NCBI GenBank assembly: GCA_002863125.1
Contig: PKEB01000004.1
Span: forward strand, 62,001 to 126,000
Length of the DNA: 64,000 nucleotides
Origin: Flavobacteriales bacterium
GTDB taxonomy: Bacteria > Bacteroidota > Bacteroidia > Flavobacteriales_D > Sanyastnellaceae
Direction: 5' to 3'
In this document: piece after piece, positions 1 through 64,000 of the stretch
Layout of the letters: every line of letters starts with the position of its first letter
How positions within the stretch are numbered: position 1 is the stretch's first letter
Translations under genes and position numbers: made by a program
The notes under the pieces: generated by a model
The model's input: the letters and a program-made list of their open reading frames with translations, nothing else
What the model was told of the DNA's origin: nothing
Database searches by the model: none

Positions 1-1905
1 GTTGATCATCCGCTTGAACGGTTCGTTGAAACCGATCCATCCGCGGTCGAACAAAAACTTTGTCCAGAAGCGGGAGTACAAGAGGTGTCCTGTAGTGTGT
101 TCAGCGCCGCCCACATACAGGTCGACTTGCCCCCAGTAATCTGATTTGTCCCGGGCGCAAAACTCTTCGGTATTGTGCGGGTCCATGTAGCGCAGGAAGT
201 ACCAGCTTGAGCCGGCCCAACCGGGCATGGTGTTGTACTCCATGCGGTCCCCACGGGTGACGTTCCAGTCTTCCGTTTTGGCGCGTGCAAGTGGCGGGTC
301 GCCATCCTCAGTCGGCAAGTAGGCGTCTACCGGAGGCAAGGTGACTTGCTCGTCGCGGATCAACTGAGGAATCTCTCCGTCGTAGTAAATCGGGAAGGGC
401 TCGCCCCAGTACCGTTGGCGGCTGAAAACCGCATCGCGCAGCCGGTAGTTGATTTGCCCGGTGCCGACGCCTTTTTCCTCCAAGCGGGCAATGGCCAAAG
501 GGATGGCTTCCACCGGAGTCTTACCGTCGAATTCTCCAGAATTGCACAGGGCGATGTCCTTCTCGGTGTAGACCGCTTCATCCGTATCGACACCTTCGAA
601 AATGGCGGGAATGGACAAGTCGTACGCTTTGGCAAATTTCCAATCGCGCTCATCGCCCGCCGGCACGGCCATGATGGCCCCGGTGCCGTATCCAGCCAAG
701 ACGTAGTCGGCAATCCACACGGGGATTTTCTCTCCGGTGAGTGGATGCACGGCGTAACCGCCGGTAAAGCACCCGCTGACTTCGTGGTCGCCTGCGCCTT
801 GGCGTTCGCGCTCGGATTTTTGGGCGGCGGCGGTTTGGTACGCCGCTATGGCTTCTTTTTGCTCCGCCGTGGTGATTGTCGCAACCAATTCATGTTCCGG
901 CGCCAAGACCATGAAGCCCACTCCGTAGATGGTGTCCGGTCGGGTCGTGAACACCTCGATGGTGTGTTGGGGCAGGCCCTCGACGCCAAAGTGCACCGAC
1001 GCGCCTTCGCTGCGGCCAATCCAATTGCGTTGGGCTTCCTTGATGCTGTCCGTCCAATCGAGGCCATTCAAGTCGTCGATCAGGCGTTGGGAGAAGGCCG
1101 AAATGCGCATGATCCACTGGCGCATCCGCTTGCGGACCACGGGGTGACCGCCGCGCTCGCTCAGGCCGTCTTTGACTTCGTCATTTGCCAAAACCGTACC
1201 GAGGGCGGGACACCAATTGACTTCGCTGTCGGCGAGGTAGGCCAGCCGGAATTGCATCAAAATGTGCGATTGCGCGACGGCATCGCATGCACTCCAATGA
1301 GCGGCAGTGAGGGTTCCGTCAAAGGCGTCATCCCATGGGTATGCTCCGTCGGGCAACATTTTCCACCAGTCCCCATCGCACGCTGGCTGCGCCGTTTCCA
1401 GCCCGTCGCTCTGCAGCATTTCCACCAAGGCCGAGATAGGTTTGGCGCAGTCGGCGGCTGCATCGTACCACGATTCGAACAACTCGGCGAAAATCCATTG
1501 GGTCCACCGGTAGTAGGCCGGATCACTGGTACGCACCTCGCGCGACCAATCGTAGCAGAATCCGAGCTGGTCCAACTGTTCGCGGTATCGCGCCACATTG
1601 GCCTCGGTCGTTACAGCCGGATGCTGTCCGGTCTGGATGGCGTACTGTTCGGCGGGAAGCCCGAAGCTGTCGTACCCCATTGGGTGCAAGACGTTGAACC
1701 CCTGGTGGCGCTTGTACCGGGCGTAGACATCGCTCGCGATGTAGCCGAGTGGGTGCCCGACGTGCAGGCCAGCGCCGGAGGGATACGGGAACATGTCGAG
1801 GACATAGAATTTTTCCTTCGACGGGTCTTCAGTGACCTTGTAGGCTTCTGACGCTTTCCAGTTCGCTTGCCAGCGCTGTTCAATTGCTCGAAAATCGTAT
1901 TCCAT
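1..1905 (-). CDS. leuS: Leucyl-tRNA synthetase (3' part outside window)
   Basis: Charges tRNA-Leu with leucine in the cytoplasm; class I aminoacyl-tRNA synthetase. The frame is open from ATG at 1905 to the window edge, giving 635 codons, so the C-terminal third (KMSKS loop and anticodon-binding part) lies outside. Near the N-terminus the HIGH-type ATP signature is visible as PYPSGAGLHVGHPLGY. The connective and editing region follows, with motifs such as TTRPDTIYG. The start is fixed by MEYDF and by a perfect TACCTTTG promoter box 19 bases upstream. It is divergent from the deacetylase at 1954. Long antisense reading frames inside it are shadows. Confidence 0.95.
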   Translation of the reverse strand, partial: MEYDFRAIEQRWQANWKASEAYKVTEDPSKEKFYVLDMFPYPSGAGLHVGHPLGYIASDVYARYKRHQGFNVLHPMGYDSFGLPAEQYAIQTGQHPAVTTEANVARYREQLDQLGFCYDWSREVRTSDPAYYRWTQWIFAELFESWYDAAADCAKPISALVEMLQSDGLETAQPACDGDWWKMLPDGAYPWDDAFDGTLTAAHWSACDAVAQSHILMQFRLAYLADSEVNWCPALGTVLANDEVKDGLSERGGHPVVRKRMRQWIMRISAFSQRLIDDLNGLDWTDSIKEAQRNWIGRSEGASVHFGVEGLPQHTIEVFTTRPDTIYGVGFMVLAPEHELVATITTAEQKEAIAAYQTAAAQKSERERQGAGDHEVSGCFTGGYAVHPLTGEKIPVWIADYVLAGYGTGAIMAVPAGDERDWKFAKAYDLSIPAIFEGVDTDEAVYTEKDIALCNSGEFDGKTPVEAIPLAIARLEEKGVGTGQINYRLRDAVFSRQRYWGEPFPIYYDGEIPQLIRDEQVTLPPVDAYLPTEDGDPPLARAKTEDWNVTRGDRMEYNTMPGWAGSSWYFLRYMDPHNTEEFCARDKSDYWGQVDLYVGGAEHTTGHLLYSRFWTKFLFDRGWIGFNEPFKRMIN

Positions 1906-1924
1906 GCGGCTTCCCAATTCGCTG

Positions 1925-1932
1925 CAAAGGTA
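1925..1932 (-). promoter_or_regulatory. -7 promoter box of leuS
   Basis: TACCTTTG on the minus strand is a perfect match to the Bacteroidota TAnnTTTG consensus and ends 19 bases before the leuS ATG. It lies back to back with the box of the divergent deacetylase gene. Confidence 0.6.
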
Positions 1933-1941
1933 GTCGCTTGG

Positions 1942-1949
1942 TATCTTTA
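1942..1949 (+). promoter_or_regulatory. -7 promoter box of the deacetylase gene
   Basis: TATCTTTA matches TAnnTTTG at seven of eight positions by consensus letters except the final G. Only four bases (GCGC) separate it from the GTG start at 1954, so transcription would begin at or beside the start codon. Confidence 0.45.
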
Positions 1950-1953
1950 GCGC

Positions 1954-2583
1954 GTGTACTTGCGGCAGACTCCTCCGATTGTAAAAGCGATGGCTTCCCA
2001 GCTGACGTGGCACGGCCCTGATTTCGTGGACAACGAGGCGGCCGTGTACTTGACCTTTGACGACGGGCCGCACCCGGTCATCACCCGGCAGGCCATGCAG
2101 ATCCTCGGCCGATTCGATGCGCCGGCGACGTTTTTCTGCGTGGGCGAGAACATCGAGAAGCATCCGGATGTCGTGGAGGAACTCAAGGCCCAAGGGCATG
2201 CCATTGGCAACCATTCGTACGCCCACGAATCGGGATGGAGCACGCCAAATTATGCGTACCTCAAGAGCTTCATCCAGTGCCAGTCGTTGACCGATGCGAA
2301 GTGGTTTCGGCCGCCTTACGGCCGCATCACTCGGTCACAGGCGGAGGCCATTTCGGCCCAGACGGAAGTGGTCATGTGGGACGTGTTGAGTGCGGATTTT
2401 GACGTCAAGAAAACCCCGGAAGATTGCTTTGAGCAACTGCTCGTGAACACCCGGCCAGGGGCCATCGTGGTCTTTCACGATTCCGAGCGCGCCGCGCCGC
2501 GCATGTTGCCCATTTTGGAGCCTTACTTGCGGTGGCTCAAAGACGAGGGGTACACGTGCAAACTGCTGCCGTCGCGGGGGTGA
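1954..2583 (+). CDS. Polysaccharide deacetylase family protein (NodB fold, CE4)
   Basis: Predicted metal-dependent deacetylase of N-acetylated sugars in an envelope polysaccharide such as peptidoglycan. The 209-residue protein has the CE4 motifs in order: TFDDGPHP (motif 1, catalytic and metal Asp, near residue 35), NHSYAHE (motif 2, the two metal His), RPPYG (motif 3) and a late VFHDS (motif 5). No signal peptide is visible. The N-terminus MYLRQTPPIVK resembles the short form common in Bacteroidota, which supports the GTG start at 1954. A promoter box ends four bases before it. The gene ends exactly where the convergent DUF349 gene ends, with no base between the two stops. The substrate is unknown. 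Confidence 0.88.
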   Translation: MYLRQTPPIVKAMASQLTWHGPDFVDNEAAVYLTFDDGPHPVITRQAMQILGRFDAPATFFCVGENIEKHPDVVEELKAQGHAIGNHSYAHESGWSTPNYAYLKSFIQCQSLTDAKWFRPPYGRITRSQAEAISAQTEVVMWDVLSADFDVKKTPEDCFEQLLVNTRPGAIVVFHDSERAAPRMLPILEPYLRWLKDEGYTCKLLPSRG

Positions 2584-4329
2584 TCAATCCTCTTCGCCCG
2601 GCGCTTTTTCGGCTTCGGCTTTCTGCGAGGCTTGGCGGAGCATTTTGAGCTTGGACTTGATGTCTTCGACTTCCTTTTTGTCCGCCCCCATGGACTTCTC
2701 GTACTGGCTTCGGATGCTTTCCGCGCCCTTACCGGTGAAGCGCTCTAAGTTCTCCTCGGTCTTGTTGATGCGGTTGAGCAGGCGGTCGAGTTTCTCCCGC
2801 AAAATGCGCTGTTCGCGACGGATGCTCTGGGTATCGGCCTCCAACAAATTGTCCACGCGTTGCTTGTACGTTTCCATGGCGCGCTCAGACTTCTGAGCGC
2901 TCAAGGCATCGTAGTGGGCATCCATGGCGGTGCGGTAGGCTTCCATCACTTTGTCGAGTGACTTGCGCGGCACAAACCCGATGGCATTCCAACGCACCGA
3001 AAAGGCCTTCAGCGCATCCAAATCGTCCTTGCGCTTACCGCTCAATTGGAAGGCTTTTACCTCCTCAATCAAGGCGTTTTTCTGCTTCAGGTTCTCCTTC
3101 TCACCTTCAATCTTGCCGGCCATTTCGGCCTTGCGCGCGTTGAAGAAGGTGTCTTGTGCTTTGCGGAATCTCCGCCAGAGTTTCTGTTCGTCACGGGGGG
3201 CGCAGGCTCCGACGGTTTTCCACTCTTTCTGGAGGTCCATCATTTTCGGCCCGTCTTCACGCCAGTTGGTGCTTGTGGCCAAGGCTTCAGCCCGTTCGAT
3301 GAGGGCGAGTTTTTGGCTCTTGAAGGCATCGCTGACCTCTTTCTGCGCGTCGTAGAACAGTTGCTTTTTGCCAAAGAAGACATCGGCCAGCTCGCGGAAT
3401 TGGGCCCACAGCGGCTCGTTGTGCTCCTTGCCAGCGAAGCCGGTTTTCTTCCATTCTTTCTGCAAATCCAAAACGGTCGCGGTGGCCTTTTGCCAGGCCG
3501 CATGGGAGGCCTCAACCTCTTCCGCCACTACTTCGCGAAGCTTCTCGATCAGGGCTGTTTTCGCTTCCGCATTGGTTTTGAAACCTTCGCGGATCTCATC
3601 ATAGTGCGCTTTGGCTTCCTCAAAAACTGGGCGGATGATGCCAAAGAATGTGTCGGACAATTCCTTGTACGTCTCGCGTGGAGAAGGCCCCACGTCCATC
3701 CATTGCTTTTGCAAGGCACGGGCGTGCTTCTGCCGGTCGTTCAACGACTCAATGGCCGCGAGCGCTTTCGCGCCTTCGATGAGGCCCTCCTTCTTCTTGA
3801 GGTTCACCTTCAGGTCGTGGTCCTTGAGTTCCTTGTAAATGTTAATGTTGTAGAAGAACTCGTCTTGTAAGCGGTAGTACTGGTCGTGTACGTCCTTGTA
3901 CTGGTCACCGGGGACATCGCCGACATCGCCCCATGCTTCGCGCACTTCGTTGAACACGGCGAATGCAGCACCAATGTTCTCTTCTTCTTGGATGGTGTGG
4001 CGGAGGCGTTCGAGCATCGCCTTTTTCTTTTCCAAGTTGGCACGCTGCTCGTCTGCCACTTGCTTGCGCCAGGCCTTTTCGCGCTCCTTGAAAGCGGCTA
4101 CTGCTGCTTCAAACGCTTCTTCTTCCGGAGCTGGCTGGTATTCGAAAACCGCGTCCGGGTCATTGGATGCCGAGACCCAAGCCTCGCGCTGTTTTCTCAC
4201 TTCTTCTGCCGTCAAGGCACGGAACTGCTCGATGGCTTCGCGCACGTGCACGCGGATGCCCTCCAAGTCCTCTTGGGCAAGCAATTCTTGAATACGGGGC
4301 AAGATCTCTGACCTCATGGGTCGACACAT
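2584..4329 (-). CDS. DUF349 repeat protein
   Basis: Cytoplasmic, highly charged, almost entirely helical protein of 581 residues with about five DUF349-type helical repeats, roughly at 120-170, 200-250, 285-335, 362-410 and 440-490. Each contains a recurring W-x(2)-[VIT]-G core (for example LQKQWMDVG, LQKEWKKTG, LQKEWKTVG) followed by an aromatic-rich helix. The C-terminal 80 residues look like a coiled coil. The function of the family is unknown. The start may be ATG 4329 or ATG 4317 (MRSEILPRI); an imperfect box GATATTTG at 4346-4353 allows either. It is divergent from recX. Confidence 0.85.
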   Translation of the reverse strand: MCRPMRSEILPRIQELLAQEDLEGIRVHVREAIEQFRALTAEEVRKQREAWVSASNDPDAVFEYQPAPEEEAFEAAVAAFKEREKAWRKQVADEQRANLEKKKAMLERLRHTIQEEENIGAAFAVFNEVREAWGDVGDVPGDQYKDVHDQYYRLQDEFFYNINIYKELKDHDLKVNLKKKEGLIEGAKALAAIESLNDRQKHARALQKQWMDVGPSPRETYKELSDTFFGIIRPVFEEAKAHYDEIREGFKTNAEAKTALIEKLREVVAEEVEASHAAWQKATATVLDLQKEWKKTGFAGKEHNEPLWAQFRELADVFFGKKQLFYDAQKEVSDAFKSQKLALIERAEALATSTNWREDGPKMMDLQKEWKTVGACAPRDEQKLWRRFRKAQDTFFNARKAEMAGKIEGEKENLKQKNALIEEVKAFQLSGKRKDDLDALKAFSVRWNAIGFVPRKSLDKVMEAYRTAMDAHYDALSAQKSERAMETYKQRVDNLLEADTQSIRREQRILREKLDRLLNRINKTEENLERFTGKGAESIRSQYEKSMGADKKEVEDIKSKLKMLRQASQKAEAEKAPGEED

Positions 4330-4385
4330 TTAGATTTTCGGACTGCAAATATCGTGTACAGCCTTGCTTTCCCGGCATTTTGAGC

Positions 4386-4393
4386 CAATTTTG
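4386..4393 (+). promoter_or_regulatory. Possible -7 box of recX
   Basis: CAATTTTG, one mismatch to TAnnTTTG, ends six bases before ATG 4400. It favours that ATG over the in-frame TTG at 4364, which would lie upstream of the box. Confidence 0.3.
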
Positions 4394-4399
4394 CCTTCC

Positions 4400-4840
4400 A
4401 TGATCGACGAATGGAAGGAAAAAATGCGCCGGTGGTGCAGCCTGCAGGAACGGTGTACGGGAGATGTTCGGCGAAAGTTGCAGGGCCAAATAGAGGATGA
4501 AGAGGAGGTCGATGCCATCGTGGAGGCCCTGGTGGAAGAGGGGTTTCTCTCGAATGAGCGCTTCCTGACTTCGTATGTGCGAACCCACGCCGAACACAAA
4601 GCGTGGGGTCCGCGCAAAATCGCCCACGGCCTGCGGGCCAAGGGATTTTCGGGTTCGGCAGCGGATGCGGCCGTCGCAGCCCATCCCCAATCGTCGTTCA
4701 AGGCCGCCCTGGCGGCCCTTGTGGAGCGTCGACGCGCGGAGTTGCCGGCCAAGCGCGAACGGGTCATCCGATTCTTGGTATCTCGGGGGTTCGCTGTGAA
4801 TGACATCTTGCGCGCCCTCGAAGAAGCAGAGGAGCGCTGA
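4400..4840 (+). CDS. recX: RecX family regulator of RecA
   Basis: RecX proteins bind RecA filaments and modulate recombination. This 146-residue protein has the three-helix repeat pattern of the family: an N-terminal W-C-x(2)-QER segment, the central EGFLSNERF-x-TSYVR motif with HKAWGPRKI, and a C-terminal repeat. recA is not in the window. I chose ATG 4400 (MIDEWKEKM) over TTG 4364 because the family starts close to this helix and a promoter-like box lies directly before it. The next gene, prfB, has its own promoter immediately after the recX stop. Confidence 0.85.
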
Positions 4841-4842
4841 AT

Positions 4843-4850
4843 TACCTTTG
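4843..4850 (+). promoter_or_regulatory. -7 promoter box of prfB-fumC
   Basis: TACCTTTG, a perfect TAnnTTTG match, ends six bases (CGGCGT) before the prfB ATG at 4857 and starts three bases after the recX stop. Confidence 0.6.
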
Positions 4851-4856
4851 CGGCGT

Positions 4857-5966
4857 ATGATTACGATTGATCAACTGAATGCACTGCGCTCGCGCGTTGA
4901 AGACTTGAAAGGGTACTTGGCCATCGATGCCAAGCGCATTGAGATTGCCGAGGAGGAGAAGCGCACGCAGGATCCGGAGTTTTGGAACAATTCCAAGGAG
5001 GCCGAACTGGTCATGAAGCGCTTGCGAACGTTGAAGTCGTGGACGCAGAGTTTCGATGCCTGTCTGTCCGCCGTGGACGATGCGCAAGTCCTTTTTGAGT
5101 TCATGAAGGCCGGAGAGGCTGAAGATTCCGAGGCACAAGAGGCCTTCGATGCGGCAGCTGTGGCGGTGGAAGAGTTGGAATTCAAAAACATGCTCAGTGC
5201 CGAGGAAGACAACCTCAATGCCATCATGCAGATTACCTCAGGCGCTGGCGGCACGGAAAGCTGCGATTGGGCGTCCATGCTGATGCGCATGTACAGGATG
5301 TATGGTGACAACGCCAACTTCAAGGTCAAGGAACTCGACCTTCAGGAAGGCGACGTGGCCGGCATCAAACAAGTCACCCTGGAGTTCGAAGGGGAATTTG
5401 CCTTTGGCATGCTGAAGGGGGAAAACGGGGTGCACCGGTTGGTCCGCATTAGCCCGTTTGACAGTCAAGCGCGACGGCACACTTCTTTCGTGTCGGTCTA
5501 TGTCTATCCGCTGGTGGACGACTCCATTGAAATTGAGGTCAATCCATCGGACATCACGTGGGAGACCTTCCGCTCGGGCGGTGCCGGCGGCCAGAACGTC
5601 AACAAAGTTGAAACGGGGGTTCGCTTGCGCCACGCTCCAACTGGAATTGTCATTGACAACACGGAAACGCGTAGCCAGCTCGGCAACAAAGAGAAGGCCA
5701 TGCAGCTGTTGAAGTCGCAGTTGTTCGAAATCGAACTAGCAAAGCGCAACGAGGCGCGCGCGGAAATCGAGGCAGGAAAGAAGAAAATCGAATGGGGCTC
5801 GCAGATCCGCTCCTATGTCATGCAGCCCTACAAAATGATCAAAGACGTGCGCACCAACCACGAAACGTCCAATGTCGATGCCGTGATGAACGGTGACATT
5901 GAGGGCTTTCTCAAGGCCTACTTGATGCAAGCGGGGTCGGGCGCCAAACAATCAGAACAAGCGTAA
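4857..5966 (+). CDS. prfB: Peptide chain release factor 2
   Basis: Terminates translation at UGA and UAA. The 369-residue product shows the SPF stop-codon recognition tripeptide at residues 199-201 ([14 protein letters not shown]) and the catalytic GGQ at 244-246 ([12 protein letters not shown]). SPF rather than PxT marks it as RF2, not RF1. Many prfB genes need a +1 frameshift at an in-frame UGA after about 25 codons. Here the equivalent site reads [11 protein letters not shown] without interruption, so one continuous frame encodes the protein and that autoregulation is absent. ATG 4857 is supported by the promoter box six bases before it; upstream codons in frame overlap recX. fumC follows after five bases. 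Confidence 0.96.
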
Positions 5967-5971
5967 CAATC

Positions 5972-7369
5972 ATGAGTGGTTTCCGGATTGAAAAAGACAC
6001 CATCGGCGAGGTCAAGGTGCCGGCAGACGCCCTGTGGGGCCCGCAAACCGAGCGGTCCCGCAACAATTTTAAAATTGGTCCCAGTGCCTCGATGCCAACA
6101 GAAATCGTCGAGGCGTTTGCCTATTTGAAAAAGGCCGCTGCACTGACCAATGCGGAACTCGGGGGCCTCGACCAGAAGAAATGCGATTTGATTGCCCAGG
6201 CATGCGAAGAAATCATCGCTGGACAGTGGGCCGATCAATTCCCGCTGGTGGTTTGGCAAACCGGTTCAGGGACACAATCGAACATGAACATGAACGAAGT
6301 GGTAGCGAACCGCGCCCACCTCATCAACGGCGGTGAACTCGGGTCAGGCGACAAGCCCGTTCACCCCAACGACGACGTTAACAAATCCCAATCCTCGAAC
6401 GATACCTTCCCCACGGCCATGCACATCGCGGCCTACAAGATGATTGTTCAAACCACCGTGCCCGGCATTGAGCGGTTGCGCGATGCGTTGCAGGCGAAAG
6501 CCGCAGCTTTTGCCGATGTCGTGAAAATTGGCCGCACCCACCTGATGGACGCGACGCCATTAACCTTGGGACAAGAATTCAGCGGGTATGTGGCTCAATT
6601 GAATTTTGGTTTGAAGGCCCTCAACAATTCCATGAGCCACCTCGGTGAATTGGCGTTGGGCGGCACCGCGGTCGGCACGGGCATCAACACGCCGGAGGGG
6701 TATTCCGAGCGTGTTGCGCATCACATCGCGACGTTGACGGGACTCCCCTTTGTCACGGCGCAAAATAAGTTCGAGGCACTCGCTGCGCACGACGCCATCG
6801 TCGAGACCCACGGTGCCCTCCGTCAATTGGCGGTAAGCTTGAATAAGATTGCCAACGACATCCGTTTGATGGCGTCTGGCCCGCGTTCGGGCATAGGCGA
6901 ACTGATCATTCCTGCGAATGAACCTGGGTCGAGCATCATGCCTGGCAAGGTCAACCCTACGCAGTGCGAAGCCATGACCATGGTCTGTGCGCAGGTGATG
7001 GGCAACGACGTCGCGGTAACGGTCGGAGGTGCGCAAGGCCATTACGAGCTCAACGTCTTCAAGCCCATGATGGCCCGGAACATTTTGGAAAGCGCCCGCC
7101 TTCTTGGCGATGCCTGCCATTCGTTCAGCGTTCATTGCGTCGAAGGCATTGAACCGAACCACCAACGCATCGAGGAGCTGGTGCAAAACAGCCTCATGCT
7201 CGTGACCGCGTTGAACACAAAAATCGGGTACTACAAGGCCGCTGAAATTGCGAACAAAGCGCATACCGAAGGGACCACCCTCAAGGCGGCGGCGATGGCA
7301 ACGGGCTATCTGACCGAAGCCGAGTACGATGCGTGGGTGGTGCCCGGTGATATGACCGGGAAGCGGTAA
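5972..7369 (+). CDS. fumC: Fumarate hydratase, class II
   Basis: Interconverts fumarate and malate in the TCA cycle; iron-independent homotetramer. The protein is 465 residues, the normal length. It carries [14 protein letters not shown] (about 98-111), [16 protein letters not shown] (about 187-202) and the superfamily signature [11 protein letters not shown] (about 319-329). It begins five bases after prfB and is probably cotranscribed with it. Its stop is directly followed by the stop of convergent manC. Confidence 0.97.
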
Positions 7370-8476
7370 TTACTTCTGTTTGCCGGCCTTCATCTGGGTG
7401 ACCAGCTGCTTGATCCACTGTTCATCCGCCTTGGGGCAAATGAGGAGCGCATCCTCTGTATCAACCACAATGAAGTTATCGAGCCCGCGCAAGGCGACCA
7501 GCTTTTTGGACTTGCCAGCGTCGCCGACGATGACGTTGCCACTGGCTTCCGTCGCCTCGAGATCGACTCCGGCCGTTCCGTTTCCGGAGCCGTCCAATGG
7601 CAGCTTCTCGTGCAGCGAGCCCCAAGTACCGAGGTCGCTCCATCCGAAATCAGACAGCACAACGGCCACGTTGGGGGCTTTTTCCATCACGCCGTAGTCG
7701 ATGGAGATGTTCTCGCATTCTCCGTAGATGCCGCGGATGGTGGCGGATTCGCGGTCGGTAGCGAAGTCGCTTCTGTGCTCTTCAAACAGCGCTTGCATTT
7801 CAGGCAAATGCGCCTCGAACGCTTCGGTGATGTTTTGGAGGCTCCAAATGAATATCCCCGAGTTCCAATAGAAATCGCCTGAAGCGAGGAACTGTTCGGC
7901 CAACTCGAGCTGCGGCTTTTCGGTGAAGGTTTTCACCATCCGAATGCGCTCATCTCCGGCGTTGGGTAAGTCTTCGAATTGAATGTAGCCGTAGCCGGTG
8001 TCGGGACGTGAAGGGTGAATGCCCAGCGTCACGAGGTGGGTGGTTTCGCGCGTGTGGTCCAAGGCCACGTTGGCGATTTCCAAGAACTCGTCCTCTTTTA
8101 GAATGAGGTGATCCGATGGCGCGACGATCACCGCTGCTTCAGAGGCGGCGTCTCCCGCCTTGTTGGCGATCCAATGGTTGGCGTAGGCAATGCACGGTGC
8201 GGTGTTTCGCATGAACGGTTCGCACAATGTGTTTTCGCTGGGCAACTGGGGCAGGTGTTCTGCGACCAACCCGCGGTACCGCTCTTGGGTGACCACGAGG
8301 ATGTTTTCAGCCGGGACGAGTTGCGACAAGCGGTCAAATGTCATTTGAATCAACGAGCGACCGGTGCCCAGAATATCAAGGAACTGCTTCGGGCGGGACT
8401 CCTTGCTCATGGGCCAGAACCGACTTCCGATTCCGCCGGCCATGATGACGGCGTAGGTGTTTTTGTGGGCGCTCAT
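7370..8476 (-). CDS. manC: Mannose-1-phosphate guanylyltransferase
   Basis: Makes GDP-mannose from mannose-1-phosphate and GTP for surface polysaccharides. The 368-residue protein is the single-domain form without the phosphomannose isomerase part. The nucleotidyltransferase signature GGIGSRFWPMSKESRPKQFL sits near residues 14-33. FTEKP and the YWNSGIFIW segment that shape the sugar site follow further on. Its ATG overlaps the stop of a small lipoprotein gene (ATGA at 8473-8476), so its translation is probably coupled to that gene. The symbol reflects function; local naming may be cpsB. Confidence 0.94.
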   Translation of the reverse strand: MSAHKNTYAVIMAGGIGSRFWPMSKESRPKQFLDILGTGRSLIQMTFDRLSQLVPAENILVVTQERYRGLVAEHLPQLPSENTLCEPFMRNTAPCIAYANHWIANKAGDAASEAAVIVAPSDHLILKEDEFLEIANVALDHTRETTHLVTLGIHPSRPDTGYGYIQFEDLPNAGDERIRMVKTFTEKPQLELAEQFLASGDFYWNSGIFIWSLQNITEAFEAHLPEMQALFEEHRSDFATDRESATIRGIYGECENISIDYGVMEKAPNVAVVLSDFGWSDLGTWGSLHEKLPLDGSGNGTAGVDLEATEASGNVIVGDAGKSKKLVALRGLDNFIVVDTEDALLICPKADEQWIKQLVTQMKAGKQK

Positions 8477-8643
8477 GGTTCAGCTTTCCATGACTGCGGA
8501 GCCTCTTCAACGGCATTTGAAGGGGGCTGCGTTTCTGACCATTGTGGGCAGTTACAGTCGCGGTGGCCGCGTTGTGACCCGCACGCAGAAAGCATCAAGG
8601 CGATGCTGAGCAGGCACAAAGGGTGAAGGAGTTTGACAGACAT
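8473..8643 (-). CDS. Small 56-residue lipoprotein coupled to manC
   Basis: A short gene read directly from the sequence: MSVKLLHPLC..., with a hydrophobic stretch and a lipobox LSAC-G, so Cys21 would be lipidated. The mature part is only 36 residues and has two more close cysteines followed by PQWS (DCNCPQWS, residues 29-36). Support for a real gene: ATG with a promoter box TATTTTCG six bases upstream, a proper lipoprotein signal, and an ATGA stop-start overlap with manC. The role is unknown. Small lipoproteins with CP-aromatic motifs occur in Bacteroidota, but I cannot confirm that this belongs to a named family. Confidence 0.7.
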   Translation of the reverse strand: MSVKLLHPLCLLSIALMLSACGSQRGHRDCNCPQWSETQPPSNAVEEAPQSWKAEP

Positions 8644-8649
8644 GCCCCG

Positions 8650-8657
8650 CGAAAATA
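8650..8657 (-). promoter_or_regulatory. -7 promoter box of lipoprotein-manC
   Basis: TATTTTCG on the minus strand, one mismatch to TAnnTTTG, ends six bases before the lipoprotein ATG. It is 12 bases from the divergent mlaE box. Confidence 0.45.
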
Positions 8658-8669
8658 CGAACTGGCACG

Positions 8670-8677
8670 TACCTTAG
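8670..8677 (+). promoter_or_regulatory. -7 promoter box of the MlaE-MlaF operon
   Basis: TACCTTAG followed by CACC and then ATG. The four-base spacer suggests a leaderless transcript. Confidence 0.45.
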
Positions 8678-8681
8678 CACC

Positions 8682-9419
8682 ATGCGCTGGATGTATCACA
8701 TTGGCCGCTACATGCGGTTGTTGGCCAAGAGCTTTCGAAAGCCGGAGAAGTTCAGCGTATTCAAAGACTTGTTGGTGACAGAATTGGAGTCCATTGGCCT
8801 TCAATCTGTGGGCATCGTAGCGCTGCTTTCCATTTTTATGGGAGCTGTCATATGCCTGCAGACTGCCCACCAAATTGGCGGGTGGATTCCGGTCTACACC
8901 ATAGGCTTCACGGTGCGTCAGACGATGATTTTGGAGTTTTCGCCCACGCTCATCCCGGTCATCTTGGCCGGAAAGGTTGGCTCCAACATTGCTTCGCAGA
9001 TCGGTACGATGCGCGTCACGGAGCAAATCGACGCCCTGGACATCATGGGGGTGAACAGCGCGAGCTATTTGATCTTGCCCAAGGTGGTCGCGGGGGTGTT
9101 CATCGTTCCATTTTTGGTGGTTTTGAGCATGGTGCTGGGTGTCGGAGCTGGTGCTTGGATTGGCGTGGCCACGGGCCTGAGCCCCTTGGCTGATTTTGAA
9201 TACGGCATGCAAGTCGACTTCCGGGTGTTTGACGTCGTGTATGCACTGACCAAAACGGTGGTTTTCGGTTTCATCCTAACGAGCGTCTCCGCTTACCACG
9301 GCTATTTCGCAGAAGGTGGCGCCTTGGAAGTGGGAAAATCAAGCACCAAGGCGGTGGTGTGGTCCGTTGTCATCATCATGGTGTCCAACCTGGTGCTCAC
9401 TCAAATGCTGTTGAATTGA
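8682..9419 (+). CDS. mlaE: MlaE-family ABC transporter permease
   Basis: Inner-membrane permease of an MCE-type lipid transporter that moves phospholipids between the membranes. The 245-residue protein has about five hydrophobic segments and the family's central motif EFSPTLIPVILAGKVGSNIA with IGTMRVTEQIDALDIMG (about residues 84-126), which contacts the ATPase. The ATPase gene follows after one base. The substrate-binding MCE protein (MlaD) is not in this window. The symbol marks family membership; exact substrate and direction are inferred. Confidence 0.9.
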   Translation: MRWMYHIGRYMRLLAKSFRKPEKFSVFKDLLVTELESIGLQSVGIVALLSIFMGAVICLQTAHQIGGWIPVYTIGFTVRQTMILEFSPTLIPVILAGKVGSNIASQIGTMRVTEQIDALDIMGVNSASYLILPKVVAGVFIVPFLVVLSMVLGVGAGAWIGVATGLSPLADFEYGMQVDFRVFDVVYALTKTVVFGFILTSVSAYHGYFAEGGALEVGKSSTKAVVWSVVIIMVSNLVLTQMLLN

Positions 9420-9420
9420 C

Positions 9421-10173
9421 ATGATTGAGTTGCAACACCTTGAAAAATCATTTGGCGATCACCACGTCCTCAAAGACGTCAGTGCCACCTTCGAGCGCGG
9501 CAAGGTCAACTTTGTCATCGGCAGAAGTGGCAGCGGCAAAAGCGTCATGACCAAGTGCACCGTGGGCCTCATCGAACCAGACCAAGGACGGGTATTCTAT
9601 GATGGCAGGGATTTCACTTCCATGAGCCAGAAGGAGCGCAAAGTTATCCGGCAGGAAATCGGGATGCTTTTTCAAGGATCAGCCTTGTTCGATAGCATGA
9701 CCGTCCAAGAAAACGTCGAGTTCCCCTTGCGCATGTTCAGTGATATGTCGGACGCGGAGCGGCGGGACCGTGCAGCCGTATGCTTGGAGCGGGTAGAGCT
9801 AGCCGATGCGAGCACGCGTTTCCCCGCGGAATGCAGCGGTGGTATGCAAAAGCGCGTGGGCATCGCCCGGGCCATTGCGATGAACCCCAAGTACTTGTTT
9901 TGCGACGAGCCCAATTCCGGGCTGGACCCACAGACGGCGATTGTCATCGATAACCTGATTTCCGACATCACGGCGGAGTACCAGATTACAACCGTTGTTG
10001 TTTCACATGACATGAACAGCGTGATGGAAGCAAGCGACACCATTCATTTCGTGCACCAAGGCAGCATATGCTGGCACGGCAATCGAGAGGGGTTGCTCGA
10101 AGGCGGCGTGAAGGAATTGGAAGACTTTGTGTTTGCGAGCGACTTAATGCGAAAAATCCGGAAGACGGTCTAA
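9421..10173 (+). CDS. mlaF: MlaF-type ABC transporter ATP-binding protein
   Basis: Cytoplasmic ATPase partner of the preceding permease. In 250 residues it shows Walker A GRSGSGKS (34-41), the Q-loop at MLFQGSALFDSM, the ABC signature C-SGG-MQKR at 138-144 and Walker B with D162-E163 (FCDEPNSGLDP), plus the switch His in VVSHDM. One base separates it from the permease. The next gene starts five bases after its stop, so three genes probably share one transcript. Confidence 0.92.
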   Translation: MIELQHLEKSFGDHHVLKDVSATFERGKVNFVIGRSGSGKSVMTKCTVGLIEPDQGRVFYDGRDFTSMSQKERKVIRQEIGMLFQGSALFDSMTVQENVEFPLRMFSDMSDAERRDRAAVCLERVELADASTRFPAECSGGMQKRVGIARAIAMNPKYLFCDEPNSGLDPQTAIVIDNLISDITAEYQITTVVVSHDMNSVMEASDTIHFVHQGSICWHGNREGLLEGGVKELEDFVFASDLMRKIRKTV

Positions 10174-10178
10174 ACCGC

Positions 10179-10868
10179 ATGGAAGACGGCCAGCACATTC
10201 CGCTCAACTTCGAGCGCCTCTCAGAAGAAGAAATGCGCCAAACAGCCGACCGCATGTTTGAGCGCTTCAACGCTCGGAGAACGGTGCGGCACTTTTCGGC
10301 AGAGCCGCTGCCCCTTGACGTGGTGCGTCAATGCATTCGAGCGGCCGGTACGGCACCCTCCGGAGCCCACAAACAGCCGTGGCACTTTTGTTTGGTGACC
10401 GATCCGGACATCAAGAAGCGCATTCGCGTGGCCGCTGAAAAAGAGGAATACGAGAACTACCACAGACGCATGAACGAGGCGTGGTTGGACGACTTGAAGC
10501 CCTTTGGTACCGACCACATCAAGCCTCACCTGGAGGATGCGCCGGCGCTCATCGTGGTTTTTCGCCAATCGTGGACACCGGATGCTGCGGCCGCCTCCGG
10601 GAAGTCCCAGAATTACTACGTCCAAGAGTCGGTTGGCATCGCCAGTGGCATGCTGCTGTCCGCGTTGCACGAATGCGGCATCGCGACCTTGACGCACACG
10701 CCGTCACCGATGGGTTTTTTAGCGGAAATTTTGAAGCGTCCCGCCCACGAAAAGGCTTTTTTGCTCATTCCGATTGGGTATCCCGCGGAGGGATGCCAAG
10801 TACCTGATATCCAGCGAAAAAACTGGAATGAACTGGCCACAGAACATGGACCTGAATCGGCCCATTAA
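10179..10868 (+). CDS. Iodotyrosine deiodinase-type flavin nitroreductase
   Basis: FMN-dependent reductase of the nitroreductase fold. The 229-residue protein resembles iodotyrosine deiodinase, which reductively removes halogen from mono- and dihalotyrosines. Family landmarks are RRTVRHFS (33-40, FMN phosphate), APSGAHKQPW (59-68), the substrate lid with Glu90, Tyr94 and Lys115 spaced as in the known E-x3-Y-x20-K triad that grips the amino acid zwitterion, and the late RPAHEK and GYPAE motifs. Bacterial homologues with this activity are known, for example in Haliscomenobacter. The start ATG 10179 lies five bases after the ATPase stop. Physiological substrate in this organism is inferred. Confidence 0.82.
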   Translation: MEDGQHIPLNFERLSEEEMRQTADRMFERFNARRTVRHFSAEPLPLDVVRQCIRAAGTAPSGAHKQPWHFCLVTDPDIKKRIRVAAEKEEYENYHRRMNEAWLDDLKPFGTDHIKPHLEDAPALIVVFRQSWTPDAAAASGKSQNYYVQESVGIASGMLLSALHECGIATLTHTPSPMGFLAEILKRPAHEKAFLLIPIGYPAEGCQVPDIQRKNWNELATEHGPESAH

Positions 10869-10923
10869 CACCCGAAATCGATAAAAGTTTTTAGAAAACG
10901 GCTGAGGTTCCACTTCGATGTGG

Positions 10924-10931
10924 TTACTTTG
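10924..10931 (+). promoter_or_regulatory. -7 promoter box of acpP-fabF
   Basis: TTACTTTG, close to TAnnTTTG, ends 22 bases before the acpP ATG. Unlike many boxes in this window it leaves room for a real 5' leader. Confidence 0.45.
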
Positions 10932-10953
10932 CGCCCCGATAAACAGCTAAGCT

Positions 10954-11190
10954 ATGTCTGATATTCAAGAAAAAGTCACGGCGATTATCGTCGATAAGTT
11001 GGGAGTTGATGCAGGAGAAGTGAACTTGTCTGCAAGCTTCACCAACGATTTGGGCGCGGACTCATTGGACACCGTTGAACTCATCATGGAGTTCGAAAAG
11101 GAGTTCAACATCGCCATCCCAGATGACCAAGCTGAGAAAATTAGCACCGTAGGACAAGCGGTCGACTACATTACCGAGAACGCGAAATAA
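10954..11190 (+). CDS. acpP: Acyl carrier protein
   Basis: Carries growing acyl chains as thioesters on a 4'-phosphopantetheine arm. It has 78 residues, is strongly acidic, and contains the attachment motif [12 protein letters not shown] with Ser37 as the modified residue. fabF follows after ten bases, the usual pairing in bacteria, so both are very likely cotranscribed. Confidence 0.97.
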
Positions 11191-11200
11191 TCCTGGCTCC

Positions 11201-12457
11201 ATGGAGCTCAAAAGGGTTGTTGTTACCGGCTTAGGGGCGATTACGCCCCTTGGAAATGACATACCAACGTACTGGAAAGGCTTGGTAAACGGTGTGAGCG
11301 GAGCCGCTCCCATCACCAAGTTTGATGCGACCAACTTCAAGACGCAGTTCGCCTGTGAAGTGAAAGATTGGGACGTCTCCGAATTCCTCGATCGTAAAGC
11401 TTCGAGGAAGATGGATTTGTTCGCTCAGTATGCGGTGGTCTGTTCCGATCAAGCTTTAGAAGATGCAGGCCTCACAGGAGAGGATTCCCCAGTGAATCCC
11501 GACCGCGCCGGCGTCATCTGGGGTTCGGGCATTGGAGGATTCCAAACCTTTATGAACGAAGCCCTGAATTTCCACCGCAGCGAAGGCATTCCGCGCTTCA
11601 GTCCGTTCTTCATCCCTATGATGATCTCGGACATCGCGGCTGGTCACATCAGCATGCGACACGGGTACCGCGGCCCCAATTTCTGCACGGTTTCGGCCTG
11701 TGCCAGTGGCACCAACGCCATGATTGATGCTTTCAATTACATCCGGTTGGGCAAGGCAGATGTAATGGTGACCGGTGGTTCTGAGGCGGCGGTAACCGAA
11801 GGCGGAATCGGTGGATTCAATGCCTTGAAGGCACTTTCTACGCGCAACGACGAACCGGCCAAGGCGTCCCGCCCGTTTGATTCTACCCGTGACGGTTTCG
11901 TTCTGGGTGAAGGGGGGGGCGCGATCATCTTGGAGGAATACGAGCACGCAGTCGCACGTGGTGCAACGATCTATTGCGAGATGGTGGGCGGAGGCATGAG
12001 TGCGGATGCGCACCACATCACGGCACCTCACCCCGAAGGCCTCGGAGCGTTGAACGTCATGAAATCCGCGTTGGACGATGCGGGCATGAAACCAGAAGAA
12101 GTGGACTATGTGAACGTACATGGCACATCCACTCCGCTGGGAGACGTTGCAGAAACCAAGGCCATTCAAGGCGTATTTGGCGACCACGCGTACGACCTCA
12201 ACATCAGCTCGACCAAATCCATGACGGGCCATTTGTTGGGTGCCGCAGGGGCCATTGAAGGTATTGCCTGCATCCTCGCCATCAAGCACGGCACCATACC
12301 GCCAACCATCAACTTTGAACACGCTGACGAGGCGCTCGACCCTAAATTGAACTTTACGTTCAACAAAGCGCAGAAGCGCACGGTGCGAGCCGCACTCTCC
12401 AACACCTTCGGGTTTGGAGGGCATAATGCTTCGGTCTTGTTCAAGGCCTTGGACTAA
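11201..12457 (+). CDS. fabF: 3-oxoacyl-[acyl-carrier-protein] synthase II
   Basis: Elongating condensing enzyme of type II fatty acid synthesis. The protein is 418 residues. The catalytic triad is in place: Cys167 (VSACASG), His307 (NVHGTST) and His344 (TGHLLGAAG), with Lys339 in STKSMTG. Gly-rich ends such as NTFGFGGHN are present. It lies between acpP and rnc, a common Bacteroidota order. Confidence 0.97.
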   Translation: MELKRVVVTGLGAITPLGNDIPTYWKGLVNGVSGAAPITKFDATNFKTQFACEVKDWDVSEFLDRKASRKMDLFAQYAVVCSDQALEDAGLTGEDSPVNPDRAGVIWGSGIGGFQTFMNEALNFHRSEGIPRFSPFFIPMMISDIAAGHISMRHGYRGPNFCTVSACASGTNAMIDAFNYIRLGKADVMVTGGSEAAVTEGGIGGFNALKALSTRNDEPAKASRPFDSTRDGFVLGEGGGAIILEEYEHAVARGATIYCEMVGGGMSADAHHITAPHPEGLGALNVMKSALDDAGMKPEEVDYVNVHGTSTPLGDVAETKAIQGVFGDHAYDLNISSTKSMTGHLLGAAGAIEGIACILAIKHGTIPPTINFEHADEALDPKLNFTFNKAQKRTVRAALSNTFGFGGHNASVLFKALD

Positions 12458-12465
12458 TCTTTCTT

Positions 12466-13212
12466 TTGGCACTGCTCCGCAATCGCAACTGGGCCAACCG
12501 CTGGACCCGAGGGGGCGTTTCACCGGAATTTCGTCAATTTGTCAAAGCCGAGTTTGGTATCCGCGTGCGGAATGGCACGTGGTACAAACAAGCCATGACC
12601 CACGGTTCGATGATGGCTGATCTCGAACCAGGCGAACAGTCGAACGAACGGTTGGAGTTTCTCGGGGACTCCATTCTTGGCGCTGTGGCTGCGGAGCTTG
12701 TCTTTTTTCGCTATCCCCACGAGGACGAGGGGCCGTTGACTCAAAAACGCTCGAACCTGGTGAGCCGCAAATCACTCAACCGGATTGGAGAGGCCATGGG
12801 CCTTGGTGATTACATTCAGACGACCATCGCGCAGCGTCCGCTCCCGAGCACCGTCGTTGGCAATGCCCTGGAAGCACTGATTGGCGCCATTTACCTCGAT
12901 CATGGTTACAAAAAGACCCGTGCGTTGGCATCGTCTATGCTGATGCGTTATGGCGCAGAAGAGGCGATGGAAGCCACCGGGGACTTCAAATCCAGTCTGT
13001 ACCATTGGGCCCAAGTAGAAGGCAAGGTGGTGCACTATGAAGAGAAAAAAGCCCAAGACAATGCTGGAAAGGCACAGGGTGTTCATTTGGTGGTATTGAT
13101 GGTAGATAATCAGCCGGTCGCAGAAGGCTCAGGCTTGTCCAAAAAAGAGGCGGAACAGGAAGCGGCGCGTGTCGCCTTGGAACGCGGAGAATGGCGTGAA
13201 AAACCGCTGTAA
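12466..13212 (+). CDS. rnc: Ribonuclease III
   Basis: Cuts double-stranded RNA in rRNA processing and mRNA control. The 248-residue protein has the catalytic signature ERLEFLGDS at residues 61-69, a second acidic site around NALEALIGAIYLD, and a C-terminal double-stranded RNA-binding domain ending in GSGLSKKEAEQEAA. No ATG fits, so the start is probably TTG at 12466, nine bases after the fabF stop. Upstream fabF-rnc spacing suggests cotranscription. Confidence 0.93.
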   Translation: MALLRNRNWANRWTRGGVSPEFRQFVKAEFGIRVRNGTWYKQAMTHGSMMADLEPGEQSNERLEFLGDSILGAVAAELVFFRYPHEDEGPLTQKRSNLVSRKSLNRIGEAMGLGDYIQTTIAQRPLPSTVVGNALEALIGAIYLDHGYKKTRALASSMLMRYGAEEAMEATGDFKSSLYHWAQVEGKVVHYEEKKAQDNAGKAQGVHLVVLMVDNQPVAEGSGLSKKEAEQEAARVALERGEWREKPL

Positions 13213-13228
13213 TTCTGAGCGGACGCGG

Positions 13229-13236
13229 TATATTCG
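13229..13236 (+). promoter_or_regulatory. -7 promoter box before the IPExxxVDY-like gene
   Basis: TATATTCG, one mismatch to TAnnTTTG, ends six bases before the ATG at 13243. Confidence 0.4.
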
Positions 13237-13242
13237 CGTGGT

Positions 13243-13689
13243 ATGCAGTGGCTTGACGAAGACTTCGCTGACGCGTGTGATTTTGAACTTTTGGGGCTGA
13301 GCAGCCACCTGCCACCGCATCGGTTGGCGTGGGAACTGAATCAGCACCTGGAGTGGCGGTTGGAGTTTTTCAAAGTGCTTGAAATCCAACAACGCAAAGG
13401 GTATTCGGAGCATGCGGTTTACCGTTATGAAGACGTCTCAAGTCACGGCTCGCAAACGTGGTATGTCATTGAAAACAAAGCCCCAAACGGCGTGATTGCG
13501 CGGTTCAAGGGCGGAGCGGAAATGGACTACCTCGTTCAGGCCATGGATGAGGCGGACTCGATGGCAGAGGCCATGGAGCGCATTCGATCTATTCGGGGGG
13601 TCAATTACATCCTCCAACTCGATCCGCTTGAGTCGGGCGCCATTGAGCACCTGGCCCTGATGGACTTAACCCCAGAAATGGAGGGCTGA
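13243..13689 (+). CDS. IPExxxVDY-like family protein
   Basis: A 148-residue cytoplasmic protein of unknown function. Its position between rnc and pyk, its length and a C-terminal region rich in DYL-x-QAMDEAD match the IPExxxVDY family, which is known only from Bacteroidota and sits next to pyk. The name motif itself is degenerate here (GGAEMDYLVQ). I see no enzyme motif. The assignment rests on context plus weak sequence similarity. pyk follows after 12 bases. Confidence 0.6.
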   Translation: MQWLDEDFADACDFELLGLSSHLPPHRLAWELNQHLEWRLEFFKVLEIQQRKGYSEHAVYRYEDVSSHGSQTWYVIENKAPNGVIARFKGGAEMDYLVQAMDEADSMAEAMERIRSIRGVNYILQLDPLESGAIEHLALMDLTPEMEG

Positions 13690-13701
13690 ATAATTGAAAC
13701 G

Positions 13702-15120
13702 ATGAAACGAACGAAAATTGTAGCTACGATGGGCCCGGCCTCCAACACGGAGGAGCGGCTGGAAGCGCTGATTCAGGCCGGAATGAACGTGGCACGCCTG
13801 AATTTTTCCCACGGCGAACATGCCATTCACGGGCAGACCATTGCCAACGTCCGAAAGGTGGATGAGAAATTGGGAACCCACACGGCATTGCTGGCCGATT
13901 TGCAGGGCCCCAAGTTGCGCATTGGTGAATTGGAAGGCGGGCAGATTGACCTGGTGCAAGGAGAAGAATTGGTCATACGCACAGGAAGCGAAGTTGGAAC
14001 ATCCGGCGTCGTTTACACGAATTACATGAAGTTTGCCCGGGATGTGAAAGCAGGGGAGCCGGTCCTCATGGACGATGGCAAACTCGAATTGCGCGTGTTG
14101 GAAACCGACGGTAAAGGCGAGGTGCGATGCGAGGTGGTTCACGGTGGTGTGCTGAAACCTCGGAAAGGCATCAACCTGCCATCCACCGCCATCTCTTTGC
14201 CGTGCATTACCGAAAAGGACGCGGTGGATTTAGCGTATGCCTTGGAGCAAGATGTAGATTGGATTGGCCTGTCGTTTGTGCGCAAAGCCCAAGACATTGT
14301 GGAGCTCCGAGAGCGCATTGAGGCGGAGGGCAAGCACACCCGAATCATTGCGAAGATTGAGAAACCCGAGGCGCTGGAAGACCTCGATGGCATACTCGAG
14401 GAGACCGATGCGGTAATGATTGCCCGCGGGGACTTGGGGGTTGAGATCCCCAAGCAGGAAGTGCCATTGGTCCAAAAGGACATCATTCAGCGTTGCATGC
14501 ACATGGGCAAGCCGGTGATCGTTGCGACACAGATGATGGAGTCGATGATCGAGGCATCAGTTCCCACGCGAGCGGAAGTCAATGACGTGGCCAACGCCGT
14601 TTTGGACGGCGCAGATGCCGTGATGCTCAGCGCAGAAACATCGGTAGGCGCCTACCCAGTTGAAGCGGTGACGGCTATGACGGACATCATTGAATCGATG
14701 GAGGGCCAGGACCGCATGTACTACCATGAACGACCGCCGTTAAGTCCTGAAGACGACCGTTTTATCAGTGATAGCATGTGCTACAATGCTTGCAGGTTGG
14801 CGAAGCGCGTCAACGCAACGGCCATCGTGACCATGACCTTTTCGGGATACACAGCGGTGCATGTTTCAAGCCAGCGCCCGAAGGCCCACATTTTCATGTT
14901 CACCGCGAACAAGCGGGTATTGGCGCAGATGTCCCTCGTGTGGGGCGTTTCGGCATTCCCTTACTTAAAAATGGTGAGCACGGACCACACCATTGCCGAC
15001 ATCAAATTTGAATTGACCAAAATGGGCGCCGTCACCGATGGCGACTTTGTGGTTCACTTGGCGAGTATGCCCATTGCCGATGCGGGCAGGACCAACATGC
15101 TTAAGCTGAGCCAAGTGTAG
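13702..15120 (+). CDS. pyk: Pyruvate kinase
   Basis: Final ATP-forming step of glycolysis, phosphoenolpyruvate to pyruvate. The 472-residue protein starts with MKRTKIVATMGPAS and NVARLNFSHG. Further on are the active-site signature IIAKIEKPEAL, the Mg-binding MIARGDLGVEIP and the conserved ATQMMESMI. Length and motif order are those of the family. It follows the IPExxxVDY-like gene closely and may share its transcript. Confidence 0.97.
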   Translation: MKRTKIVATMGPASNTEERLEALIQAGMNVARLNFSHGEHAIHGQTIANVRKVDEKLGTHTALLADLQGPKLRIGELEGGQIDLVQGEELVIRTGSEVGTSGVVYTNYMKFARDVKAGEPVLMDDGKLELRVLETDGKGEVRCEVVHGGVLKPRKGINLPSTAISLPCITEKDAVDLAYALEQDVDWIGLSFVRKAQDIVELRERIEAEGKHTRIIAKIEKPEALEDLDGILEETDAVMIARGDLGVEIPKQEVPLVQKDIIQRCMHMGKPVIVATQMMESMIEASVPTRAEVNDVANAVLDGADAVMLSAETSVGAYPVEAVTAMTDIIESMEGQDRMYYHERPPLSPEDDRFISDSMCYNACRLAKRVNATAIVTMTFSGYTAVHVSSQRPKAHIFMFTANKRVLAQMSLVWGVSAFPYLKMVSTDHTIADIKFELTKMGAVTDGDFVVHLASMPIADAGRTNMLKLSQV

Positions 15121-15162
15121 TTAAATCAAGGGGTTGGAGGTCTTCGATGGACGAGCCGTTGT

Positions 15163-15170
15163 TATCTTCG
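15163..15170 (+). promoter_or_regulatory. -7 promoter box of ileS
   Basis: TATCTTCG, one mismatch to TAnnTTTG, lies 34 bases before the ileS ATG, giving a short leader. No T-box or attenuator is visible. Confidence 0.4.
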
Positions 15171-15204
15171 CGCCTTTGAGTAAACCGACCCGATTGCATT
15201 CCGA

Positions 15205-18200
15205 ATGAGCACTTCTGCACCGCAACCAAACTTCCCTGAACGCGGCTCCCTGAACCTTCCCAAAATTGCTGACGACATCCTCGCCAGTTGGGAACAGGAT
15301 GGGACGTTCCAGAAGAGCATCGAGACCCGTCCTGCCGATCGGCCGTACGTGTTCTTCGAGGGGCCGCCTTCCGCCAATGGAAAGCCGGGCATCCACCACG
15401 TGATGGCCCGCGCCATTAAGGATATTTTTTGCCGGTTTCACACCTTGAAAGGATACCGCGTCGAACGGAAAGCGGGATGGGACACCCACGGCCTGCCCGT
15501 GGAGTTGGGCGTGGAGAAAGAACTCGGCATCACCAAAGAGGACATAGGGGTCAAATTGACCATCGAGGAGTACAACGAGGCGTGCAAAAAGGCCGTCATG
15601 CGGTACACAGACATTTGGAACGACCTCACCAGTAAAATGGGGTATTGGGTCGACATGGACGCGCCGTACGTGACCTACGAAAACAAGTACATTGAGAGCG
15701 TCTGGTGGTTGCTCAAGCAACTCGACGACAAAGACTTGCTCTACAAGGGCTACACCATTCAGCCGTACAGCCCAGCGGCGGGAACGGGATTGAGTTCACA
15801 CGAACTGAACCAGCCGGGTGCGTACCGCGACGTCAAGGACACCACGGTCGTCGCCCAATTCAAGGCGCTGCCCGAATGTGGAGCACGCGTGCTCGAGCAC
15901 GCAGGGCCTGAGAAGGCGGAAGCCTATGGCCATCTGCCCGTCTACTTCTTGGCATGGACGACCACGCCTTGGACACTCCCTTCCAATACGGCCCTCACGG
16001 TTGGACCGGACATCACATACGTCCTTGTGGCCACTAAGAATCGGTACACCGACGAGCCCGGGTTGGTGGTCTTGGCAGAGGATTTGATGGGCAAGCATTT
16101 TGGCGGGAAGAAAGCGCCGGAACACGAAGTGATTGCCCGCATCAGCGGCGCCGAATTGTGCGGCGCGCGGTACGAGCAACTGCTCGATTGGGCTGAACCC
16201 ATGGAAGGTGTGAGCGAGGCATTCCGCATCATTCCCGGTGATTTCGTAACCACGGAAGACGGCACGGGCATTGTTCATACGGCACCGACCTTCGGAGCGG
16301 ACGATGCGCGCGTGGCTTCAGCTGCGGGTGTTCCCCCCATGCTCATCGACGACGGCACGGGCCAAGGGGTCCCGTTGGTGGACCTGCAGGGCCGCATCCG
16401 CGACGGCGTTGGGCCCCTTGCCGGTCGGTACGTCAAGGAGGAGTATTACGATAAAGGAGAAGCGCCAGAGCGGTCGGTGGATGTAGAAATTGCCATCGAC
16501 TTGAAAGGCAAGGGACTCGCGTTTTTGGTCGAGAAATACGAGCACAACTACCCCCATTGCTGGAGAACGGACAAGCCGGTCCTGTACTACCCGCTGGACA
16601 GCTGGTTCATTCGCGCAACTGCGGCAAAAGAGCGCATGCAGGAGCTGAACAAAACCATTCGCTGGAAGCCGGCAAGCACGGGGTCGGGACGATTCGGCAA
16701 GTGGTTGGAAAACCTGAACGACTGGAACCTCAGCCGCTCGCGGTTTTGGGGCATTCCCATTCCCATTTGGTCCACCGAAGACGGCACCGAGCGCCGGTGC
16801 ATCGGCTCTGTAGAGGAGTTGAAAGCAGCCTGTGCGGAAGCCGTAGAGGCCGGACTCATGGATGCTAATCCCTTGGAAACCTTTGTTCCTGGGGACATGT
16901 CCAAGGCCAACTACGAGCAATTCGATTTGCACAAGCACGTCGTCGACCGTCTCACACTCAAGGCTTCTGACGGACGCCCGATGCGCCGCGAGGCAGATCT
17001 GATTGACGTCTGGTTTGACAGCGGATCTATGCCGTATGCCCAGTGGCATTACCCGTTTGAAAACAAAGAAAAAATCGACGCGGGCCAGTCGTACCCTGCC
17101 GACTTCATCGCGGAGGGCGTGGACCAAACCCGCGGCTGGTTCTACACGCTGCACGCGATTGCCACGATGGTCTTCGATTCCGTAGCGTACAAAAACGTTG
17201 TCAGCAATGGTTTGGTCCTGGATAAGAACGGCCAGAAGATGTCCAAGCGATTGGGCAACGCCGTGGATCCGTTCGAGACCTTGGGCCAGTACGGCCCCGA
17301 CGCGACCCGCTGGTACATGATTTCCAACGCTCAGCCGTGGGACAACCTCAAATTCGATGCAGAGGGCATCACCGAGGTCCAGCGCAAGTTCTTCGGCACG
17401 TTGCACAACACCTACAATTTCCTCGCCCTGTATGCTAACATCGATGGCTACACCGGAGGAGGCGATGAGGTGCCTGTGGCCGATCGACCTGAAATTGACC
17501 GGTGGGTGTTGTCCCGTTTGAATTCGTTGATTCAGGAGGTGACCGAAGCCTATGAAGCGTTGGAGCCCACTAAGGTGGCCCGTGCAATCCAGTCGTTTGC
17601 CATTGACGACCTCTCGAACTGGCACGTACGCCAATCGCGCCGCCGCTTTTGGAAGGGCGAAATTAGCGACGACAAGCGAAGCGCCTATCAAACGCTGCAC
17701 ACGTGCCTGAAGTCGCTTTCGGTAATGATTTCGCCCATCGCACCGTTCTACGCGGACCGATTGTACCGGGATTTGACCGGCGCGGACGAATCCGTCCACC
17801 TCGCGTCATTCCCGGAAGCGGATGCGGCCTGCATTGATACGGAACTCGAAGCCCGCATGGCCCTCGCGCAGCAAATCAGCTCCCAGGTGCTGTCTTTGCG
17901 TAAGCGGGAGCGGTTGCGCGTTCGTCAGCCTTTGCGCCGCGTGCTGGTGCCTGTGCTCAATGAACAGATGGCGAGCCGCATTGAGACAATGGCGAACCTC
18001 ATCAAAGGAGAGGTCAACGTCAAGGCCATTGAGGTGGTTCGAGACGGCGAGAATACGGAAGTGTCCATCGTGAAGCGTGTGAAGCCGGACTTCAAGGCCC
18101 TCGGCCCCAAATTTGGCAAGCGCATGAAGGCCGTAGCGGCGGCAGTGAACGCCCTTGATGCCGAAGGAATTGCGGAACTGGAGCGGGAAGGACGTGTGGC

Positions 18201-18600
18201 TGTCAACCCGGACGATGGACAAGGCGAGGCGCTGGTGGAAGTGGCGGAGGTGGCCATCTTGACCGATGATATTCCCGGTTGGTTGGTTTCAAGCGCAGGC
18301 GGCGTGACCGTAGCGCTGGACATCAGTTTGGATGATGCGTTGAAGGGCGAAGGGTTGGCGCGTGAGTTGGTGAACCGGGTTCAGAACTTACGAAAAGATG
18401 CCGGACTCGAAGTTACCGATCGCATCGCTTTGACCGTTGACGCGGCGCCTGAAGTGGAAGCCGTGATGAAGGACAATTTGGATTATATTGCTGACGAGAC
18501 GTTGGCGAACGAGGTGCGCTGGGAGGCAATTTCCGGTGCGGAGAGAATAGAATTGAGCGAAGGCATCAACGTGGCCTTGGCAGTGACAAAACAGGATTAA
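15205..18600 (+). CDS. ileS: Isoleucyl-tRNA synthetase
   Basis: Charges tRNA-Ile. The 1131-residue protein is of the longer IleS type that lacks an obvious C-terminal zinc-finger. The HIGH-type motif appears as PSANGKPGIHH (about 54-64), the editing domain occupies roughly 200-400, and the KMSKR loop is near residue 676 (KNGQKMSKRLGN). The large C-terminal region with SRRRFWKG binds the anticodon. It heads a likely operon with the TraR/DksA-like gene (12 bases) and lspA (8 bases), a common Bacteroidota order. Confidence 0.96.
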   Translation: MSTSAPQPNFPERGSLNLPKIADDILASWEQDGTFQKSIETRPADRPYVFFEGPPSANGKPGIHHVMARAIKDIFCRFHTLKGYRVERKAGWDTHGLPVELGVEKELGITKEDIGVKLTIEEYNEACKKAVMRYTDIWNDLTSKMGYWVDMDAPYVTYENKYIESVWWLLKQLDDKDLLYKGYTIQPYSPAAGTGLSSHELNQPGAYRDVKDTTVVAQFKALPECGARVLEHAGPEKAEAYGHLPVYFLAWTTTPWTLPSNTALTVGPDITYVLVATKNRYTDEPGLVVLAEDLMGKHFGGKKAPEHEVIARISGAELCGARYEQLLDWAEPMEGVSEAFRIIPGDFVTTEDGTGIVHTAPTFGADDARVASAAGVPPMLIDDGTGQGVPLVDLQGRIRDGVGPLAGRYVKEEYYDKGEAPERSVDVEIAIDLKGKGLAFLVEKYEHNYPHCWRTDKPVLYYPLDSWFIRATAAKERMQELNKTIRWKPASTGSGRFGKWLENLNDWNLSRSRFWGIPIPIWSTEDGTERRCIGSVEELKAACAEAVEAGLMDANPLETFVPGDMSKANYEQFDLHKHVVDRLTLKASDGRPMRREADLIDVWFDSGSMPYAQWHYPFENKEKIDAGQSYPADFIAEGVDQTRGWFYTLHAIATMVFDSVAYKNVVSNGLVLDKNGQKMSKRLGNAVDPFETLGQYGPDATRWYMISNAQPWDNLKFDAEGITEVQRKFFGTLHNTYNFLALYANIDGYTGGGDEVPVADRPEIDRWVLSRLNSLIQEVTEAYEALEPTKVARAIQSFAIDDLSNWHVRQSRRRFWKGEISDDKRSAYQTLHTCLKSLSVMISPIAPFYADRLYRDLTGADESVHLASFPEADAACIDTELEARMALAQQISSQVLSLRKRERLRVRQPLRRVLVPVLNEQMASRIETMANLIKGEVNVKAIEVVRDGENTEVSIVKRVKPDFKALGPKFGKRMKAVAAAVNALDAEGIAELEREGRVAVNPDDGQGEALVEVAEVAILTDDIPGWLVSSAGGVTVALDISLDDALKGEGLARELVNRVQNLRKDAGLEVTDRIALTVDAAPEVEAVMKDNLDYIADETLANEVRWEAISGAERIELSEGINVALAVTKQD

Positions 18601-18612
18601 AACACAACCGTT

Positions 18613-18984
18613 ATGGCAGAAACACGCTATTCGGATAACGATTTGCAGGAGTTCCAAGCATTGATTGAGGAGAAGTTGGCCGTGGCCCGCGAGAACTACG
18701 ATGAACTCCAACGCGCCTTGTCGCACAGCGACGACAATACCACCGATGACACCGCGCCTACCTTTAAAATGATGGAAGATGGTTCGGAGACCATGAGCCG
18801 GGAAGAAACCGCTCAATTGGCGGCGCGTCAACAGAAGTTCATTGTCAACTTGGAAAACGCTCTCCTGCGCATCAAGAACAAGACCTACGGCATCTGCCGG
18901 GTGACCGGGAAACTCATTCCCAAGGCACGCCTGCGCTTGGTGCCCCACGCTACGATGTCGATCGAGGCCAAGAACAAGCAGTAA
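18613..18984 (+). CDS. TraR/DksA family protein without the full zinc finger
   Basis: A 123-residue relative of DksA, the RNA polymerase secondary-channel factor. The N-terminal half is a helical hairpin, followed by RIKNKTYGICRVTGKLIPKAR and the ending PHATMSIEAK. The canonical C4 zinc site is reduced to a single cysteine, which is the usual state of the short form found between ileS and lspA in Bacteroidota. A role in transcription control is inferred from the family. Confidence 0.88.
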   Translation: MAETRYSDNDLQEFQALIEEKLAVARENYDELQRALSHSDDNTTDDTAPTFKMMEDGSETMSREETAQLAARQQKFIVNLENALLRIKNKTYGICRVTGKLIPKARLRLVPHATMSIEAKNKQ

Positions 18985-18992
18985 GTAACTCC

Positions 18993-19607
18993 TTGGGTAC
19001 ACCGCGCACACTATTGGGTTGGGTTTTGGCCGTTGTGGTCCCCGTTTTGGTCGCCGACCAATGCCTGAAGGTGTGGGTTAAATTGAACTTCTCGTTGGGG
19101 GAGCGCATGGCGTTCATCCCCGGATTGCTCGAATTGCAATTCATTGAAAACGAAGGCATGGCGTTCGGCTGGGCCTTACCGGGCATGGCGGGCAAGTTGG
19201 TGTTGACCGGCTTTCGGCTCGTGGCCGCCGTGGGCATTGGTTTTTACATCAAGAAACTGATTGCGTCGGGTGCGCACCGCGGCTTTTTGACGTGCTTGTC
19301 ATTCATCTGGGCCGGGGCCATCGGGAACATCATTGACAGCGCAGTATACGGCCAACTTTTCACCGCAAGTCACTGGGGCTTGATTGCTGAATGGGCCGGC
19401 GAAGGCTATGCCCCGTTCATGATGGGGCACGTGGTGGACATGTTCCATTTCACCGTGCGTTGGCCTTCATCGTTCCCCATCGAGTCCTTGGCCAATCGCG
19501 AGGTGTTTCCGCCCATTTGGAATCTGGCGGATGCCGCTATTTCGTGCGGCGTCATTGCCATTCTGATTGGACAGCGGGCGTTTTTTGCCGAGGAAGCAAC
19601 GGCGTAA
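18993..19607 (+). CDS. lspA: Lipoprotein signal peptidase
   Basis: Inner-membrane aspartyl protease that cleaves prolipoproteins before the lipidated Cys; it would process the lipoproteins encoded elsewhere in this window. The 204-residue protein has four membrane segments. The catalytic Asp residues are in GAIGNIIDSAVYG and NLADAAIS, and the early FIENEGMAFG motif is clear. The start is TTG at 18993, eight bases after the previous stop. It ends one base before convergent ispG. Confidence 0.94.
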   Translation: MGTPRTLLGWVLAVVVPVLVADQCLKVWVKLNFSLGERMAFIPGLLELQFIENEGMAFGWALPGMAGKLVLTGFRLVAAVGIGFYIKKLIASGAHRGFLTCLSFIWAGAIGNIIDSAVYGQLFTASHWGLIAEWAGEGYAPFMMGHVVDMFHFTVRWPSSFPIESLANREVFPPIWNLADAAISCGVIAILIGQRAFFAEEATA

Positions 19608-19608
19608 A

Positions 19609-21546
19609 TCAGTCCTGAACGACCGGCTCGACCCAGTCGCCGTGGCTGCGGATCAATTCGATGAGCGCATCAACGGCCCGCTCTTCCGGGACGTTTTTCT
19701 CCACGACCTCCTTCTCTTTGTACAAAGTGATTTTGCCCGGACCAGTTCCGACGTAGCCGTAGTCGGCATCGGCCATTTCACCCGGTCCGTTGACGATGCA
19801 GCCCATGATGCCAATTTTGATCCCTTTGAGGTGGGAGGTGACCTCGCGGATTTTCGCTGTGGTCTCTTGCAAATCAAACAACGTGCGGCCGCAGCTGGGG
19901 CAACTGATGTACTCGGTTTTTGAGATGCGCGTTCGTGTCGCTTGCAGAATCCCGAACGCCGTCGAATTGCGCAACTGCAAGGGCAACCCCTGCCCTTCAA
20001 TCCAGACGCCGTCTCCGAATCCATCGAGGAGCGGAGCGCCAACGTCGGTCGCCGCATACAGTTGGAAACGCTCTGCATCCAGCCAGTTGTACGTCCTGCG
20101 CAGGATCACCGGCACATCGCAACCGGCCGCATCGAGGGCCATGCACGCCGCCCGAAGCTCAGGCATCGCGTGTTCGGTGGCCGCTTCCAAAATCAGTACC
20201 GCTCGGTTGTTTTGCTGCACGCGCGCGATGAATGCATCCGTGAGATCGGCCGCCTGCGCCCGCACAAAATGCCACGCGGCGGGATGGTTTTCGGCCCAGT
20301 CTGCGGCCTGCCACACAGGGTAATGCCGCGTTCGGTCTTGCCAATGTTCGGCGTCTTGCAGCACGGCCAAGGTGCCGGGCAATTCAAATGCCACGGGCTC
20401 CGCTCCGGTGTAAATGAAGTCGCACGCGAAGTCATCGAGGTTCCACTTGTCGAGCGGCACGGAGTACCGGTAACCGCAGCCGAATAGCTTGGCTTCGGTC
20501 ACAGGTCCACCGCTCAAATCATGCACCACGCGCGGCACCTGCTTGGCTCCAGCGCCGGCTGCTTCTCGGGCAGAACGGCGGGCATAGCTGTACGGGTCGA
20601 AGGACAGCGGAACAGCGGGGAGTTCGGTCTGCGGGCGGTGGTCATAGCGTTCGACCAGCATGCGCGCCACGGGCAATTCGGCTTCAGGAGCTTCGGTCAA
20701 CGAGACGCGGATGGTGTCGCCCAGCCCGTCTTCGAGCAGGGCCCCGATGCCGACAGCGCTTTTGATGCGACCATCTTCGCCATCGCCGGCTTCCGTCACG
20801 CCGAGGTGGAGGGGGTAGTTCATCCCTTCGGCGTCCATGCTGGCTACGAGCAGGCGGTAGGCCTGGACCATAACCTGTGGGTTGGAGGCCTTCATGCTGA
20901 TGACGAGGTTGTGGTAATTGTTGTCGCGGCAAATGCGCAAGAATTCCATGGCGCTTTCTACCATGCCTTTCGGCGTGTCGCCGTACCGGCTCATGATGCG
21001 GTCCGACAACGAACCGTGGTTGGTTCCGATGCGCATGGCCCGGCCAAGAGCTTTGCATTTCAGCACAAGCGGCGTAAACCGCTCGCGGATGCGTTCGAGT
21101 TCCTCTGCATACGATGCGTCGGTGTACTCGATGTCTTCGAATCGTTTTTTGTCGGCGTAGTTGCCGGGGTTGACGCGGATTTTCTCGACGTGGTCCGCGG
21201 CGATTTCGGCGGCGTTGGGCGTGAAGTGGATGTCGGCGACAAGGGGTACATCGTGCCCTTTTTCATGCAAGGCCGCCGCGATGGTCTTCAGGGCCTCCGC
21301 TTCCTTTTTGGAAGGCGCCGTGATCCGAACCAACTCGCATCCCGCGTCGATCATACGTTCGCTTTCGGCCACCGTTTTTTCGATGTCCATCGTATCCGCG
21401 GTCGTCATCGACTGAATGCGCAAGGGGGCATCTCCGCCAAGGGTCAGGCTTCCAACTTTGATTTGATGGGTGGAACGGCGCTGGTAGTTGAACCAATCAA
21501 CGCTACTCAGGTGCGGTGCCGCTTCGGTTGTGTGTTCCTGACTCAT
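19609..21546 (-). CDS. ispG: 4-hydroxy-3-methylbut-2-enyl-diphosphate synthase, long form
   Basis: Penultimate step of the MEP isoprenoid pathway; converts MEcPP to HMBPP with a [4Fe-4S] cluster. At 645 residues it is the long type typical of Bacteroidota, Chlamydiae and plants, with an extra domain of about 200 residues between the TIM barrel and the cluster domain. Cluster ligands are in SCPSCGRTLFD (two Cys) and IMGCIVNGPGE (one Cys). dxs, the first gene of the pathway, is at 35450-37393. A TTACTTTA box lies 16 bases before the ATG. Confidence 0.95.
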   Translation of the reverse strand: MSQEHTTEAAPHLSSVDWFNYQRRSTHQIKVGSLTLGGDAPLRIQSMTTADTMDIEKTVAESERMIDAGCELVRITAPSKKEAEALKTIAAALHEKGHDVPLVADIHFTPNAAEIAADHVEKIRVNPGNYADKKRFEDIEYTDASYAEELERIRERFTPLVLKCKALGRAMRIGTNHGSLSDRIMSRYGDTPKGMVESAMEFLRICRDNNYHNLVISMKASNPQVMVQAYRLLVASMDAEGMNYPLHLGVTEAGDGEDGRIKSAVGIGALLEDGLGDTIRVSLTEAPEAELPVARMLVERYDHRPQTELPAVPLSFDPYSYARRSAREAAGAGAKQVPRVVHDLSGGPVTEAKLFGCGYRYSVPLDKWNLDDFACDFIYTGAEPVAFELPGTLAVLQDAEHWQDRTRHYPVWQAADWAENHPAAWHFVRAQAADLTDAFIARVQQNNRAVLILEAATEHAMPELRAACMALDAAGCDVPVILRRTYNWLDAERFQLYAATDVGAPLLDGFGDGVWIEGQGLPLQLRNSTAFGILQATRTRISKTEYISCPSCGRTLFDLQETTAKIREVTSHLKGIKIGIMGCIVNGPGEMADADYGYVGTGPGKITLYKEKEVVEKNVPEERAVDALIELIRSHGDWVEPVVQD

Positions 21547-21562
21547 GTTTTCAACGCTCTGC

Positions 21563-21570
21563 TAAAGTAA
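21563..21570 (-). promoter_or_regulatory. Possible -7 box of ispG
   Basis: TTACTTTA on the minus strand, two mismatches to TAnnTTTG, 16 bases before the ispG ATG. Confidence 0.3.
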
Positions 21571-21612
21571 CCTCAATCCGCGCTCTTTTGTTGGGCTTGC
21601 GGGCACCGATTG

Positions 21613-21620
21613 TAAATTCG
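21613..21620 (+). promoter_or_regulatory. -7 promoter box of recO
   Basis: TAAATTCG, one mismatch to TAnnTTTG. An in-frame TTG starts just one base after it and so would be untranscribed or at the extreme 5' end; this decides for ATG 21640. Confidence 0.4.
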
Positions 21621-21639
21621 TTTGGTCGAAGATTCTCCG

Positions 21640-22365
21640 ATGGCCGAATCCCTTTCCCTCGATCGTGAGCCCTGCATTGTGCTCTCCGTAGTTCCTTACA
21701 ACGACGGGCGTCGGGTGGTTCGTGTGCTGGGTGAGACCTTGGGGGCGGTCGCATTGTGGGTTACGGAGGGCCGAGGCAAAAACCGGCAAGTGGGGAAATG
21801 GCACCCCGGCGCGATGCTCGAGCTGCGGGGCGTGAGCCGAAAAGGGTCGGAAGGGCTCGTACGATACAAAGAAGCGCGTCGCACCCACATCCCCGTGGCG
21901 ATGTTTCACGACGTGCGCCGCAGTGCGGTGGCGTTTTTTTTGTGCGAACTCGTGGGCAAACTTTTTCCGGAAGAAACCGCACATCCGGAGGTCTACACGT
22001 TGTTCCAGAATGCGCTGATGCGGGTGGAGGAAGAACAACAAGTCGGCTGGATTCATGCCGAGTTTATGGGGCAATTGATTGCCTTGATGGGCCTCGCACC
22101 GGCTCATCCAACTTCGGTTGGGGCGGATGTATTGGACTTGCAATCGGGCGAATGGAAGCACGCCATGGGCACCGCGGAAGACCACTTGCCGCCACCGTTG
22201 TCCCAGTGGTTTGTTGACCTCACAGGAGAAACGGGCCGTCAGTTCACCGCTTCTTTTTCTGACCGCAAAGAGCTGATCAAGGGCCAGATTCGCTACCTCG
22301 GCCACCAGCTCGGGGGGCTCCGGGAAATCAAGAGTTATGAAGTGCTCGAGCAGGTATTTGAGTAG
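21640..22365 (+). CDS. recO: DNA repair protein RecO
   Basis: RecO helps load RecA on SSB-coated single-stranded DNA in the RecFOR pathway. The 241-residue protein has an N-terminal OB-fold region (IVLSVVPYNDGRRVVRVLGE) and a helical C-terminal part. RecO of Bacteroidota usually lacks zinc cysteines, as here. The start was set to ATG 21640 because the alternative TTG abuts the promoter box. It precedes a TonB-dependent receptor gene by 47 bases. Confidence 0.87.
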   Translation: MAESLSLDREPCIVLSVVPYNDGRRVVRVLGETLGAVALWVTEGRGKNRQVGKWHPGAMLELRGVSRKGSEGLVRYKEARRTHIPVAMFHDVRRSAVAFFLCELVGKLFPEETAHPEVYTLFQNALMRVEEEQQVGWIHAEFMGQLIALMGLAPAHPTSVGADVLDLQSGEWKHAMGTAEDHLPPPLSQWFVDLTGETGRQFTASFSDRKELIKGQIRYLGHQLGGLREIKSYEVLEQVFE

Positions 22366-22412
22366 GGCATGAGGGGAGGATTTTGGCGTGATATTTGTGT
22401 TTAGGGGCAACC

Positions 22413-24908
22413 ATGGAACAGCGCAGCAGAACAAAAAAGCAATTCTGGCAGACGGCGAATCGCCTGTGCCTGGTGGCTTGCCTGCTCTTCTCCGGGGTGT
22501 TGAACGCTCAGGAAACTGCCGCTAAGAAGGCGGCGGCGAAGCCTGAGAAAATTCAGGCGGTCTCCTCAAATGGTGCTGTCCCCGTGCCGTACGCGGTCAT
22601 TGTAAACAAGAATACCGGCGTTCAGGTGATGACCGATGAAGCGGGCAACGCGACCATTCAACGCAACGTTCAGCTGGACACCCTGTTGCTGCGTTCCGTG
22701 GGGTTCATGGACATGGTCATTTATCCCGGACAGGCCGTCCCCGATCAAGTGCGCATGGTGGAGGACATGATCAGCTTGGAGCAGGCGGAAGTGGTCATCC
22801 AAGGCGTGGCCAGCGCCGAGACGGTTGCGCTTTCGAGCATTGCTTTGGCCTCAAAACAGGGGCCAAAACCTGTGGTGCAATTGGAGGTCCCCCAGACCGC
22901 CGCAGAGTTGTTGTGGTCGACGGGATCGGTGCTTGTACAACAAAGCCAGCAAGGCGGCGGCTCTCCGATTTTGAGGGGGTTTGAAGCCAACCGCGTGTTG
23001 CTTGTTGTCGACGGCGTTCGCATGAACAACGCCATTTACCGGAGCGGTCATTTGCAGAATGCCATCACCGTCGATCCCAACATCTTGGATCGCACCGATG
23101 TGCTCTTGGGGCCCAACAGCATTCTGTTCGGGAGCGATGCCATGGGCGGGGTCATTCACTACCACACGCGCACGCCGCGCGTCGGAAATCGGGGCTTGAA
23201 GACGCGGGTCTCGACCGCGTTCCGCTCCCCAAACCAGAGCACGATGGTCCATGGAGATGTTGAGTATTCCGGTCGAAATTGGGCAACGTTGACCTCTTTC
23301 TCGCACGCCCGATATGGGGACTTGCGGATGGGAAAATGGCGGCTCCACGGCGATGCTACGTGGGGGCTGGATTCGGTGTATGTGGTGCGCGAAAATGGCA
23401 TGGACCACGTGCGCATCAATGAGGACGCCAATGTGCAATTGGGTTCAGGTTATGACCAGACGGATTTTCTCCAAAAGCTCCGCTACCAGACCCACCGCGG
23501 GGTGTGGGATTTGAACCTGCAATGGAGCACAAGCAGTGACATTCCCCGGTACGATGTCTCGTTTGAAACGAATGGAGACGCACCCAAATGGGCCACTTGG
23601 AACTATGGCCCACAGCGCCGTTCGTTGGCCTCACTGCGGTACGGCTCATCCATCGCCCGCTGGGACATTGCGTGGAATACGGTGGTTTCGGTTCAAACCA
23701 TCGAAGAGTCCCGCATCAAACGGCGTTTTGGGTCTGACTGGCAGGAAACCCAGCGGGAGAATGTCCGCATCTGGAACGGCTACACCACCGCATCGAAGCG
23801 CTTCTACAATGGCTTGAACGTCACCGCCGGGATCAACGTTGGTTGGGATGCAGTGGAGTCGACGGCCCAGGCGTTGAACATTGAGACGGATGCGGTTGAA
23901 GCCGCCGATACCCGCTACCCGAACGGGGGCAGTGGGATGCGCACGTTGGCTTCATTTGCCAATACCCAGATGCGGTGGCGGCAGCACCGGCTCACCGGCG
24001 GATTGCGGTGGAGCCAGTCGCGATTGGATGCGGCCTTCGATGCAGGCCTGGGGTATTCCTTGCCGTTCGATGAGGTGAATATGCAGAACAGCGCCTTGAC
24101 CGGCGGAGTGTCCGACCGCTGGGTCAGTCCTTCCCGGGTGTGGTCGCTGAACACCGGATTTTCGACGGGATTCCGGCATCCGAACGTGGATGACATGGGC
24201 AAGGTTCGGGAGAAAGGAGGGTATGTCTTGGTGCCCAATGATGCGTTGCAGCCGGAGTACTTGTACAGCATTGAGCAGTCCATCCACTGGGATTGGCAAG
24301 CGCGGCAACTTTTGAGCGTGACGCTCAGCGGTTTTGGGTCGCGCCTCAACGATGCGATTGTTCCCCAACTCACGGAACTGAACGGGGATCCGCTGTTCTT
24401 CATCGACGGCGACAGCGCCTGGGTCCAGACCCACGTCAATGCCAGCCATGCGCTGATTGCTGGTCTGCGGGGAGAGGTGCATGCCCAATTGACCAAGGCA
24501 TGGGGCATTGAAGCAGCCGTGAATTGGACAGTCGGTGATCAGTTCATTCCGGATGAAACGACGGGTGAAATGGAGCGGTTGCCCATGTCGCACATTCCTC
24601 CGGTATTTGGCCGCGTGGCTTCTGACATTGAAGGCCGCTGGTGGACGTTCGAATGGTATGTGTTGTTCAGCGGTGCCAAAGACGCTTCAAGATTTGGCCC
24701 GTACGCCACGGACAACTTGGACTTGATGCTCGCGACCGGTGCGCCCAGCTGGTGGACGTTGAATGCCGAATTCAGCGCAAAACTGCACGAGAAGCTGGAG
24801 TGCCGCTTGGGCGTGCGCAACCTGTTGGACATGCATTACCGCGTGTTTGCCAGTGGAATCAGTGCAGCCGGACGGGGCGTCTATGTTTCGGCGCACGCGG
24901 CGTTTTAA
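22413..24908 (+). CDS. TonB-dependent outer-membrane receptor (heme/metal-type plug)
   Basis: Outer-membrane active transporter of 831 residues. The N-terminus has a signal peptide ending near LNAQE, then a small carboxypeptidase-regulatory-like segment, then the plug with SPILRGFEANRVLLVVDGVRMNN and GPNSILFGSDAMGGVIHY, and a beta barrel ending in F. The barrel motif GFRHPNVDDMGKV and the plug resemble receptors for heme, hemoglobin or siderophores; the true substrate is unknown. The start ATG is at 22413; an imperfect box GATATTTG lies about 16 bases upstream. No SusD partner is adjacent. Confidence 0.88.
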   Translation: MEQRSRTKKQFWQTANRLCLVACLLFSGVLNAQETAAKKAAAKPEKIQAVSSNGAVPVPYAVIVNKNTGVQVMTDEAGNATIQRNVQLDTLLLRSVGFMDMVIYPGQAVPDQVRMVEDMISLEQAEVVIQGVASAETVALSSIALASKQGPKPVVQLEVPQTAAELLWSTGSVLVQQSQQGGGSPILRGFEANRVLLVVDGVRMNNAIYRSGHLQNAITVDPNILDRTDVLLGPNSILFGSDAMGGVIHYHTRTPRVGNRGLKTRVSTAFRSPNQSTMVHGDVEYSGRNWATLTSFSHARYGDLRMGKWRLHGDATWGLDSVYVVRENGMDHVRINEDANVQLGSGYDQTDFLQKLRYQTHRGVWDLNLQWSTSSDIPRYDVSFETNGDAPKWATWNYGPQRRSLASLRYGSSIARWDIAWNTVVSVQTIEESRIKRRFGSDWQETQRENVRIWNGYTTASKRFYNGLNVTAGINVGWDAVESTAQALNIETDAVEAADTRYPNGGSGMRTLASFANTQMRWRQHRLTGGLRWSQSRLDAAFDAGLGYSLPFDEVNMQNSALTGGVSDRWVSPSRVWSLNTGFSTGFRHPNVDDMGKVREKGGYVLVPNDALQPEYLYSIEQSIHWDWQARQLLSVTLSGFGSRLNDAIVPQLTELNGDPLFFIDGDSAWVQTHVNASHALIAGLRGEVHAQLTKAWGIEAAVNWTVGDQFIPDETTGEMERLPMSHIPPVFGRVASDIEGRWWTFEWYVLFSGAKDASRFGPYATDNLDLMLATGAPSWWTLNAEFSAKLHEKLECRLGVRNLLDMHYRVFASGISAAGRGVYVSAHAAF

Positions 24909-24911
24909 CCG

Positions 24912-24919
24912 TACTTTCG
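24912..24919 (+). promoter_or_regulatory. -7 promoter box of holB
   Basis: TACTTTCG, one mismatch to TAnnTTTG, with four bases (TTGC) before the ATG; suggests a leaderless start. Confidence 0.4.
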
Positions 24920-24923
24920 TTGC

Positions 24924-26051
24924 ATGCGATTTGAGCAGGTCATCGGACACCGCGATTTGGGCGCGAAGCTGCGGGCGGGGGCCCAGTCGGGTCGGGTCGC
25001 CCATGCTCAGTTATTCAACGGACCAGAAGGCAGTGGAGCCCTGGCGTTGGCGTTGGCGTATGCCCGCTATTTGCACTGCAGCGCACCGACGGATGCTGAT
25101 GCCTGCGGGAAGTGTTCCTCCTGCGTCCAGTATGACACGTTGCAGCATCCGGATTTGCACTGGTCCTTCCCGTTTTTCAGAAAAGACGGCTCAGATCACG
25201 TCCTAAGCCAGCCCTTTCAGGCGGCGTGGCGCGAGCGGGTGTTGCAAGGGCCCTACTTCGGCCAAGAAGAGTGGCTTGCTGCCATTGGAGCGGACCGAAA
25301 GCAACTTTTCATCAGCGTGCAGGAGGCGATGGAACTCAACCGAAAGCTGGGATTGAAGGCGTTCGCTGGTGGATGGAAGGTGCTCATCCTCTGGTTGCCG
25401 GAGACCATGCGCGTGGATACGGCCAACAAAATGCTCAAGCTCATCGAGGAACCGACCGATCGGACGGTGATGCTTTTTGTCAGTGAACAAGCGAACCAGC
25501 TGCTCGCCACCATCCGGTCCCGCGTGCAGATGGTGCAGGTGCCTCGACTCGGTTTGGCAGAAGCCGCAGCGGGCTTGCAAACGCGGTTCGGGGTGGGGGA
25601 AGAAGAAGCCCGCGGACTGTTGCACGTGACTGATGGGAACATCGCCGCCGCCCTGCGGATGCGCGGCGAGGAGGGAACGGATGAAGACTACCGGTTGTTC
25701 GTCGCATGGATGCGGGCTTGCTATGCCAATGATTCGGTGACTACGGTGGCTTTGTCGGATGATTTCGCCAAACCGGGTCGGGAGGGCATGAAGCGATTCG
25801 TGCGGTATGCGCTGCACATGCTTCGCCAGTGCATTGTGGGCAACTACGGCGCGCAATCCCTCGTCCGACTGACCGAGGCAGAGCGGCAATTCGCTGCCAA
25901 ATTCGCCCCGTTTATCCACCACGGAAACGTGCTTGAAATGCAGGAGGTATTGGAACGCGCACACCGGGACATCGCGGGCAATGTCAACGGCAAATTGGTG
26001 TTCATGGACATCAGCGCTCGGTTGAATATTTTGCTGAGAAAGGCAGCCTGA
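24924..26051 (+). CDS. holB: DNA polymerase III subunit delta'
   Basis: Clamp-loader subunit of the replicative polymerase. The 375-residue protein begins with the AAA+ fold FEQVIGH. Its P-loop region reads GPEGSGALAL and lacks the Lys, as expected for delta', which does not hydrolyse ATP. A zinc site is visible as C-x(8)-C-x(2)-C-x(2)-C around residues 52-66. NKMLKLIEEP, the arginine-finger-side motif SRVQMVQ and the helical collar follow. holB-ricT-gldH is a conserved Bacteroidota string. Confidence 0.9.
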   Translation: MRFEQVIGHRDLGAKLRAGAQSGRVAHAQLFNGPEGSGALALALAYARYLHCSAPTDADACGKCSSCVQYDTLQHPDLHWSFPFFRKDGSDHVLSQPFQAAWRERVLQGPYFGQEEWLAAIGADRKQLFISVQEAMELNRKLGLKAFAGGWKVLILWLPETMRVDTANKMLKLIEEPTDRTVMLFVSEQANQLLATIRSRVQMVQVPRLGLAEAAAGLQTRFGVGEEEARGLLHVTDGNIAAALRMRGEEGTDEDYRLFVAWMRACYANDSVTTVALSDDFAKPGREGMKRFVRYALHMLRQCIVGNYGAQSLVRLTEAERQFAAKFAPFIHHGNVLEMQEVLERAHRDIAGNVNGKLVFMDISARLNILLRKAA

Positions 26052-26058
26052 ACCTCCG

Positions 26059-26066
26059 TATCTTCG
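26059..26066 (+). promoter_or_regulatory. -7 promoter box of ricT-gldH
   Basis: TATCTTCG, one mismatch to TAnnTTTG, five bases before the ricT ATG. Confidence 0.4.
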
Positions 26067-26071
26067 CTTCA

Positions 26072-27361
26072 ATGAGTTGCAACAATTGTAGAAATGGAGC
26101 GGACGGCAAACCTCGGGGATGCCGCAGCAACGGGAACTGTGGAGTCGGCGGTTGTGGTTCACTAACGGTGTTTGATTGGTTGGAAGGCGTGGCCTTGCCA
26201 TCGGGTCAGCGCCCGTTTGATGTGGTGGAGGTGCGGTTCAAGGCCAACCGAAAAGGATTTTTTCGCAAACCTTCGACCATGGACGTGCACGTCGGTGACG
26301 TGGTGGTACTCGATGCCGACCACGGGTTGGACGTGGGCGTTGTGAGCCTCTCCGGTGAACTCGTCCGCGCGCAGATGAACGCGAAAGGGACCAAAGACGA
26401 CCACGAAATCAAGCGCATCGAACGCAAAGCGACGCAAGAGGACATCGATACGTGGCAGAAGGCAAGCATGCGGGAAGCGGACACCCTTCGCGAAGCGCGT
26501 GAGATCATCAAAGGCCTCGGCCTTGGTATGAAGTTGACGGATGTGGAGTTCCAAGGGGATGGCAAGAAGGCCACCTTTTACTACACCGCTGAGGACCGCG
26601 TGGACTTCAGGGAATTGGTTCGGGCCCTGGCCTCGGCCTTCGGTGTACGCATTGAAATGCGCCAAATCGGCGCTCGGCAGGAGGCGGCGCGCGTCGGCGG
26701 CATCGGGGTGTGTGGAAGGGAATTGTGCTGCTCCAGCTGGCTGAAGGATTTCCGCAGCGTCAGCACCTCAGCGGCTCGCTACCAGCAATTGTCATTGAAC
26801 CCTCAGAAGCTGGCAGGGCAATGCGGCAAATTGAAATGCTGCCTCAATTTTGAACTGGACCAATACGTAGAAGCGGTCAAGGATTTTCCTTCACCCAACG
26901 CCAAAATCAAACTCAAGGAGGGCCGTGCATTTGTCTTTAAAATGGACATTTTCAAGCGATTGGTCTACCTGATGGCGCCCGATGGAGCGACCAACGGACC
27001 GGTGGCTGTGACATTGGAAGACATGCACGAGCTGCTCGAAATGAACAAGCGCGGCGAGTATCCGCACAGCCTCACCGAATTTGCCTTGGAAGAAGGGCCG
27101 GACGAGGTGGATGAGACCTATTCCAATGTGGTAGGGCAGGACAGCCTGACGCGCTTTGACGAGCAACGCCGTCGCCGCAAAAAGCGGTCCGGTCGCAGAA
27201 ACCGACCGGGCAATAAGCCCAATGCTGGAGGAGGCGAGTCCAAGGCGTCCGGAAACAACGCGCCGCAAGGGGGCAAGGCCGACGGTAACAAACCAGGTAA
27301 GTCTCGAAAGAAGCGCCGGCGCCCACCGCGCAATGCCAATGCGAAAACCGATAAGTCGTGA
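26072..27361 (+). CDS. ricT: PSP1 domain protein RicT
   Basis: RicT (YaaT) belongs to the Ric complex that binds Fe-S clusters and modulates RNase Y in Bacillus; the job in Bacteroidota is less clear. The 429-residue protein opens with a Cys-rich stretch (MSCNNCRNG, then three more Cys by residue 28). The PSP1 core carries the cysteine motifs CGRELCCSSW and CGKLKCCLNFE. The C-terminal 75 residues are a low-complexity, Arg/Lys-rich tail. It overlaps gldH by four bases (GTGA). Confidence 0.9.
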   Translation: MSCNNCRNGADGKPRGCRSNGNCGVGGCGSLTVFDWLEGVALPSGQRPFDVVEVRFKANRKGFFRKPSTMDVHVGDVVVLDADHGLDVGVVSLSGELVRAQMNAKGTKDDHEIKRIERKATQEDIDTWQKASMREADTLREAREIIKGLGLGMKLTDVEFQGDGKKATFYYTAEDRVDFRELVRALASAFGVRIEMRQIGARQEAARVGGIGVCGRELCCSSWLKDFRSVSTSAARYQQLSLNPQKLAGQCGKLKCCLNFELDQYVEAVKDFPSPNAKIKLKEGRAFVFKMDIFKRLVYLMAPDGATNGPVAVTLEDMHELLEMNKRGEYPHSLTEFALEEGPDEVDETYSNVVGQDSLTRFDEQRRRRKKRSGRRNRPGNKPNAGGGESKASGNNAPQGGKADGNKPGKSRKKRRRPPRNANAKTDKS

Positions 27362-27834
27362 AGACTGCGCAGTCGTTGGGTTTCGCGGCGCTGATTGTGT
27401 TGGGTTTGGGATGCGGGACGGATGCGTTTTACGCCGAAACCCAGCCGCTTGATCCGAATCTTGGCTGGGAAGCCGACGAGGAAGCAACGTTCGAATGGCA
27501 GGTGACCGACACGCTGGCGCGGTATGATTTTTTCATTGACCTCCGGCACGATCAACGTTACCCCTTCAGCAACATCTACTTGTTTGTGGACTTCACCTTT
27601 CCGAATGGCCGGACCCTGCGGGATACCCTGGCGTGCGACTTGGCCGATGAACGCGGCAGGTGGTTGGGAACCGGGTTTGGCAACTTGGTCGACCACCGCA
27701 TTGGATTCCGGAGCCAGACCGGCTTCCCATTGACCGGCGATTACGCCATAGGCATCCGACACGGGATGCGCGAGACACCACTGCCCGGAGTCTCGGACAT
27801 TGGTTTTCGCCTCGAACCTGCTGCGGAGCGTTAG
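27358..27834 (+). CDS. gldH: Gliding motility lipoprotein GldH
   Basis: GldH is a lipoprotein needed for gliding and type IX secretion in Flavobacterium. Here the 158-residue protein starts with GTG overlapping the ricT stop, has a lipobox LGLG-C19, and contains the family-typical segments WQVTDTLARYDFFIDLRHD and PFSNIYLFVDFTFPNGR-x-RDTL. Position after ricT supports the call. It implies at least part of the gliding/T9SS machinery is encoded elsewhere. Its end overlaps the convergent rhodanese gene by four bases. Confidence 0.87.
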   Translation: MKTAQSLGFAALIVLGLGCGTDAFYAETQPLDPNLGWEADEEATFEWQVTDTLARYDFFIDLRHDQRYPFSNIYLFVDFTFPNGRTLRDTLACDLADERGRWLGTGFGNLVDHRIGFRSQTGFPLTGDYAIGIRHGMRETPLPGVSDIGFRLEPAAER

Positions 27835-28271
27835 GGCAACGCCACCGGAGTGTCAAACACCACGGGCCGTTTGTTTTCGGACCAGGCTTCCATGCCACCG
27901 ATGAGGTCGACGATGTACGGGTGCCCCAGGATGCGCAACTCTTCTGTGATGACTCCGCTTCGTCCTCCCGCTTCGCAGTACACAAGGACAGGTGGGTTTT
28001 CCGGCAGCGCTTTCAACGAATCGAGCCGGTGGTCCCAATCAAATGAAACGTACGAGGCGCCCGCCAGGTGCCCAGCAGCCCACTCTTCATCCGAACGCAC
28101 ATCAATGAGGATGGCAGTAGGGAGTGCAGCTTGCAACGAGTCGAGTTTCAGAATGGAAATTTCTTGAACTTGGAGCCATCCGTCGGTTTCAGCGGGCTTG
28201 GTGCTGCCGCCTGCGCATGCCGTCAACAAGGCAATGCATGCGAGAAGAATCAGAGAGTGAGCAGATTTCAT
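27831..28271 (-). CDS. Rhodanese-like lipoprotein
   Basis: A 146-residue lipoprotein: signal with lipobox LTAC (Cys19), then a single rhodanese domain (ILIDVRSDEEWAAGHLAGA). The active-site loop is YCEAGGRSG with Cys99, so sulfur transfer or redox chemistry at the cell envelope is plausible; the partner is unknown. A perfect -7 box TAGTTTTG ends four bases before its ATG. It overlaps the 3' end of gldH tail to tail. Confidence 0.85.
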   Translation of the reverse strand: MKSAHSLILLACIALLTACAGGSTKPAETDGWLQVQEISILKLDSLQAALPTAILIDVRSDEEWAAGHLAGASYVSFDWDHRLDSLKALPENPPVLVYCEAGGRSGVITEELRILGHPYIVDLIGGMEAWSENKRPVVFDTPVALP

Positions 28272-28275
28272 GGTT

Positions 28276-28283
28276 CAAAACTA
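28276..28283 (-). promoter_or_regulatory. -7 promoter box of the rhodanese gene
   Basis: TAGTTTTG on the minus strand, a perfect TAnnTTTG match, with four bases (AACC) before ATG. Confidence 0.5.
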
Positions 28284-28374
28284 CACCTGTGAGGATGCCG
28301 TTGGGTCATCTTCACACGTGTTTGCCAAAATCCCCTCGAAAAAGTGGTATTTTGCATATCCAAGAATTTAAACC

Positions 28375-30486
28375 ATGCTGAATCGAACCCTTAGTCTGCC
28401 CCTTTTGGCAGCAGCAGCTTTGTTGCTTGCAACTTCGGTGGCTTCCGCCCAAGACGCTCCGCCGGCCACGGACATCCGCTACTGCGGCCAGTGGATGATG
28501 GAAGAGGCGTTTTTCAATGCCCATCCGGGGGCACGGGAGGCTGCAGAAGAGGCAGATCAGCGTCTCGAAGAGGAGACCCAAGCCTTCGAAGACTTCAACC
28601 GCGATGAATTGATCATCATCCCCGTTGTCTTTCACGTCATTCACTACAATGGCCCCGAAAACATCAGCGATGAGCAGATTTACAGCGGCATTGAGGTGAT
28701 GAACCGCGACTACCGCAAACTCAATCCGGACACCGCGGATGTCATCACCGAATTTGAGGACATCGCAGCGGACTCCGAAATTGAATTCCGACTGGCCCAA
28801 ATCGATCCAGATGGCAATTGCCACACGGGCATCAATCGGATCGTGTCCCCTTTGACGTACATCGGTGACGGCGATGTGAAGGACTTGATCCAATGGCCAC
28901 GCAACAGCTACCTCAACGTGTGGGTGGTTGAAAACGCCAACGGAGCGGCCGGGTACAGCCTCTACCCAAGTTCGGTGAGCGGTTGGATGGGTGCTGGAAA
29001 CGACGGCATCGTTGTGGCACACGATTACACGGGCAACATTGGGACCAGCAACAACTACCGCTCCCGCACCCTGACCCATGAGGCTGGGCACTGGATGAAC
29101 TTGCGCCACCCCTGGGGCAATTCAAACAGCCCCGGCGATCCCGAAAATTGTGATACGGACGACAATGTGGACGATACGCCTTTGACGAGCGGTTGGACCA
29201 CTTGCAACCTCAACGGGGAAACCTGTGGCTCACTGGACAACGTCCAGAATTACATGGAATATTCGTACTGCGGCCGCATGTTCACCGAAGGCCAGCGCTT
29301 GCGCATGCGTGCGGCGATGAACAGCAGCACTGCGCAGCGCAACCAGCTCTGGACGCCGGCAAACCTGGAAGAAACCGGTGTTGATCAAGATCCGATTCTG
29401 TGCGAGGCGCGATTCACCGCCTCCCGGCAAACAGTCTGCGTTGGCGACTCGATTCAGTTTTTTGACGCGAGCTACCACGGGGTGACCGGCTGGTCTTGGA
29501 ACTTTGGGGACGGCGGAACGAGTGATGAGGAGACGCCGTGGCACGTTTTTGATCAAGCCGGGATTTTCGATGTAGCGCTTACCGTGTCCAACGGGTCCAA
29601 CGAAGTGTCCCTCACGGAGCCGGCCTACATTCAGGTGCTGGAGGTGGGAGCCATGGAAACACCATTTGAGGACAGCTTTGAAGCCGCCGAGCTGAGCGAT
29701 GATTGGTTCATGGTGGACGTGTCCAACGACGGCGATGGCTGGGAGGTGGTGACGGCCGCTGCTTACACCGGAGACCGTTCCTTGCGCATCCACAACTGGT
29801 CAAACTCAATCGAATACAACCGAGATCAGCTCATTACCAGCAGCATGGACATGTCCGACGCGGCTGAGATTCAAGTATCGTACAAGTGGGCGTACTGCTA
29901 CAAGGGCTCGGATGAAGACGAGGACGATACGGATGATCGGTTGAAGGTGTACGCCTCGCCTGATTGCGGTGAAACGTGGAGTTTGCGGCGCATGCACCGG
30001 GGATTCACAGATTTGCCATCGGCGCCTCCGCACCAGTATGCGTTCACACCGAATGGACCAGACGAGTGGAATGGCTACACGTTGAGCATCCCGTATGAGC
30101 AGTTTTTCACGGCGAATTTCCGCCTGATGTTTGAATTTGAGAGCCGCCTCGGGAACAACATTTTCCTTGATGACATCAACATCGAAGTGCTGACGGCCTC
30201 CGACATCGAAGAGCGCGAGCAGCTGCGTGGCATCGCGTTGTCCGTGTATCCCAACCCCACGTCTTCGGCGGCTACACTCGCGTTCAATACGCACCAGCCA
30301 TTTGATGCCGTTTCGGTTGACCTTTTCGACTTGACAGGGCGCCACATGTGGAACGGACTTGAAAGCGCATTGCCTGTGGGAACCTACCGATTTGAAGTGC
30401 CTACCTCCGAGTTGGCCCAGGGCAATTACCTACTGGTGGTGGAGGCGGACGGTCGCCGATCGGCGACGCAGCTGATGGTGAAGTAA
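28375..30486 (+). CDS. Secreted M43-family metalloprotease with PKD and T9SS sorting domains
   Basis: A 703-residue exported zinc protease. Parts in order: signal peptide ending ASAQD; catalytic domain with HEAGHWMNLRH (zinc ligands His235, His239, His245, general base Glu236) and a Met-turn region YMEYSYCGRMF near 293; PKD domain about 345-420 (WNFGDGGTSDEETPWHVF); a region of unknown fold with many acidic residues; and a C-terminal type IX secretion domain about 625-703 (SVYPNPTSSAATL ... GNYLLVVEA). It would cross the outer membrane through T9SS. A possible box TATTTTG lies about 20 bases upstream of the ATG. A strong terminator follows. Confidence 0.92.
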   Translation: MLNRTLSLPLLAAAALLLATSVASAQDAPPATDIRYCGQWMMEEAFFNAHPGAREAAEEADQRLEEETQAFEDFNRDELIIIPVVFHVIHYNGPENISDEQIYSGIEVMNRDYRKLNPDTADVITEFEDIAADSEIEFRLAQIDPDGNCHTGINRIVSPLTYIGDGDVKDLIQWPRNSYLNVWVVENANGAAGYSLYPSSVSGWMGAGNDGIVVAHDYTGNIGTSNNYRSRTLTHEAGHWMNLRHPWGNSNSPGDPENCDTDDNVDDTPLTSGWTTCNLNGETCGSLDNVQNYMEYSYCGRMFTEGQRLRMRAAMNSSTAQRNQLWTPANLEETGVDQDPILCEARFTASRQTVCVGDSIQFFDASYHGVTGWSWNFGDGGTSDEETPWHVFDQAGIFDVALTVSNGSNEVSLTEPAYIQVLEVGAMETPFEDSFEAAELSDDWFMVDVSNDGDGWEVVTAAAYTGDRSLRIHNWSNSIEYNRDQLITSSMDMSDAAEIQVSYKWAYCYKGSDEDEDDTDDRLKVYASPDCGETWSLRRMHRGFTDLPSAPPHQYAFTPNGPDEWNGYTLSIPYEQFFTANFRLMFEFESRLGNNIFLDDINIEVLTASDIEEREQLRGIALSVYPNPTSSAATLAFNTHQPFDAVSVDLFDLTGRHMWNGLESALPVGTYRFEVPTSELAQGNYLLVVEADGRRSATQLMVK

Positions 30487-30510
30487 CACGCGCACCACAA
30501 GACACAACGA

Positions 30511-30537
30511 AAAACGGCCGCATCGAGCGGCCGTTTT
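30511..30537. terminator. Bidirectional intrinsic terminator
   Basis: An 11-bp perfect stem (AAAACGGCCGC paired with GCGGCCGTTTT) around a five-base loop, flanked by A and T runs. It sits between the convergent protease gene and the secreted protein gene and would serve both strands. Confidence 0.8.
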
Positions 30538-30558
30538 CATGTTCAGAAGTGGACGGAA

Positions 30559-30984
30559 TCAACTCTTGGATCCCACCAGCACCGTGACGCAGCCTTCGTG
30601 CATGATGGCTGACTTGCTCTCAGGTACCTGCACGTGAATTTGCAGTTGCTGGGTGGTTTCGACTTTGAAATCCACGTGGTTCACGTCCGGTTCATTCTTG
30701 CGGCTGTCAAACAAGCGCTTGCCACTCGCGTCGTTGATTTCATAGGCGACTTCGCCCAAAACAGGGTGGCTGCAGACAATCAGTCGGTAGTCTTGACCGG
30801 CCAAGAACGTCAACATCAATTCGGCTTCGTCTCCAGGAATGAGAATGGCGCTGTTGTAGTTGTCGTTTTGAATGTATCCATCCAGCGAGGACAGGCAGTT
30901 CTTCTTGGTGAACGAACGGCACTGAGCGTCAGCCGTCGTTGCGAACAGCCCAAAGGCCAACAGGAGTATGAGTGTATGTTTCAT
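30559..30984 (-). CDS. Secreted Cys-containing protein of unknown function
   Basis: A 141-residue protein with a signal peptide cut near TADAQ. The mature part is mostly beta-strand and has four cysteines (after the signal at CRSF and KKNC, then VCSHP and HEGC). It is probably periplasmic or secreted. I do not recognise a named family. It lies 18 bases behind the lipoprotein gene at 31003-31926 and is likely cotranscribed with it, so the two may work together. Confidence 0.75.
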   Translation of the reverse strand: MKHTLILLLAFGLFATTADAQCRSFTKKNCLSSLDGYIQNDNYNSAILIPGDEAELMLTFLAGQDYRLIVCSHPVLGEVAYEINDASGKRLFDSRKNEPDVNHVDFKVETTQQLQIHVQVPESKSAIMHEGCVTVLVGSKS

Positions 30985-31002
30985 TGCTATTCTACTTCTC
31001 GT

Positions 31003-31926
31003 TTATTGAATGCAGCCCGATCGAACGGCTTCCACAGCGGAAGCAATGGCTTGAATGGTGGCGTCGTCTGCACTGAAGGTCGGTCCGCCGCCGATGACGA
31101 ATGAACCGGATTCTTCTCGGGATGTTGAGCCTTCGCCTTCGGTTGTGGCAACCCCGGCGTATGCCGCTTCAATGGCTTCCATGGAAGTTAAGAGGGCGGC
31201 CAGTGCTTCGGTTTGCTCGTAGCTCTTGCACAGGCGCATGACGTCGTCGAGTACGAGTTTCTGTTCGGCGATGCGGGCTTTGAGTTCTGCAGGCGCTTCG
31301 TCGAGGTGGCGCGTAGCGAGGTACATGCCTTCGACCCATCCAGAAGCTACGACCAGACCGGCGAGGTCCTCTTGGCCGTTGAACTTCAAGCGCTCGTTGA
31401 GCTCATAGAACGTATCGGAAACGATGTCGATGAGCATGTCGCGGTCGTTGCGGTTGGCTTCCACTTCGTCCATGACTTCTCCGCTCAAGATGTCGTCGAC
31501 GCCGAGTTCTGCGCTGAGGGACTTGATCGCGGCGAGGTACTCAAGGCTGGTGGCGTTTTCTTCGAAAATCGTGGCGTAGCTGAGGTCAGCGCCGTAAATC
31601 CCCAAGTTGATGGCTTGGGCGTCGCTGGTGGTGTAGTCGCTGGCGCGGTCCGCACCGTTCAGGGCGTCGCCATGAAAACTTGCGCCGCTGCGCTTGATGA
31701 GTGAAGCGGTTTCCATGGGCGAGGGTGCCGCGTGGAAAATCTTTGTGAGGGTGTTTTGACGGGAGGTTACCGCCATGCCATCGGCATCCATGCCTTCCAC
31801 CACTTCCGTCTCGGTGCCGTGGTCGTGGCCGGCGTGCTCGTCTTGGCTTCCACCGCAGCCGGTGGCTAAAAATGCGCCCAGTCCGAAGAGGACAGGAAGG
31901 GCTTGGAATCGTTGATTAAAACGCAT
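31003..31926 (-). CDS. His-containing envelope lipoprotein of unknown function
   Basis: A 307-residue lipoprotein: lipobox ATGC (Cys24), followed directly by a short metal-ligand-like stretch DEHAGHDHG (His31, His34, His36). The rest is helical, with FHAAPSPMETASLIKRSGA and many acidic residues; a Ser/Gly/Glu linker precedes the end. The segment PSPMETASLIK recurs in uncharacterised Bacteroidota lipoproteins as far as I know. Metal binding is a guess from the His cluster. No promoter box is clear before the ATG at 31926. Confidence 0.75.
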   Translation of the reverse strand: MRFNQRFQALPVLFGLGAFLATGCGGSQDEHAGHDHGTETEVVEGMDADGMAVTSRQNTLTKIFHAAPSPMETASLIKRSGASFHGDALNGADRASDYTTSDAQAINLGIYGADLSYATIFEENATSLEYLAAIKSLSAELGVDDILSGEVMDEVEANRNDRDMLIDIVSDTFYELNERLKFNGQEDLAGLVVASGWVEGMYLATRHLDEAPAELKARIAEQKLVLDDVMRLCKSYEQTEALAALLTSMEAIEAAYAGVATTEGEGSTSREESGSFVIGGGPTFSADDATIQAIASAVEAVRSGCIQ

Positions 31927-32035
31927 GATTGTTAGTCTGGGTATTGAAGTCCAATATGCTTCTCACCCGACACCTATACGGAAACCAATCAAAAAAGTTC
32001 CACACACCGGGTTGTGCAGAGCAATTTCTCTGAAA

Positions 32036-34861
32036 TCAGTGGGCTTCGAGCCAATTTTGGCCGGTCGACATGTCCACCACGAGGGGCACAGCCAGCTTGA
32101 CGGCATCGGCCATGGCCGCCTCAATGAGTCCTTCCAATTGGGCGACTTCATCGACCGGAACATCGAACACCAATTCATCGTGCACTTGCATGATCATGCG
32201 GGCGTTTAACTGGTGTTCATTTAGCGCGGCCTGCATGCGCACCATGGCGACTTTGATGATGTCCGCTGCCGAGCCTTGGATCGGCGCGTTGACTGCATTC
32301 CGTTCGGCGAAGGCGCGGACGGTGGCGTTGTTGGAGGCGATGTCCGGCAGGTACCGCCTGCGGCCGAGAACGGTTTCGGCGTACCCGTTCTCGCGCACCC
32401 GGTCCACGCAATCGGCGGTGAAGGCTTTGAGCTGAGCGAATTCTACGAAATACGCATCGATGATCTCCTTGGCTTCACGGCGTGGGATGCCGAGGTTTTG
32501 CGCCAATCCGAAGGCGCCTTGGCCGTAGAGGATGCCAAAGTTGACAGCCTTCGCCTTGCTTCGCATTCCGCGGTCAACCGCTTCGGGGTCGACTTGAAAC
32601 ACCTTGGCAGCAGTGGCCGTGTGGACGTCATGGCCCTGGACAAAGGCGTCCACCAATCCCGGATCCTTGCTCAGTGCGGCCGCGATGCGCAGTTCGACTT
32701 GGCTGTAGTCGGCGGCGAGGAGCACGTGGTTGTCGTCCCGGGGGATGAAGGCCTTGCGGATGGCCCGGCCCTCTTCCGTGCGGATGGGGATGTTTTGCAG
32801 GTTGGGGTCTTTGGAGCTCAATCGTCCTGTTGCGGCCACCGTTTGCTGGTAGGTGGTGTGCACCCGACCGGATTGTACGTTGACCAACTTCGGCAGGGGG
32901 TCTACGTAGGTGGACTTGAGCTTCTTGAGTTTGCGGTAGCGCAAAACCGCAGGAACGATGGGGTGCTCGCCTTTGATTTTTTCGAGGACCTCCTCTCCGG
33001 TGGGGTACTGGCCGGTCTTTGTTTTTTTGACGCGGGCCTTGATTTCGAGGGTTTCGAATAAGATGGGCCCCAATTGCTTGGGGCTGTCGATGTTGAATTC
33101 CTGCCCGGCGTGGTCGTGGATTTCCGCGGTCAATCCGTCAATCTGCTCCCCCAATTCTTGGCTGTACCGGTTCAATTCATCCGAATCGATGCGGACCCCT
33201 TCGAGTTCCATGTCGGCCAAAATCTTGACCAGGGGCATCTCCACGGTTTGGAACAATTCATCCGCTGCGACCTCGGTCAACCGGGGCCCGAATACTTGCC
33301 GCAGCTGAAAGGTGATGTCGGCGTCTTCGCAGGCGTACTCTGTGATGGATTCCACGGGCAGATCGGCCATGGACTTTTGGGCTTTGCCGGCCTTCCCAAT
33401 CAAATCGGTGATGGGAATCGTGGCGTAACCGAGTTCGGTTTCGGCGAGGCGATCGAGTTTGTGGGAGGCTTCGGGTTGAATCAAGTAATGCGCTACCATC
33501 GTGTCGAAGACCTTGTTGTGGAAAGCGAGGCCTCGAATGGCGAGCACCTTGTAGTCAAATTTGAAATGGTGGGCGATAGCCTCTTTGTTGGCGTCAGCAA
33601 AGACGGGCTGCAGCCGTTCCAAAAGTTTTTGTTCAGACCAATCTGCACACGTGGCGGGGACCCAAAATCCCGACTCAGCGGCCACCGAAAACGAGATGCC
33701 CACCAGTTTGGTGGTCATCACATCCAAGGAGGAGGTTTCGGTGTCAAACGCAAAGGTGTCGCTGGCTTGCAGGGCCTCGATCAGCGCATCCAAGGCTTCC
33801 GTTGTCGCGACGAGTTGGTAATCGGTTGAGGTGTCTTTGGCGGTGTGGTAACCGCTTGTAGCATCGCTGGCTTCGCCGCCGGGCTCTCCTCCGCCGAACA
33901 GGTCCAGCTGAGCGGGTTCGTCCACAGCAGCAGGGGTCGGTGCAGCGGTTCCCGCCGGAGCGGTAGTGGACGCGGCATCATCCAGAATGCGCCGAGCGAG
34001 GGTGCGGAATTCTAGGTCTTCCAAGGTGCCGCGAAGGGTTTCAGCCTGTGGCGCATCCAAGGTCATCGAGGCCCAATCGTATTCCATCGGAATGTCGAGG
34101 CAAATGGTGGCCAATTCCTTGGAGAGCAATGCGAGCTCGGTGTTTTCTTCGACGCGCTCCTTGAGTTTTCCTTTCAGCTCCCCGGAGTGCTCGATGACCC
34201 CTTCCAAACTTCCGTATTGATGCAGGAGCTTGGAAGCGGTTTTGGCACCGACGCCGGGAATGCCGGGTATGTTGTCGGCACTGTCGCCCATCATGCCGAG
34301 CAAGTCGATGACCTGGAGCGGTTCGTCCACGTCAAACTTCTCCCGGATCTCATCGGGCCCCCAAACTTCTGCTGGGTTGCCGCCGCGCCCCGGGCGAAAC
34401 ATTCGAATCTTGTCGGTGACGAGTTGACCAAAATCCTTGTCCGGTGTCATCATGTACACGTCAAAGCCCTCCGCTGCTGCTTTTTTCGCCAAGAATCCGA
34501 TGACATCGTCCGCTTCGTATCCCACCTTGCTGATGGCGGGCACGTTCAGGCCTTCCAGTACCTCCAGAATCCACGGTACCGTCCGCTTGATGTCTTCCGG
34601 CGTCTCGTCGCGGTTCGCTTTGTACTCGGAATACGTTTCGTTGCGGAACGACCCCCCGGGGGCATCGAATACAACGGCCAGATGCGAGGGAGCCTCGTTG
34701 CGAATGACGTCGAGCAGCGCGTTGGTAAAGCCAAAAATGGCGCTCGTGTTCAGGCCCTTTGAGTTGATTCGCGGGTTCTTGATGAAGGCGTAATACGCTC
34801 TGAAAATCAGGGCATACGCATCGATGAGAAACAGCTTGCGTTCAGAGGGGGGCGTGATCAT
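32036..34861 (-). CDS. polA: DNA polymerase I
   Basis: Repair and Okazaki-fragment polymerase, 941 residues. Three domains are intact: N-terminal 5'-3' exonuclease (1-300, GDSADNIPGIPGVG), a 3'-5' proofreading domain with all motifs (FDTETSSLD, HHFKFDYKVL, YACEDAD), and the polymerase with motif A DYSQVELRIAAALS, motif B RSKAKAVNFGILYGQG and motif C QVHDELVFD. A linker of low complexity (Ala/Thr/Pro) lies near residue 300-350. A weak box TACCTTGG lies about 25 bases upstream. Confidence 0.97.
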   Translation of the reverse strand: MITPPSERKLFLIDAYALIFRAYYAFIKNPRINSKGLNTSAIFGFTNALLDVIRNEAPSHLAVVFDAPGGSFRNETYSEYKANRDETPEDIKRTVPWILEVLEGLNVPAISKVGYEADDVIGFLAKKAAAEGFDVYMMTPDKDFGQLVTDKIRMFRPGRGGNPAEVWGPDEIREKFDVDEPLQVIDLLGMMGDSADNIPGIPGVGAKTASKLLHQYGSLEGVIEHSGELKGKLKERVEENTELALLSKELATICLDIPMEYDWASMTLDAPQAETLRGTLEDLEFRTLARRILDDAASTTAPAGTAAPTPAAVDEPAQLDLFGGGEPGGEASDATSGYHTAKDTSTDYQLVATTEALDALIEALQASDTFAFDTETSSLDVMTTKLVGISFSVAAESGFWVPATCADWSEQKLLERLQPVFADANKEAIAHHFKFDYKVLAIRGLAFHNKVFDTMVAHYLIQPEASHKLDRLAETELGYATIPITDLIGKAGKAQKSMADLPVESITEYACEDADITFQLRQVFGPRLTEVAADELFQTVEMPLVKILADMELEGVRIDSDELNRYSQELGEQIDGLTAEIHDHAGQEFNIDSPKQLGPILFETLEIKARVKKTKTGQYPTGEEVLEKIKGEHPIVPAVLRYRKLKKLKSTYVDPLPKLVNVQSGRVHTTYQQTVAATGRLSSKDPNLQNIPIRTEEGRAIRKAFIPRDDNHVLLAADYSQVELRIAAALSKDPGLVDAFVQGHDVHTATAAKVFQVDPEAVDRGMRSKAKAVNFGILYGQGAFGLAQNLGIPRREAKEIIDAYFVEFAQLKAFTADCVDRVRENGYAETVLGRRRYLPDIASNNATVRAFAERNAVNAPIQGSAADIIKVAMVRMQAALNEHQLNARMIMQVHDELVFDVPVDEVAQLEGLIEAAMADAVKLAVPLVVDMSTGQNWLEAH

Positions 34862-34917
34862 GGTGAAGAGGTCCTAAGTCGTGACCCCAAGGTACCACCC
34901 AGCGTGCGAAATCGCCC

Positions 34918-35439
34918 TTAATTTTTAGGGCGTTTGTACACAGGAACGGTCGAGCAAGGCTCCCCGTAAAAAATCGACAAGGCGACCGGTTGCAGCCGCT
35001 GAATTACACGCGCCAAGCTCTCTGCTGTGGTGCCCTGCGCGCACCCTTTGATGACCAGCCGTCCGTCGCGGTAGGGTTCGAGATCCAGGGCCTCGATGGC
35101 CTCGAGCAGGAGGCGTTCGCGGGTGCGGTTTTCGTCCCCGATGCAAACGCGAGCCCCGAGGGCAGTCAGCTTGGAAGTGGCCAGCATCCACGCCCAGTCT
35201 GGGAGGATGGCATCCGATGCACAATGCAGCGCCACCGTGTACCCGTCCCAATCAGCGGCATTCAAGTCGGCCATGGCGGCGCGAAAAGGCTTTTCCCGGA
35301 GGATCAAGCCTTGCTCTAAATAGGCGCTCAGGTCGAGGCTGCGGAGATTGGCCTTGGGTGCCAACTGGTCCAAATCGAGGGCGATGAGGCCGCTCTCGTC
35401 GACGCGGTTCCGAATGGGGTCCGGAAGGGGTGTTTCCAT
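34918..35439 (-). CDS. DUF2480 family protein
   Basis: A 173-residue cytoplasmic protein of a Bacteroidota-specific family of unknown function. Family marks are NRVDESGLIALDLD at the N-terminus, GLILREKPFR in the middle, the VIKGC segment and the C-terminal FYGEPCSTVPVYKR. The start was set at ATG 35439 (METPLPDPI); an upstream in-frame ATG at 35469 would reach into the dxs end. It lies ten bases behind dxs and 56 bases before polA on the same strand. Confidence 0.85.
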   Translation of the reverse strand: METPLPDPIRNRVDESGLIALDLDQLAPKANLRSLDLSAYLEQGLILREKPFRAAMADLNAADWDGYTVALHCASDAILPDWAWMLATSKLTALGARVCIGDENRTRERLLLEAIEALDLEPYRDGRLVIKGCAQGTTAESLARVIQRLQPVALSIFYGEPCSTVPVYKRPKN

Positions 35440-35449
35440 GGGGTGATTG

Positions 35450-37393
35450 TCACGCGGACTGCATGGCACCTGATGTGCCGGCTTGTGCCGCCATTTCCAC
35501 GGCGTAAGCTACAATGGATGCCGCATCGTACCCATTCTCGGCGTACAATTCTGCTTGGGTGCCGTGTTCGACGTAGCGGTCAGGCAGCCCCAATCGACGC
35601 ACTTGGGCCTGGTACCCTTGGTCGCCTATGAACTCCAACACTGCACTTCCGAAGCCACCCATGATGCACCCGTCTTCCAAGGTGATGACGTGCTTGAATT
35701 TGCCGAACACCTCGTGCAGCATCATTTCGTCAATCGGCTTGGCAAACCGCATGTCGTAGTGCGCCGCAGAGATGCCGCGCTGGGCTAAGGCTTCACAGGC
35801 TTCGGTGGCCTGGGTTCCAATGGCGCCAATGCTGAGGATGGCGATGTCATTGCCGTTTTGCAGCCGTCGTCCTTTGCCGATGGGCAGGGCTTCGAAGGGT
35901 TGCTTCCAATCCACAATGGACCCCGTGCCGCGTGGGTAGCGGATGGAATAGGGGCCATCGTGCAGTTGCGAAGCGGAATACATCATGTTGCGCAATTCCA
36001 CTTCGTCCATGGGTGCTGCGACGACCATGTTTGGGATGCAACGCATGTAAGCGAGGTCGTACGCTCCGTGGTGCGTTGGGCCGTCGGCGCCGACTACGCC
36101 ACCGCGGTCCAAGCAGAAGACTACGTGCAAGTTTTGAATCGCCACGTCGTGGATGACCTGGTCGTAGGCGCGTTGCATGAAGCTCGAGTAGATGTTGCAG
36201 AACGGCACCTTGCCTTGGGTGGCCATGCCGGCACTGAAGGTGACGGCGTGCTGTTCAGCGATGCCCACGTCGAACGCCCGGTCGGGCATCTCAGCGAGCA
36301 TGTACTTCAACGAGCAGCCGGATGGCATCGCTGGGGTCACGCCTACCACGCGGGCGTCTTGCTTCGCCAACTCGATGATGCTGTGCCCGAATACGTCTTG
36401 AAACTTCGGGGGCTTGGGCTGTGAAGGCGCTGCTTTTTTGATTTCACCGGTCTTCTTGTCAAACAGCCCCGGTGCGTGCCACGTGGTGGCGCTGCCTTCC
36501 TCAGCAGGAGCGTAGCCTTTTCCTTTGACGGTGACGCAGTGCAACAGCTTGGGGCCTGGGATGTCCTTGATGTCCTCGAGGATCTGTGCCAAGTGCTCGA
36601 CATCGTGGCCATCAACGGGACCGAAGTACCGGAAGTTGAGCGATTCAAAGAGGTTGGATTGCTTGAGCAAAGCAGACTTCACGGCCGACTCGACTTTTTG
36701 TGCAATGGCTTGTGCGTTGGGGCCAAACTTGGAAATGCGTCCGAGCAAGTGCCACACTTCATCCTTGACCTTGTTGTAGGCTTTGGATGTGGTGATGTCC
36801 GTCAGGTATTCCTTGAGCGCACCGACGTTGGGGTCGATGGACATGCAGTTGTCGTTCAGCACCACCAACAGGTTGGCGTCTTCGGCGCCGCCGTGATTGA
36901 GACCTTCAAAGGCCAATCCGGCGGTCATGGCTCCATCGCCAATGACGGCGACGTGTTTCTTATCGTGCTGTCCGCTCAGTTTGCTCGCCACGGCCATGCC
37001 AAGCGCAGCCGAAACGGAGGTTGAGCTGTGGCCAACGCCGAAGGTGTCGTATTCGCTTTCGCTGCGCTTCGGGAATCCACTCAGGCCACCGTATTGGCGG
37101 TTGGTGTGAAACCGATCGCGGCGTCCGGTCAAAATCTTGTGGCCGTACGCTTGGTGGCCGACGTCCCACACCAATTGGTCTTCCGGCGTGTTGAACGCAT
37201 AATGCAGCGCCACCGTCAATTCTACTACGCCCAAGCTGGCTCCGAAGTGCCCTCCCTTTTCTGAAACGACATCGACAATGAAGTCGCGCAGTTCATCACA
37301 AACCGCTGGTAAATCCTCAATGTTGAAGTGCTCGCGTAAGTCCGAGGGGGTCTCGATGCGCGAGAGGTGTGGGCCAGCAGGGTAGTGATTCAT
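35450..37393 (-). CDS. dxs: 1-deoxy-D-xylulose-5-phosphate synthase
   Basis: First step of the MEP isoprenoid pathway; condenses pyruvate and glyceraldehyde 3-phosphate with thiamine diphosphate. The protein is 647 residues. Motifs: HQAYGHKILTGR, the TPP motif GDGAMTAGLAFEGLNH, and the later DRGGVVGADGPTHHG. The 3' end lies ten bases before DUF2480. ispG at 19609-21546 supplies a later step of the same pathway. Confidence 0.97.
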   Translation of the reverse strand: MNHYPAGPHLSRIETPSDLREHFNIEDLPAVCDELRDFIVDVVSEKGGHFGASLGVVELTVALHYAFNTPEDQLVWDVGHQAYGHKILTGRRDRFHTNRQYGGLSGFPKRSESEYDTFGVGHSSTSVSAALGMAVASKLSGQHDKKHVAVIGDGAMTAGLAFEGLNHGGAEDANLLVVLNDNCMSIDPNVGALKEYLTDITTSKAYNKVKDEVWHLLGRISKFGPNAQAIAQKVESAVKSALLKQSNLFESLNFRYFGPVDGHDVEHLAQILEDIKDIPGPKLLHCVTVKGKGYAPAEEGSATTWHAPGLFDKKTGEIKKAAPSQPKPPKFQDVFGHSIIELAKQDARVVGVTPAMPSGCSLKYMLAEMPDRAFDVGIAEQHAVTFSAGMATQGKVPFCNIYSSFMQRAYDQVIHDVAIQNLHVVFCLDRGGVVGADGPTHHGAYDLAYMRCIPNMVVAAPMDEVELRNMMYSASQLHDGPYSIRYPRGTGSIVDWKQPFEALPIGKGRRLQNGNDIAILSIGAIGTQATEACEALAQRGISAAHYDMRFAKPIDEMMLHEVFGKFKHVITLEDGCIMGGFGSAVLEFIGDQGYQAQVRRLGLPDRYVEHGTQAELYAENGYDAASIVAYAVEMAAQAGTSGAMQSA

Positions 37394-37428
37394 GGAAGTA
37401 GGGTCTTATTTCGCCTGTGGGGTTCAAA

Positions 37429-37436
37429 CAAATCTA
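37429..37436 (-). promoter_or_regulatory. -7 promoter box of dxs
   Basis: TAGATTTG on the minus strand, a perfect TAnnTTTG match, 35 bases before the dxs ATG; gives a leader of normal length. Confidence 0.45.
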
Positions 37437-37507
37437 ACGGCAATCATGTTCACCTTCCGCTTGAGAAGGACCAACATTTGCCAACAATCCATGCATTGGC
37501 TAGGGGC

Positions 37508-38200
37508 TTAAGCCTCCACCAAGGCCGCTAAGCCCGCCAGGATGGCCTTGCCGTCGGAGTTGGCCAAGTCGTCGCTCGCCGCGCGCTCCGGGTGGGGCAT
37601 CATCCCGAAAACGTTCATTTCGCGGTTGGCCACGCCCGCGATGTTGGCAACCGCTCCGTTGGGGTTGGACCACGCGTTGACCGCACCGGACTCATCGCAG
37701 TATTGGAACAAGACTTGGTCGTTGTCCTGAAGGGCCTTCAGCCCGTCTTCTTCGATGAAGTAATTGCCTTCACCGTGGGCAATGGGAATGGTGATGGGCG
37801 TGGATGGATCCAGCGCGCTGGAGATTGGTGCCTTTCTGGAGACGGGCTTGAGGGACACGTTTTTGCAGATGAACTTGCGGCTCTCGTTGTGCAGCAGTGC
37901 ACCGGGCAGCAAGCCGGTTTCGCACAAAATTTGGAAGCCGTTGCACACGCCGAATACGCGTCCGCCTTTTTGAGCATGGTTCACGACGGATTCCATGATG
38001 GGTGAAAAACGCGCAATCGCTCCGCTGCGCAAGTAGTCACCATAGCTGAATCCACCGGGCAAAATGATGACATCAGCGCCTTGCAAATCGTGGTCCTTAT
38101 GCCACAGTTGAACAACGGAAAACCCTAAGTCGTGTTCCAGGGCGTGGACCATGTCCATGTCGCAGTTGGAACCGGGAAAAGTGACCACTCCAAATTTCAT
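37508..38200 (-). CDS. purQ: Phosphoribosylformylglycinamidine synthase subunit PurQ
   Basis: Glutaminase subunit of the fourth purine step. The 230-residue class I amidotransferase has the nucleophile in FGVCNGFQIL and the His-Glu pair in HPERA. A separate PurQ implies the small-subunit PurSQL form of the enzyme rather than the single large PurL. PurS and PurL are not in this window. purD is encoded nearby at 39413-40699. Its promoter box GACCTTCG is followed by CACC and ATG. Confidence 0.95.
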   Translation of the reverse strand: MKFGVVTFPGSNCDMDMVHALEHDLGFSVVQLWHKDHDLQGADVIILPGGFSYGDYLRSGAIARFSPIMESVVNHAQKGGRVFGVCNGFQILCETGLLPGALLHNESRKFICKNVSLKPVSRKAPISSALDPSTPITIPIAHGEGNYFIEEDGLKALQDNDQVLFQYCDESGAVNAWSNPNGAVANIAGVANREMNVFGMMPHPERAASDDLANSDGKAILAGLAALVEA

Positions 38201-38204
38201 GGTG

Positions 38205-38212
38205 CGAAGGTC
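38205..38212 (-). promoter_or_regulatory. -7 promoter box of purQ
   Basis: GACCTTCG on the minus strand, two mismatches to TAnnTTTG but the same CTTYG-CACC-ATG layout as DUF4271 and mlaE; spacer of four bases. Confidence 0.35.
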
Positions 38213-38227
38213 GTGATTGTTTGGAAT

Positions 38228-39166
38228 TCAGCTCAACATCTGCTGAACAAAAAGAACCAACACGGTGCCAACAAGCGCCCAGTACACGGCGTCGTGCCAC
38301 GGCCGCTGTAACCGCCGCGAGCGCTCTCGTTCGGGAACCAGCCCGATGCACGTGAAGCCCATGGCCAGGCCGAGTGACGGCGTGAGGGGGAGCACAATCA
38401 GGTCCAAACCGTTTTCGGCGTTCATCCACAGTGCCCCTCCCAGTGCGGTGCACCATGTCGCCGTTAAGACGCTCATTCGGGCATTTTGTGATCGGAGGTT
38501 GAGGGATGACTGTTTGCGCAGCAGTACCATTCCGCCGGCTGCGGCCCAAGCCAAAATCATCCAATGCAGGCCATTGCCCGTTTGAAACGCGGGGGCCGCC
38601 GCAGCGGGTTCGCTGCCTAAAGCGAACGGCACGGCATTCAATACACCGATGGCAATTGCGCCTCCCCAGCCAGCCCCAATGATCAGCATGGCCCACTCCC
38701 TGAAAATGCCCGGGCGCAAGTTGATTTGCATGGCTGCCAAGCCCAAGATGAGCCCCCAGTTGCTCGGGTTGAGCCCGATGGCCAGTGCGGCGAGGGCCCC
38801 CGAACGAAATTGGATGCCGCTGGTGGACGACTGCCGGTGCACCGTCAGTGCCATGGACAAACTGCTGCACGCGAGCAACAAGCTGCCCCACAACCGGCAA
38901 CCCGCCGTCCAAGTGGTCGGCTTCAACCACGCGACACTCCACAGGACGATCAGCCAAGCCAGCGCCGAATCGCCACGGTCGACGAAGTGGCGATTGACGT
39001 AAATGCGGTGTGCGTACAGCGCCACTCCGGTAAGCCCCAACCCGTGAATCGCAGCGCTCGTTCCATCCAGCGTTCCCGCCCACCAATGCGCAATCAATCC
39101 ACCAAAAATGGTCAGTGGAATGAGGGCCCATGCAATTGGTTGATTGGAGCGGAGGATTGAAATCAA
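38228..39166 (-). CDS. DUF6427-like polytopic membrane protein
   Basis: A 312-residue inner-membrane protein with about eight to ten hydrophobic segments and no catalytic motif. Its N-terminus (MISILRSNQPIAWALIPL) and its place beside a small one-helix protein and purD match the DUF6427 family of flavobacteria, whose function is unknown. No ATG fits the start; TTG at 39166 is the likely start. It is divergent from the small protein at 39200. An overlapping frame at 38097-39131 is a shadow. Confidence 0.65.
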   Translation of the reverse strand: MISILRSNQPIAWALIPLTIFGGLIAHWWAGTLDGTSAAIHGLGLTGVALYAHRIYVNRHFVDRGDSALAWLIVLWSVAWLKPTTWTAGCRLWGSLLLACSSLSMALTVHRQSSTSGIQFRSGALAALAIGLNPSNWGLILGLAAMQINLRPGIFREWAMLIIGAGWGGAIAIGVLNAVPFALGSEPAAAAPAFQTGNGLHWMILAWAAAGGMVLLRKQSSLNLRSQNARMSVLTATWCTALGGALWMNAENGLDLIVLPLTPSLGLAMGFTCIGLVPERERSRRLQRPWHDAVYWALVGTVLVLFVQQMLS

Positions 39167-39174
39167 CGGTTGCT

Positions 39175-39182
39175 TATTTTTG
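39175..39182 (+). promoter_or_regulatory. -7 promoter box of the DUF6341-like gene
   Basis: TATTTTTG, a perfect TAnnTTTG match, 17 bases before ATG 39200. Confidence 0.5.
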
Positions 39183-39199
39183 TTCCGAATTTAGGAACC

Positions 39200-39388
39200 A
39201 TGAACACACAAGAAATCATCACTCCTGTCGCGAAATTCATCGAATGGACGTTTGAAACCATTCTCGTTCCGATGAGCTCGCCATTCAACATGGCCGTTAT
39301 CGCCCTTGGTTTCGGCGGGTTGTTCTTGTGGTTGCGGTTGCAAAAGAAGTACACGGCCAAGGCCGAGGAGGAAGGCGGCATCGTCTAA
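39200..39388 (+). CDS. Small single-helix membrane protein, DUF6341-like
   Basis: A 62-residue protein with one membrane helix (FNMAVIALGFGGLFLWLRL) and a charged C-terminal tail. In flavobacteria a DUF6341 protein of similar size sits between DUF6427 and purD, so position and shape suggest that family; sequence similarity is weak. The start is ATG 39200, because the in-frame TTG at 39170 lies upstream of the promoter box. Confidence 0.6.
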   Translation: MNTQEIITPVAKFIEWTFETILVPMSSPFNMAVIALGFGGLFLWLRLQKKYTAKAEEEGGIV

Positions 39389-39412
39389 CTCCCTTCTCTT
39401 ATACTTCCTTCC

Positions 39413-40699
39413 TTAGGCCAAGTCCAAGACGTCGGCACCGATGTCTTTGCGGTGGTAGGCTCCTTCAAACGTCACTTTCTCGGCGAGTTTGTAGCTGTTT
39501 TTGAGCGCTTCTTCGACGTCGTTACCGCGTCCCGTCAAGGCGACGACGCGCCCGCCGTTGGTGATGATTTTGCGTCGGCTTGATTTGGTGCCCGCGTGGA
39601 ACACCATGCCGTCAATGTCGGCTACGTCATTCAGTCCTTTGATTTCGCGGCCCTTCTCGTAACTGCCCGGGTAGCCTTCGCTGGCGAGGATCACCGTCGT
39701 CGCAGCGCGTTCGTCTGTGACCAAGTCGTATTCAGACAGCAACCCGCTGCACAAGCTTTCGAAAAGGTGAAGCAAATCGCTCTTCAGTCGGGGCAGGACC
39801 ACCTCGGTCTCGGGGTCGCCGAGTCGGCAGTTGTATTCAATCACATACGGATCGCTTCCCACTTTGATGAGGCCGAAGAAGATGACGCCTTTGTATGGGA
39901 TGCCGTCTTTTCCGAGCCCTTTGATGGTCGGGATAATGACCTGGTTCAGCGCCTTTTGTTGGAATTCTTCCGACAAAAAGGGAACCGGCGAAATGGCGCC
40001 CATGCCGCCTGTGTTGGGGCCGGTGTCACCTTCACCGATGCGCTTGTAGTCCTTCGCTGATGGCAGCAAATGATAGCTCGAGCCGTCGGTTACAGCGAAC
40101 ATGCTGAGCTCCTTGCCTTCCAAAAATTCTTCCATGACCACCTTCCGGCCTGCATCGCTGAATGCCTTGCCACTCAGCATTTCTTCAAGCGTCTTGACGG
40201 CCTCCTCCTTGGAAGAAGTGATGATGACGCCTTTGCCTGCGGCGAGCCCGTCGGCTTTCAAGACGTACGGTGGCTGGAATTCATCCAGCGCGGCAATGGC
40301 CTCGTCGAGTTGGGTGTGATCAAAGCTTGCGTAACGCGCCGTTGGGATGTTGTGCCGCTGCATGAATGCCTTCGCAAATTCCTTGCTCCCTTCGAGCATG
40401 GCCCCCTCTTTTTTGGGCCCCACGACCATGACATTGGTCTTGGTAGAAGCCTCAAAATAGTCGGCAATGCCGGCGACCAATGGCGCTTCTGCGCCCACCA
40501 CCAACAAACCGATTTCATGGCGCCGGACGTACCGCTCGACGGCCGCAAAATCCATGGGATCCAAATCGGCAGTTTCCCCCAAAGATTCCATGCCGCCGTT
40601 GCCCGGAGCAATGTGCAGTTTCCGCAGCATGGACGATTGACTCAGCTTCCATGCAATGGCGTGCTCACGCCCGCCGCTTCCCAACAAGAGTACATTCAT
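39413..40699 (-). CDS. purD: Phosphoribosylamine-glycine ligase
   Basis: Second enzymatic step of purine synthesis, an ATP-grasp ligase. The 428-residue protein opens with MNVLLLGSGGREHAIAWK and has the ATP-grasp segments LKADGLAAGKGV and FGLIKVGSDPYVIEYNCRLGDPE. ATG 40699 is chosen over upstream in-frame codons because the family begins at MNVLLLGSGG and a perfect TAATTTTG box ends six bases before it. It is divergent from the glycosyltransferase gene. Confidence 0.96.
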   Translation of the reverse strand: MNVLLLGSGGREHAIAWKLSQSSMLRKLHIAPGNGGMESLGETADLDPMDFAAVERYVRRHEIGLLVVGAEAPLVAGIADYFEASTKTNVMVVGPKKEGAMLEGSKEFAKAFMQRHNIPTARYASFDHTQLDEAIAALDEFQPPYVLKADGLAAGKGVIITSSKEEAVKTLEEMLSGKAFSDAGRKVVMEEFLEGKELSMFAVTDGSSYHLLPSAKDYKRIGEGDTGPNTGGMGAISPVPFLSEEFQQKALNQVIIPTIKGLGKDGIPYKGVIFFGLIKVGSDPYVIEYNCRLGDPETEVVLPRLKSDLLHLFESLCSGLLSEYDLVTDERAATTVILASEGYPGSYEKGREIKGLNDVADIDGMVFHAGTKSSRRKIITNGGRVVALTGRGNDVEEALKNSYKLAEKVTFEGAYHRKDIGADVLDLA

Positions 40700-40705
40700 A
40701 GCGAA

Positions 40706-40713
40706 CAAAATTA
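40706..40713 (-). promoter_or_regulatory. -7 promoter box of purD
   Basis: TAATTTTG on the minus strand, a perfect TAnnTTTG match, six bases before ATG. A TTG lies 19 bases further upstream, at the spacing known for the -33 element. Confidence 0.6.
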
Positions 40714-40808
40714 ATGGCTTGAATCGTGGGTGCAAGCATTCGTTGGAAACTTCCTGTTTGTCCGCAGTAACTTGCGAAATAATCGCACCTTCCAGCCGTT
40801 CCATCTCC

Positions 40809-42614
40809 ATGCCCTCTCCTTCCTTATCCGTGGTGATCATTGCCTTCAACGAGGAGCGCAACTTGCCGCACTGTCTGGATTCGCTGGAGGGCATTGCAGA
40901 TGAGGTGCTGGTGGTGGACTCGGGGTCTACCGATCGGACCGTTGCCTTGGCTGAAGAGCGGGGGGCTCGGGTGCTGAATCACGCATTTGAAGGGCACATC
41001 GAGCAGAAGAATTGGGCCGCAGCCCAAGCGACGGGTGAGTGGCTGCTTTCGTTGGATGCGGACGAAGCGCTCAGCCCTGAATTGGCAGCGTCCATTCGCG
41101 CGTGGCGAGCGGATGCTTCAGCCGCTTCGGTCAACGGTTTCCGAATGAACCGACTGACCTCGTACTGCGGTGAGTGGGTGCGCCACGGCGGTTGGTACCC
41201 GGACACCAAGCTTCGGCTTTGGAAGGCGGGACATGCCCAGTGGACGGGCGAAAACCCACACGATCGACTGGACATGGCGGAGGGCGATGAAGCTGGTTTT
41301 ATGGAAGGCGATATCCTGCATTACTCCTACCATTCGGTCGATGATCACCTCCGTCAGATTGATTATTTCTCGGACATTGCCGCGATGGCGTATCAGGGGC
41401 CAGCGTGGTTGGCCAGCCCGTTCATTCGCCCCATCAAGGCCGGATTTCAGTGGTTCAAAAATGCCATCTTGCGCGGCGGTTGGCGGGACGGTGCCACCGG
41501 CTGGACCATCGCCCGCTGGAGTGCCTTTGCGACGGCTGAGAAGTACCGAAAAATCCGCAACCGCATGCGCATGGAACGGGCGCTCGTGCGCTTCGGACGG
41601 GCGGAAATCAAACGCATCCTCGTTTGCCGAACGGACGCCATCGGAGACGTGACAGTCACGCTCCCCATTGCGGGCTTTTTGAAGTCGGTGAACCCGGGAT
41701 TGCAGGTCGATTTCCTGACCCGGTCTTATACCGCACCGGTGGCACAAGCCGCGGTCAATGTCGACGGAGTTGTGGTGTGGGACGGGTCCGCTGCCGTGGA
41801 CTGGTCGGTGTACGATGCGGCGATTTTGGCGTTCCCCGATGCAACGGTCGCGCGTCAGCTGCAGCAGTCTGGCGTTCCCATACGCGTGGGGACTCGACGC
41901 CGCTGGCCGTTTGCCCGGTTCGTGAACATCCACAACAACGCATCGAGGAAAGCGTCGGGCCGGCACGAAGCGTGGCATGGCATGGACCTCGCGTTGTCCA
42001 TGCATCCCGCACCGGGATTGAACCGACCCGGCCTGCGGATTCCGGATGATGCGTGGGCGTGGCAGGCCTGGGGGGAACTCCGCGCGGAACCTTGGTCGGC
42101 TGTGGCGGACGAAGTGAAGGGTGCATCGGAATGGATTGTACTGGGCCGCCGGCACATCATCCTGCATGCGGGCTCCAACAACAGCGCTACCAATTGGCCG
42201 TTGGAGCGGTACGTGGCGTCCATGGAGGCTTTTCTCAATTCCGGATGCCGGGTCCTGTGGACCGGGACGGCAGCCGAGGGGGAGCCCTTGAACGAGGTGC
42301 TCCATTCCCACAAGGATGTTGTCAACACAACGGGTAAGCTGTCCTTGCACCAGCTACTCTCCCTCATTTCCGCGTGCGACGGGCTGATTGCGTCGAGCAC
42401 CGGTCCGCTGCACATGGCGGCTGGCCTTGGTATGCCATGCACGGGTTTGTATGCTGCAGAAGCGCCGATGTGGCCGGAGCGATGGCACCCCTTGGGTGCG
42501 CAGGCCCAGTGGGAAGCGACGCCCCAGCGCACAGCGTCTGGACACTTGGATGTGGCTGTGGATGGCGTGGTTAACAGGTTCTTATACCTGTGGGGGTTGC
42601 CGGCGGCCCAATAA
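40809..42614 (+). CDS. GT2-GT9 fusion glycosyltransferase
   Basis: One 601-residue frame joins two envelope glycosyltransferases. Residues about 1-255 are a GT2 of the WaaE/KdtX type: SVVIIAFNEERNL, VVDSGSTDRT, EGHIEQKNWAA and the LSLDADEAL metal site. Residues about 267-590 are a GT9 (heptosyltransferase fold): RILVCRTDAIGDV, HAGSNNSATNWPLERY and the nucleotide-sugar end SSTGPLHMAAGLGMPCTGLY. Both likely act on lipopolysaccharide core or related glycan. The start is ATG 40809. The 3' end overlaps the convergent O-antigen ligase-like gene by 33 bases. Elsewhere these enzymes are usually separate genes. Confidence 0.85.
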   Translation: MPSPSLSVVIIAFNEERNLPHCLDSLEGIADEVLVVDSGSTDRTVALAEERGARVLNHAFEGHIEQKNWAAAQATGEWLLSLDADEALSPELAASIRAWRADASAASVNGFRMNRLTSYCGEWVRHGGWYPDTKLRLWKAGHAQWTGENPHDRLDMAEGDEAGFMEGDILHYSYHSVDDHLRQIDYFSDIAAMAYQGPAWLASPFIRPIKAGFQWFKNAILRGGWRDGATGWTIARWSAFATAEKYRKIRNRMRMERALVRFGRAEIKRILVCRTDAIGDVTVTLPIAGFLKSVNPGLQVDFLTRSYTAPVAQAAVNVDGVVVWDGSAAVDWSVYDAAILAFPDATVARQLQQSGVPIRVGTRRRWPFARFVNIHNNASRKASGRHEAWHGMDLALSMHPAPGLNRPGLRIPDDAWAWQAWGELRAEPWSAVADEVKGASEWIVLGRRHIILHAGSNNSATNWPLERYVASMEAFLNSGCRVLWTGTAAEGEPLNEVLHSHKDVVNTTGKLSLHQLLSLISACDGLIASSTGPLHMAAGLGMPCTGLYAAEAPMWPERWHPLGAQAQWEATPQRTASGHLDVAVDGVVNRFLYLWGLPAAQ

Positions 42615-44141
42615 GCCGATGAAGAATCCGGCGAATGTCACGCCGGCTTGAGTTTCCAAGGTGTCCTCCGTCAAACAAGAAAGGGCAATGACAACCAGAA
42701 ACAAAACGGCCGCTGAAGTGGGGTGGTGAGCGCGGCGTCCGTTGAGCGGGACGAGGGCGCCCAGGAGCACCAACCACAGGATGAGGTTCAGCGGTCCTCC
42801 CGCCACCAAAAACGTGACGTATTGATTGTGCGCTCGCAGCCTGAACGCCTCGTCGAGGGGGGAGTCAAGGGCGCTGTAGGCCTCATCATAGCTGGACGGT
42901 AAGTCGCCGATCCCTACACCGAGGACGGGATGCTCTTGGTAGATGTGGCGAGCGGCGTCGAGGAAGGCAAACCGCTGCACCAGCGAGTGCCCGCTGGGAT
43001 TTCCTCCGTCCCGTGCATTCCACACTTCGAACTGGATGACATCGAGCCGCCGCCGCAGGCCGCGGTGGGTTTTTTCCAAGATGGTCGGGATGCCCGCTTC
43101 GATCCACTGGACTTCTTCATCGCTCAATGCGCGTACACCGTCGGCGTCTTTTTTCAATCCTTTGGAGGCCAAAAATCGAATCAAGGTCATCTTGAGTTCT
43201 TGGCTTCGACCGTCTTGGCCGTTGAAGTCCACGGCACTGCGTGACGACCACGCTTCGAAGAGTTCATTCCAAGCGATGTGAACCCAAACGTGGGTCCCGT
43301 TTTCGCGCAAGCACCGTTCAGGGTAGTTGGCGTACGCCTCGCCTCGGGGCGTTGTGGTTTCCAATGCATCCGTTGACGGGTAGACCGGAACTAGGCACCA
43401 CGCCACTGCGCCCGCTGCTGCGATGCCTGCCACGCACAACCCGAGCACCGCCTTGCGTAACCGCCTGAATTGCCAAGAAGCGACGAGCAGCGTCAAGGGA
43501 AACAGAATGGCGCCGGTCAGCGAAGCGACTTTCCACGTGAACCAACCGCCCAGAAGGGTAATGAGCCCCACAACGAGCAATGCGAGCGGCTCGCGGTCCT
43601 TGAAGTAGCGAATCAGCCACCAACCCCATGCGAACGTGATGATCAAGCTGAAGCGGATGTGGGAGATAAACGGCGACCAATCGCGTGGCTGCAGCTCACC
43701 TGATTTTTGCAGGCCCATCCACAGGCAACTGCCACAGGCTGCGATGACGGCGATCGCCAAAGCGGCTTGAACGCGTTGCAAGCCAATCAGTTGATCCCAC
43801 CGCGCGGTGGTGAGGATGAGAGGGAAGGCGAGGAGCGGAAGTTGGATGCGGAGGGCTCGCCAACCGTAGGCCCAATCGGTGGTCCAGAGCTGGCTGAGCA
43901 GTTCCCAAGAATACAAAGCCAGGACTGCCCACAGCACGGGTTGTACCTGCCAATACGTCCACGACCGGCCACGAAAGAGGGGCCCGTTTTTCCACCGGTC
44001 AACGGCCCACGCAAAGACCAACAGAAAGGCACCTTGGCTCATGAGGAAATTGGAAAACGGCAAGGCAATCGCCGTGAGCATGAGGGCGGCATCGTACAAA
44101 AGCTGTACGCGAGAATCCGTTCCGGTGGAAGTGGAAGGCAT
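42582..44141 (-). CDS. O-antigen ligase/polymerase family membrane protein
   Basis: A 519-residue inner-membrane protein with roughly ten to twelve hydrophobic segments. A large hydrophilic loop lies between about residues 260 and 430. The Wzy/WaaL-type end of the loop is marked by HPVLGVGIGDL and RAHNQYVTFLVAGG. It may ligate or polymerise O-antigen-like glycans; which of the two cannot be told. The start ATG 44141 is two bases past the S41 protease stop. Upstream in-frame codons would run into that gene. Its 3' end overlaps the convergent glycosyltransferase gene. Confidence 0.8.
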   Translation of the reverse strand: MPSTSTGTDSRVQLLYDAALMLTAIALPFSNFLMSQGAFLLVFAWAVDRWKNGPLFRGRSWTYWQVQPVLWAVLALYSWELLSQLWTTDWAYGWRALRIQLPLLAFPLILTTARWDQLIGLQRVQAALAIAVIAACGSCLWMGLQKSGELQPRDWSPFISHIRFSLIITFAWGWWLIRYFKDREPLALLVVGLITLLGGWFTWKVASLTGAILFPLTLLVASWQFRRLRKAVLGLCVAGIAAAGAVAWCLVPVYPSTDALETTTPRGEAYANYPERCLRENGTHVWVHIAWNELFEAWSSRSAVDFNGQDGRSQELKMTLIRFLASKGLKKDADGVRALSDEEVQWIEAGIPTILEKTHRGLRRRLDVIQFEVWNARDGGNPSGHSLVQRFAFLDAARHIYQEHPVLGVGIGDLPSSYDEAYSALDSPLDEAFRLRAHNQYVTFLVAGGPLNLILWLVLLGALVPLNGRRAHHPTSAAVLFLVVIALSCLTEDTLETQAGVTFAGFFIGLLGRRQPPQV

Positions 44142-44143
44142 GG

Positions 44144-45811
44144 TTACGGTGTCGGTCCAGCCAAGATGGTTTCGTGTGCGCCGGAACGCATGAGGTCGAT
44201 GGCTTTGTTCAGGGTGCTGTCGCGTGGGATGGACCAGTCGATAACCCCGGTTTGGAGGTGGTACCGCATGACCAATTCTTCTTCCAGTGCCCACGTGATT
44301 TCATCGCGGAACCGATTCAGATCACGTTCGATGTTGGGGTTCAAAATGGAACCGAATGCGTCAAATGCCGCCGAGTCCAAGGCGTAAAATTGCTCCTCGC
44401 GCGCGAGCGATTCAAGTTGTTCAAAAGCATCCAGCGTGCGCGACTCAAACGCCGTCGACTCATGCGCCAAGGCAAAATCGACGAAGGCCTCCCAGTCCGC
44501 GTCTTGCAGGGCGAACTCCGCGGCGGGTCCGATGCTATCGCGCTCGGCACTCCACGCATTTGCGAAATCGAAAAGGATGCCGTTGAGATAAAGCCCCTCG
44601 AGCACGTAGTTCATGTAAGGCACATCGACTTCGACATCCGGTTGAACGCCGGCTCCATCGGTGACGGGTCGGCCGTTGCGGGTGTAGAACACCTGCCGCG
44701 TTGAATCCGAGAACGCCCGCGCACTGCCATCCTCCTCGCGTTTGCCGCCGTAGTCCAAGCGTTGAATGCACCGGCCGCTCGCCGTGTAGTATTTGGCCAC
44801 GGTCACCTTGAGTTTGGTGCCGTAGGCGAGGGGCTTGGTTTGCTGAACGAGGCCCTTTCCAAAACTTTCTTGTCCTACGATGATGGCGCGGTCGAGGTCC
44901 TGCAACGTGCCGGAGACAATTTCGGAGGCCGAGGCGGACTGTTCGTCAATCAGCACGGCAACCGGGAGGTCGGGGACCAACGGAGGGGCCATGGTGGAGT
45001 AGGACTTCATCCATTCCTCCTTTTTGCCGCGGGTGCTCACCACTTCCTGCCCCTTCTCGACGAACAAATTCACGATGCTGATTGACTCTTGGAGCAGGCC
45101 GCCGCCATTGCCCCGTAGGTCGAGGACCAGTTGGTTGACGCCCACGCTGTCCTTAAGGTAGCGAATGGCTTGTCGGAGCTCAAACGATGAGCCCCGGGTA
45201 AAGGCGCTCAAGATGACGTAGCCCGTACTGTCGCCGATGACAGATCGGTAAGGAACGGCCGGGAGTTTGATTTTTTCGCGCTCGATGGTGAGGTCCACGG
45301 GAGCGGTGGAGCCGTTCGGGCGGTATTCAATGTCAACGGTAGTGCCGCTTGCTCCTTGCAGCATCTCCGGCACAAGGTCCGGGTCCATGCCTTCCAACGA
45401 TTGGCCGTCGATGGCCAGTAGCTCATCGCCGATTTTCAGGCCAGCGCGGGCCGCTGGAAAATCCGGAAGCACGTCCACGATGAGGTGGCGGTCGTTGATG
45501 AATTGCATGGAAGCGCCAATCCCACCGTATTCGCCTGTGGTCATGAAGCGCAGGTCTTCCACCCGCGATTCGGGGTAGTACACCGTGTAGGGGTCAAGGC
45601 TTTCCACCATGGCGTCCATGCCCGTTTCCATGAGCTGGCCGGGTTGGATTTCATCGACGTAGTAGATGTTCAGTTCGCGGAACATGGCCGTCATGATTTC
45701 CAACTGCTTCGACAGCTCGAAGTAGTTTTCCCGCAACGGCACCGCAGCCGCCATGAGTCCGGCGAGCGGCACCAACCACATCCACGTTTTTTTGGCCTTC
45801 TTCTTATCCAT
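44144..45811 (-). CDS. S41 family C-terminal processing protease
   Basis: Envelope serine protease of 555 residues (CtpA/Tsp type). An uncleaved-looking signal anchor at about 10-25 is followed by a PDZ domain (about 88-180) and the protease core with DLRGNGGG (231-238), the nucleophile segment SASASEI (292-298) and the lysine in GQESFGKG (Lys319). A C-terminal extension of 150 residues is typical of Bacteroidota. The start ATG 45811 overlaps rnpA by eight bases; earlier starts would lie deeper inside rnpA. Confidence 0.9.
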   Translation of the reverse strand: MDKKKAKKTWMWLVPLAGLMAAAVPLRENYFELSKQLEIMTAMFRELNIYYVDEIQPGQLMETGMDAMVESLDPYTVYYPESRVEDLRFMTTGEYGGIGASMQFINDRHLIVDVLPDFPAARAGLKIGDELLAIDGQSLEGMDPDLVPEMLQGASGTTVDIEYRPNGSTAPVDLTIEREKIKLPAVPYRSVIGDSTGYVILSAFTRGSSFELRQAIRYLKDSVGVNQLVLDLRGNGGGLLQESISIVNLFVEKGQEVVSTRGKKEEWMKSYSTMAPPLVPDLPVAVLIDEQSASASEIVSGTLQDLDRAIIVGQESFGKGLVQQTKPLAYGTKLKVTVAKYYTASGRCIQRLDYGGKREEDGSARAFSDSTRQVFYTRNGRPVTDGAGVQPDVEVDVPYMNYVLEGLYLNGILFDFANAWSAERDSIGPAAEFALQDADWEAFVDFALAHESTAFESRTLDAFEQLESLAREEQFYALDSAAFDAFGSILNPNIERDLNRFRDEITWALEEELVMRYHLQTGVIDWSIPRDSTLNKAIDLMRSGAHETILAGPTP

Positions 45812-46235
45812 GGTTTTGGGGGTCCGCTTGAGGTGGCTCGGGCGCTTCCAACGCCTCAATCATTTTGGCAATCAACGTCTGCATACTCGCTTGCATTCCT
45901 TCGAAAGTAGGCAATTCTTTACCCACATAAATGAGAACGAGCGCGCGTTGTTTTTCGTGTTTTTGAAGCGCGGCATAAGCGGTGTGTTTGTGCAAACGCC
46001 AAGCCTCGCGCATCAGCCGCTTGATGCGGTTGCGGTCCACGGCGCGTTTGAAGGAGCGCTTGCTGACGGAAACCAAGGTTTGGCAGCGCACGTCATTGGG
46101 CAGTTCCGCTTCCATGGATTTCGCCACCAGCGGCCACGCTTTGAACTTTTGGCCCGCTGCAAACGTGGCCTCAATCAGTTTTTTCGATTTGAGGCGCTCG
46201 GATTTGGAGAAGGAAAAGGACGGCGTTTCAGGCAA
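45804..46235 (-). CDS. rnpA: Ribonuclease P protein component
   Basis: Protein subunit that helps the RNase P RNA mature tRNA 5' ends. The 143-residue, basic protein shows SKSERLKSKKLI near the start, LVSVSKRSFKRAVDRNR in the middle and the RNR signature RNRIKRLMREAWR. rpmH, its usual partner in other phyla, is not adjacent; a place beside hemD and an S41 protease is normal for Bacteroidota. It begins six bases after hemD. Confidence 0.92.
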   Translation of the reverse strand: MPETPSFSFSKSERLKSKKLIEATFAAGQKFKAWPLVAKSMEAELPNDVRCQTLVSVSKRSFKRAVDRNRIKRLMREAWRLHKHTAYAALQKHEKQRALVLIYVGKELPTFEGMQASMQTLIAKMIEALEAPEPPQADPQNHG

Positions 46236-46241
46236 TGGGAG

Positions 46242-46985
46242 TTATTTGCCTTGAATGTAATGCTCAATGGCCATAGTCATCGAAGGCGCCTGTGGGGTCG
46301 GGGCAGAAATGTCAATGCGCAAGTTGGCTTGTTCGGCTGCTTTCGCGGTCGTCGGGCCAAACGTTGCGATGCGCGTTTCGCCTTGTTCAAAATCCGGGAA
46401 GTTCTTGAACAGGCTTTCGATGCCGCTCGGGCTGTAGAATACGAGGCAATCGTACTTGACATCGCTCAAGTCGCTCAAGTCGCTGCATACGGTGCGGTAC
46501 ATCATGGCCCGCGTGTAATCGATGCTGGCTTCGTCGAGCAGTTTGGGGATGGAAGGCTTCATCAAGTCGCTGCAGGGCAACAAGAACTTTTCTTGCTTGT
46601 GCTTCTTGATGCTGTCCATGAGGTCTTGGAAGCGATGTTTTCCAAAGAAAATCTTTCGCTTTCGGTAGACCACGTATTTCTGCAGGTAGAAAGCAGTTGC
46701 TTCGCTGATGCAGAAGTACTTCAGGGTGTCGGGCACCTCGTAGCGCAGGTCCGCCGCCAGGCGGAAAAAGTGATCCACCGCATTTCGGCTGGTCAGGATG
46801 ACGGCCGTGTGCTCGGCCAAGTCGATCCGCTGCTGTCGGAAATCTTGCGGCTCCACGCCTTCTACGTGGATGAATGGGCGGAAATCAATGGTCAGTTTCT
46901 GACGGACGGCCAAGTCGAAGTACGGAGATTTTTCCGTGGTGGGCTTTGGCTGTGAAATCAGGACGGTCTTGAGCTTCTTCGCCAT
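46242..46985 (-). CDS. hemD: Uroporphyrinogen-III synthase
   Basis: Cyclises hydroxymethylbilane with ring D inversion in heme synthesis. The 247-residue protein has the two-lobed HemD layout. Landmarks are ILTSRNAVDHFF in the first lobe and YDCLVFYSPSGIESLF with IATFGPTTAKAAE in the second. HemD sequences diverge strongly; the DUF4271-hemD-rnpA order supports the call. It follows the DUF4271 gene by 29 bases. Confidence 0.88.
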   Translation of the reverse strand: MAKKLKTVLISQPKPTTEKSPYFDLAVRQKLTIDFRPFIHVEGVEPQDFRQQRIDLAEHTAVILTSRNAVDHFFRLAADLRYEVPDTLKYFCISEATAFYLQKYVVYRKRKIFFGKHRFQDLMDSIKKHKQEKFLLPCSDLMKPSIPKLLDEASIDYTRAMMYRTVCSDLSDLSDVKYDCLVFYSPSGIESLFKNFPDFEQGETRIATFGPTTAKAAEQANLRIDISAPTPQAPSMTMAIEHYIQGK

Positions 46986-47014
46986 ATCGGTTCTTCAGTG
47001 CTTGCTCCATTGGC

Positions 47015-47689
47015 TCACCCCACATACTCGAACAGCAATAGGGATGGTCCAATTTCGAGGGTGCAAATGTACGCAATTCCCCATCCAATATGAAGCCGCT
47101 TGTTCACGACCGATTGAAACTGACGCAGCCATTTGAGTCCGAGCCAGCACCACCAAGCCGTGCTCACGTGCATCCACATGGCGCCGCGGCTCTCAAATCC
47201 GTTGAATTGCGCCAACTCCCAGACCACCAGTGCAATGAGCGCCCACAGCAACCAATTGCGCATGTGCCGATCCACCTCAAAGCCCCGTTGGACGGCATCG
47301 TGTTCGAGCGTCACCCACGCCCCCATCCAACCGCCCAAATGCCGTGCAATCAGTGCAGCCAATCCGAGCAAAGCACCCCACAGAGCTCCGTATCCAGCCG
47401 TTTCGAGGGCGGGCGTGGCCGAGGCATTGACCCCCCAGAGTGAGCCGAGCAAGGCCCAGGCCAAGAGGCCGATGGCATGGCTGGTCAAGGTTCCGCCCGT
47501 GCGTGCCGACTCATCGGCCAATCGCTGCCACACGCGCTTGATTTGGTAAGCAGTCCACATGGTCAAGGCCCATTCACGGTCGAATTGGACCCGCAGCAAC
47601 GCCGTCGCTCCAACCCCGAATACGCAAATCCACAACGGGAGTGCGTACACGTGCAGCGGCGAAATGGGCAAAGGCATCCCTTCGAACAT
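47015..47689 (-). CDS. DUF4271 membrane protein
   Basis: A 224-residue protein with about six membrane segments. The C-terminal motif AYICTLEIGPSLLLF matches the family, which is placed next to hemD in Bacteroidota and has no known function. It heads the operon DUF4271-hemD-rnpA-S41 protease-O-antigen ligase. The start is ATG 47689, four bases from a CATCTTCG box. Confidence 0.82.
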   Translation of the reverse strand: MFEGMPLPISPLHVYALPLWICVFGVGATALLRVQFDREWALTMWTAYQIKRVWQRLADESARTGGTLTSHAIGLLAWALLGSLWGVNASATPALETAGYGALWGALLGLAALIARHLGGWMGAWVTLEHDAVQRGFEVDRHMRNWLLWALIALVVWELAQFNGFESRGAMWMHVSTAWWCWLGLKWLRQFQSVVNKRLHIGWGIAYICTLEIGPSLLLFEYVG

Positions 47690-47693
47690 GGTG

Positions 47694-47701
47694 CGAAGAT
47701 G
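47694..47701 (-). promoter_or_regulatory. -7 promoter box of the DUF4271-hemD operon
   Basis: CATCTTCG on the minus strand, two mismatches to TAnnTTTG, then CACC and ATG. The same layout precedes purQ. Confidence 0.35.
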
Positions 47702-47728
47702 CCAAAGTTCTCGGGATTTTATGTGCAG

Positions 47729-50700
47729 TCAATGCGGGCAAACGTAGATCGGTGCCTGCGCCCGAACCAGCCGATGGCTTTGCACGGATTGCAACACCAC
47801 TTTCAGCAAGTACGGCCCAATCGCCGCATACGTGCTGCCACGGATGCCATCCCACTGGCACAATAGAGGCTGATCGCCTTGAACCAAGGCGGGCACTTCA
47901 ACATTGGAGGCGACCGATGCACCGATGTCGTTTTCAATGGTCCAATGCACTTCCCAGGCTTCCTCATCGGGGGCGTTGACCTGAAAGGCGACGGGAACTA
48001 TTTCTCCGTTTGGGGCGGCAAATCCCGTTGAGTGGATGACGTGGAGCACGTCATCATGCAAGCCCCACTCGGGCTGGGTTTGCCAACTGTTCCATGAGCC
48101 GGCCGTTTGGCCTGCCGCTGCGCCCGTTGTTTTCCAGTTGGCATCGGCATTTCGGGCATGACGGGTTGTTTTTTCAATGCTTTGCTGCCCTGTGTGCCAC
48201 GGGGCCTCCATGTCGGATTCGAATGCAAATGCATCGAGGAGCTCGCCGCCCGCCGCCAACTGCAGTTCGACGGATCCCCACAAACTGGGTAGTTCCGCTG
48301 GCAGGACCCGTTCTTGCCCCGCCGCTATCCTCGACGGACACGCGGCGAATGCTAAAGGGGTATGCGGCGGCATGAACCACCTCGTGTCCCCACTGACGGG
48401 CTCCCAGTCTTCCGGGAAGGGGATGGAAGCGGTCGTCCATGCGATGCCTTCGGTGGAGGCCCAGTGGGGACTGGAGTTGGCCAGCTCAATAAAAGGTTCA
48501 GCGCTTCCAGCTACCCGCCGCTGAACCTCATTCAGGCTAACGATGGTATCGTTCAATTCAGCGTCGGTGGTAGGACAGAGTGCTGCAAACGGCGCCAGCA
48601 CACCGGTTGGTTGGGTCCATGCCATGCCCGGAGTGTAGAACGAATCGAGGGGGGTCCACGGAGGTTCAAGATCGATGGGGGCCGAGAAGGCAATGAACCG
48701 TTCACCATTTCGCTCCCCACAAGCGATGGCGGCAGCCGCAGGAGGCGACAGGGCCTCGGATTCCGCTTCGTCCGGGACTCCCGGAGAGCAACCAGTGGTT
48801 GCATGCGCACTCGAGGTCCACGCCCACCAAGCGCTGGGGTGCACGCGGCCAGAACCAGGTTGGAGTCGGACCAGGCTGAATCCCGCTTTGGATTGGTTTC
48901 GATCGGGGTGCCAACAGCGGCTGTAGGCAGCGGCATCGATTTCTTCGCCGCTGTGGTTCTTCAGCGCAACGTTTCCGCTCGCCCTGTTCAGTGTGATGGG
49001 AATGCAAACGCGCCCTCGTGGAGGCAGGGGCTGAAGGGCATTAAGGGGCGTTTCATTCAGTGAACACCCTGCGGGCTCAACAACTTCGCTTTCGGATGGA
49101 TTGAAGAGCTCTACGAACATGCCCCAGGTGGCTGAGGTGCCTTTCGGATCGTGGGCAATTTCGGTGATGATCAAGTCGCCATCCTCTGGAAAATCCCCGA
49201 CGTCGAGGGTGGCTTTCAAAGTCGAGGGCCTTGTGCTGAAACAGCCTTGAACTTCGGCTGCAGCGATGTGCCAAGTGGTGTTTTCGGTGAGGCTGTCGAC
49301 GAGCCAAAACAACGCCTTCGGTTGATGTGCATTCTGCCAAGCCCAACCGCCTTTAATCGCAGGCGCACAATCCGGATGGATGGGCTGGTTGAGTTCGAAC
49401 ATTCCTTCACCCATGCTCAATGCCCTGGCCGATACAGCAATCAATGGGACGGCGGTATCCGTTGGCCATTCCAACGGGCCACGGATTCCAGGACTGGTTG
49501 CTGACCCCTCGTAAACCGAAATCCAGTTGTCAGCAACTGTGCAGCCCAACGGTTGCTTTTTTTGCAACCCAATCGTCTCGTTGGAGATCCACCAGTCGTT
49601 GCTGTAGGTGACTTCGTCAATCGTGGCGCCCGTGTTGGAGTGAAGCCCAATGGTCTCACCGGTGTTGGAGAGCGTCATGGACGGCTCAATTGCGGCAAAT
49701 AAGAACGTCCCCCAATCAGCCATCCAAGGCGACCATTGGTTGGCCAACACCGCGCGTTCGCCTGGGGCGAGCAGGCCATCCCATCCGAATTCGGGGACAA
49801 TCGCCTTGTTTGCATTGGCGCTCCCGTCCCAGATGCAGAGCCTGTTGACATCGACAGCTCGGTCGATGCCATTGAAGATTTCAATCCATTCGCCTTGCGC
49901 GGGGGATGCAATGAGGCACTCGGTGATGACAACGTCGCCCGCCTCAGCATGGGGTTTGACTGCGTAAACGTTGACGAGGGTGTCCGGGAGCGGTTGGCCG
50001 CTGAAGTCCTCGAAACCGGTTAGCCTGAATTGGAGGGTCCTTTCAGGGACGTGTGCAGGAAGCGCGATGCCCCTGCGGCTCGGAGGATTCAGCCACAGCA
50101 AGGGAAGGAAATCCTGTTCGGGTCCTTCGAGCACCATCCCTGCATCGGGGTTCATCGGCTCGGAAAAGGCCAGTTGCAGTCCGTATCCCGGTTCCCATCG
50201 CGCTTGGTGCAAGGCAGGTGCAACCGTATCTTGACAGTACGGGCCGTATTCCACGATTTCGAATGCAGCAGCGTCGGTATTTGACGCGGTGAAGTGGGCA
50301 GAGAAACCGATGCCAACGGGCACTTCATGTGACGCACATGCGGCAAGTTCTAACGCGGAACGGCGTTCGTCCTCGAATACATGCGCGATGGTAATCTGCA
50401 CAGAATCGCTGCCCGGCCGTTGCGTCCACGTCAATTCAACATCAAAGGATGCAGGAAGATGTGCCCAGTTGAGTAGGGATACCGTTGAATCCCAAGACCC
50501 ATTGACGCTTGGGCTGAACCACCGGATGGAATCGTTGGTGCCGGTTTCGCCTACGTGCATGAACGTGAGCGGACCGTGCTCCCCGAGAATGGACCAGTCG
50601 TCTGCAGGGATCGTAGCCATCGGAGAAGTGGACCAAGCGGTGGAATCAACGAGCCAATGCAGTCGGGTGAAGTTGGCACTTGACCCAGAAAACCCCTGGT

Positions 50701-50920
50701 TCCACCGCACGCGGAAGGTGCAGCCTGTAGAGTCGGTCATCGGTCCCTCTCGCAAAAGGATCAAGGAGGCCGTTCCGGCTTCCGACGCATTCAACTGCCA
50801 CCGGTCGCCCTCGCGTATCCATTGCTCAACCGTTCCGTGCTCCACCCACAGCGACTGCCCTCGGGCATTTCCGATCCATACCCCGAGAGCAACCAACACC
50901 CCCAATCGAATTCTGTGCAA
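47729..50920 (-). CDS. Secreted protein with three lamin-tail-like domains
   Basis: A 1063-residue exported protein. Signal peptide about 1-22 (LVALGVWIGNARGQ), then a jelly-roll-like N-terminal region, then three lamin-tail-like modules at about 326-480, 577-720 and 790-940. Each begins with a strand such as GDVVITE or GDLIITE and holds an EIF/VELFN-type motif. A C-terminal beta region (about 970-1063) is FlgD-Ig-like. No clear T9SS sorting domain (PNP or GxY end) is visible; the protein ends in APIYVCPH. The start is TTG 50920, since a stop lies three codons upstream and no ATG fits. Binding or surface role is inferred. Confidence 0.8.
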   Translation of the reverse strand: MHRIRLGVLVALGVWIGNARGQSLWVEHGTVEQWIREGDRWQLNASEAGTASLILLREGPMTDSTGCTFRVRWNQGFSGSSANFTRLHWLVDSTAWSTSPMATIPADDWSILGEHGPLTFMHVGETGTNDSIRWFSPSVNGSWDSTVSLLNWAHLPASFDVELTWTQRPGSDSVQITIAHVFEDERRSALELAACASHEVPVGIGFSAHFTASNTDAAAFEIVEYGPYCQDTVAPALHQARWEPGYGLQLAFSEPMNPDAGMVLEGPEQDFLPLLWLNPPSRRGIALPAHVPERTLQFRLTGFEDFSGQPLPDTLVNVYAVKPHAEAGDVVITECLIASPAQGEWIEIFNGIDRAVDVNRLCIWDGSANANKAIVPEFGWDGLLAPGERAVLANQWSPWMADWGTFLFAAIEPSMTLSNTGETIGLHSNTGATIDEVTYSNDWWISNETIGLQKKQPLGCTVADNWISVYEGSATSPGIRGPLEWPTDTAVPLIAVSARALSMGEGMFELNQPIHPDCAPAIKGGWAWQNAHQPKALFWLVDSLTENTTWHIAAAEVQGCFSTRPSTLKATLDVGDFPEDGDLIITEIAHDPKGTSATWGMFVELFNPSESEVVEPAGCSLNETPLNALQPLPPRGRVCIPITLNRASGNVALKNHSGEEIDAAAYSRCWHPDRNQSKAGFSLVRLQPGSGRVHPSAWWAWTSSAHATTGCSPGVPDEAESEALSPPAAAAIACGERNGERFIAFSAPIDLEPPWTPLDSFYTPGMAWTQPTGVLAPFAALCPTTDAELNDTIVSLNEVQRRVAGSAEPFIELANSSPHWASTEGIAWTTASIPFPEDWEPVSGDTRWFMPPHTPLAFAACPSRIAAGQERVLPAELPSLWGSVELQLAAGGELLDAFAFESDMEAPWHTGQQSIEKTTRHARNADANWKTTGAAAGQTAGSWNSWQTQPEWGLHDDVLHVIHSTGFAAPNGEIVPVAFQVNAPDEEAWEVHWTIENDIGASVASNVEVPALVQGDQPLLCQWDGIRGSTYAAIGPYLLKVVLQSVQSHRLVRAQAPIYVCPH

Positions 50921-51013
50921 TTCAGTTTTTCAACGAACCTCGGTAAAAACGAAATCGCCGTTTCATTGAATTCGTTGATGTGATGTGGGAATTTGCGGGT
51001 TGAATCAACAACC

Positions 51014-52018
51014 ATGGATGGATTGAAATTGGCGATAATTGGAGCGACGGGACTCGTCGGGCGGACCATGCTCGAAGTGATGGAAGAACTCGCGTTGCCC
51101 GTGGATGAGTTGCTTCCTGCGGGAAGTGCGCGAAGCGCGGGCAAGGAGCTGGAGTTTCAAGGCCGGAAATGGACCGTGCAGACTGTGGAGGAGGTGCTGG
51201 CCGCCCGGCCGCAGGTGGCGCTGTTCAGTGCTGGCGGGGATGTGTCCAAAAAGTGGGCGCCCGAGTTTGCCAAGGCGGGAATCACAGTCATTGACAACAG
51301 CAGTGCCTGGCGCATGGATCCGGATTGTCCGCTCGTGGTGCCGGAAGTCAACGGCGACACGATTGGTCCGGATGACCGCATCATCGCCAACCCGAATTGC
51401 ACGACGATGCAGCTCGTGATGGCGCTCAAGCCGCTGCACGACGCGTTCTGCATCCAGCGCGGCGTGGTGAGCACGTACCAAAGCATCACCGGTACAGGCA
51501 AAGCGGCCATCGTGCAGCTCGAATCGGAGCGCGCCGGGGAGCCGGTCGAAGCGCCGGTTTATCCCCATCCGATTGATTTGAATTGCCTGCCGCATTGCGA
51601 CGTTTTTGGCGACAACGGGTACACGCGAGAGGAGATGAAGGTGTGGAATGAAACCAAGAAAATCTTGGGCGATGAGGACGTGCACATGACCTGCACGGCG
51701 GTTCGCGTGCCGGTGATGGGCGGGCACAGCGAAAGCGTTTACCTCGAGTTCGAGCATCCGTTTGAACTCCACGAAGTCCGGCAAAAACTGGCGGACTTTC
51801 CCGGGGTGGTGGTGCAAGACGAACCGACGCACAATCGCTACCCCATGCCGCTTACGGCTGTCGGCAAGAACGAGGTCTTCGTGGGACGCATTCGGCGGGA
51901 TTTGGTCAATGAACGCGGGCTGCACTTGTGGGTGGTCGCGGATAATCTGCGCAAAGGAGCGGCCACGAACACGGTACAAATTGCTCAATACCTGCTCGAA
52001 CGCGGGCGTTGGGCCTGA
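51014..52018 (+). CDS. asd: Aspartate-semialdehyde dehydrogenase
   Basis: Makes aspartate semialdehyde for lysine, diaminopimelate, threonine and methionine synthesis. The 334-residue protein has the NADP loop GATGLVG (10-16), the catalytic Cys129 in ANPNCTTMQL and the later HSESV and RIRRDL motifs. The start is ATG 51014 (MDGLKLAIIG); an in-frame TTG at 50993 is less likely because it lies within a GGAATTTG box-like sequence. It is divergent from the lamin-tail protein. Confidence 0.96.
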   Translation: MDGLKLAIIGATGLVGRTMLEVMEELALPVDELLPAGSARSAGKELEFQGRKWTVQTVEEVLAARPQVALFSAGGDVSKKWAPEFAKAGITVIDNSSAWRMDPDCPLVVPEVNGDTIGPDDRIIANPNCTTMQLVMALKPLHDAFCIQRGVVSTYQSITGTGKAAIVQLESERAGEPVEAPVYPHPIDLNCLPHCDVFGDNGYTREEMKVWNETKKILGDEDVHMTCTAVRVPVMGGHSESVYLEFEHPFELHEVRQKLADFPGVVVQDEPTHNRYPMPLTAVGKNEVFVGRIRRDLVNERGLHLWVVADNLRKGAATNTVQIAQYLLERGRWA

Positions 52019-52098
52019 GGCTGCTTGATTTCCGTAGAGCACGCGCTATCTTGCGTTGCGAACGGCTCACGTAGCCACCACAACCAAGTCTTCCTCCG

Positions 52099-54963
52099 AT
52101 GCGCCAAACGCTCCGACTCCTTTTGGGCAGCGCCCTGCTGATTGCATGTGCAGGCCTTTGCCAAACCCTCTCCGCTCAGACCCAAATCAAAGGCACCGTC
52201 CTCGATGCCGAAACCGGCGACGCCCTGCCCGGCGCCTCCGTATTCCTCGAAGAATCCCGCATGGGAGCCGTTTCGGATTACGAGGGTCGCTTCGCTTTCA
52301 CGTCAAGGGAGATGGGAGCCGTTGAATTGGTCATTAGCATGATCGGGTACGAAACCCACCGACAAGCCTGCACGTTGGCGGCCGATGCCTGGGTGTTGGA
52401 CCTCGGGCCCATCACCATGCAATCTTCGACCATCGGCCTGAGCGAAGCGAATGTCATCGCATCGGTGGCCATCGACCGGGAGACGCCGGTCGCCGTTTCC
52501 ACGTTGGATGCCAAGACCATTCAAGAGCAATTGGGGGACAAGGAATTGGTGGAAACGTTGAACATCACCCCTGGTGTTTACGCCACCAAGAGCGGGGGCG
52601 GATTCGGAGACAGCCGCATCAACATCCGGGGGTTTGACCAGCGCAATGTGGCTGTATTGATCAACGGAATTCCGGTCAACGACATGGAAAACGGTTGGGT
52701 GTATTGGTCAAACTGGGCCGGCCTCGGCGACGCGGTCAACACCATGCAAGTGCAACGCGGCTTGGGCGCCTCGAAGCTGGCCATCAACTCCGTGGGTGGC
52801 ACATTGAACATCATCACCAAGGCTACCGACACCAAAAAGGGCGGTAGTTTGATGCAGAGCATAACCGACTACGGCCGCTACAAAACCATGCTCTCCTTGA
52901 GTTCTGGGGTGATGGAAAACGGTTGGGCCGTGAGCGCCGTGGGCAGCCGAACGATGGGAAATGCCTACGTCGATGCCACGTTCATTGACGCGTGGAGTTA
53001 CTTCCTCACTGCCGCCAAAGACTTCGGCGCCCACCGACTGGTCTTCACGGCCATTGGCGCTCCTCAGACCCACGGGCAACGCCGGGGTCAGTTGACTGTG
53101 GACCGCTTCAACGACATCCAAAACCTCGGCTACGAGGCGCACCGATGGAACGACGATTGGGGATACCTGAACCGCGGGGGGCAGGAGAACGAGGTCTTGA
53201 ACGCACGGGTCAATGGGTACCACAAACCCCAGTTTGCCTTGAACGACTACTGGCAGTTGAGCGAACGCACGAACCTCGCCACCAGCTTTTACATCAGCAC
53301 CGGCAAGGGCTACGGCTCGCGCTACGACGGCACCAGCAACCCCCGCGTCAGCGAGACGTACGTGGACACCGCGGGTGTGGAGCGCTCGGTCAAAACGTCC
53401 CTGAACTGGGACTACCTTTGGGATTCCAATGCCAACAACTCCCAGCCGGTCACGTACGCAGCGGACCAAATCGCCTACGACGTCGACGCGCAGGCGTGGA
53501 TCGACACGCTACATGAGTTCGGCGATCCCATTGTGGTGGGGAACGATACGATTGTGGGTGGCCGCAGCCGCAGCGTCATCGAAAACGCGCACAACGAGCA
53601 TTTCTGGACCGGCATCCTGTCCACGTTGCGGCACGAAGTCAACGACCGCGTGAGCTTGATGGCGGGGGTGGATGCGCGGTACTACAGCGGCAAACACTTC
53701 ACCCGCGTCAACAAACTGCTCGGCGGGGATTTTTACCTCCAGTCTTTCAGCAGCAGCGACGGGTACGGCGTCAATCCAGATTACGCTTTGATGGCCCAGC
53801 CGGGCGACAAGGTGGACTACGACGACATTGGACGCGTGCAGTATGCGGGAGGATTTGCGCAGGCCGAATACAAGGACGACCGGTTTAGCTTGTTCGGTGC
53901 AGGGACCATTTCGTACACGACCTACCGCCGCATCGATCCCTACAAGTATTTCCGCTATGAAGAGACGGGGGTGCAGGAAGTCACCCAGGTCAATGAGCAA
54001 ACAGGCGAACTCGAAACCACGGAAGAATTTGTTTACGGCATCAAGTCGCAAAAGGCCAGCAGCATCGGGTTCAATTTGAAGGCGGGCGGCAGCGTACGCC
54101 TCGGCGAGACCAGCCACCTGTACCTCAACGGAGGCTACTATTCGCGCGCGCCGTTCATCCGTTATGTCTTCACCAACTATTCCAACGTGTTGAGCAACGA
54201 CCGCTTGACCAACGAAAAGGTGGCCGCCATCGAGGCGGGCTATCGGTTCCGCTGGCGCGGGGTATCATTTGATGTAAACGCTTACCACACGCAATGGCGC
54301 GACAAAAGCCTCATGAGCAGCCCGTTGCTCCGTCCGGACGGCACCGAATACCGCGCCTTCATCACGGGCCTGATCCAAACCCACGAAGGCGTGGAGATTG
54401 AATGGCGCACACGCCCCACTTCTTGGGCGGAGATTGGCGGCATGGCTTCTTTCGGAAATTGGCGGTGGGACAACGACGTCAACGCGGAGATTACGGCGGA
54501 AGAAGGCGGGGAAGTTTTGGAAACCCTCTACATCTATTCCGCGGGATTGAAGGTCAGCGACGCGCCCCAATCACAGGTGGGCTTCCTGTCAAACTTCAAC
54601 GTGACGAAGCGCCTGCGACTCGGAGCCAATTACGTGTACAACTGGAACCTCTACGCGCGCTTCCAAGTGGACACCGACCGCACGAATCCAGACCGAGCCG
54701 GGTTGCAACCGGTCATGTTGCCGGCGTACGGTTACCTCGACCTTCGCGGCAGTTACCGGTTTGAGGCGGCAGGCATGAACTGGATGGCCAGCTTGAACGT
54801 GCAGAATGCATTGAACAACATCTACATCAGCGATGGGTTTGAGACGTTTGTGACGGATCCGCAGACCGGCGAGAAGATTCAGGGCACAGTCGAAAACGGC
54901 AAGCTCGAAGGTTACTGGGCGTATGGCCGCACCCTCTCGGCGACGCTCAAAATGATGTTCTAA
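52099..54963 (+). CDS. TonB-dependent outer-membrane receptor with N-terminal regulatory domain
   Basis: A 954-residue outer-membrane transporter. Signal peptide ends near TLSAQ; a carboxypeptidase-regulatory-like beta domain follows (about 30-115, KGTVLDAETGDALPGASV). The plug holds INIRGFDQRNVAVLINGIPVND and GLGASKLAINSVGGTLN, and the beta barrel ends in MMF. No SusD-type lipoprotein is adjacent, so it is not an ordinary glycan-uptake pair; the ligand is unknown. A TATCTTGC sequence lies about 43 bases upstream. A terminator follows. Confidence 0.88.
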   Translation: MRQTLRLLLGSALLIACAGLCQTLSAQTQIKGTVLDAETGDALPGASVFLEESRMGAVSDYEGRFAFTSREMGAVELVISMIGYETHRQACTLAADAWVLDLGPITMQSSTIGLSEANVIASVAIDRETPVAVSTLDAKTIQEQLGDKELVETLNITPGVYATKSGGGFGDSRINIRGFDQRNVAVLINGIPVNDMENGWVYWSNWAGLGDAVNTMQVQRGLGASKLAINSVGGTLNIITKATDTKKGGSLMQSITDYGRYKTMLSLSSGVMENGWAVSAVGSRTMGNAYVDATFIDAWSYFLTAAKDFGAHRLVFTAIGAPQTHGQRRGQLTVDRFNDIQNLGYEAHRWNDDWGYLNRGGQENEVLNARVNGYHKPQFALNDYWQLSERTNLATSFYISTGKGYGSRYDGTSNPRVSETYVDTAGVERSVKTSLNWDYLWDSNANNSQPVTYAADQIAYDVDAQAWIDTLHEFGDPIVVGNDTIVGGRSRSVIENAHNEHFWTGILSTLRHEVNDRVSLMAGVDARYYSGKHFTRVNKLLGGDFYLQSFSSSDGYGVNPDYALMAQPGDKVDYDDIGRVQYAGGFAQAEYKDDRFSLFGAGTISYTTYRRIDPYKYFRYEETGVQEVTQVNEQTGELETTEEFVYGIKSQKASSIGFNLKAGGSVRLGETSHLYLNGGYYSRAPFIRYVFTNYSNVLSNDRLTNEKVAAIEAGYRFRWRGVSFDVNAYHTQWRDKSLMSSPLLRPDGTEYRAFITGLIQTHEGVEIEWRTRPTSWAEIGGMASFGNWRWDNDVNAEITAEEGGEVLETLYIYSAGLKVSDAPQSQVGFLSNFNVTKRLRLGANYVYNWNLYARFQVDTDRTNPDRAGLQPVMLPAYGYLDLRGSYRFEAAGMNWMASLNVQNALNNIYISDGFETFVTDPQTGEKIQGTVENGKLEGYWAYGRTLSATLKMMF

Positions 54964-54968
54964 GCAGA

Positions 54969-54993
54969 AAAAGCCGCCTCGAGGGCGACTTTT
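54969..54993 (+). terminator. Intrinsic terminator after the TonB receptor gene
   Basis: Imperfect hairpin AAAAGcCGCC-TCGAG-GGCGaCTTTT with one mismatch, directly after the stop codon and flanked by A and T runs. It may also end the opposing tRNA transcript. Confidence 0.6.
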
Positions 54994-54994
54994 C

Positions 54995-55070
<76 letters not shown>

Positions 55071-55080
55071 AAAGCGTCGG

Positions 55081-55088
55081 CAAAAATA
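55081..55088 (-). promoter_or_regulatory. -7 promoter box of tRNA-Thr
   Basis: TATTTTTG on the minus strand, a perfect TAnnTTTG match, ten bases before the mature 5' end of the tRNA. Confidence 0.5.
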
Positions 55089-55131
55089 AGCAAGACCTCG
55101 GCCTGAGGTTGCGTTTTGGAGCGGGGAAATT

Positions 55132-57225
55132 TTAGCGAATCACGTCGCCGGCCTGTGTGCCTTCCTCGGGCGTCACGAAACGCAGCGAACCGTCGGCCGT
55201 CTCCGCCATGAGCACCATGCCCTGGCTCTCGATGCCACGGATTTTGCGCGGCGCCAAATTGACCAACAGCGTCACCCGTCGTCCCACCACCTCTTCCGGT
55301 GTGAAGTGTTCGGCAATGCCGCTCAGCACGGTGCGCTCGTCAAGCCCGGTGCGGATTGTCAAATTCAACAGGCGGTCCGCCTTGGGAACCCGCTCGCACG
55401 CGACGACCTCGCCTACGCGCAAGTCCAGTTTTTGGAAATCTTCAAACGTCATGATCTCTTTTTGGGGTTCGCATTCCGCCCGGCCACCGGTGGCTTCAGC
55501 GCGGGCAGATTCAAGTTTGGCCACTTGGGCATCCACGACTTTAGCTTCAACTTTTTCGAACAGGATGGGCAGTTCGCCCAAGGTGTTCCCGGCCTGAACC
55601 ATGTCGGGTGCAGCATCGGCCCACGTGGGCTGTGCGATGTTGAATGCGCCTTGCAACTTGGCCGCGGTCTTCGGCAGGAACGGCTCCATGAGCACCGCAC
55701 AGTTGGCGGCGACTTGGATGCACGTATTGAGGATGACCGCTGTCCGCTCGGGGTCGGTCTTATAGGCCTTCCACGGTTCCTGCTCGGTCATGTACTTGTT
55801 GCCCAAGCGCGCAATGCCCATGGCGGCTTGCAGGGCGTCTCGGAAGCGGTTGCGTCGGATGAGGTCAGCGATTTGTGCAGGGGCCGCCGACAGCGCGTCC
55901 AGCACGTCGCGGTCGGCCTCGTTCAAGTCGGCTTCGCTGACGGCTGGTACGGAACCTTCGTAGTACTTGCGGGTCAGCACCAACACGCGGTTCACGAAGT
56001 TGCCGAGCACGTCGGCCAGCTCGTTGTTGACCCGGTCGCGGTAATCGGCCCAGGTGAATTCGCTGTCCTTTTGCTCGGGCATGATGCTCGCGAGAACGTA
56101 GCGCAGCTCGTCGCTTTTCCCGGGGAACTCGCTGAGGAACTCATTGACCCACACTGCCCAATTGCGCGAGGTGGAAATTTTGTCGCCTTCCAAGTTCATG
56201 AAGGCGTTGGCTGGAACGTTTGAAGGCAAGATGTAGCCGCCGTGTTCCCGCAGCAAAATGGGGAAGATGAGGCAGTGGAAGACGATGTTGTCCTTGCCAA
56301 TGAAGTGGATCAATTCCGCTTCGTCGGATTTCCACCAATCCTCCCACTGAGCACCGGTTTTTTCGGCCCACTCCATGGTCGAGGTGATGTACCCAATGGG
56401 GGCGTCGAGCCAGACGTACAGGACCTTGCCATCAGCGCCTTCAACGGGGACGGGAACGCCCCAGTCCAGGTCGCGGGTCATGGCGCGGCTCTGCAGTCCG
56501 CTGTCGATCCAGCTGCGGCATTGTCCGCTCACGTGCGCTTTCCAAGTCGACGCGTCGTGGTGCGGTTGGCCTTCGAACGTGCCGTTTTCGATGTACTCCT
56601 TGAGCCACACTTCGTGACGGCCCATGGGCAGGTACCACAAGGTCGTGTCCTTGAGTACGGGTGTGGCGCCGCTCAGAGTGGAGGTGGGGTTGATGAGGTC
56701 GGTGGGAGACAGGGCGCTGCCGCATTTCTCACACTGGTCGCCGTACGCGCCGTCCGCCCCGCATTTGGGGCAGGTCCCGGTGATGTACCGGTCCGCGAGG
56801 AATTGATCTGCTTCAGGGTCGTAGAACTGGGCTTCCGTCTTGACCTCAAAGCTGCCCTTCTCGAGCAGCGTCAGGAAAAAATCTTGGGCGACCCCGTGGT
56901 GCCGCTCGCTGGAGGTTCGGGAATAGTGATCGAACGACATGTCCAATCCTTCGAACGCCTGCTGCATTTCTTCGTGGTATCGGTCGACGATTTCCCGGGG
57001 GGTGACCCCGTCTTTCTTCGCCCGCAACGTGATGGCCGCACCGTGTTCATCGCTGCCGCACACCCACACCACGTCCGACCCGGCCATGCGCTCAAAGCGC
57101 GCACGGATGTCACCCGGCAGGTAGGCGCCGGCGACGTGTCCAATGTGAATCTGGCCATTGGCATAGGGCAAGGCCGACGTCATCATCAAACGTTTGGGGT
57201 ACCGGTATGAGGGTGTAGATGCCAT
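55132..57225 (-). CDS. metG: Methionyl-tRNA synthetase
   Basis: Charges tRNA-Met. The 697-residue protein has the HIGH-type motif ANGQIHIGH near residue 22, a zinc-binding knuckle with CPKC and CEKC (about 156-172) and the KMSKS equivalent KISTS (GDKISTSRNW). The C-terminal EMAP-like tRNA-binding domain begins near FQKLDLRVGEVV. The start is ATG 57225 (MASTPSYRYPK); an upstream ATG at 57267 in the same frame lies beyond a CACTTTAG sequence. tRNA-Thr lies downstream on the same strand. Confidence 0.95.
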   Translation of the reverse strand: MASTPSYRYPKRLMMTSALPYANGQIHIGHVAGAYLPGDIRARFERMAGSDVVWVCGSDEHGAAITLRAKKDGVTPREIVDRYHEEMQQAFEGLDMSFDHYSRTSSERHHGVAQDFFLTLLEKGSFEVKTEAQFYDPEADQFLADRYITGTCPKCGADGAYGDQCEKCGSALSPTDLINPTSTLSGATPVLKDTTLWYLPMGRHEVWLKEYIENGTFEGQPHHDASTWKAHVSGQCRSWIDSGLQSRAMTRDLDWGVPVPVEGADGKVLYVWLDAPIGYITSTMEWAEKTGAQWEDWWKSDEAELIHFIGKDNIVFHCLIFPILLREHGGYILPSNVPANAFMNLEGDKISTSRNWAVWVNEFLSEFPGKSDELRYVLASIMPEQKDSEFTWADYRDRVNNELADVLGNFVNRVLVLTRKYYEGSVPAVSEADLNEADRDVLDALSAAPAQIADLIRRNRFRDALQAAMGIARLGNKYMTEQEPWKAYKTDPERTAVILNTCIQVAANCAVLMEPFLPKTAAKLQGAFNIAQPTWADAAPDMVQAGNTLGELPILFEKVEAKVVDAQVAKLESARAEATGGRAECEPQKEIMTFEDFQKLDLRVGEVVACERVPKADRLLNLTIRTGLDERTVLSGIAEHFTPEEVVGRRVTLLVNLAPRKIRGIESQGMVLMAETADGSLRFVTPEEGTQAGDVIR

Positions 57226-57290
57226 GGTGCGCGCTAAAGTGGTGCGAATTTCGGGCATTTTCCGCATCCCTTCCCATCTTGCGTGGAATC

Positions 57291-58178
57291 ATGCCTTTCC
57301 CTTGCCAAATCCCCAAGGCGCTGCAGCCGGGCGACGGCGTTCTCCTCGCTGCTCCCGCGCGGTTTGTGACCGCCGAGCAAGTGGCTGCCGCGGAAGCCCA
57401 TGTCCGCTCTGCAGGCTACACGCCCATTTTCTACGATGGGCTGCTCGAACGATCGGGGCAATTCGGTGGGTCGGATGCGCACCGTTCCAATTACCTCAAT
57501 GCGGGCTTTGCCGATGCACAGGTGCGCGCCATCTGGGCGATGCGTGGGGGCTATGGATGTGGCCGGCTGTTGCCACTTTTGGATGCCGACGCCTTTGCGG
57601 CCGACCCCACGTGGTTGGTGGGGTTCAGCGACATAACGGCATTGCACGGGTGGGCACAGGTACAAGGCATTGCGTCGCTGCATGCCCCAGTGGCGAGCAC
57701 CTACGACCAGGCTTCTGCGTCCATCCAGCAAGGCATGTGGCAGGCGTTGGAGCAGAGGGAGGTAGGGCTTGAAGCGGGCCACGCCGCCGTCGCTGGCGGC
57801 AACTTATCGGTGTTGTACAGCCTGCTTGGTACTCCCTACTTTCCACCGATTGAGGGGGCGTGGTTGCTGCTGGAGGATTTGGACGAGTACCTCTACCACG
57901 TGGACCGGATGTTGCTGGCTTTCCGGCTGGCGGGAGTCTTTGACCGTGTCCGGGGCGTTTTGGTGGGGGGCTTTACCGATTTGCATGACAACACCATCGC
58001 TGACGGTCAAGCGGTGGACAATCCGTTCGGACACGATGTGCGGCAAATGCTGGCCGAACACGTACCCGCGGACACGCCGGTCGTGCAGGGTGTCCCGGTC
58101 GGTCACCTGGCCGAGAACGAGTCCGTCATCTTGGGCGTTGCGTCGGCCAAATCGGTGCATTGGACGCGCGGGTTTTGA
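57291..58178 (+). CDS. LD-carboxypeptidase (S66 family)
   Basis: Serine peptidase that removes the terminal D-alanine from tetrapeptides during murein recycling. The 295-residue protein has the S66 triad: Ser113 in VGFSDITALH, a Glu near 195 in LLEDLDEYLYHVDRML and His272 in GVPVGHLAEN. It is normally cytoplasmic and has no signal peptide here. The start is ATG 57291; the longer in-frame start at 57219 would reach past the metG start. kbl follows after 14 bases but with its own promoter. Confidence 0.92.
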   Translation: MPFPCQIPKALQPGDGVLLAAPARFVTAEQVAAAEAHVRSAGYTPIFYDGLLERSGQFGGSDAHRSNYLNAGFADAQVRAIWAMRGGYGCGRLLPLLDADAFAADPTWLVGFSDITALHGWAQVQGIASLHAPVASTYDQASASIQQGMWQALEQREVGLEAGHAAVAGGNLSVLYSLLGTPYFPPIEGAWLLLEDLDEYLYHVDRMLLAFRLAGVFDRVRGVLVGGFTDLHDNTIADGQAVDNPFGHDVRQMLAEHVPADTPVVQGVPVGHLAENESVILGVASAKSVHWTRGF

Positions 58179-58180
58179 CC

Positions 58181-58188
58181 TAATTTTG
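58181..58188 (+). promoter_or_regulatory. -7 promoter box of kbl
   Basis: TAATTTTG, a perfect TAnnTTTG match, begins two bases after the preceding stop and ends four bases (AGGC) before the ATG. A TTG at 58160-58162 lies 18 bases upstream, at -33 spacing. Confidence 0.6.
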
Positions 58189-58192
58189 AGGC

Positions 58193-59395
58193 ATGTACGG
58201 TTCCATGCAATCCCACCTCGAGTCCGAACTCGAGCAAATCACCGCCGCCGGTTTGTTCAAGTCTGAACGCGTCATCGCGGGCGCTCAAGACGTAGAAATA
58301 ACACTGACAGACGGGTCGAAAGTCCTGAATTTTTGTGCGAATAATTACCTGGGATTGAGCAGCGATCCACGGGTGTGCGAAGCAGCCAAACGCGCCATTG
58401 ACACCCACGGTTTTGGCATGTCAAGTGTGCGGTTCATCTGCGGCACCCAGGACATTCACAAGGAACTCGAAGCGAAGATTGCGGAGTTTCACCACACCGA
58501 AGACACCATTTTGTACGCCGCAGCATTCGATGCGAACGGCGGGGTATTCGAGCCGTTGCTCGGCCCGGACGATGCCATCATTTCCGATGCGTTGAACCAC
58601 GCCAGCATCATCGACGGGGTGCGCTTGTGCAAAGCGGCGCGCTACCGGTACGCCAATGACGATATGGCGGATTTGGAAGCGCAACTGCAGAAGGCCCAAG
58701 CGGCCAATCACCGCTTCAAGGTCATCGTGACCGACGGGGTGTTCTCGATGGACGGGTACGTAGCGCAAATTGATAAGATCTGCGACCTCGCGGAACAATA
58801 CGATGCGCTCGTGATGGTCGATGAATGCCACGCAACAGGTTTCATCGGCAAAACAGGCCGAGGGAGCATTGAATTGCGCGACGCCTTGGGCCGAGTCGAC
58901 ATCATTACCGGTACGCTGGGAAAGGCCATGGGCGGTGCCATGGGTGGGTTCACGACGGGCCGGAAGGAAATCATCGAGATGCTGCGCCAGCGGTCGCGGC
59001 CGTACTTGTTCTCGAACAGCTTGGCTCCGAGCATTGTCGGTGCGTCGTTGGAGGTGTTCAATATGCTGAGTGAGTCCACCGAACTCCGCGACCGGCTGGA
59101 GGAGAATACGGCTTACTTCAAAGCGGGCATGCGCCGCGTCGGGCTCCCCATCAAAGACGGCGAGTCGGCCATTGTGCCCGTGATGCTGGGCGACGCCAAG
59201 TTGTCGCAAGTCATGGCCAACCGATTGCTCGAAGAAGGCATCTACGTCATCGGGTTCTTCTATCCGGTGGTCCCGAAAGGCGAAGCACGCATCCGGGTGC
59301 AACTGTCTGCAGCCCACACCCGTGAGCAACTGGATCGGGCCATTGAGGCCTTCCGCAAAGTCGGCGACGAACTCGGGGTGCTCGAGGCGAGCTGA
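58193..59395 (+). CDS. kbl: Glycine C-acetyltransferase
   Basis: PLP enzyme that splits 2-amino-3-ketobutyrate with CoA to glycine and acetyl-CoA in threonine breakdown. The 400-residue protein has the PLP lysine Lys244 in [14 protein letters not shown], with VDECHATG before it. Length and lysine position match E. coli Kbl. The usual partner threonine dehydrogenase (tdh) is not adjacent. It shares one base with the next gene (TGATG), so the two are coupled. A serine palmitoyltransferase-like role is less likely, given the exact Kbl-type motifs. Confidence 0.92.
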
Positions 59396-60447
59396 TGAGC
59401 CCGGAATCTCCACACGTATTGATCGTCGGCGATGGGCTCGCCGGCTGCCTTGTCGCGTGGGAACTGCACCTGCGTGGCTGCTCTTTTGCCGTGTGGAGTG
59501 ACGGCAGCCCAGCGGCGTCGGATGTGGCTGCGGGGATGTCTAATCCCGTTTCGTTCAAACGCATTTTGCCTCAATGGAATGCCCGGGAGCAGCAGGATGA
59601 GGCGCGTGCTCGGTATCAGGTGATTGGGTCGCAGGTCGGCGAGACGCTCTGGCGCGACGTCCCCATTGTCCGGATTTTCCCCAACGAGGAGTACGCCGAG
59701 CGTTGGACGGAACGCGCTGCTGGCGGGCATGGTGTTTCTCCATTCATTGAAGTGCTCAAAGCTGGGTATTTACACGAAAGCATCAAGGCGCCGCACGGCG
59801 CAGGGCTTGTTCCCGATGCGGGTTGGGTCAACGTTGTGGCCTTGACGGAAGCGAGCCGGGCGAAATGGCAAGGGATGGACCGTTGGGAGCGGCGAACCTG
59901 GAAAATGGCGGACGGGTGCCCGGAAGGGTTCGACGCCGTCGTGGATTGCCGCGGGACGGGTGCCGTGGAAGATTTGGCAGCCTTCGGATTGGAATTGAGA
60001 AGAAACCACGGCGAGGTGCTACGCGTCAGGCCTTCAGGCCCCTGGGGCGATCGCATTGTCAACAACGTTACCTGGGCGTTGCCCCTGGGAGACGGCACGT
60101 ACCGCGTGGGCTCGACCTACCGTTGGGACATTCACGAGCCCGTTTGCCTGGATGAATCCCCCGCCGCTCTGATGCAAGGAGCTGCGAATGCCCGAACTAC
60201 GGCACAGGACATGGAATGCCTGGAACACCGAGCGGGGCTTCGGCCGACGTGCTTTGATCGCCGGCCCATCCTCGGCGTCGTATCCAAGTACCATCCGTAT
60301 TACCACGCGTGTGTGGGGTGGGGTACCCGGGGTGTGACCATTGGACCCACCGTCGCTCGTTGGACCGTCGAGGCACTGCTCGGAGACCGTGAGGCGGTTC
60401 CCGATGAGGTTCATCCCAAAAGATTCCCTACTTTCACAGAAAATTGA
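59395..60447 (+). CDS. FAD-dependent oxidoreductase (DAO family)
   Basis: A 350-residue flavoprotein. The N-terminal dinucleotide motif is IVGDGLAGCLVAWEL, and a C-terminal FAD segment (GWGTRGVTIGP) is typical of the amino-acid-oxidase fold. It may oxidise an amine or amino acid; the substrate is not evident. The ATG overlaps the kbl stop by one base, so it is probably made together with Kbl. Its 3' end overlaps the start of the next gene. Confidence 0.85.
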   Translation: MSPESPHVLIVGDGLAGCLVAWELHLRGCSFAVWSDGSPAASDVAAGMSNPVSFKRILPQWNAREQQDEARARYQVIGSQVGETLWRDVPIVRIFPNEEYAERWTERAAGGHGVSPFIEVLKAGYLHESIKAPHGAGLVPDAGWVNVVALTEASRAKWQGMDRWERRTWKMADGCPEGFDAVVDCRGTGAVEDLAAFGLELRRNHGEVLRVRPSGPWGDRIVNNVTWALPLGDGTYRVGSTYRWDIHEPVCLDESPAALMQGAANARTTAQDMECLEHRAGLRPTCFDRRPILGVVSKYHPYYHACVGWGTRGVTIGPTVARWTVEALLGDREAVPDEVHPKRFPTFTEN

Positions 60448-60985
60448 AAGTTTGTCAAAAATTCCAACAGAAAACACAAAAACCCAATGGGAGCTTGAGT
60501 TTTCGAAGCGTTGGGTAGCTGCAGGAGCGCATTGGGGAGTGCCCAAAACGACCTTGGCAGTGCACGGTTGGCTCATGGCCCAACCGCAGCCGGTGTCCAC
60601 GGATGAGGTGATGAGTGCCCTCGAGTTGAGCCGCGGCGGCGCCCACAATGCCCTTCAATCGCTGGTGGACTGGAAATTGGCGCATGCATTTAAGCCCTTC
60701 GGGGCAAGGCAAGTGTTCTACTCGGCTGAAGATGATGCGTTCGCCATGCTGATGGCTGTCGTTGACAAGCGGCGGCAACAAGAACTCGTGCCGGTGGCCG
60801 AGTTGGATGCGTGGAATGCGCAGATGAAATCCGAGCTTTCGAAGCAGGGCCGGCAGGATTTTCATGAACGCCTGGCGGCCATTGCACACCGCGCCCGTCA
60901 ATTGGATGCGCTTTTGGTGCGCACGGCCCGCGAGGATGAAGGATGGTGGTGGCGCTGGATTTTAGGGCCATTGCGAACAAAATAA
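60404..60985 (+). CDS. GbsR/MarR-like transcriptional regulator
   Basis: A winged-helix protein of 193 residues if ATG 60404 (MRFIPKDSLLS) is used, overlapping the oxidoreductase by 44 bases. The N-terminal helix with F-x-KRWVAAGAHWGVPKTTLAVHGWL, the recognition-helix region ALELSRGGAHNALQSL and the wing GARQVFYSAEDD resemble GbsR-type repressors. Regulated genes are unknown; autoregulation or control of kbl-oxidoreductase is plausible from position. The exact start is uncertain; TTG codons exist 60460-60490. Confidence 0.72.
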   Translation: MRFIPKDSLLSQKIESLSKIPTENTKTQWELEFSKRWVAAGAHWGVPKTTLAVHGWLMAQPQPVSTDEVMSALELSRGGAHNALQSLVDWKLAHAFKPFGARQVFYSAEDDAFAMLMAVVDKRRQQELVPVAELDAWNAQMKSELSKQGRQDFHERLAAIAHRARQLDALLVRTAREDEGWWWRWILGPLRTK

Positions 60986-61014
60986 AATTGCTTCATTTCC
61001 ACTTCGGGGTTGCT

Positions 61015-61022
61015 TACCTTCG
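61015..61022 (+). promoter_or_regulatory. -7 promoter box of ferritin
   Basis: TACCTTCG, one mismatch to TAnnTTTG, 15 bases before the ATG at 61038. Confidence 0.45.
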
Positions 61023-61037
61023 AGAAAAACATCAACC

Positions 61038-61532
61038 ATGTTGCACGAAAAAATTGAACAGGCACTGAATGCCCAGATAACGTTGGAAGGCCAGAGCAGT
61101 CACGCGTATTTGGCAATGGCTGTTTGGGCTGAGACCAATGGTTTTGACGGAACCGCGGCCTTTCTGTACACCCACGCTGAGGAGGAGCGCCAGCACATGC
61201 TGAAACTGATGCGCTTCGTGAATGAGCGCGGCGGGACCGCATTGGTTCCGGCCTTGAGTGTCACGCAGACCAAGTTCACCGGCCTGGAGCAGATTTTTGA
61301 ATTGATCCTGGAACACGAAACCCGCGTGACGGCCAGCATCAACGACGTCGTGGATACGTGCTTGAGTTTGAAGGACTACACCACGCACAACTTCATGCAG
61401 TGGTACGTGGCGGAACAAATTGAAGAAGAAGGCCTCGCTCGAAAACTGCTCGACAAGCTGGCGCTGGCCGGTGGCGATAAGGGAGCCCTGTACCTCTTCG
61501 ACCGGGACATCAACACCTTGGACGAAGCTTAA
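61038..61532 (+). CDS. ftnA: Non-heme ferritin
   Basis: Iron storage cage subunit of 164 residues, four-helix bundle. The ferroxidase ligands align one to one with E. coli FtnA numbering: Glu17, Glu50, His53, Glu94, Gln127 and Glu130. So it should oxidise and store iron. The YfiR-family gene follows after 18 bases on the same strand and may share its transcript. Confidence 0.95.
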   Translation: MLHEKIEQALNAQITLEGQSSHAYLAMAVWAETNGFDGTAAFLYTHAEEERQHMLKLMRFVNERGGTALVPALSVTQTKFTGLEQIFELILEHETRVTASINDVVDTCLSLKDYTTHNFMQWYVAEQIEEEGLARKLLDKLALAGGDKGALYLFDRDINTLDEA

Positions 61533-61550
61533 CCTGGAAAACGCCTCATT

Positions 61551-62132
61551 TTGACCCGGACTCGTTTCATCCCCGTTTCCTCGTTGCGTACAACCGTGCT
61601 CCGCTGTGCTTTTGTCGCTGTGGCATGGGCGGTGGGTGGCATGGCAATGGGCCAGGGGACGAGCAACGGGTTGGACGAAACGGACACGCGTGCCGTAACC
61701 AAGGCGAACTTCTTGTTCCATTTTGCGGCGTCCAATGAATGGCCCGTCTCGGTCAAAGAAGGCGAGTTCCATTTGACCGTTGTCGGAAACGAGCGGTTGC
61801 ACGCGGAGTTGGTGGACAAATACGCCATGAAGCTCATTGGGGCCCAGCCCTTGACCATTCACGGGTACAGCCGTACCGAGGATTTGCCCTCAGACGGATT
61901 TCATCACCTTGTTTACTGCGATGTTGGAGGCGCCGAACTCAATCGCTTGGCGCTCGCCTTGGCGGACACCCCTACCGTGTTGGTCTCCGATTCTCCAGAT
62001 GGCTTGGAGCAGGGAGCGCTCATCAATTTTGTGTCCATTGGCAACCGCATTCGGTACGAGATCAATGCGGCCGATGCCGCGAAAAAGGGGGTGTTGATTG
62101 GAAATAAAATCATGACTTGGGCCGTAAAATGA
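61551..62132 (+). CDS. YfiR family (DUF4154) periplasmic protein
   Basis: YfiR of Pseudomonas is a periplasmic inhibitor of a membrane diguanylate cyclase; homologues often sit beside membrane sensors. This 193-residue protein has an export signal, then ANFLFHFAASNEWP near the mature N-terminus, and ends with the family-typical INFVSIGNRIRYEIN and the C-terminal IGNKIMTWA. The start is uncertain: TTG 61551 overlaps a TCATTTTG sequence, and GTG 61596 would leave a compact signal peptide. The stop overlaps the next ATG (ATGA). Confidence 0.8.
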   Translation: MTRTRFIPVSSLRTTVLRCAFVAVAWAVGGMAMGQGTSNGLDETDTRAVTKANFLFHFAASNEWPVSVKEGEFHLTVVGNERLHAELVDKYAMKLIGAQPLTIHGYSRTEDLPSDGFHHLVYCDVGGAELNRLALALADTPTVLVSDSPDGLEQGALINFVSIGNRIRYEINAADAAKKGVLIGNKIMTWAVK

Positions 62133-63064
62133 GAACCATGCACACGCCATCATTCCCTCGATTCACTTTTGCATTAACGGCCGTGCTCATCGTGCTGAGT
62201 ACCTGGACGGCAGCCGCTCAGCGCTCGCTTGAACGAGCCGAGGCCTTTGTGCGTGCAGGCGATTGGGATGCGGCGCACGCGGTGCTGGCTCCGGAGATGG
62301 ACCAAGCCGCCTATGCTTCGAATGCGCGTGCGTGGTTTGTGCTGGGGTTCGTGCAGAAGGAACAGTTCAAAGCGAGCGGTGCATCAGGATTGGATGCAGC
62401 GGAGCGGAGCCGCGCAGTGGGGAGCCTTCAACGTGCATTGGCCATGGGAACGCTGTCCATCCGCGACGAGCAGACTGCGCGGGATGCCTTGGATTTTTTG
62501 GGGCGTTCGTACTTCCGCGAGGCCATCGAACGCGTGGAAGGATTTACCCTTGGGGCGGAACCCGAGATTTTGGGGTTGATGGGTCGCTACGAATCGGTTC
62601 TTCAGTCGCTCAATCCAGCGTATGATGTGACCGAGCAGCGAGCGGATTTGCACCGGTACCTCGGCCAGGCACATGCCAACCTCCTCGAAACAGAGCGGTA
62701 TGCAGGTACTTCGGAAGAACAAATGCTCTTCGACGGTGCCATCGCCCATTACGAGGCATCTCTCACGCATGCTCCAGCGCATTACGCCACCTTGTACAAC
62801 CTTGCCATCACGCTTTACAACCACGGGGTGCGCCAGCTCAAGCGCATCAACCACGAAACGTCCATGTTTGAACTGATGGAAATTCAAGACGTCTGCGTGG
62901 GGCTGTTTGAGCAAGCCCTGCTGCCCATGGAACAGGCGCACCAGCGCCGGCCGGGTCGCCTGGAAACGCTGAAGGGCCTGATGACGGTGCATTACGCCCT
63001 CTCGCAACCGGAGGCTTCGGATGCATACAAACGCCAGATTGAGGCGGTTCTTCAGAAAAAGTAG
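62129..63064 (+). CDS. Exported TPR-like helical repeat protein
   Basis: A 311-residue protein with a signal peptide ending near TAAAQR and then repeated helical pairs rich in A-x-A and Y residues (for example AIAHYEASLTHAPAHYATLYNLAI), the pattern of tetratricopeptide repeats. It is probably periplasmic. The ATG overlaps the YfiR stop by four bases, so the two are coupled; an alternative ATG is at 62138. A role as adaptor between YfiR and the HAMP sensor is a guess from position. Confidence 0.78.
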   Translation: MRTMHTPSFPRFTFALTAVLIVLSTWTAAAQRSLERAEAFVRAGDWDAAHAVLAPEMDQAAYASNARAWFVLGFVQKEQFKASGASGLDAAERSRAVGSLQRALAMGTLSIRDEQTARDALDFLGRSYFREAIERVEGFTLGAEPEILGLMGRYESVLQSLNPAYDVTEQRADLHRYLGQAHANLLETERYAGTSEEQMLFDGAIAHYEASLTHAPAHYATLYNLAITLYNHGVRQLKRINHETSMFELMEIQDVCVGLFEQALLPMEQAHQRRPGRLETLKGLMTVHYALSQPEASDAYKRQIEAVLQKK

Positions 63065-63092
63065 CCGACGCGAAAAGCTGCCCTTCCCGCGT

Positions 63093-63100
63093 TAAATTGC
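63093..63100 (+). promoter_or_regulatory. Possible -7 box of the HAMP sensor gene
   Basis: TAAATTGC, two mismatches to TAnnTTTG, with four bases (CGAC) before the ATG at 63105. Confidence 0.3.
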
Positions 63101-63104
63101 CGAC

Positions 63105-64000
63105 ATGATTCACACGTCGGCACCCCGCAAAATCCAATGGGGCATCGGATGGCGCATATCCGTTGGCTTCGGCGTGTTTGGGTTGGCCGTAGGGGCGTTG
63201 TTCTTGATGACGCGCAGTACCCTCGAAGAAAGCCAACAACTCAGCCGGCACATCGATGGCGTGTTGACGCCGAGCATTCAGCAACTGGAGGCCTTGGACC
63301 GATCGGTGAGCGAGACGCGCATCTTGATCCGGCACTGGCTCTCTGTGCAATCCGGGCCACTCGATCCCGAGAAGGTCCAGCTGCAGCGGCTGATGGACGA
63401 GGACATTCCCCAGCAAGTGCAGGCCCTGCTTCCCTTGGTAGCCAACTGGTCAGACCCTGCGCTCCAAGCACAATTCGATTCGTTGAGCAGGGACATTGAG
63501 CACGTGTTCTTGGTGTACCGCGAAATCATGCGGCTGCTGCCGACGTTTCAGGCATACGAAGATCCCATCGCCATGATGGACGCGGAGTATTATGCGCTGG
63601 ACGGTTCGAGCATCCCGGCCTTTTCGGAGTCGATCCGCCGCCACATGGATGCCATGTCGGAAGCCCAGACCAACGCGCTTCGGGCGTCGACGGCGCAGAT
63701 GGACGCGCTGGGCACCCAGTTGCAGCTCTACGCCGGAAACGTAGCATTGGGGATTTTGATCCTCGGTTTGATCATCGCTTGGTGGGTGACACGTTCCATC
63801 GTCCGGCCCATCGGGGAACTCAAGCGGGCCTTGATTTACATGGGTCGAGGGGCTCCACTCGAGAAAAAAGTCGAAGCCACGGGGGACGAGATTGGCGATA
63901 TGGCCGTTGCAGTGAACCGCCTGGCAGACGGCTTGAGCCGGACCCGGGAATTCAGTTTGCAAGTGGGTCAAGGCCAATTCGAAGCGGAATACACCCCCCT
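63105..64000 (+). CDS. Membrane sensor with HAMP domain (3' end outside window)
   Basis: The frame from ATG 63105 is open to the window edge, 298 codons. A first membrane segment spans about residues 14-35, a periplasmic helical sensor part about 36-208, a second membrane segment about 210-228, then a HAMP domain (VRPIGELKRAL ... GDEIGDMAVAVNRL). The segment near the edge, LQVGQGQFEAEYTPL, is typical of Bacteroidota sensors that continue into PAS/kinase or SpoIIE-phosphatase output parts; the output domain itself is outside. It follows the YfiR-TPR genes and is the likely transmitter of that string. Confidence 0.85.
   Translation, partial: MIHTSAPRKIQWGIGWRISVGFGVFGLAVGALFLMTRSTLEESQQLSRHIDGVLTPSIQQLEALDRSVSETRILIRHWLSVQSGPLDPEKVQLQRLMDEDIPQQVQALLPLVANWSDPALQAQFDSLSRDIEHVFLVYREIMRLLPTFQAYEDPIAMMDAEYYALDGSSIPAFSESIRRHMDAMSEAQTNALRASTAQMDALGTQLQLYAGNVALGILILGLIIAWWVTRSIVRPIGELKRALIYMGRGAPLEKKVEATGDEIGDMAVAVNRLADGLSRTREFSLQVGQGQFEAEYTP

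Follow-up and report, generated by a model that had tools for sequence, protein, structure and literature searches.

The window analysed here, a stretch of 64,000 nucleotides from a contig of a Flavobacteriales bacterium, contains a short open reading frame between manC and an mlaE-mlaF gene pair, and this locus raises the question of whether so small a frame is a gene and, if so, with which of its neighbours it works. The initial annotation had described a 56-residue ATG frame encoding a lipoprotein that is translationally coupled to manC and would be the first gene of the manC transcript. The frame was found as described, on the minus strand, which that annotation did not give, together with the lipobox LSAC, a mature part of 36 residues counted from Cys21, the sequence DCNCPQWS (residues 29-36) and a stop codon overlapping the manC start as ATGA (Table 1). 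The -7 box placed six bases upstream is TATTTTCG, one mismatch from TAnnTTTG. The peptide has the basic n-region, the hydrophobic h-region and the lipobox ending in Cys by which bacterial lipoproteins are generally recognized, and its designation as a lipoprotein gene is borne out by family conservation and the lipobox, lipidation itself being predicted. Taken as a whole, the reading of a conserved and constrained lipoprotein gene stood, and the tie to manC held for some lineages only. The lipoprotein ATG and the mlaE start codon are separated by 38 nt. The best NCBIfam match of the manC product was TIGR01479 (271.9 bits, below the cut-off of 372.95).

Table 1. Positions of the lipoprotein gene, its sequence elements and the neighbouring genes in the window.
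Feature	Position	Strand	Evidence or remark
Small lipoprotein ORF, 56 aa, ATG at 8643	8473..8643	minus	Full sequence MSVKLLHPLCLLSIALMLSACGSQRGHRDCNCPQWSETQPPSNAVEEAPQSWKAEP
Lipobox LSAC, residues 18-21	8581..8592	minus	Sequence; Cys21 is the predicted lipidation site
C-N-C-P-Q-W motif, residues 30-35	8539..8556	minus	Cys30, Cys32 and Pro33 invariant in alignments A1 and A2
ATGA overlap of lipoprotein stop (TGA) and manC start (ATG)	8473-8476	minus	Sequence; same overlap in 7/20 genus genomes
Sigma-A type -7-like element TATTTTCG, 6 nt before ATG	8650-8657	minus	Same position in 20/20 genus genomes
manC, mannose-1-phosphate guanylyltransferase, 368 aa	7370..8476	minus	PF00483 and PF22640 over cut-offs
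mlaE-type permease, divergent	8682..9419	plus	PF02405 MlaE, 204.9 bits
mlaF-type ABC ATPase	9421..10173	plus	PF00005; NF008809 MlaF, 165.7 bits, below cut-off of 441
fumC, convergent with manC	5972..7369	plus	

Judged by lipobox criteria only, the frame does not stand out from chance: eight lipobox-type small ORFs were present in the window, and 20 dinucleotide shuffles gave a mean of 9.7 (range 2-15), as expected of a chance open reading frame. The ORF is real, and it was judged so because of its conservation, not because of the lipobox criteria. Of the 22 genomes of the window's genus, 20 yielded manC, which was preceded by the lipoprotein in all 20; start, motif and place were kept in these genomes and across the class-wide sample. 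The pN/pS ratio, calculated from 21 pairs among the seven closest genomes, was 0.44 for the whole frame. It was lowest (0.15) in codons 18-36, from the lipobox to CPQWS, and higher in the signal peptide (0.68) and the tail (0.61). The same pairs gave 0.85 for the +1 frame and 1.74 for the +2 frame; the antisense frames gave 0.89, 0.51 and 1.95, one of which (0.51) is also low, and manC gave 0.09. Conservation in relatives and codon-level constraint, the two checks that the initial annotation had named, thus both came out in favour of the gene. A chance frame was rejected on the strength of the conservation, and we give that explanation virtually no credence.

The peptide belongs to a family that is spread across Bacteroidota, and gene finders can easily miss a member of only 56 residues. 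The family pattern is a lipidated Cys, a basic arm and C-x(1-2)-C-P-x-W. Two alignments were compared, one of 23 rows within the family (A1) and one of 38 rows across the class (A2). The lipobox Cys (Cys21) was present in 23/23 and 38/38 rows, respectively, and this residue, the downstream Cys pair and the Pro were the only positions invariant in both, with Met1 also invariant in A1. Among 106 distinct motif-bearing members, the Cys pair was CxxC in 79 and CxC in 27, and the aromatic residue of the following P-x-aromatic was W in 92, F in 13 and Y in one. The linker between the lipidated Cys and the Cys pair contained 412 K/R vs. eight D/E among 911 residues in these members. Profile tallies of 294/299 genomes (E <= 1) and 341/396 genomes (E <= 0.01) were not taken as counts of the family, since a lipoprotein signal peptide is enough to produce such matches. 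At one locus (L222:1990-2270), two tandem family lipoproteins, of the DCPTFS and QCPTFS types, lie between mlaE and sprT. Another locus (L302, G138:C22) encodes, away from mlaE, a different small lipoprotein that has KCPAYS close to the Cys and is perhaps a second, related type.

Database searches placed the peptide in no existing family. The window peptide had no Pfam match at E <= 1 and nothing over cut-off in NCBIfam, no Pfam or NCBIfam model took any of the family queries over its cut-off, PHROGs yielded no convincing family, and matches among PDB sequences were to signal peptides only. One member matched the NCBIfam model of a chryseobasin-related peptide (E 0.0012). A literature search of open-licence PMC papers found none whose title or abstract describes a CPxW lipoprotein family. 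AlphaFold2, run with 18 sequences, gave a mean pLDDT of 72.9 and a pTM of 0.34, with a single helix at residues 6-25 corresponding to the signal peptide; the mature part was unstructured (pLDDT 62-69), so that a docking site is without structural support in this model. Because the prediction consists of a signal helix and an unstructured remainder, the mature part is taken to be a short linear motif and not a domain.

In the window's genus, the lipoprotein gene probably comes first in a transcript shared with manC, as the initial annotation had proposed, because a -7-like box lies 6-7 nt ahead of its ATG in all 20 genomes. The sequence TA[TC]TTT[TC][GA] was found at this distance from an in-frame ATG in 20/20 genomes and exact TAnnTTTG in 9/20 (upstream sequences were read by eye; for L053 and L054, the ATG counted was one upstream of the automatically chosen start). 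A geometry of -12 to -5 has been described for such elements (PMC6847099), and a start site about 2 nt before the lipoprotein ATG would follow from it. Short leaders are described as unusual, with 5.5% leaderless in F. psychrophilum (PMC9723704). Among 52 order-level relatives, whose genomes are not all independent, exact TAnnTTTG was found within 40 nt upstream in 27 and at 41-150 nt in seven, and 11 occurrences were 4-7 nt away. The stop codons of manC and the convergent fumC abut without a spacer at 7369/7370 of the window, and the predicted transcript therefore comprises two genes.

The spacing between the lipoprotein gene and manC is close in several lineages. In the window's genus (g1), the position of the lipoprotein stop ranged from +4 to -15 with respect to the manC match; where the exact ATGA overlap was not seen (13 of 20 genomes), the stop preceded that match by 0 to 15 nt. 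The interval before the match was 12-29 nt in the relatives g18, g14 and g7. In g20, the lipoprotein frame overlaps manC by 61-69 nt in a different reading frame (12/12 loci checked, e.g., L060, L066, and L133), so the tail of the lipoprotein is encoded inside the manC start region and close coupling is an actual arrangement in at least two lineages. The overlap noted at the outset is present, and translational coupling is inferred only from such overlap or close spacing. The C-terminal residue of the lipoprotein is often Pro (19/20 in g1), and several g12 relatives have RP at this place. Among manC loci of named Bacteroidota records (n = 80), 25 had a family match of at least 15 bits upstream of manC, the weakest of which (L188) was without the motif. 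Adjacency to manC belongs to some lineages; the commoner neighbours class-wide are a divergent mlaE-mlaF pair and sprT. An ATGA overlap or a spacing of at most 15 nt in 20/20 genus genomes, and the long overlap in every g20 locus checked, would suit a leader peptide that is itself incidental and acts on manC through the coupling of its translation. The peptide motif, however, is conserved where manC is not adjacent, and constraint is strongest from the lipobox to CPQWS and not in the tail on the manC side. Conservation of the motif away from manC led us to reject a manC leader as the main role, which we regard as highly improbable.

The recurrent full gene order was mlaF-mlaE <> lipoprotein > sprT > (aminotransferase) > manC, with the SprT-like (PF10263) and aminotransferase assignments confirmed on one representative each. 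In 60 order-level loci, which were hand-picked from the listed hits and examined with 3.4 kb flanks where contigs allowed, MlaF was found in 47, MlaE in 46, SprT in 44 and ManC in 30; MlaE was immediately divergent in 41, and 14 had no MlaE in the stretch examined. These counts include two loci (L258 and L302) of a weak or other small-lipoprotein type. In the best 30 class-level loci (1.5 kb flanks), the corresponding numbers were 25 for MlaE, eight for SprT and seven for ManC. At L250, L251, L252, and L256, MlaE was close but not divergent, in other orientations. The linkage to mlaEF survives rearrangement.

Because these loci had been found through the lipoprotein, the search was also begun from mlaE. 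Of 99 class genomes, 98 had a match and 90 were examined; among the other eight matched genomes, five regions were unfetched and three had weak, paralogue-like matches only. A frame with a strict lipobox and C-x(1-2)-C-P-x-[WFY] was present within 1 kb upstream in 31/90, starting 38-157 nt from the MlaE match, and a family HMM match of at least 20 bits in 35/90; all were divergent. The same strict rule found no frame in 59 control tiles of the window or in 271 tiles of the relatives' loci, and 55/90 MlaE upstream regions had no such frame. The linkage is therefore strong where the gene exists and absent at that spot in 55/90. Linkage to mlaE-mlaF is one of the features expected of a component of a Bacteroidota Mla-type transporter. 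Many class genomes had two MlaE groups, one close to that of the window, with E values of about 1e-55 or better, and another, more distant one matching at about 1e-20 to 1e-31; the search for the lipoprotein covered the surroundings of the close group.

Two natural losses bear on the choice among these neighbours. The sprT gene was not detectable in the window's genus (0/22), and the same query found it in all 20 genomes of family f9 (E <= 2e-34). Its absence from the genus probably left the lipoprotein abutting manC, and the lipoprotein evidently does not depend on sprT, since it is kept in a genus that lacks that gene. The f9 genomes kept sprT and manC in 20/20, with mlaE beside them in 15/20, and had no lipoprotein at that spot (0/20); neither mlaEF nor sprT, therefore, depends on the lipoprotein. 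A partnership with the SprT-like metalloprotease, which is encoded directly downstream in many relatives, would account for the presence of SprT in 44 of the 60 order-level loci, often as the next gene. The two losses weaken this explanation, as does the occurrence of SprT within 1.5 kb in only eight of the 30 class-level loci; moreover, SprT-like proteins are generally regarded as cytoplasmic. We consider a SprT partner very unlikely. One relative (G385, locus L360) encodes a small acidic lipoprotein within 1.5 kb of sprT, with an NF050142 match just under the cut-off, and the CPxW lipoprotein was not found in that genome; the acidic protein is possibly another lipoprotein at a related spot.

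The reading that we tentatively favour, while holding it to be somewhat short of probable, is that the lipoprotein is an outer-membrane-side accessory of a lipid transporter made of MlaE, MlaF and an MCE protein, in genomes where MlaA and MlaC are not detectable. Searches for MlaA and MlaC each gave 0/20 in the window's genome and 19 relatives, with positive results in the E. coli and Caulobacter controls. The window's genome has one MlaE match and one MCE protein, whose gene is on another contig beside that of a probable amidase, which we take to be one from its sequence and general knowledge. The gene remains beside mlaEF in the genus that has lost sprT and at loci where manC is not close (ManC in seven and MlaE in 25 of the 30 class-level loci), which supports the transporter role. 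MlaABC is described as mostly proteobacterial, the MlaD beta-barrel as absent in the FCB group, and the MlaEFD core as occurring in Bacteroidota without the proteobacterial partners (PMC10665443).

In the proposed mechanism, the signal peptide would be cleaved at Cys21, which would then carry the lipids, giving a small outer-membrane lipoprotein that probably faces the periplasm. Surface-exposed lipoproteins of Bacteroidota have been reported to carry an acidic export signal just after Cys+1 (PMC5080379). The linker of the 106 members is basic, unlike these signals, and a periplasm-facing orientation is therefore probable, although a signal of another type is possible. The short basic arm would remain close to the inner leaflet; the C-x(1-2)-C-P-x-W head, in which a disulfide probably links the two Cys, would serve as a short docking motif. 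In the window's genus, the lipoprotein gene would start a transcript running on into manC. A bolder form of this proposal is that the family supplies a hitherto unrecognised outer-membrane part of the MlaEF-MCE lipid pathway in Bacteroidota. The protein would be a lipid-anchored adaptor of peptide size, standing in for MlaA and MlaC by means of its basic membrane-proximal arm and oxidised docking motif, and would be kept or lost by lineage; we regard this form as rather improbable.

Several findings count against the transporter role. Gene linkage is not function, and the absence of the frame from 55/90 mlaE regions and from all 20 f9 genomes, 15 of which have mlaE next to sprT, means that MlaEF works without the lipoprotein. 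The location of the MCE gene on another contig, the nearly equal frequency of sprT as a neighbour at the order level (44 vs. 46 of 60), the 14 of 60 loci without MlaE and the single low antisense pN/pS weigh in the same direction. Alternatively, the protein may be a genuine lipoprotein of the envelope that is linked to mlaEF, sprT and manC because the gene order has been inherited, with no shared pathway behind it. The block of mlaFE, sprT and manC is conserved in f9 without the lipoprotein, its members are housekeeping genes of unrelated function, and no pathway is known to unite Mla, SprT-like and ManC proteins, all of which favour this explanation. It fits less well with the persistence of the mlaE linkage through orientation changes and as sprT and manC drop away (25 vs. 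eight and seven of 30), and we judge it unlikely, if quite conceivable. A periplasmic thiol or metal device, in which C-x(1-2)-C binds copper or zinc or exchanges disulfides near the membrane with no tie to lipid transport, would explain why only the lipobox Cys, the Pro and this Cys pair are invariant, and the switching between CxC and CxxC (27 and 79 of 106) would be natural if the exact loop were less important than the pair itself. Genes for redox or metal functions were not recurrent among the top neighbour clusters, however, and no significant metal-binding family was found in NCBIfam, leaving this device a doubtful candidate.

The family was compared with known small lipoproteins and, by these comparisons, falls outside the LptM, PG1828, MlaA and spanin families. 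LptM (formerly YifL) of the E. coli LPS translocon is likewise a tiny outer-membrane lipoprotein and a model for a short lipoprotein assisting a large envelope machine, but it belongs to a different machine and phylum and is described as conserved in Enterobacteriaceae (PMC10567701). The LptM model NF047847 reached 14.8 bits (cut-off 27.7), over residues 1-22 only, which is the signal peptide. MlaA (PF04333) of the proteobacterial Mla system would have the same role, serving an MlaEF-MCE transporter as its outer-membrane-side lipoprotein, but is a full protein family (a 195-position model) that was not found in 20/20 relatives, and the window peptide had no PF04333 match. The PG1828 family (NF050142) also consists of short Bacteroidota lipoproteins; the best family member scored 24.7 bits (cut-off 50), with the match covering residues 1-33 of 45, and the window's genome had no match at E 0.001. 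The strongest NF050142 loci encode proteins that are mostly rich in Ser, Asp, Glu and Ala, with C-x(1-2)-C-P-x-W in 0/12. Two other types of small lipoprotein, an Rz-like spanin (phrog_3198) and the Cor exclusion protein (phrog_1119), were weakly matched by 3/38 members each, the window member matching phrog_3198 at E 0.00023. The context of a phage spanin, a lysis cassette with an inner-membrane partner, was not seen here; the neighbours are mlaEF, manC, fumC, sprT and similar chromosomal housekeeping genes.

If the proposed role in lipid transport is right, the lipoprotein would work like MlaA or LptM in a loose sense, as a lipoprotein that helps an envelope machine. The family also illustrates that a short frame can be widespread and yet be without a Pfam or NCBIfam model. 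Whether the missing outer-membrane partners of such systems have been replaced by unrelated proteins has been raised as an open question (PMC10665443). A conserved gene for a lipoprotein, lying divergent to mlaEF in one third or more of the genomes sampled across the class, offers a concrete, deletable candidate for the missing partner.
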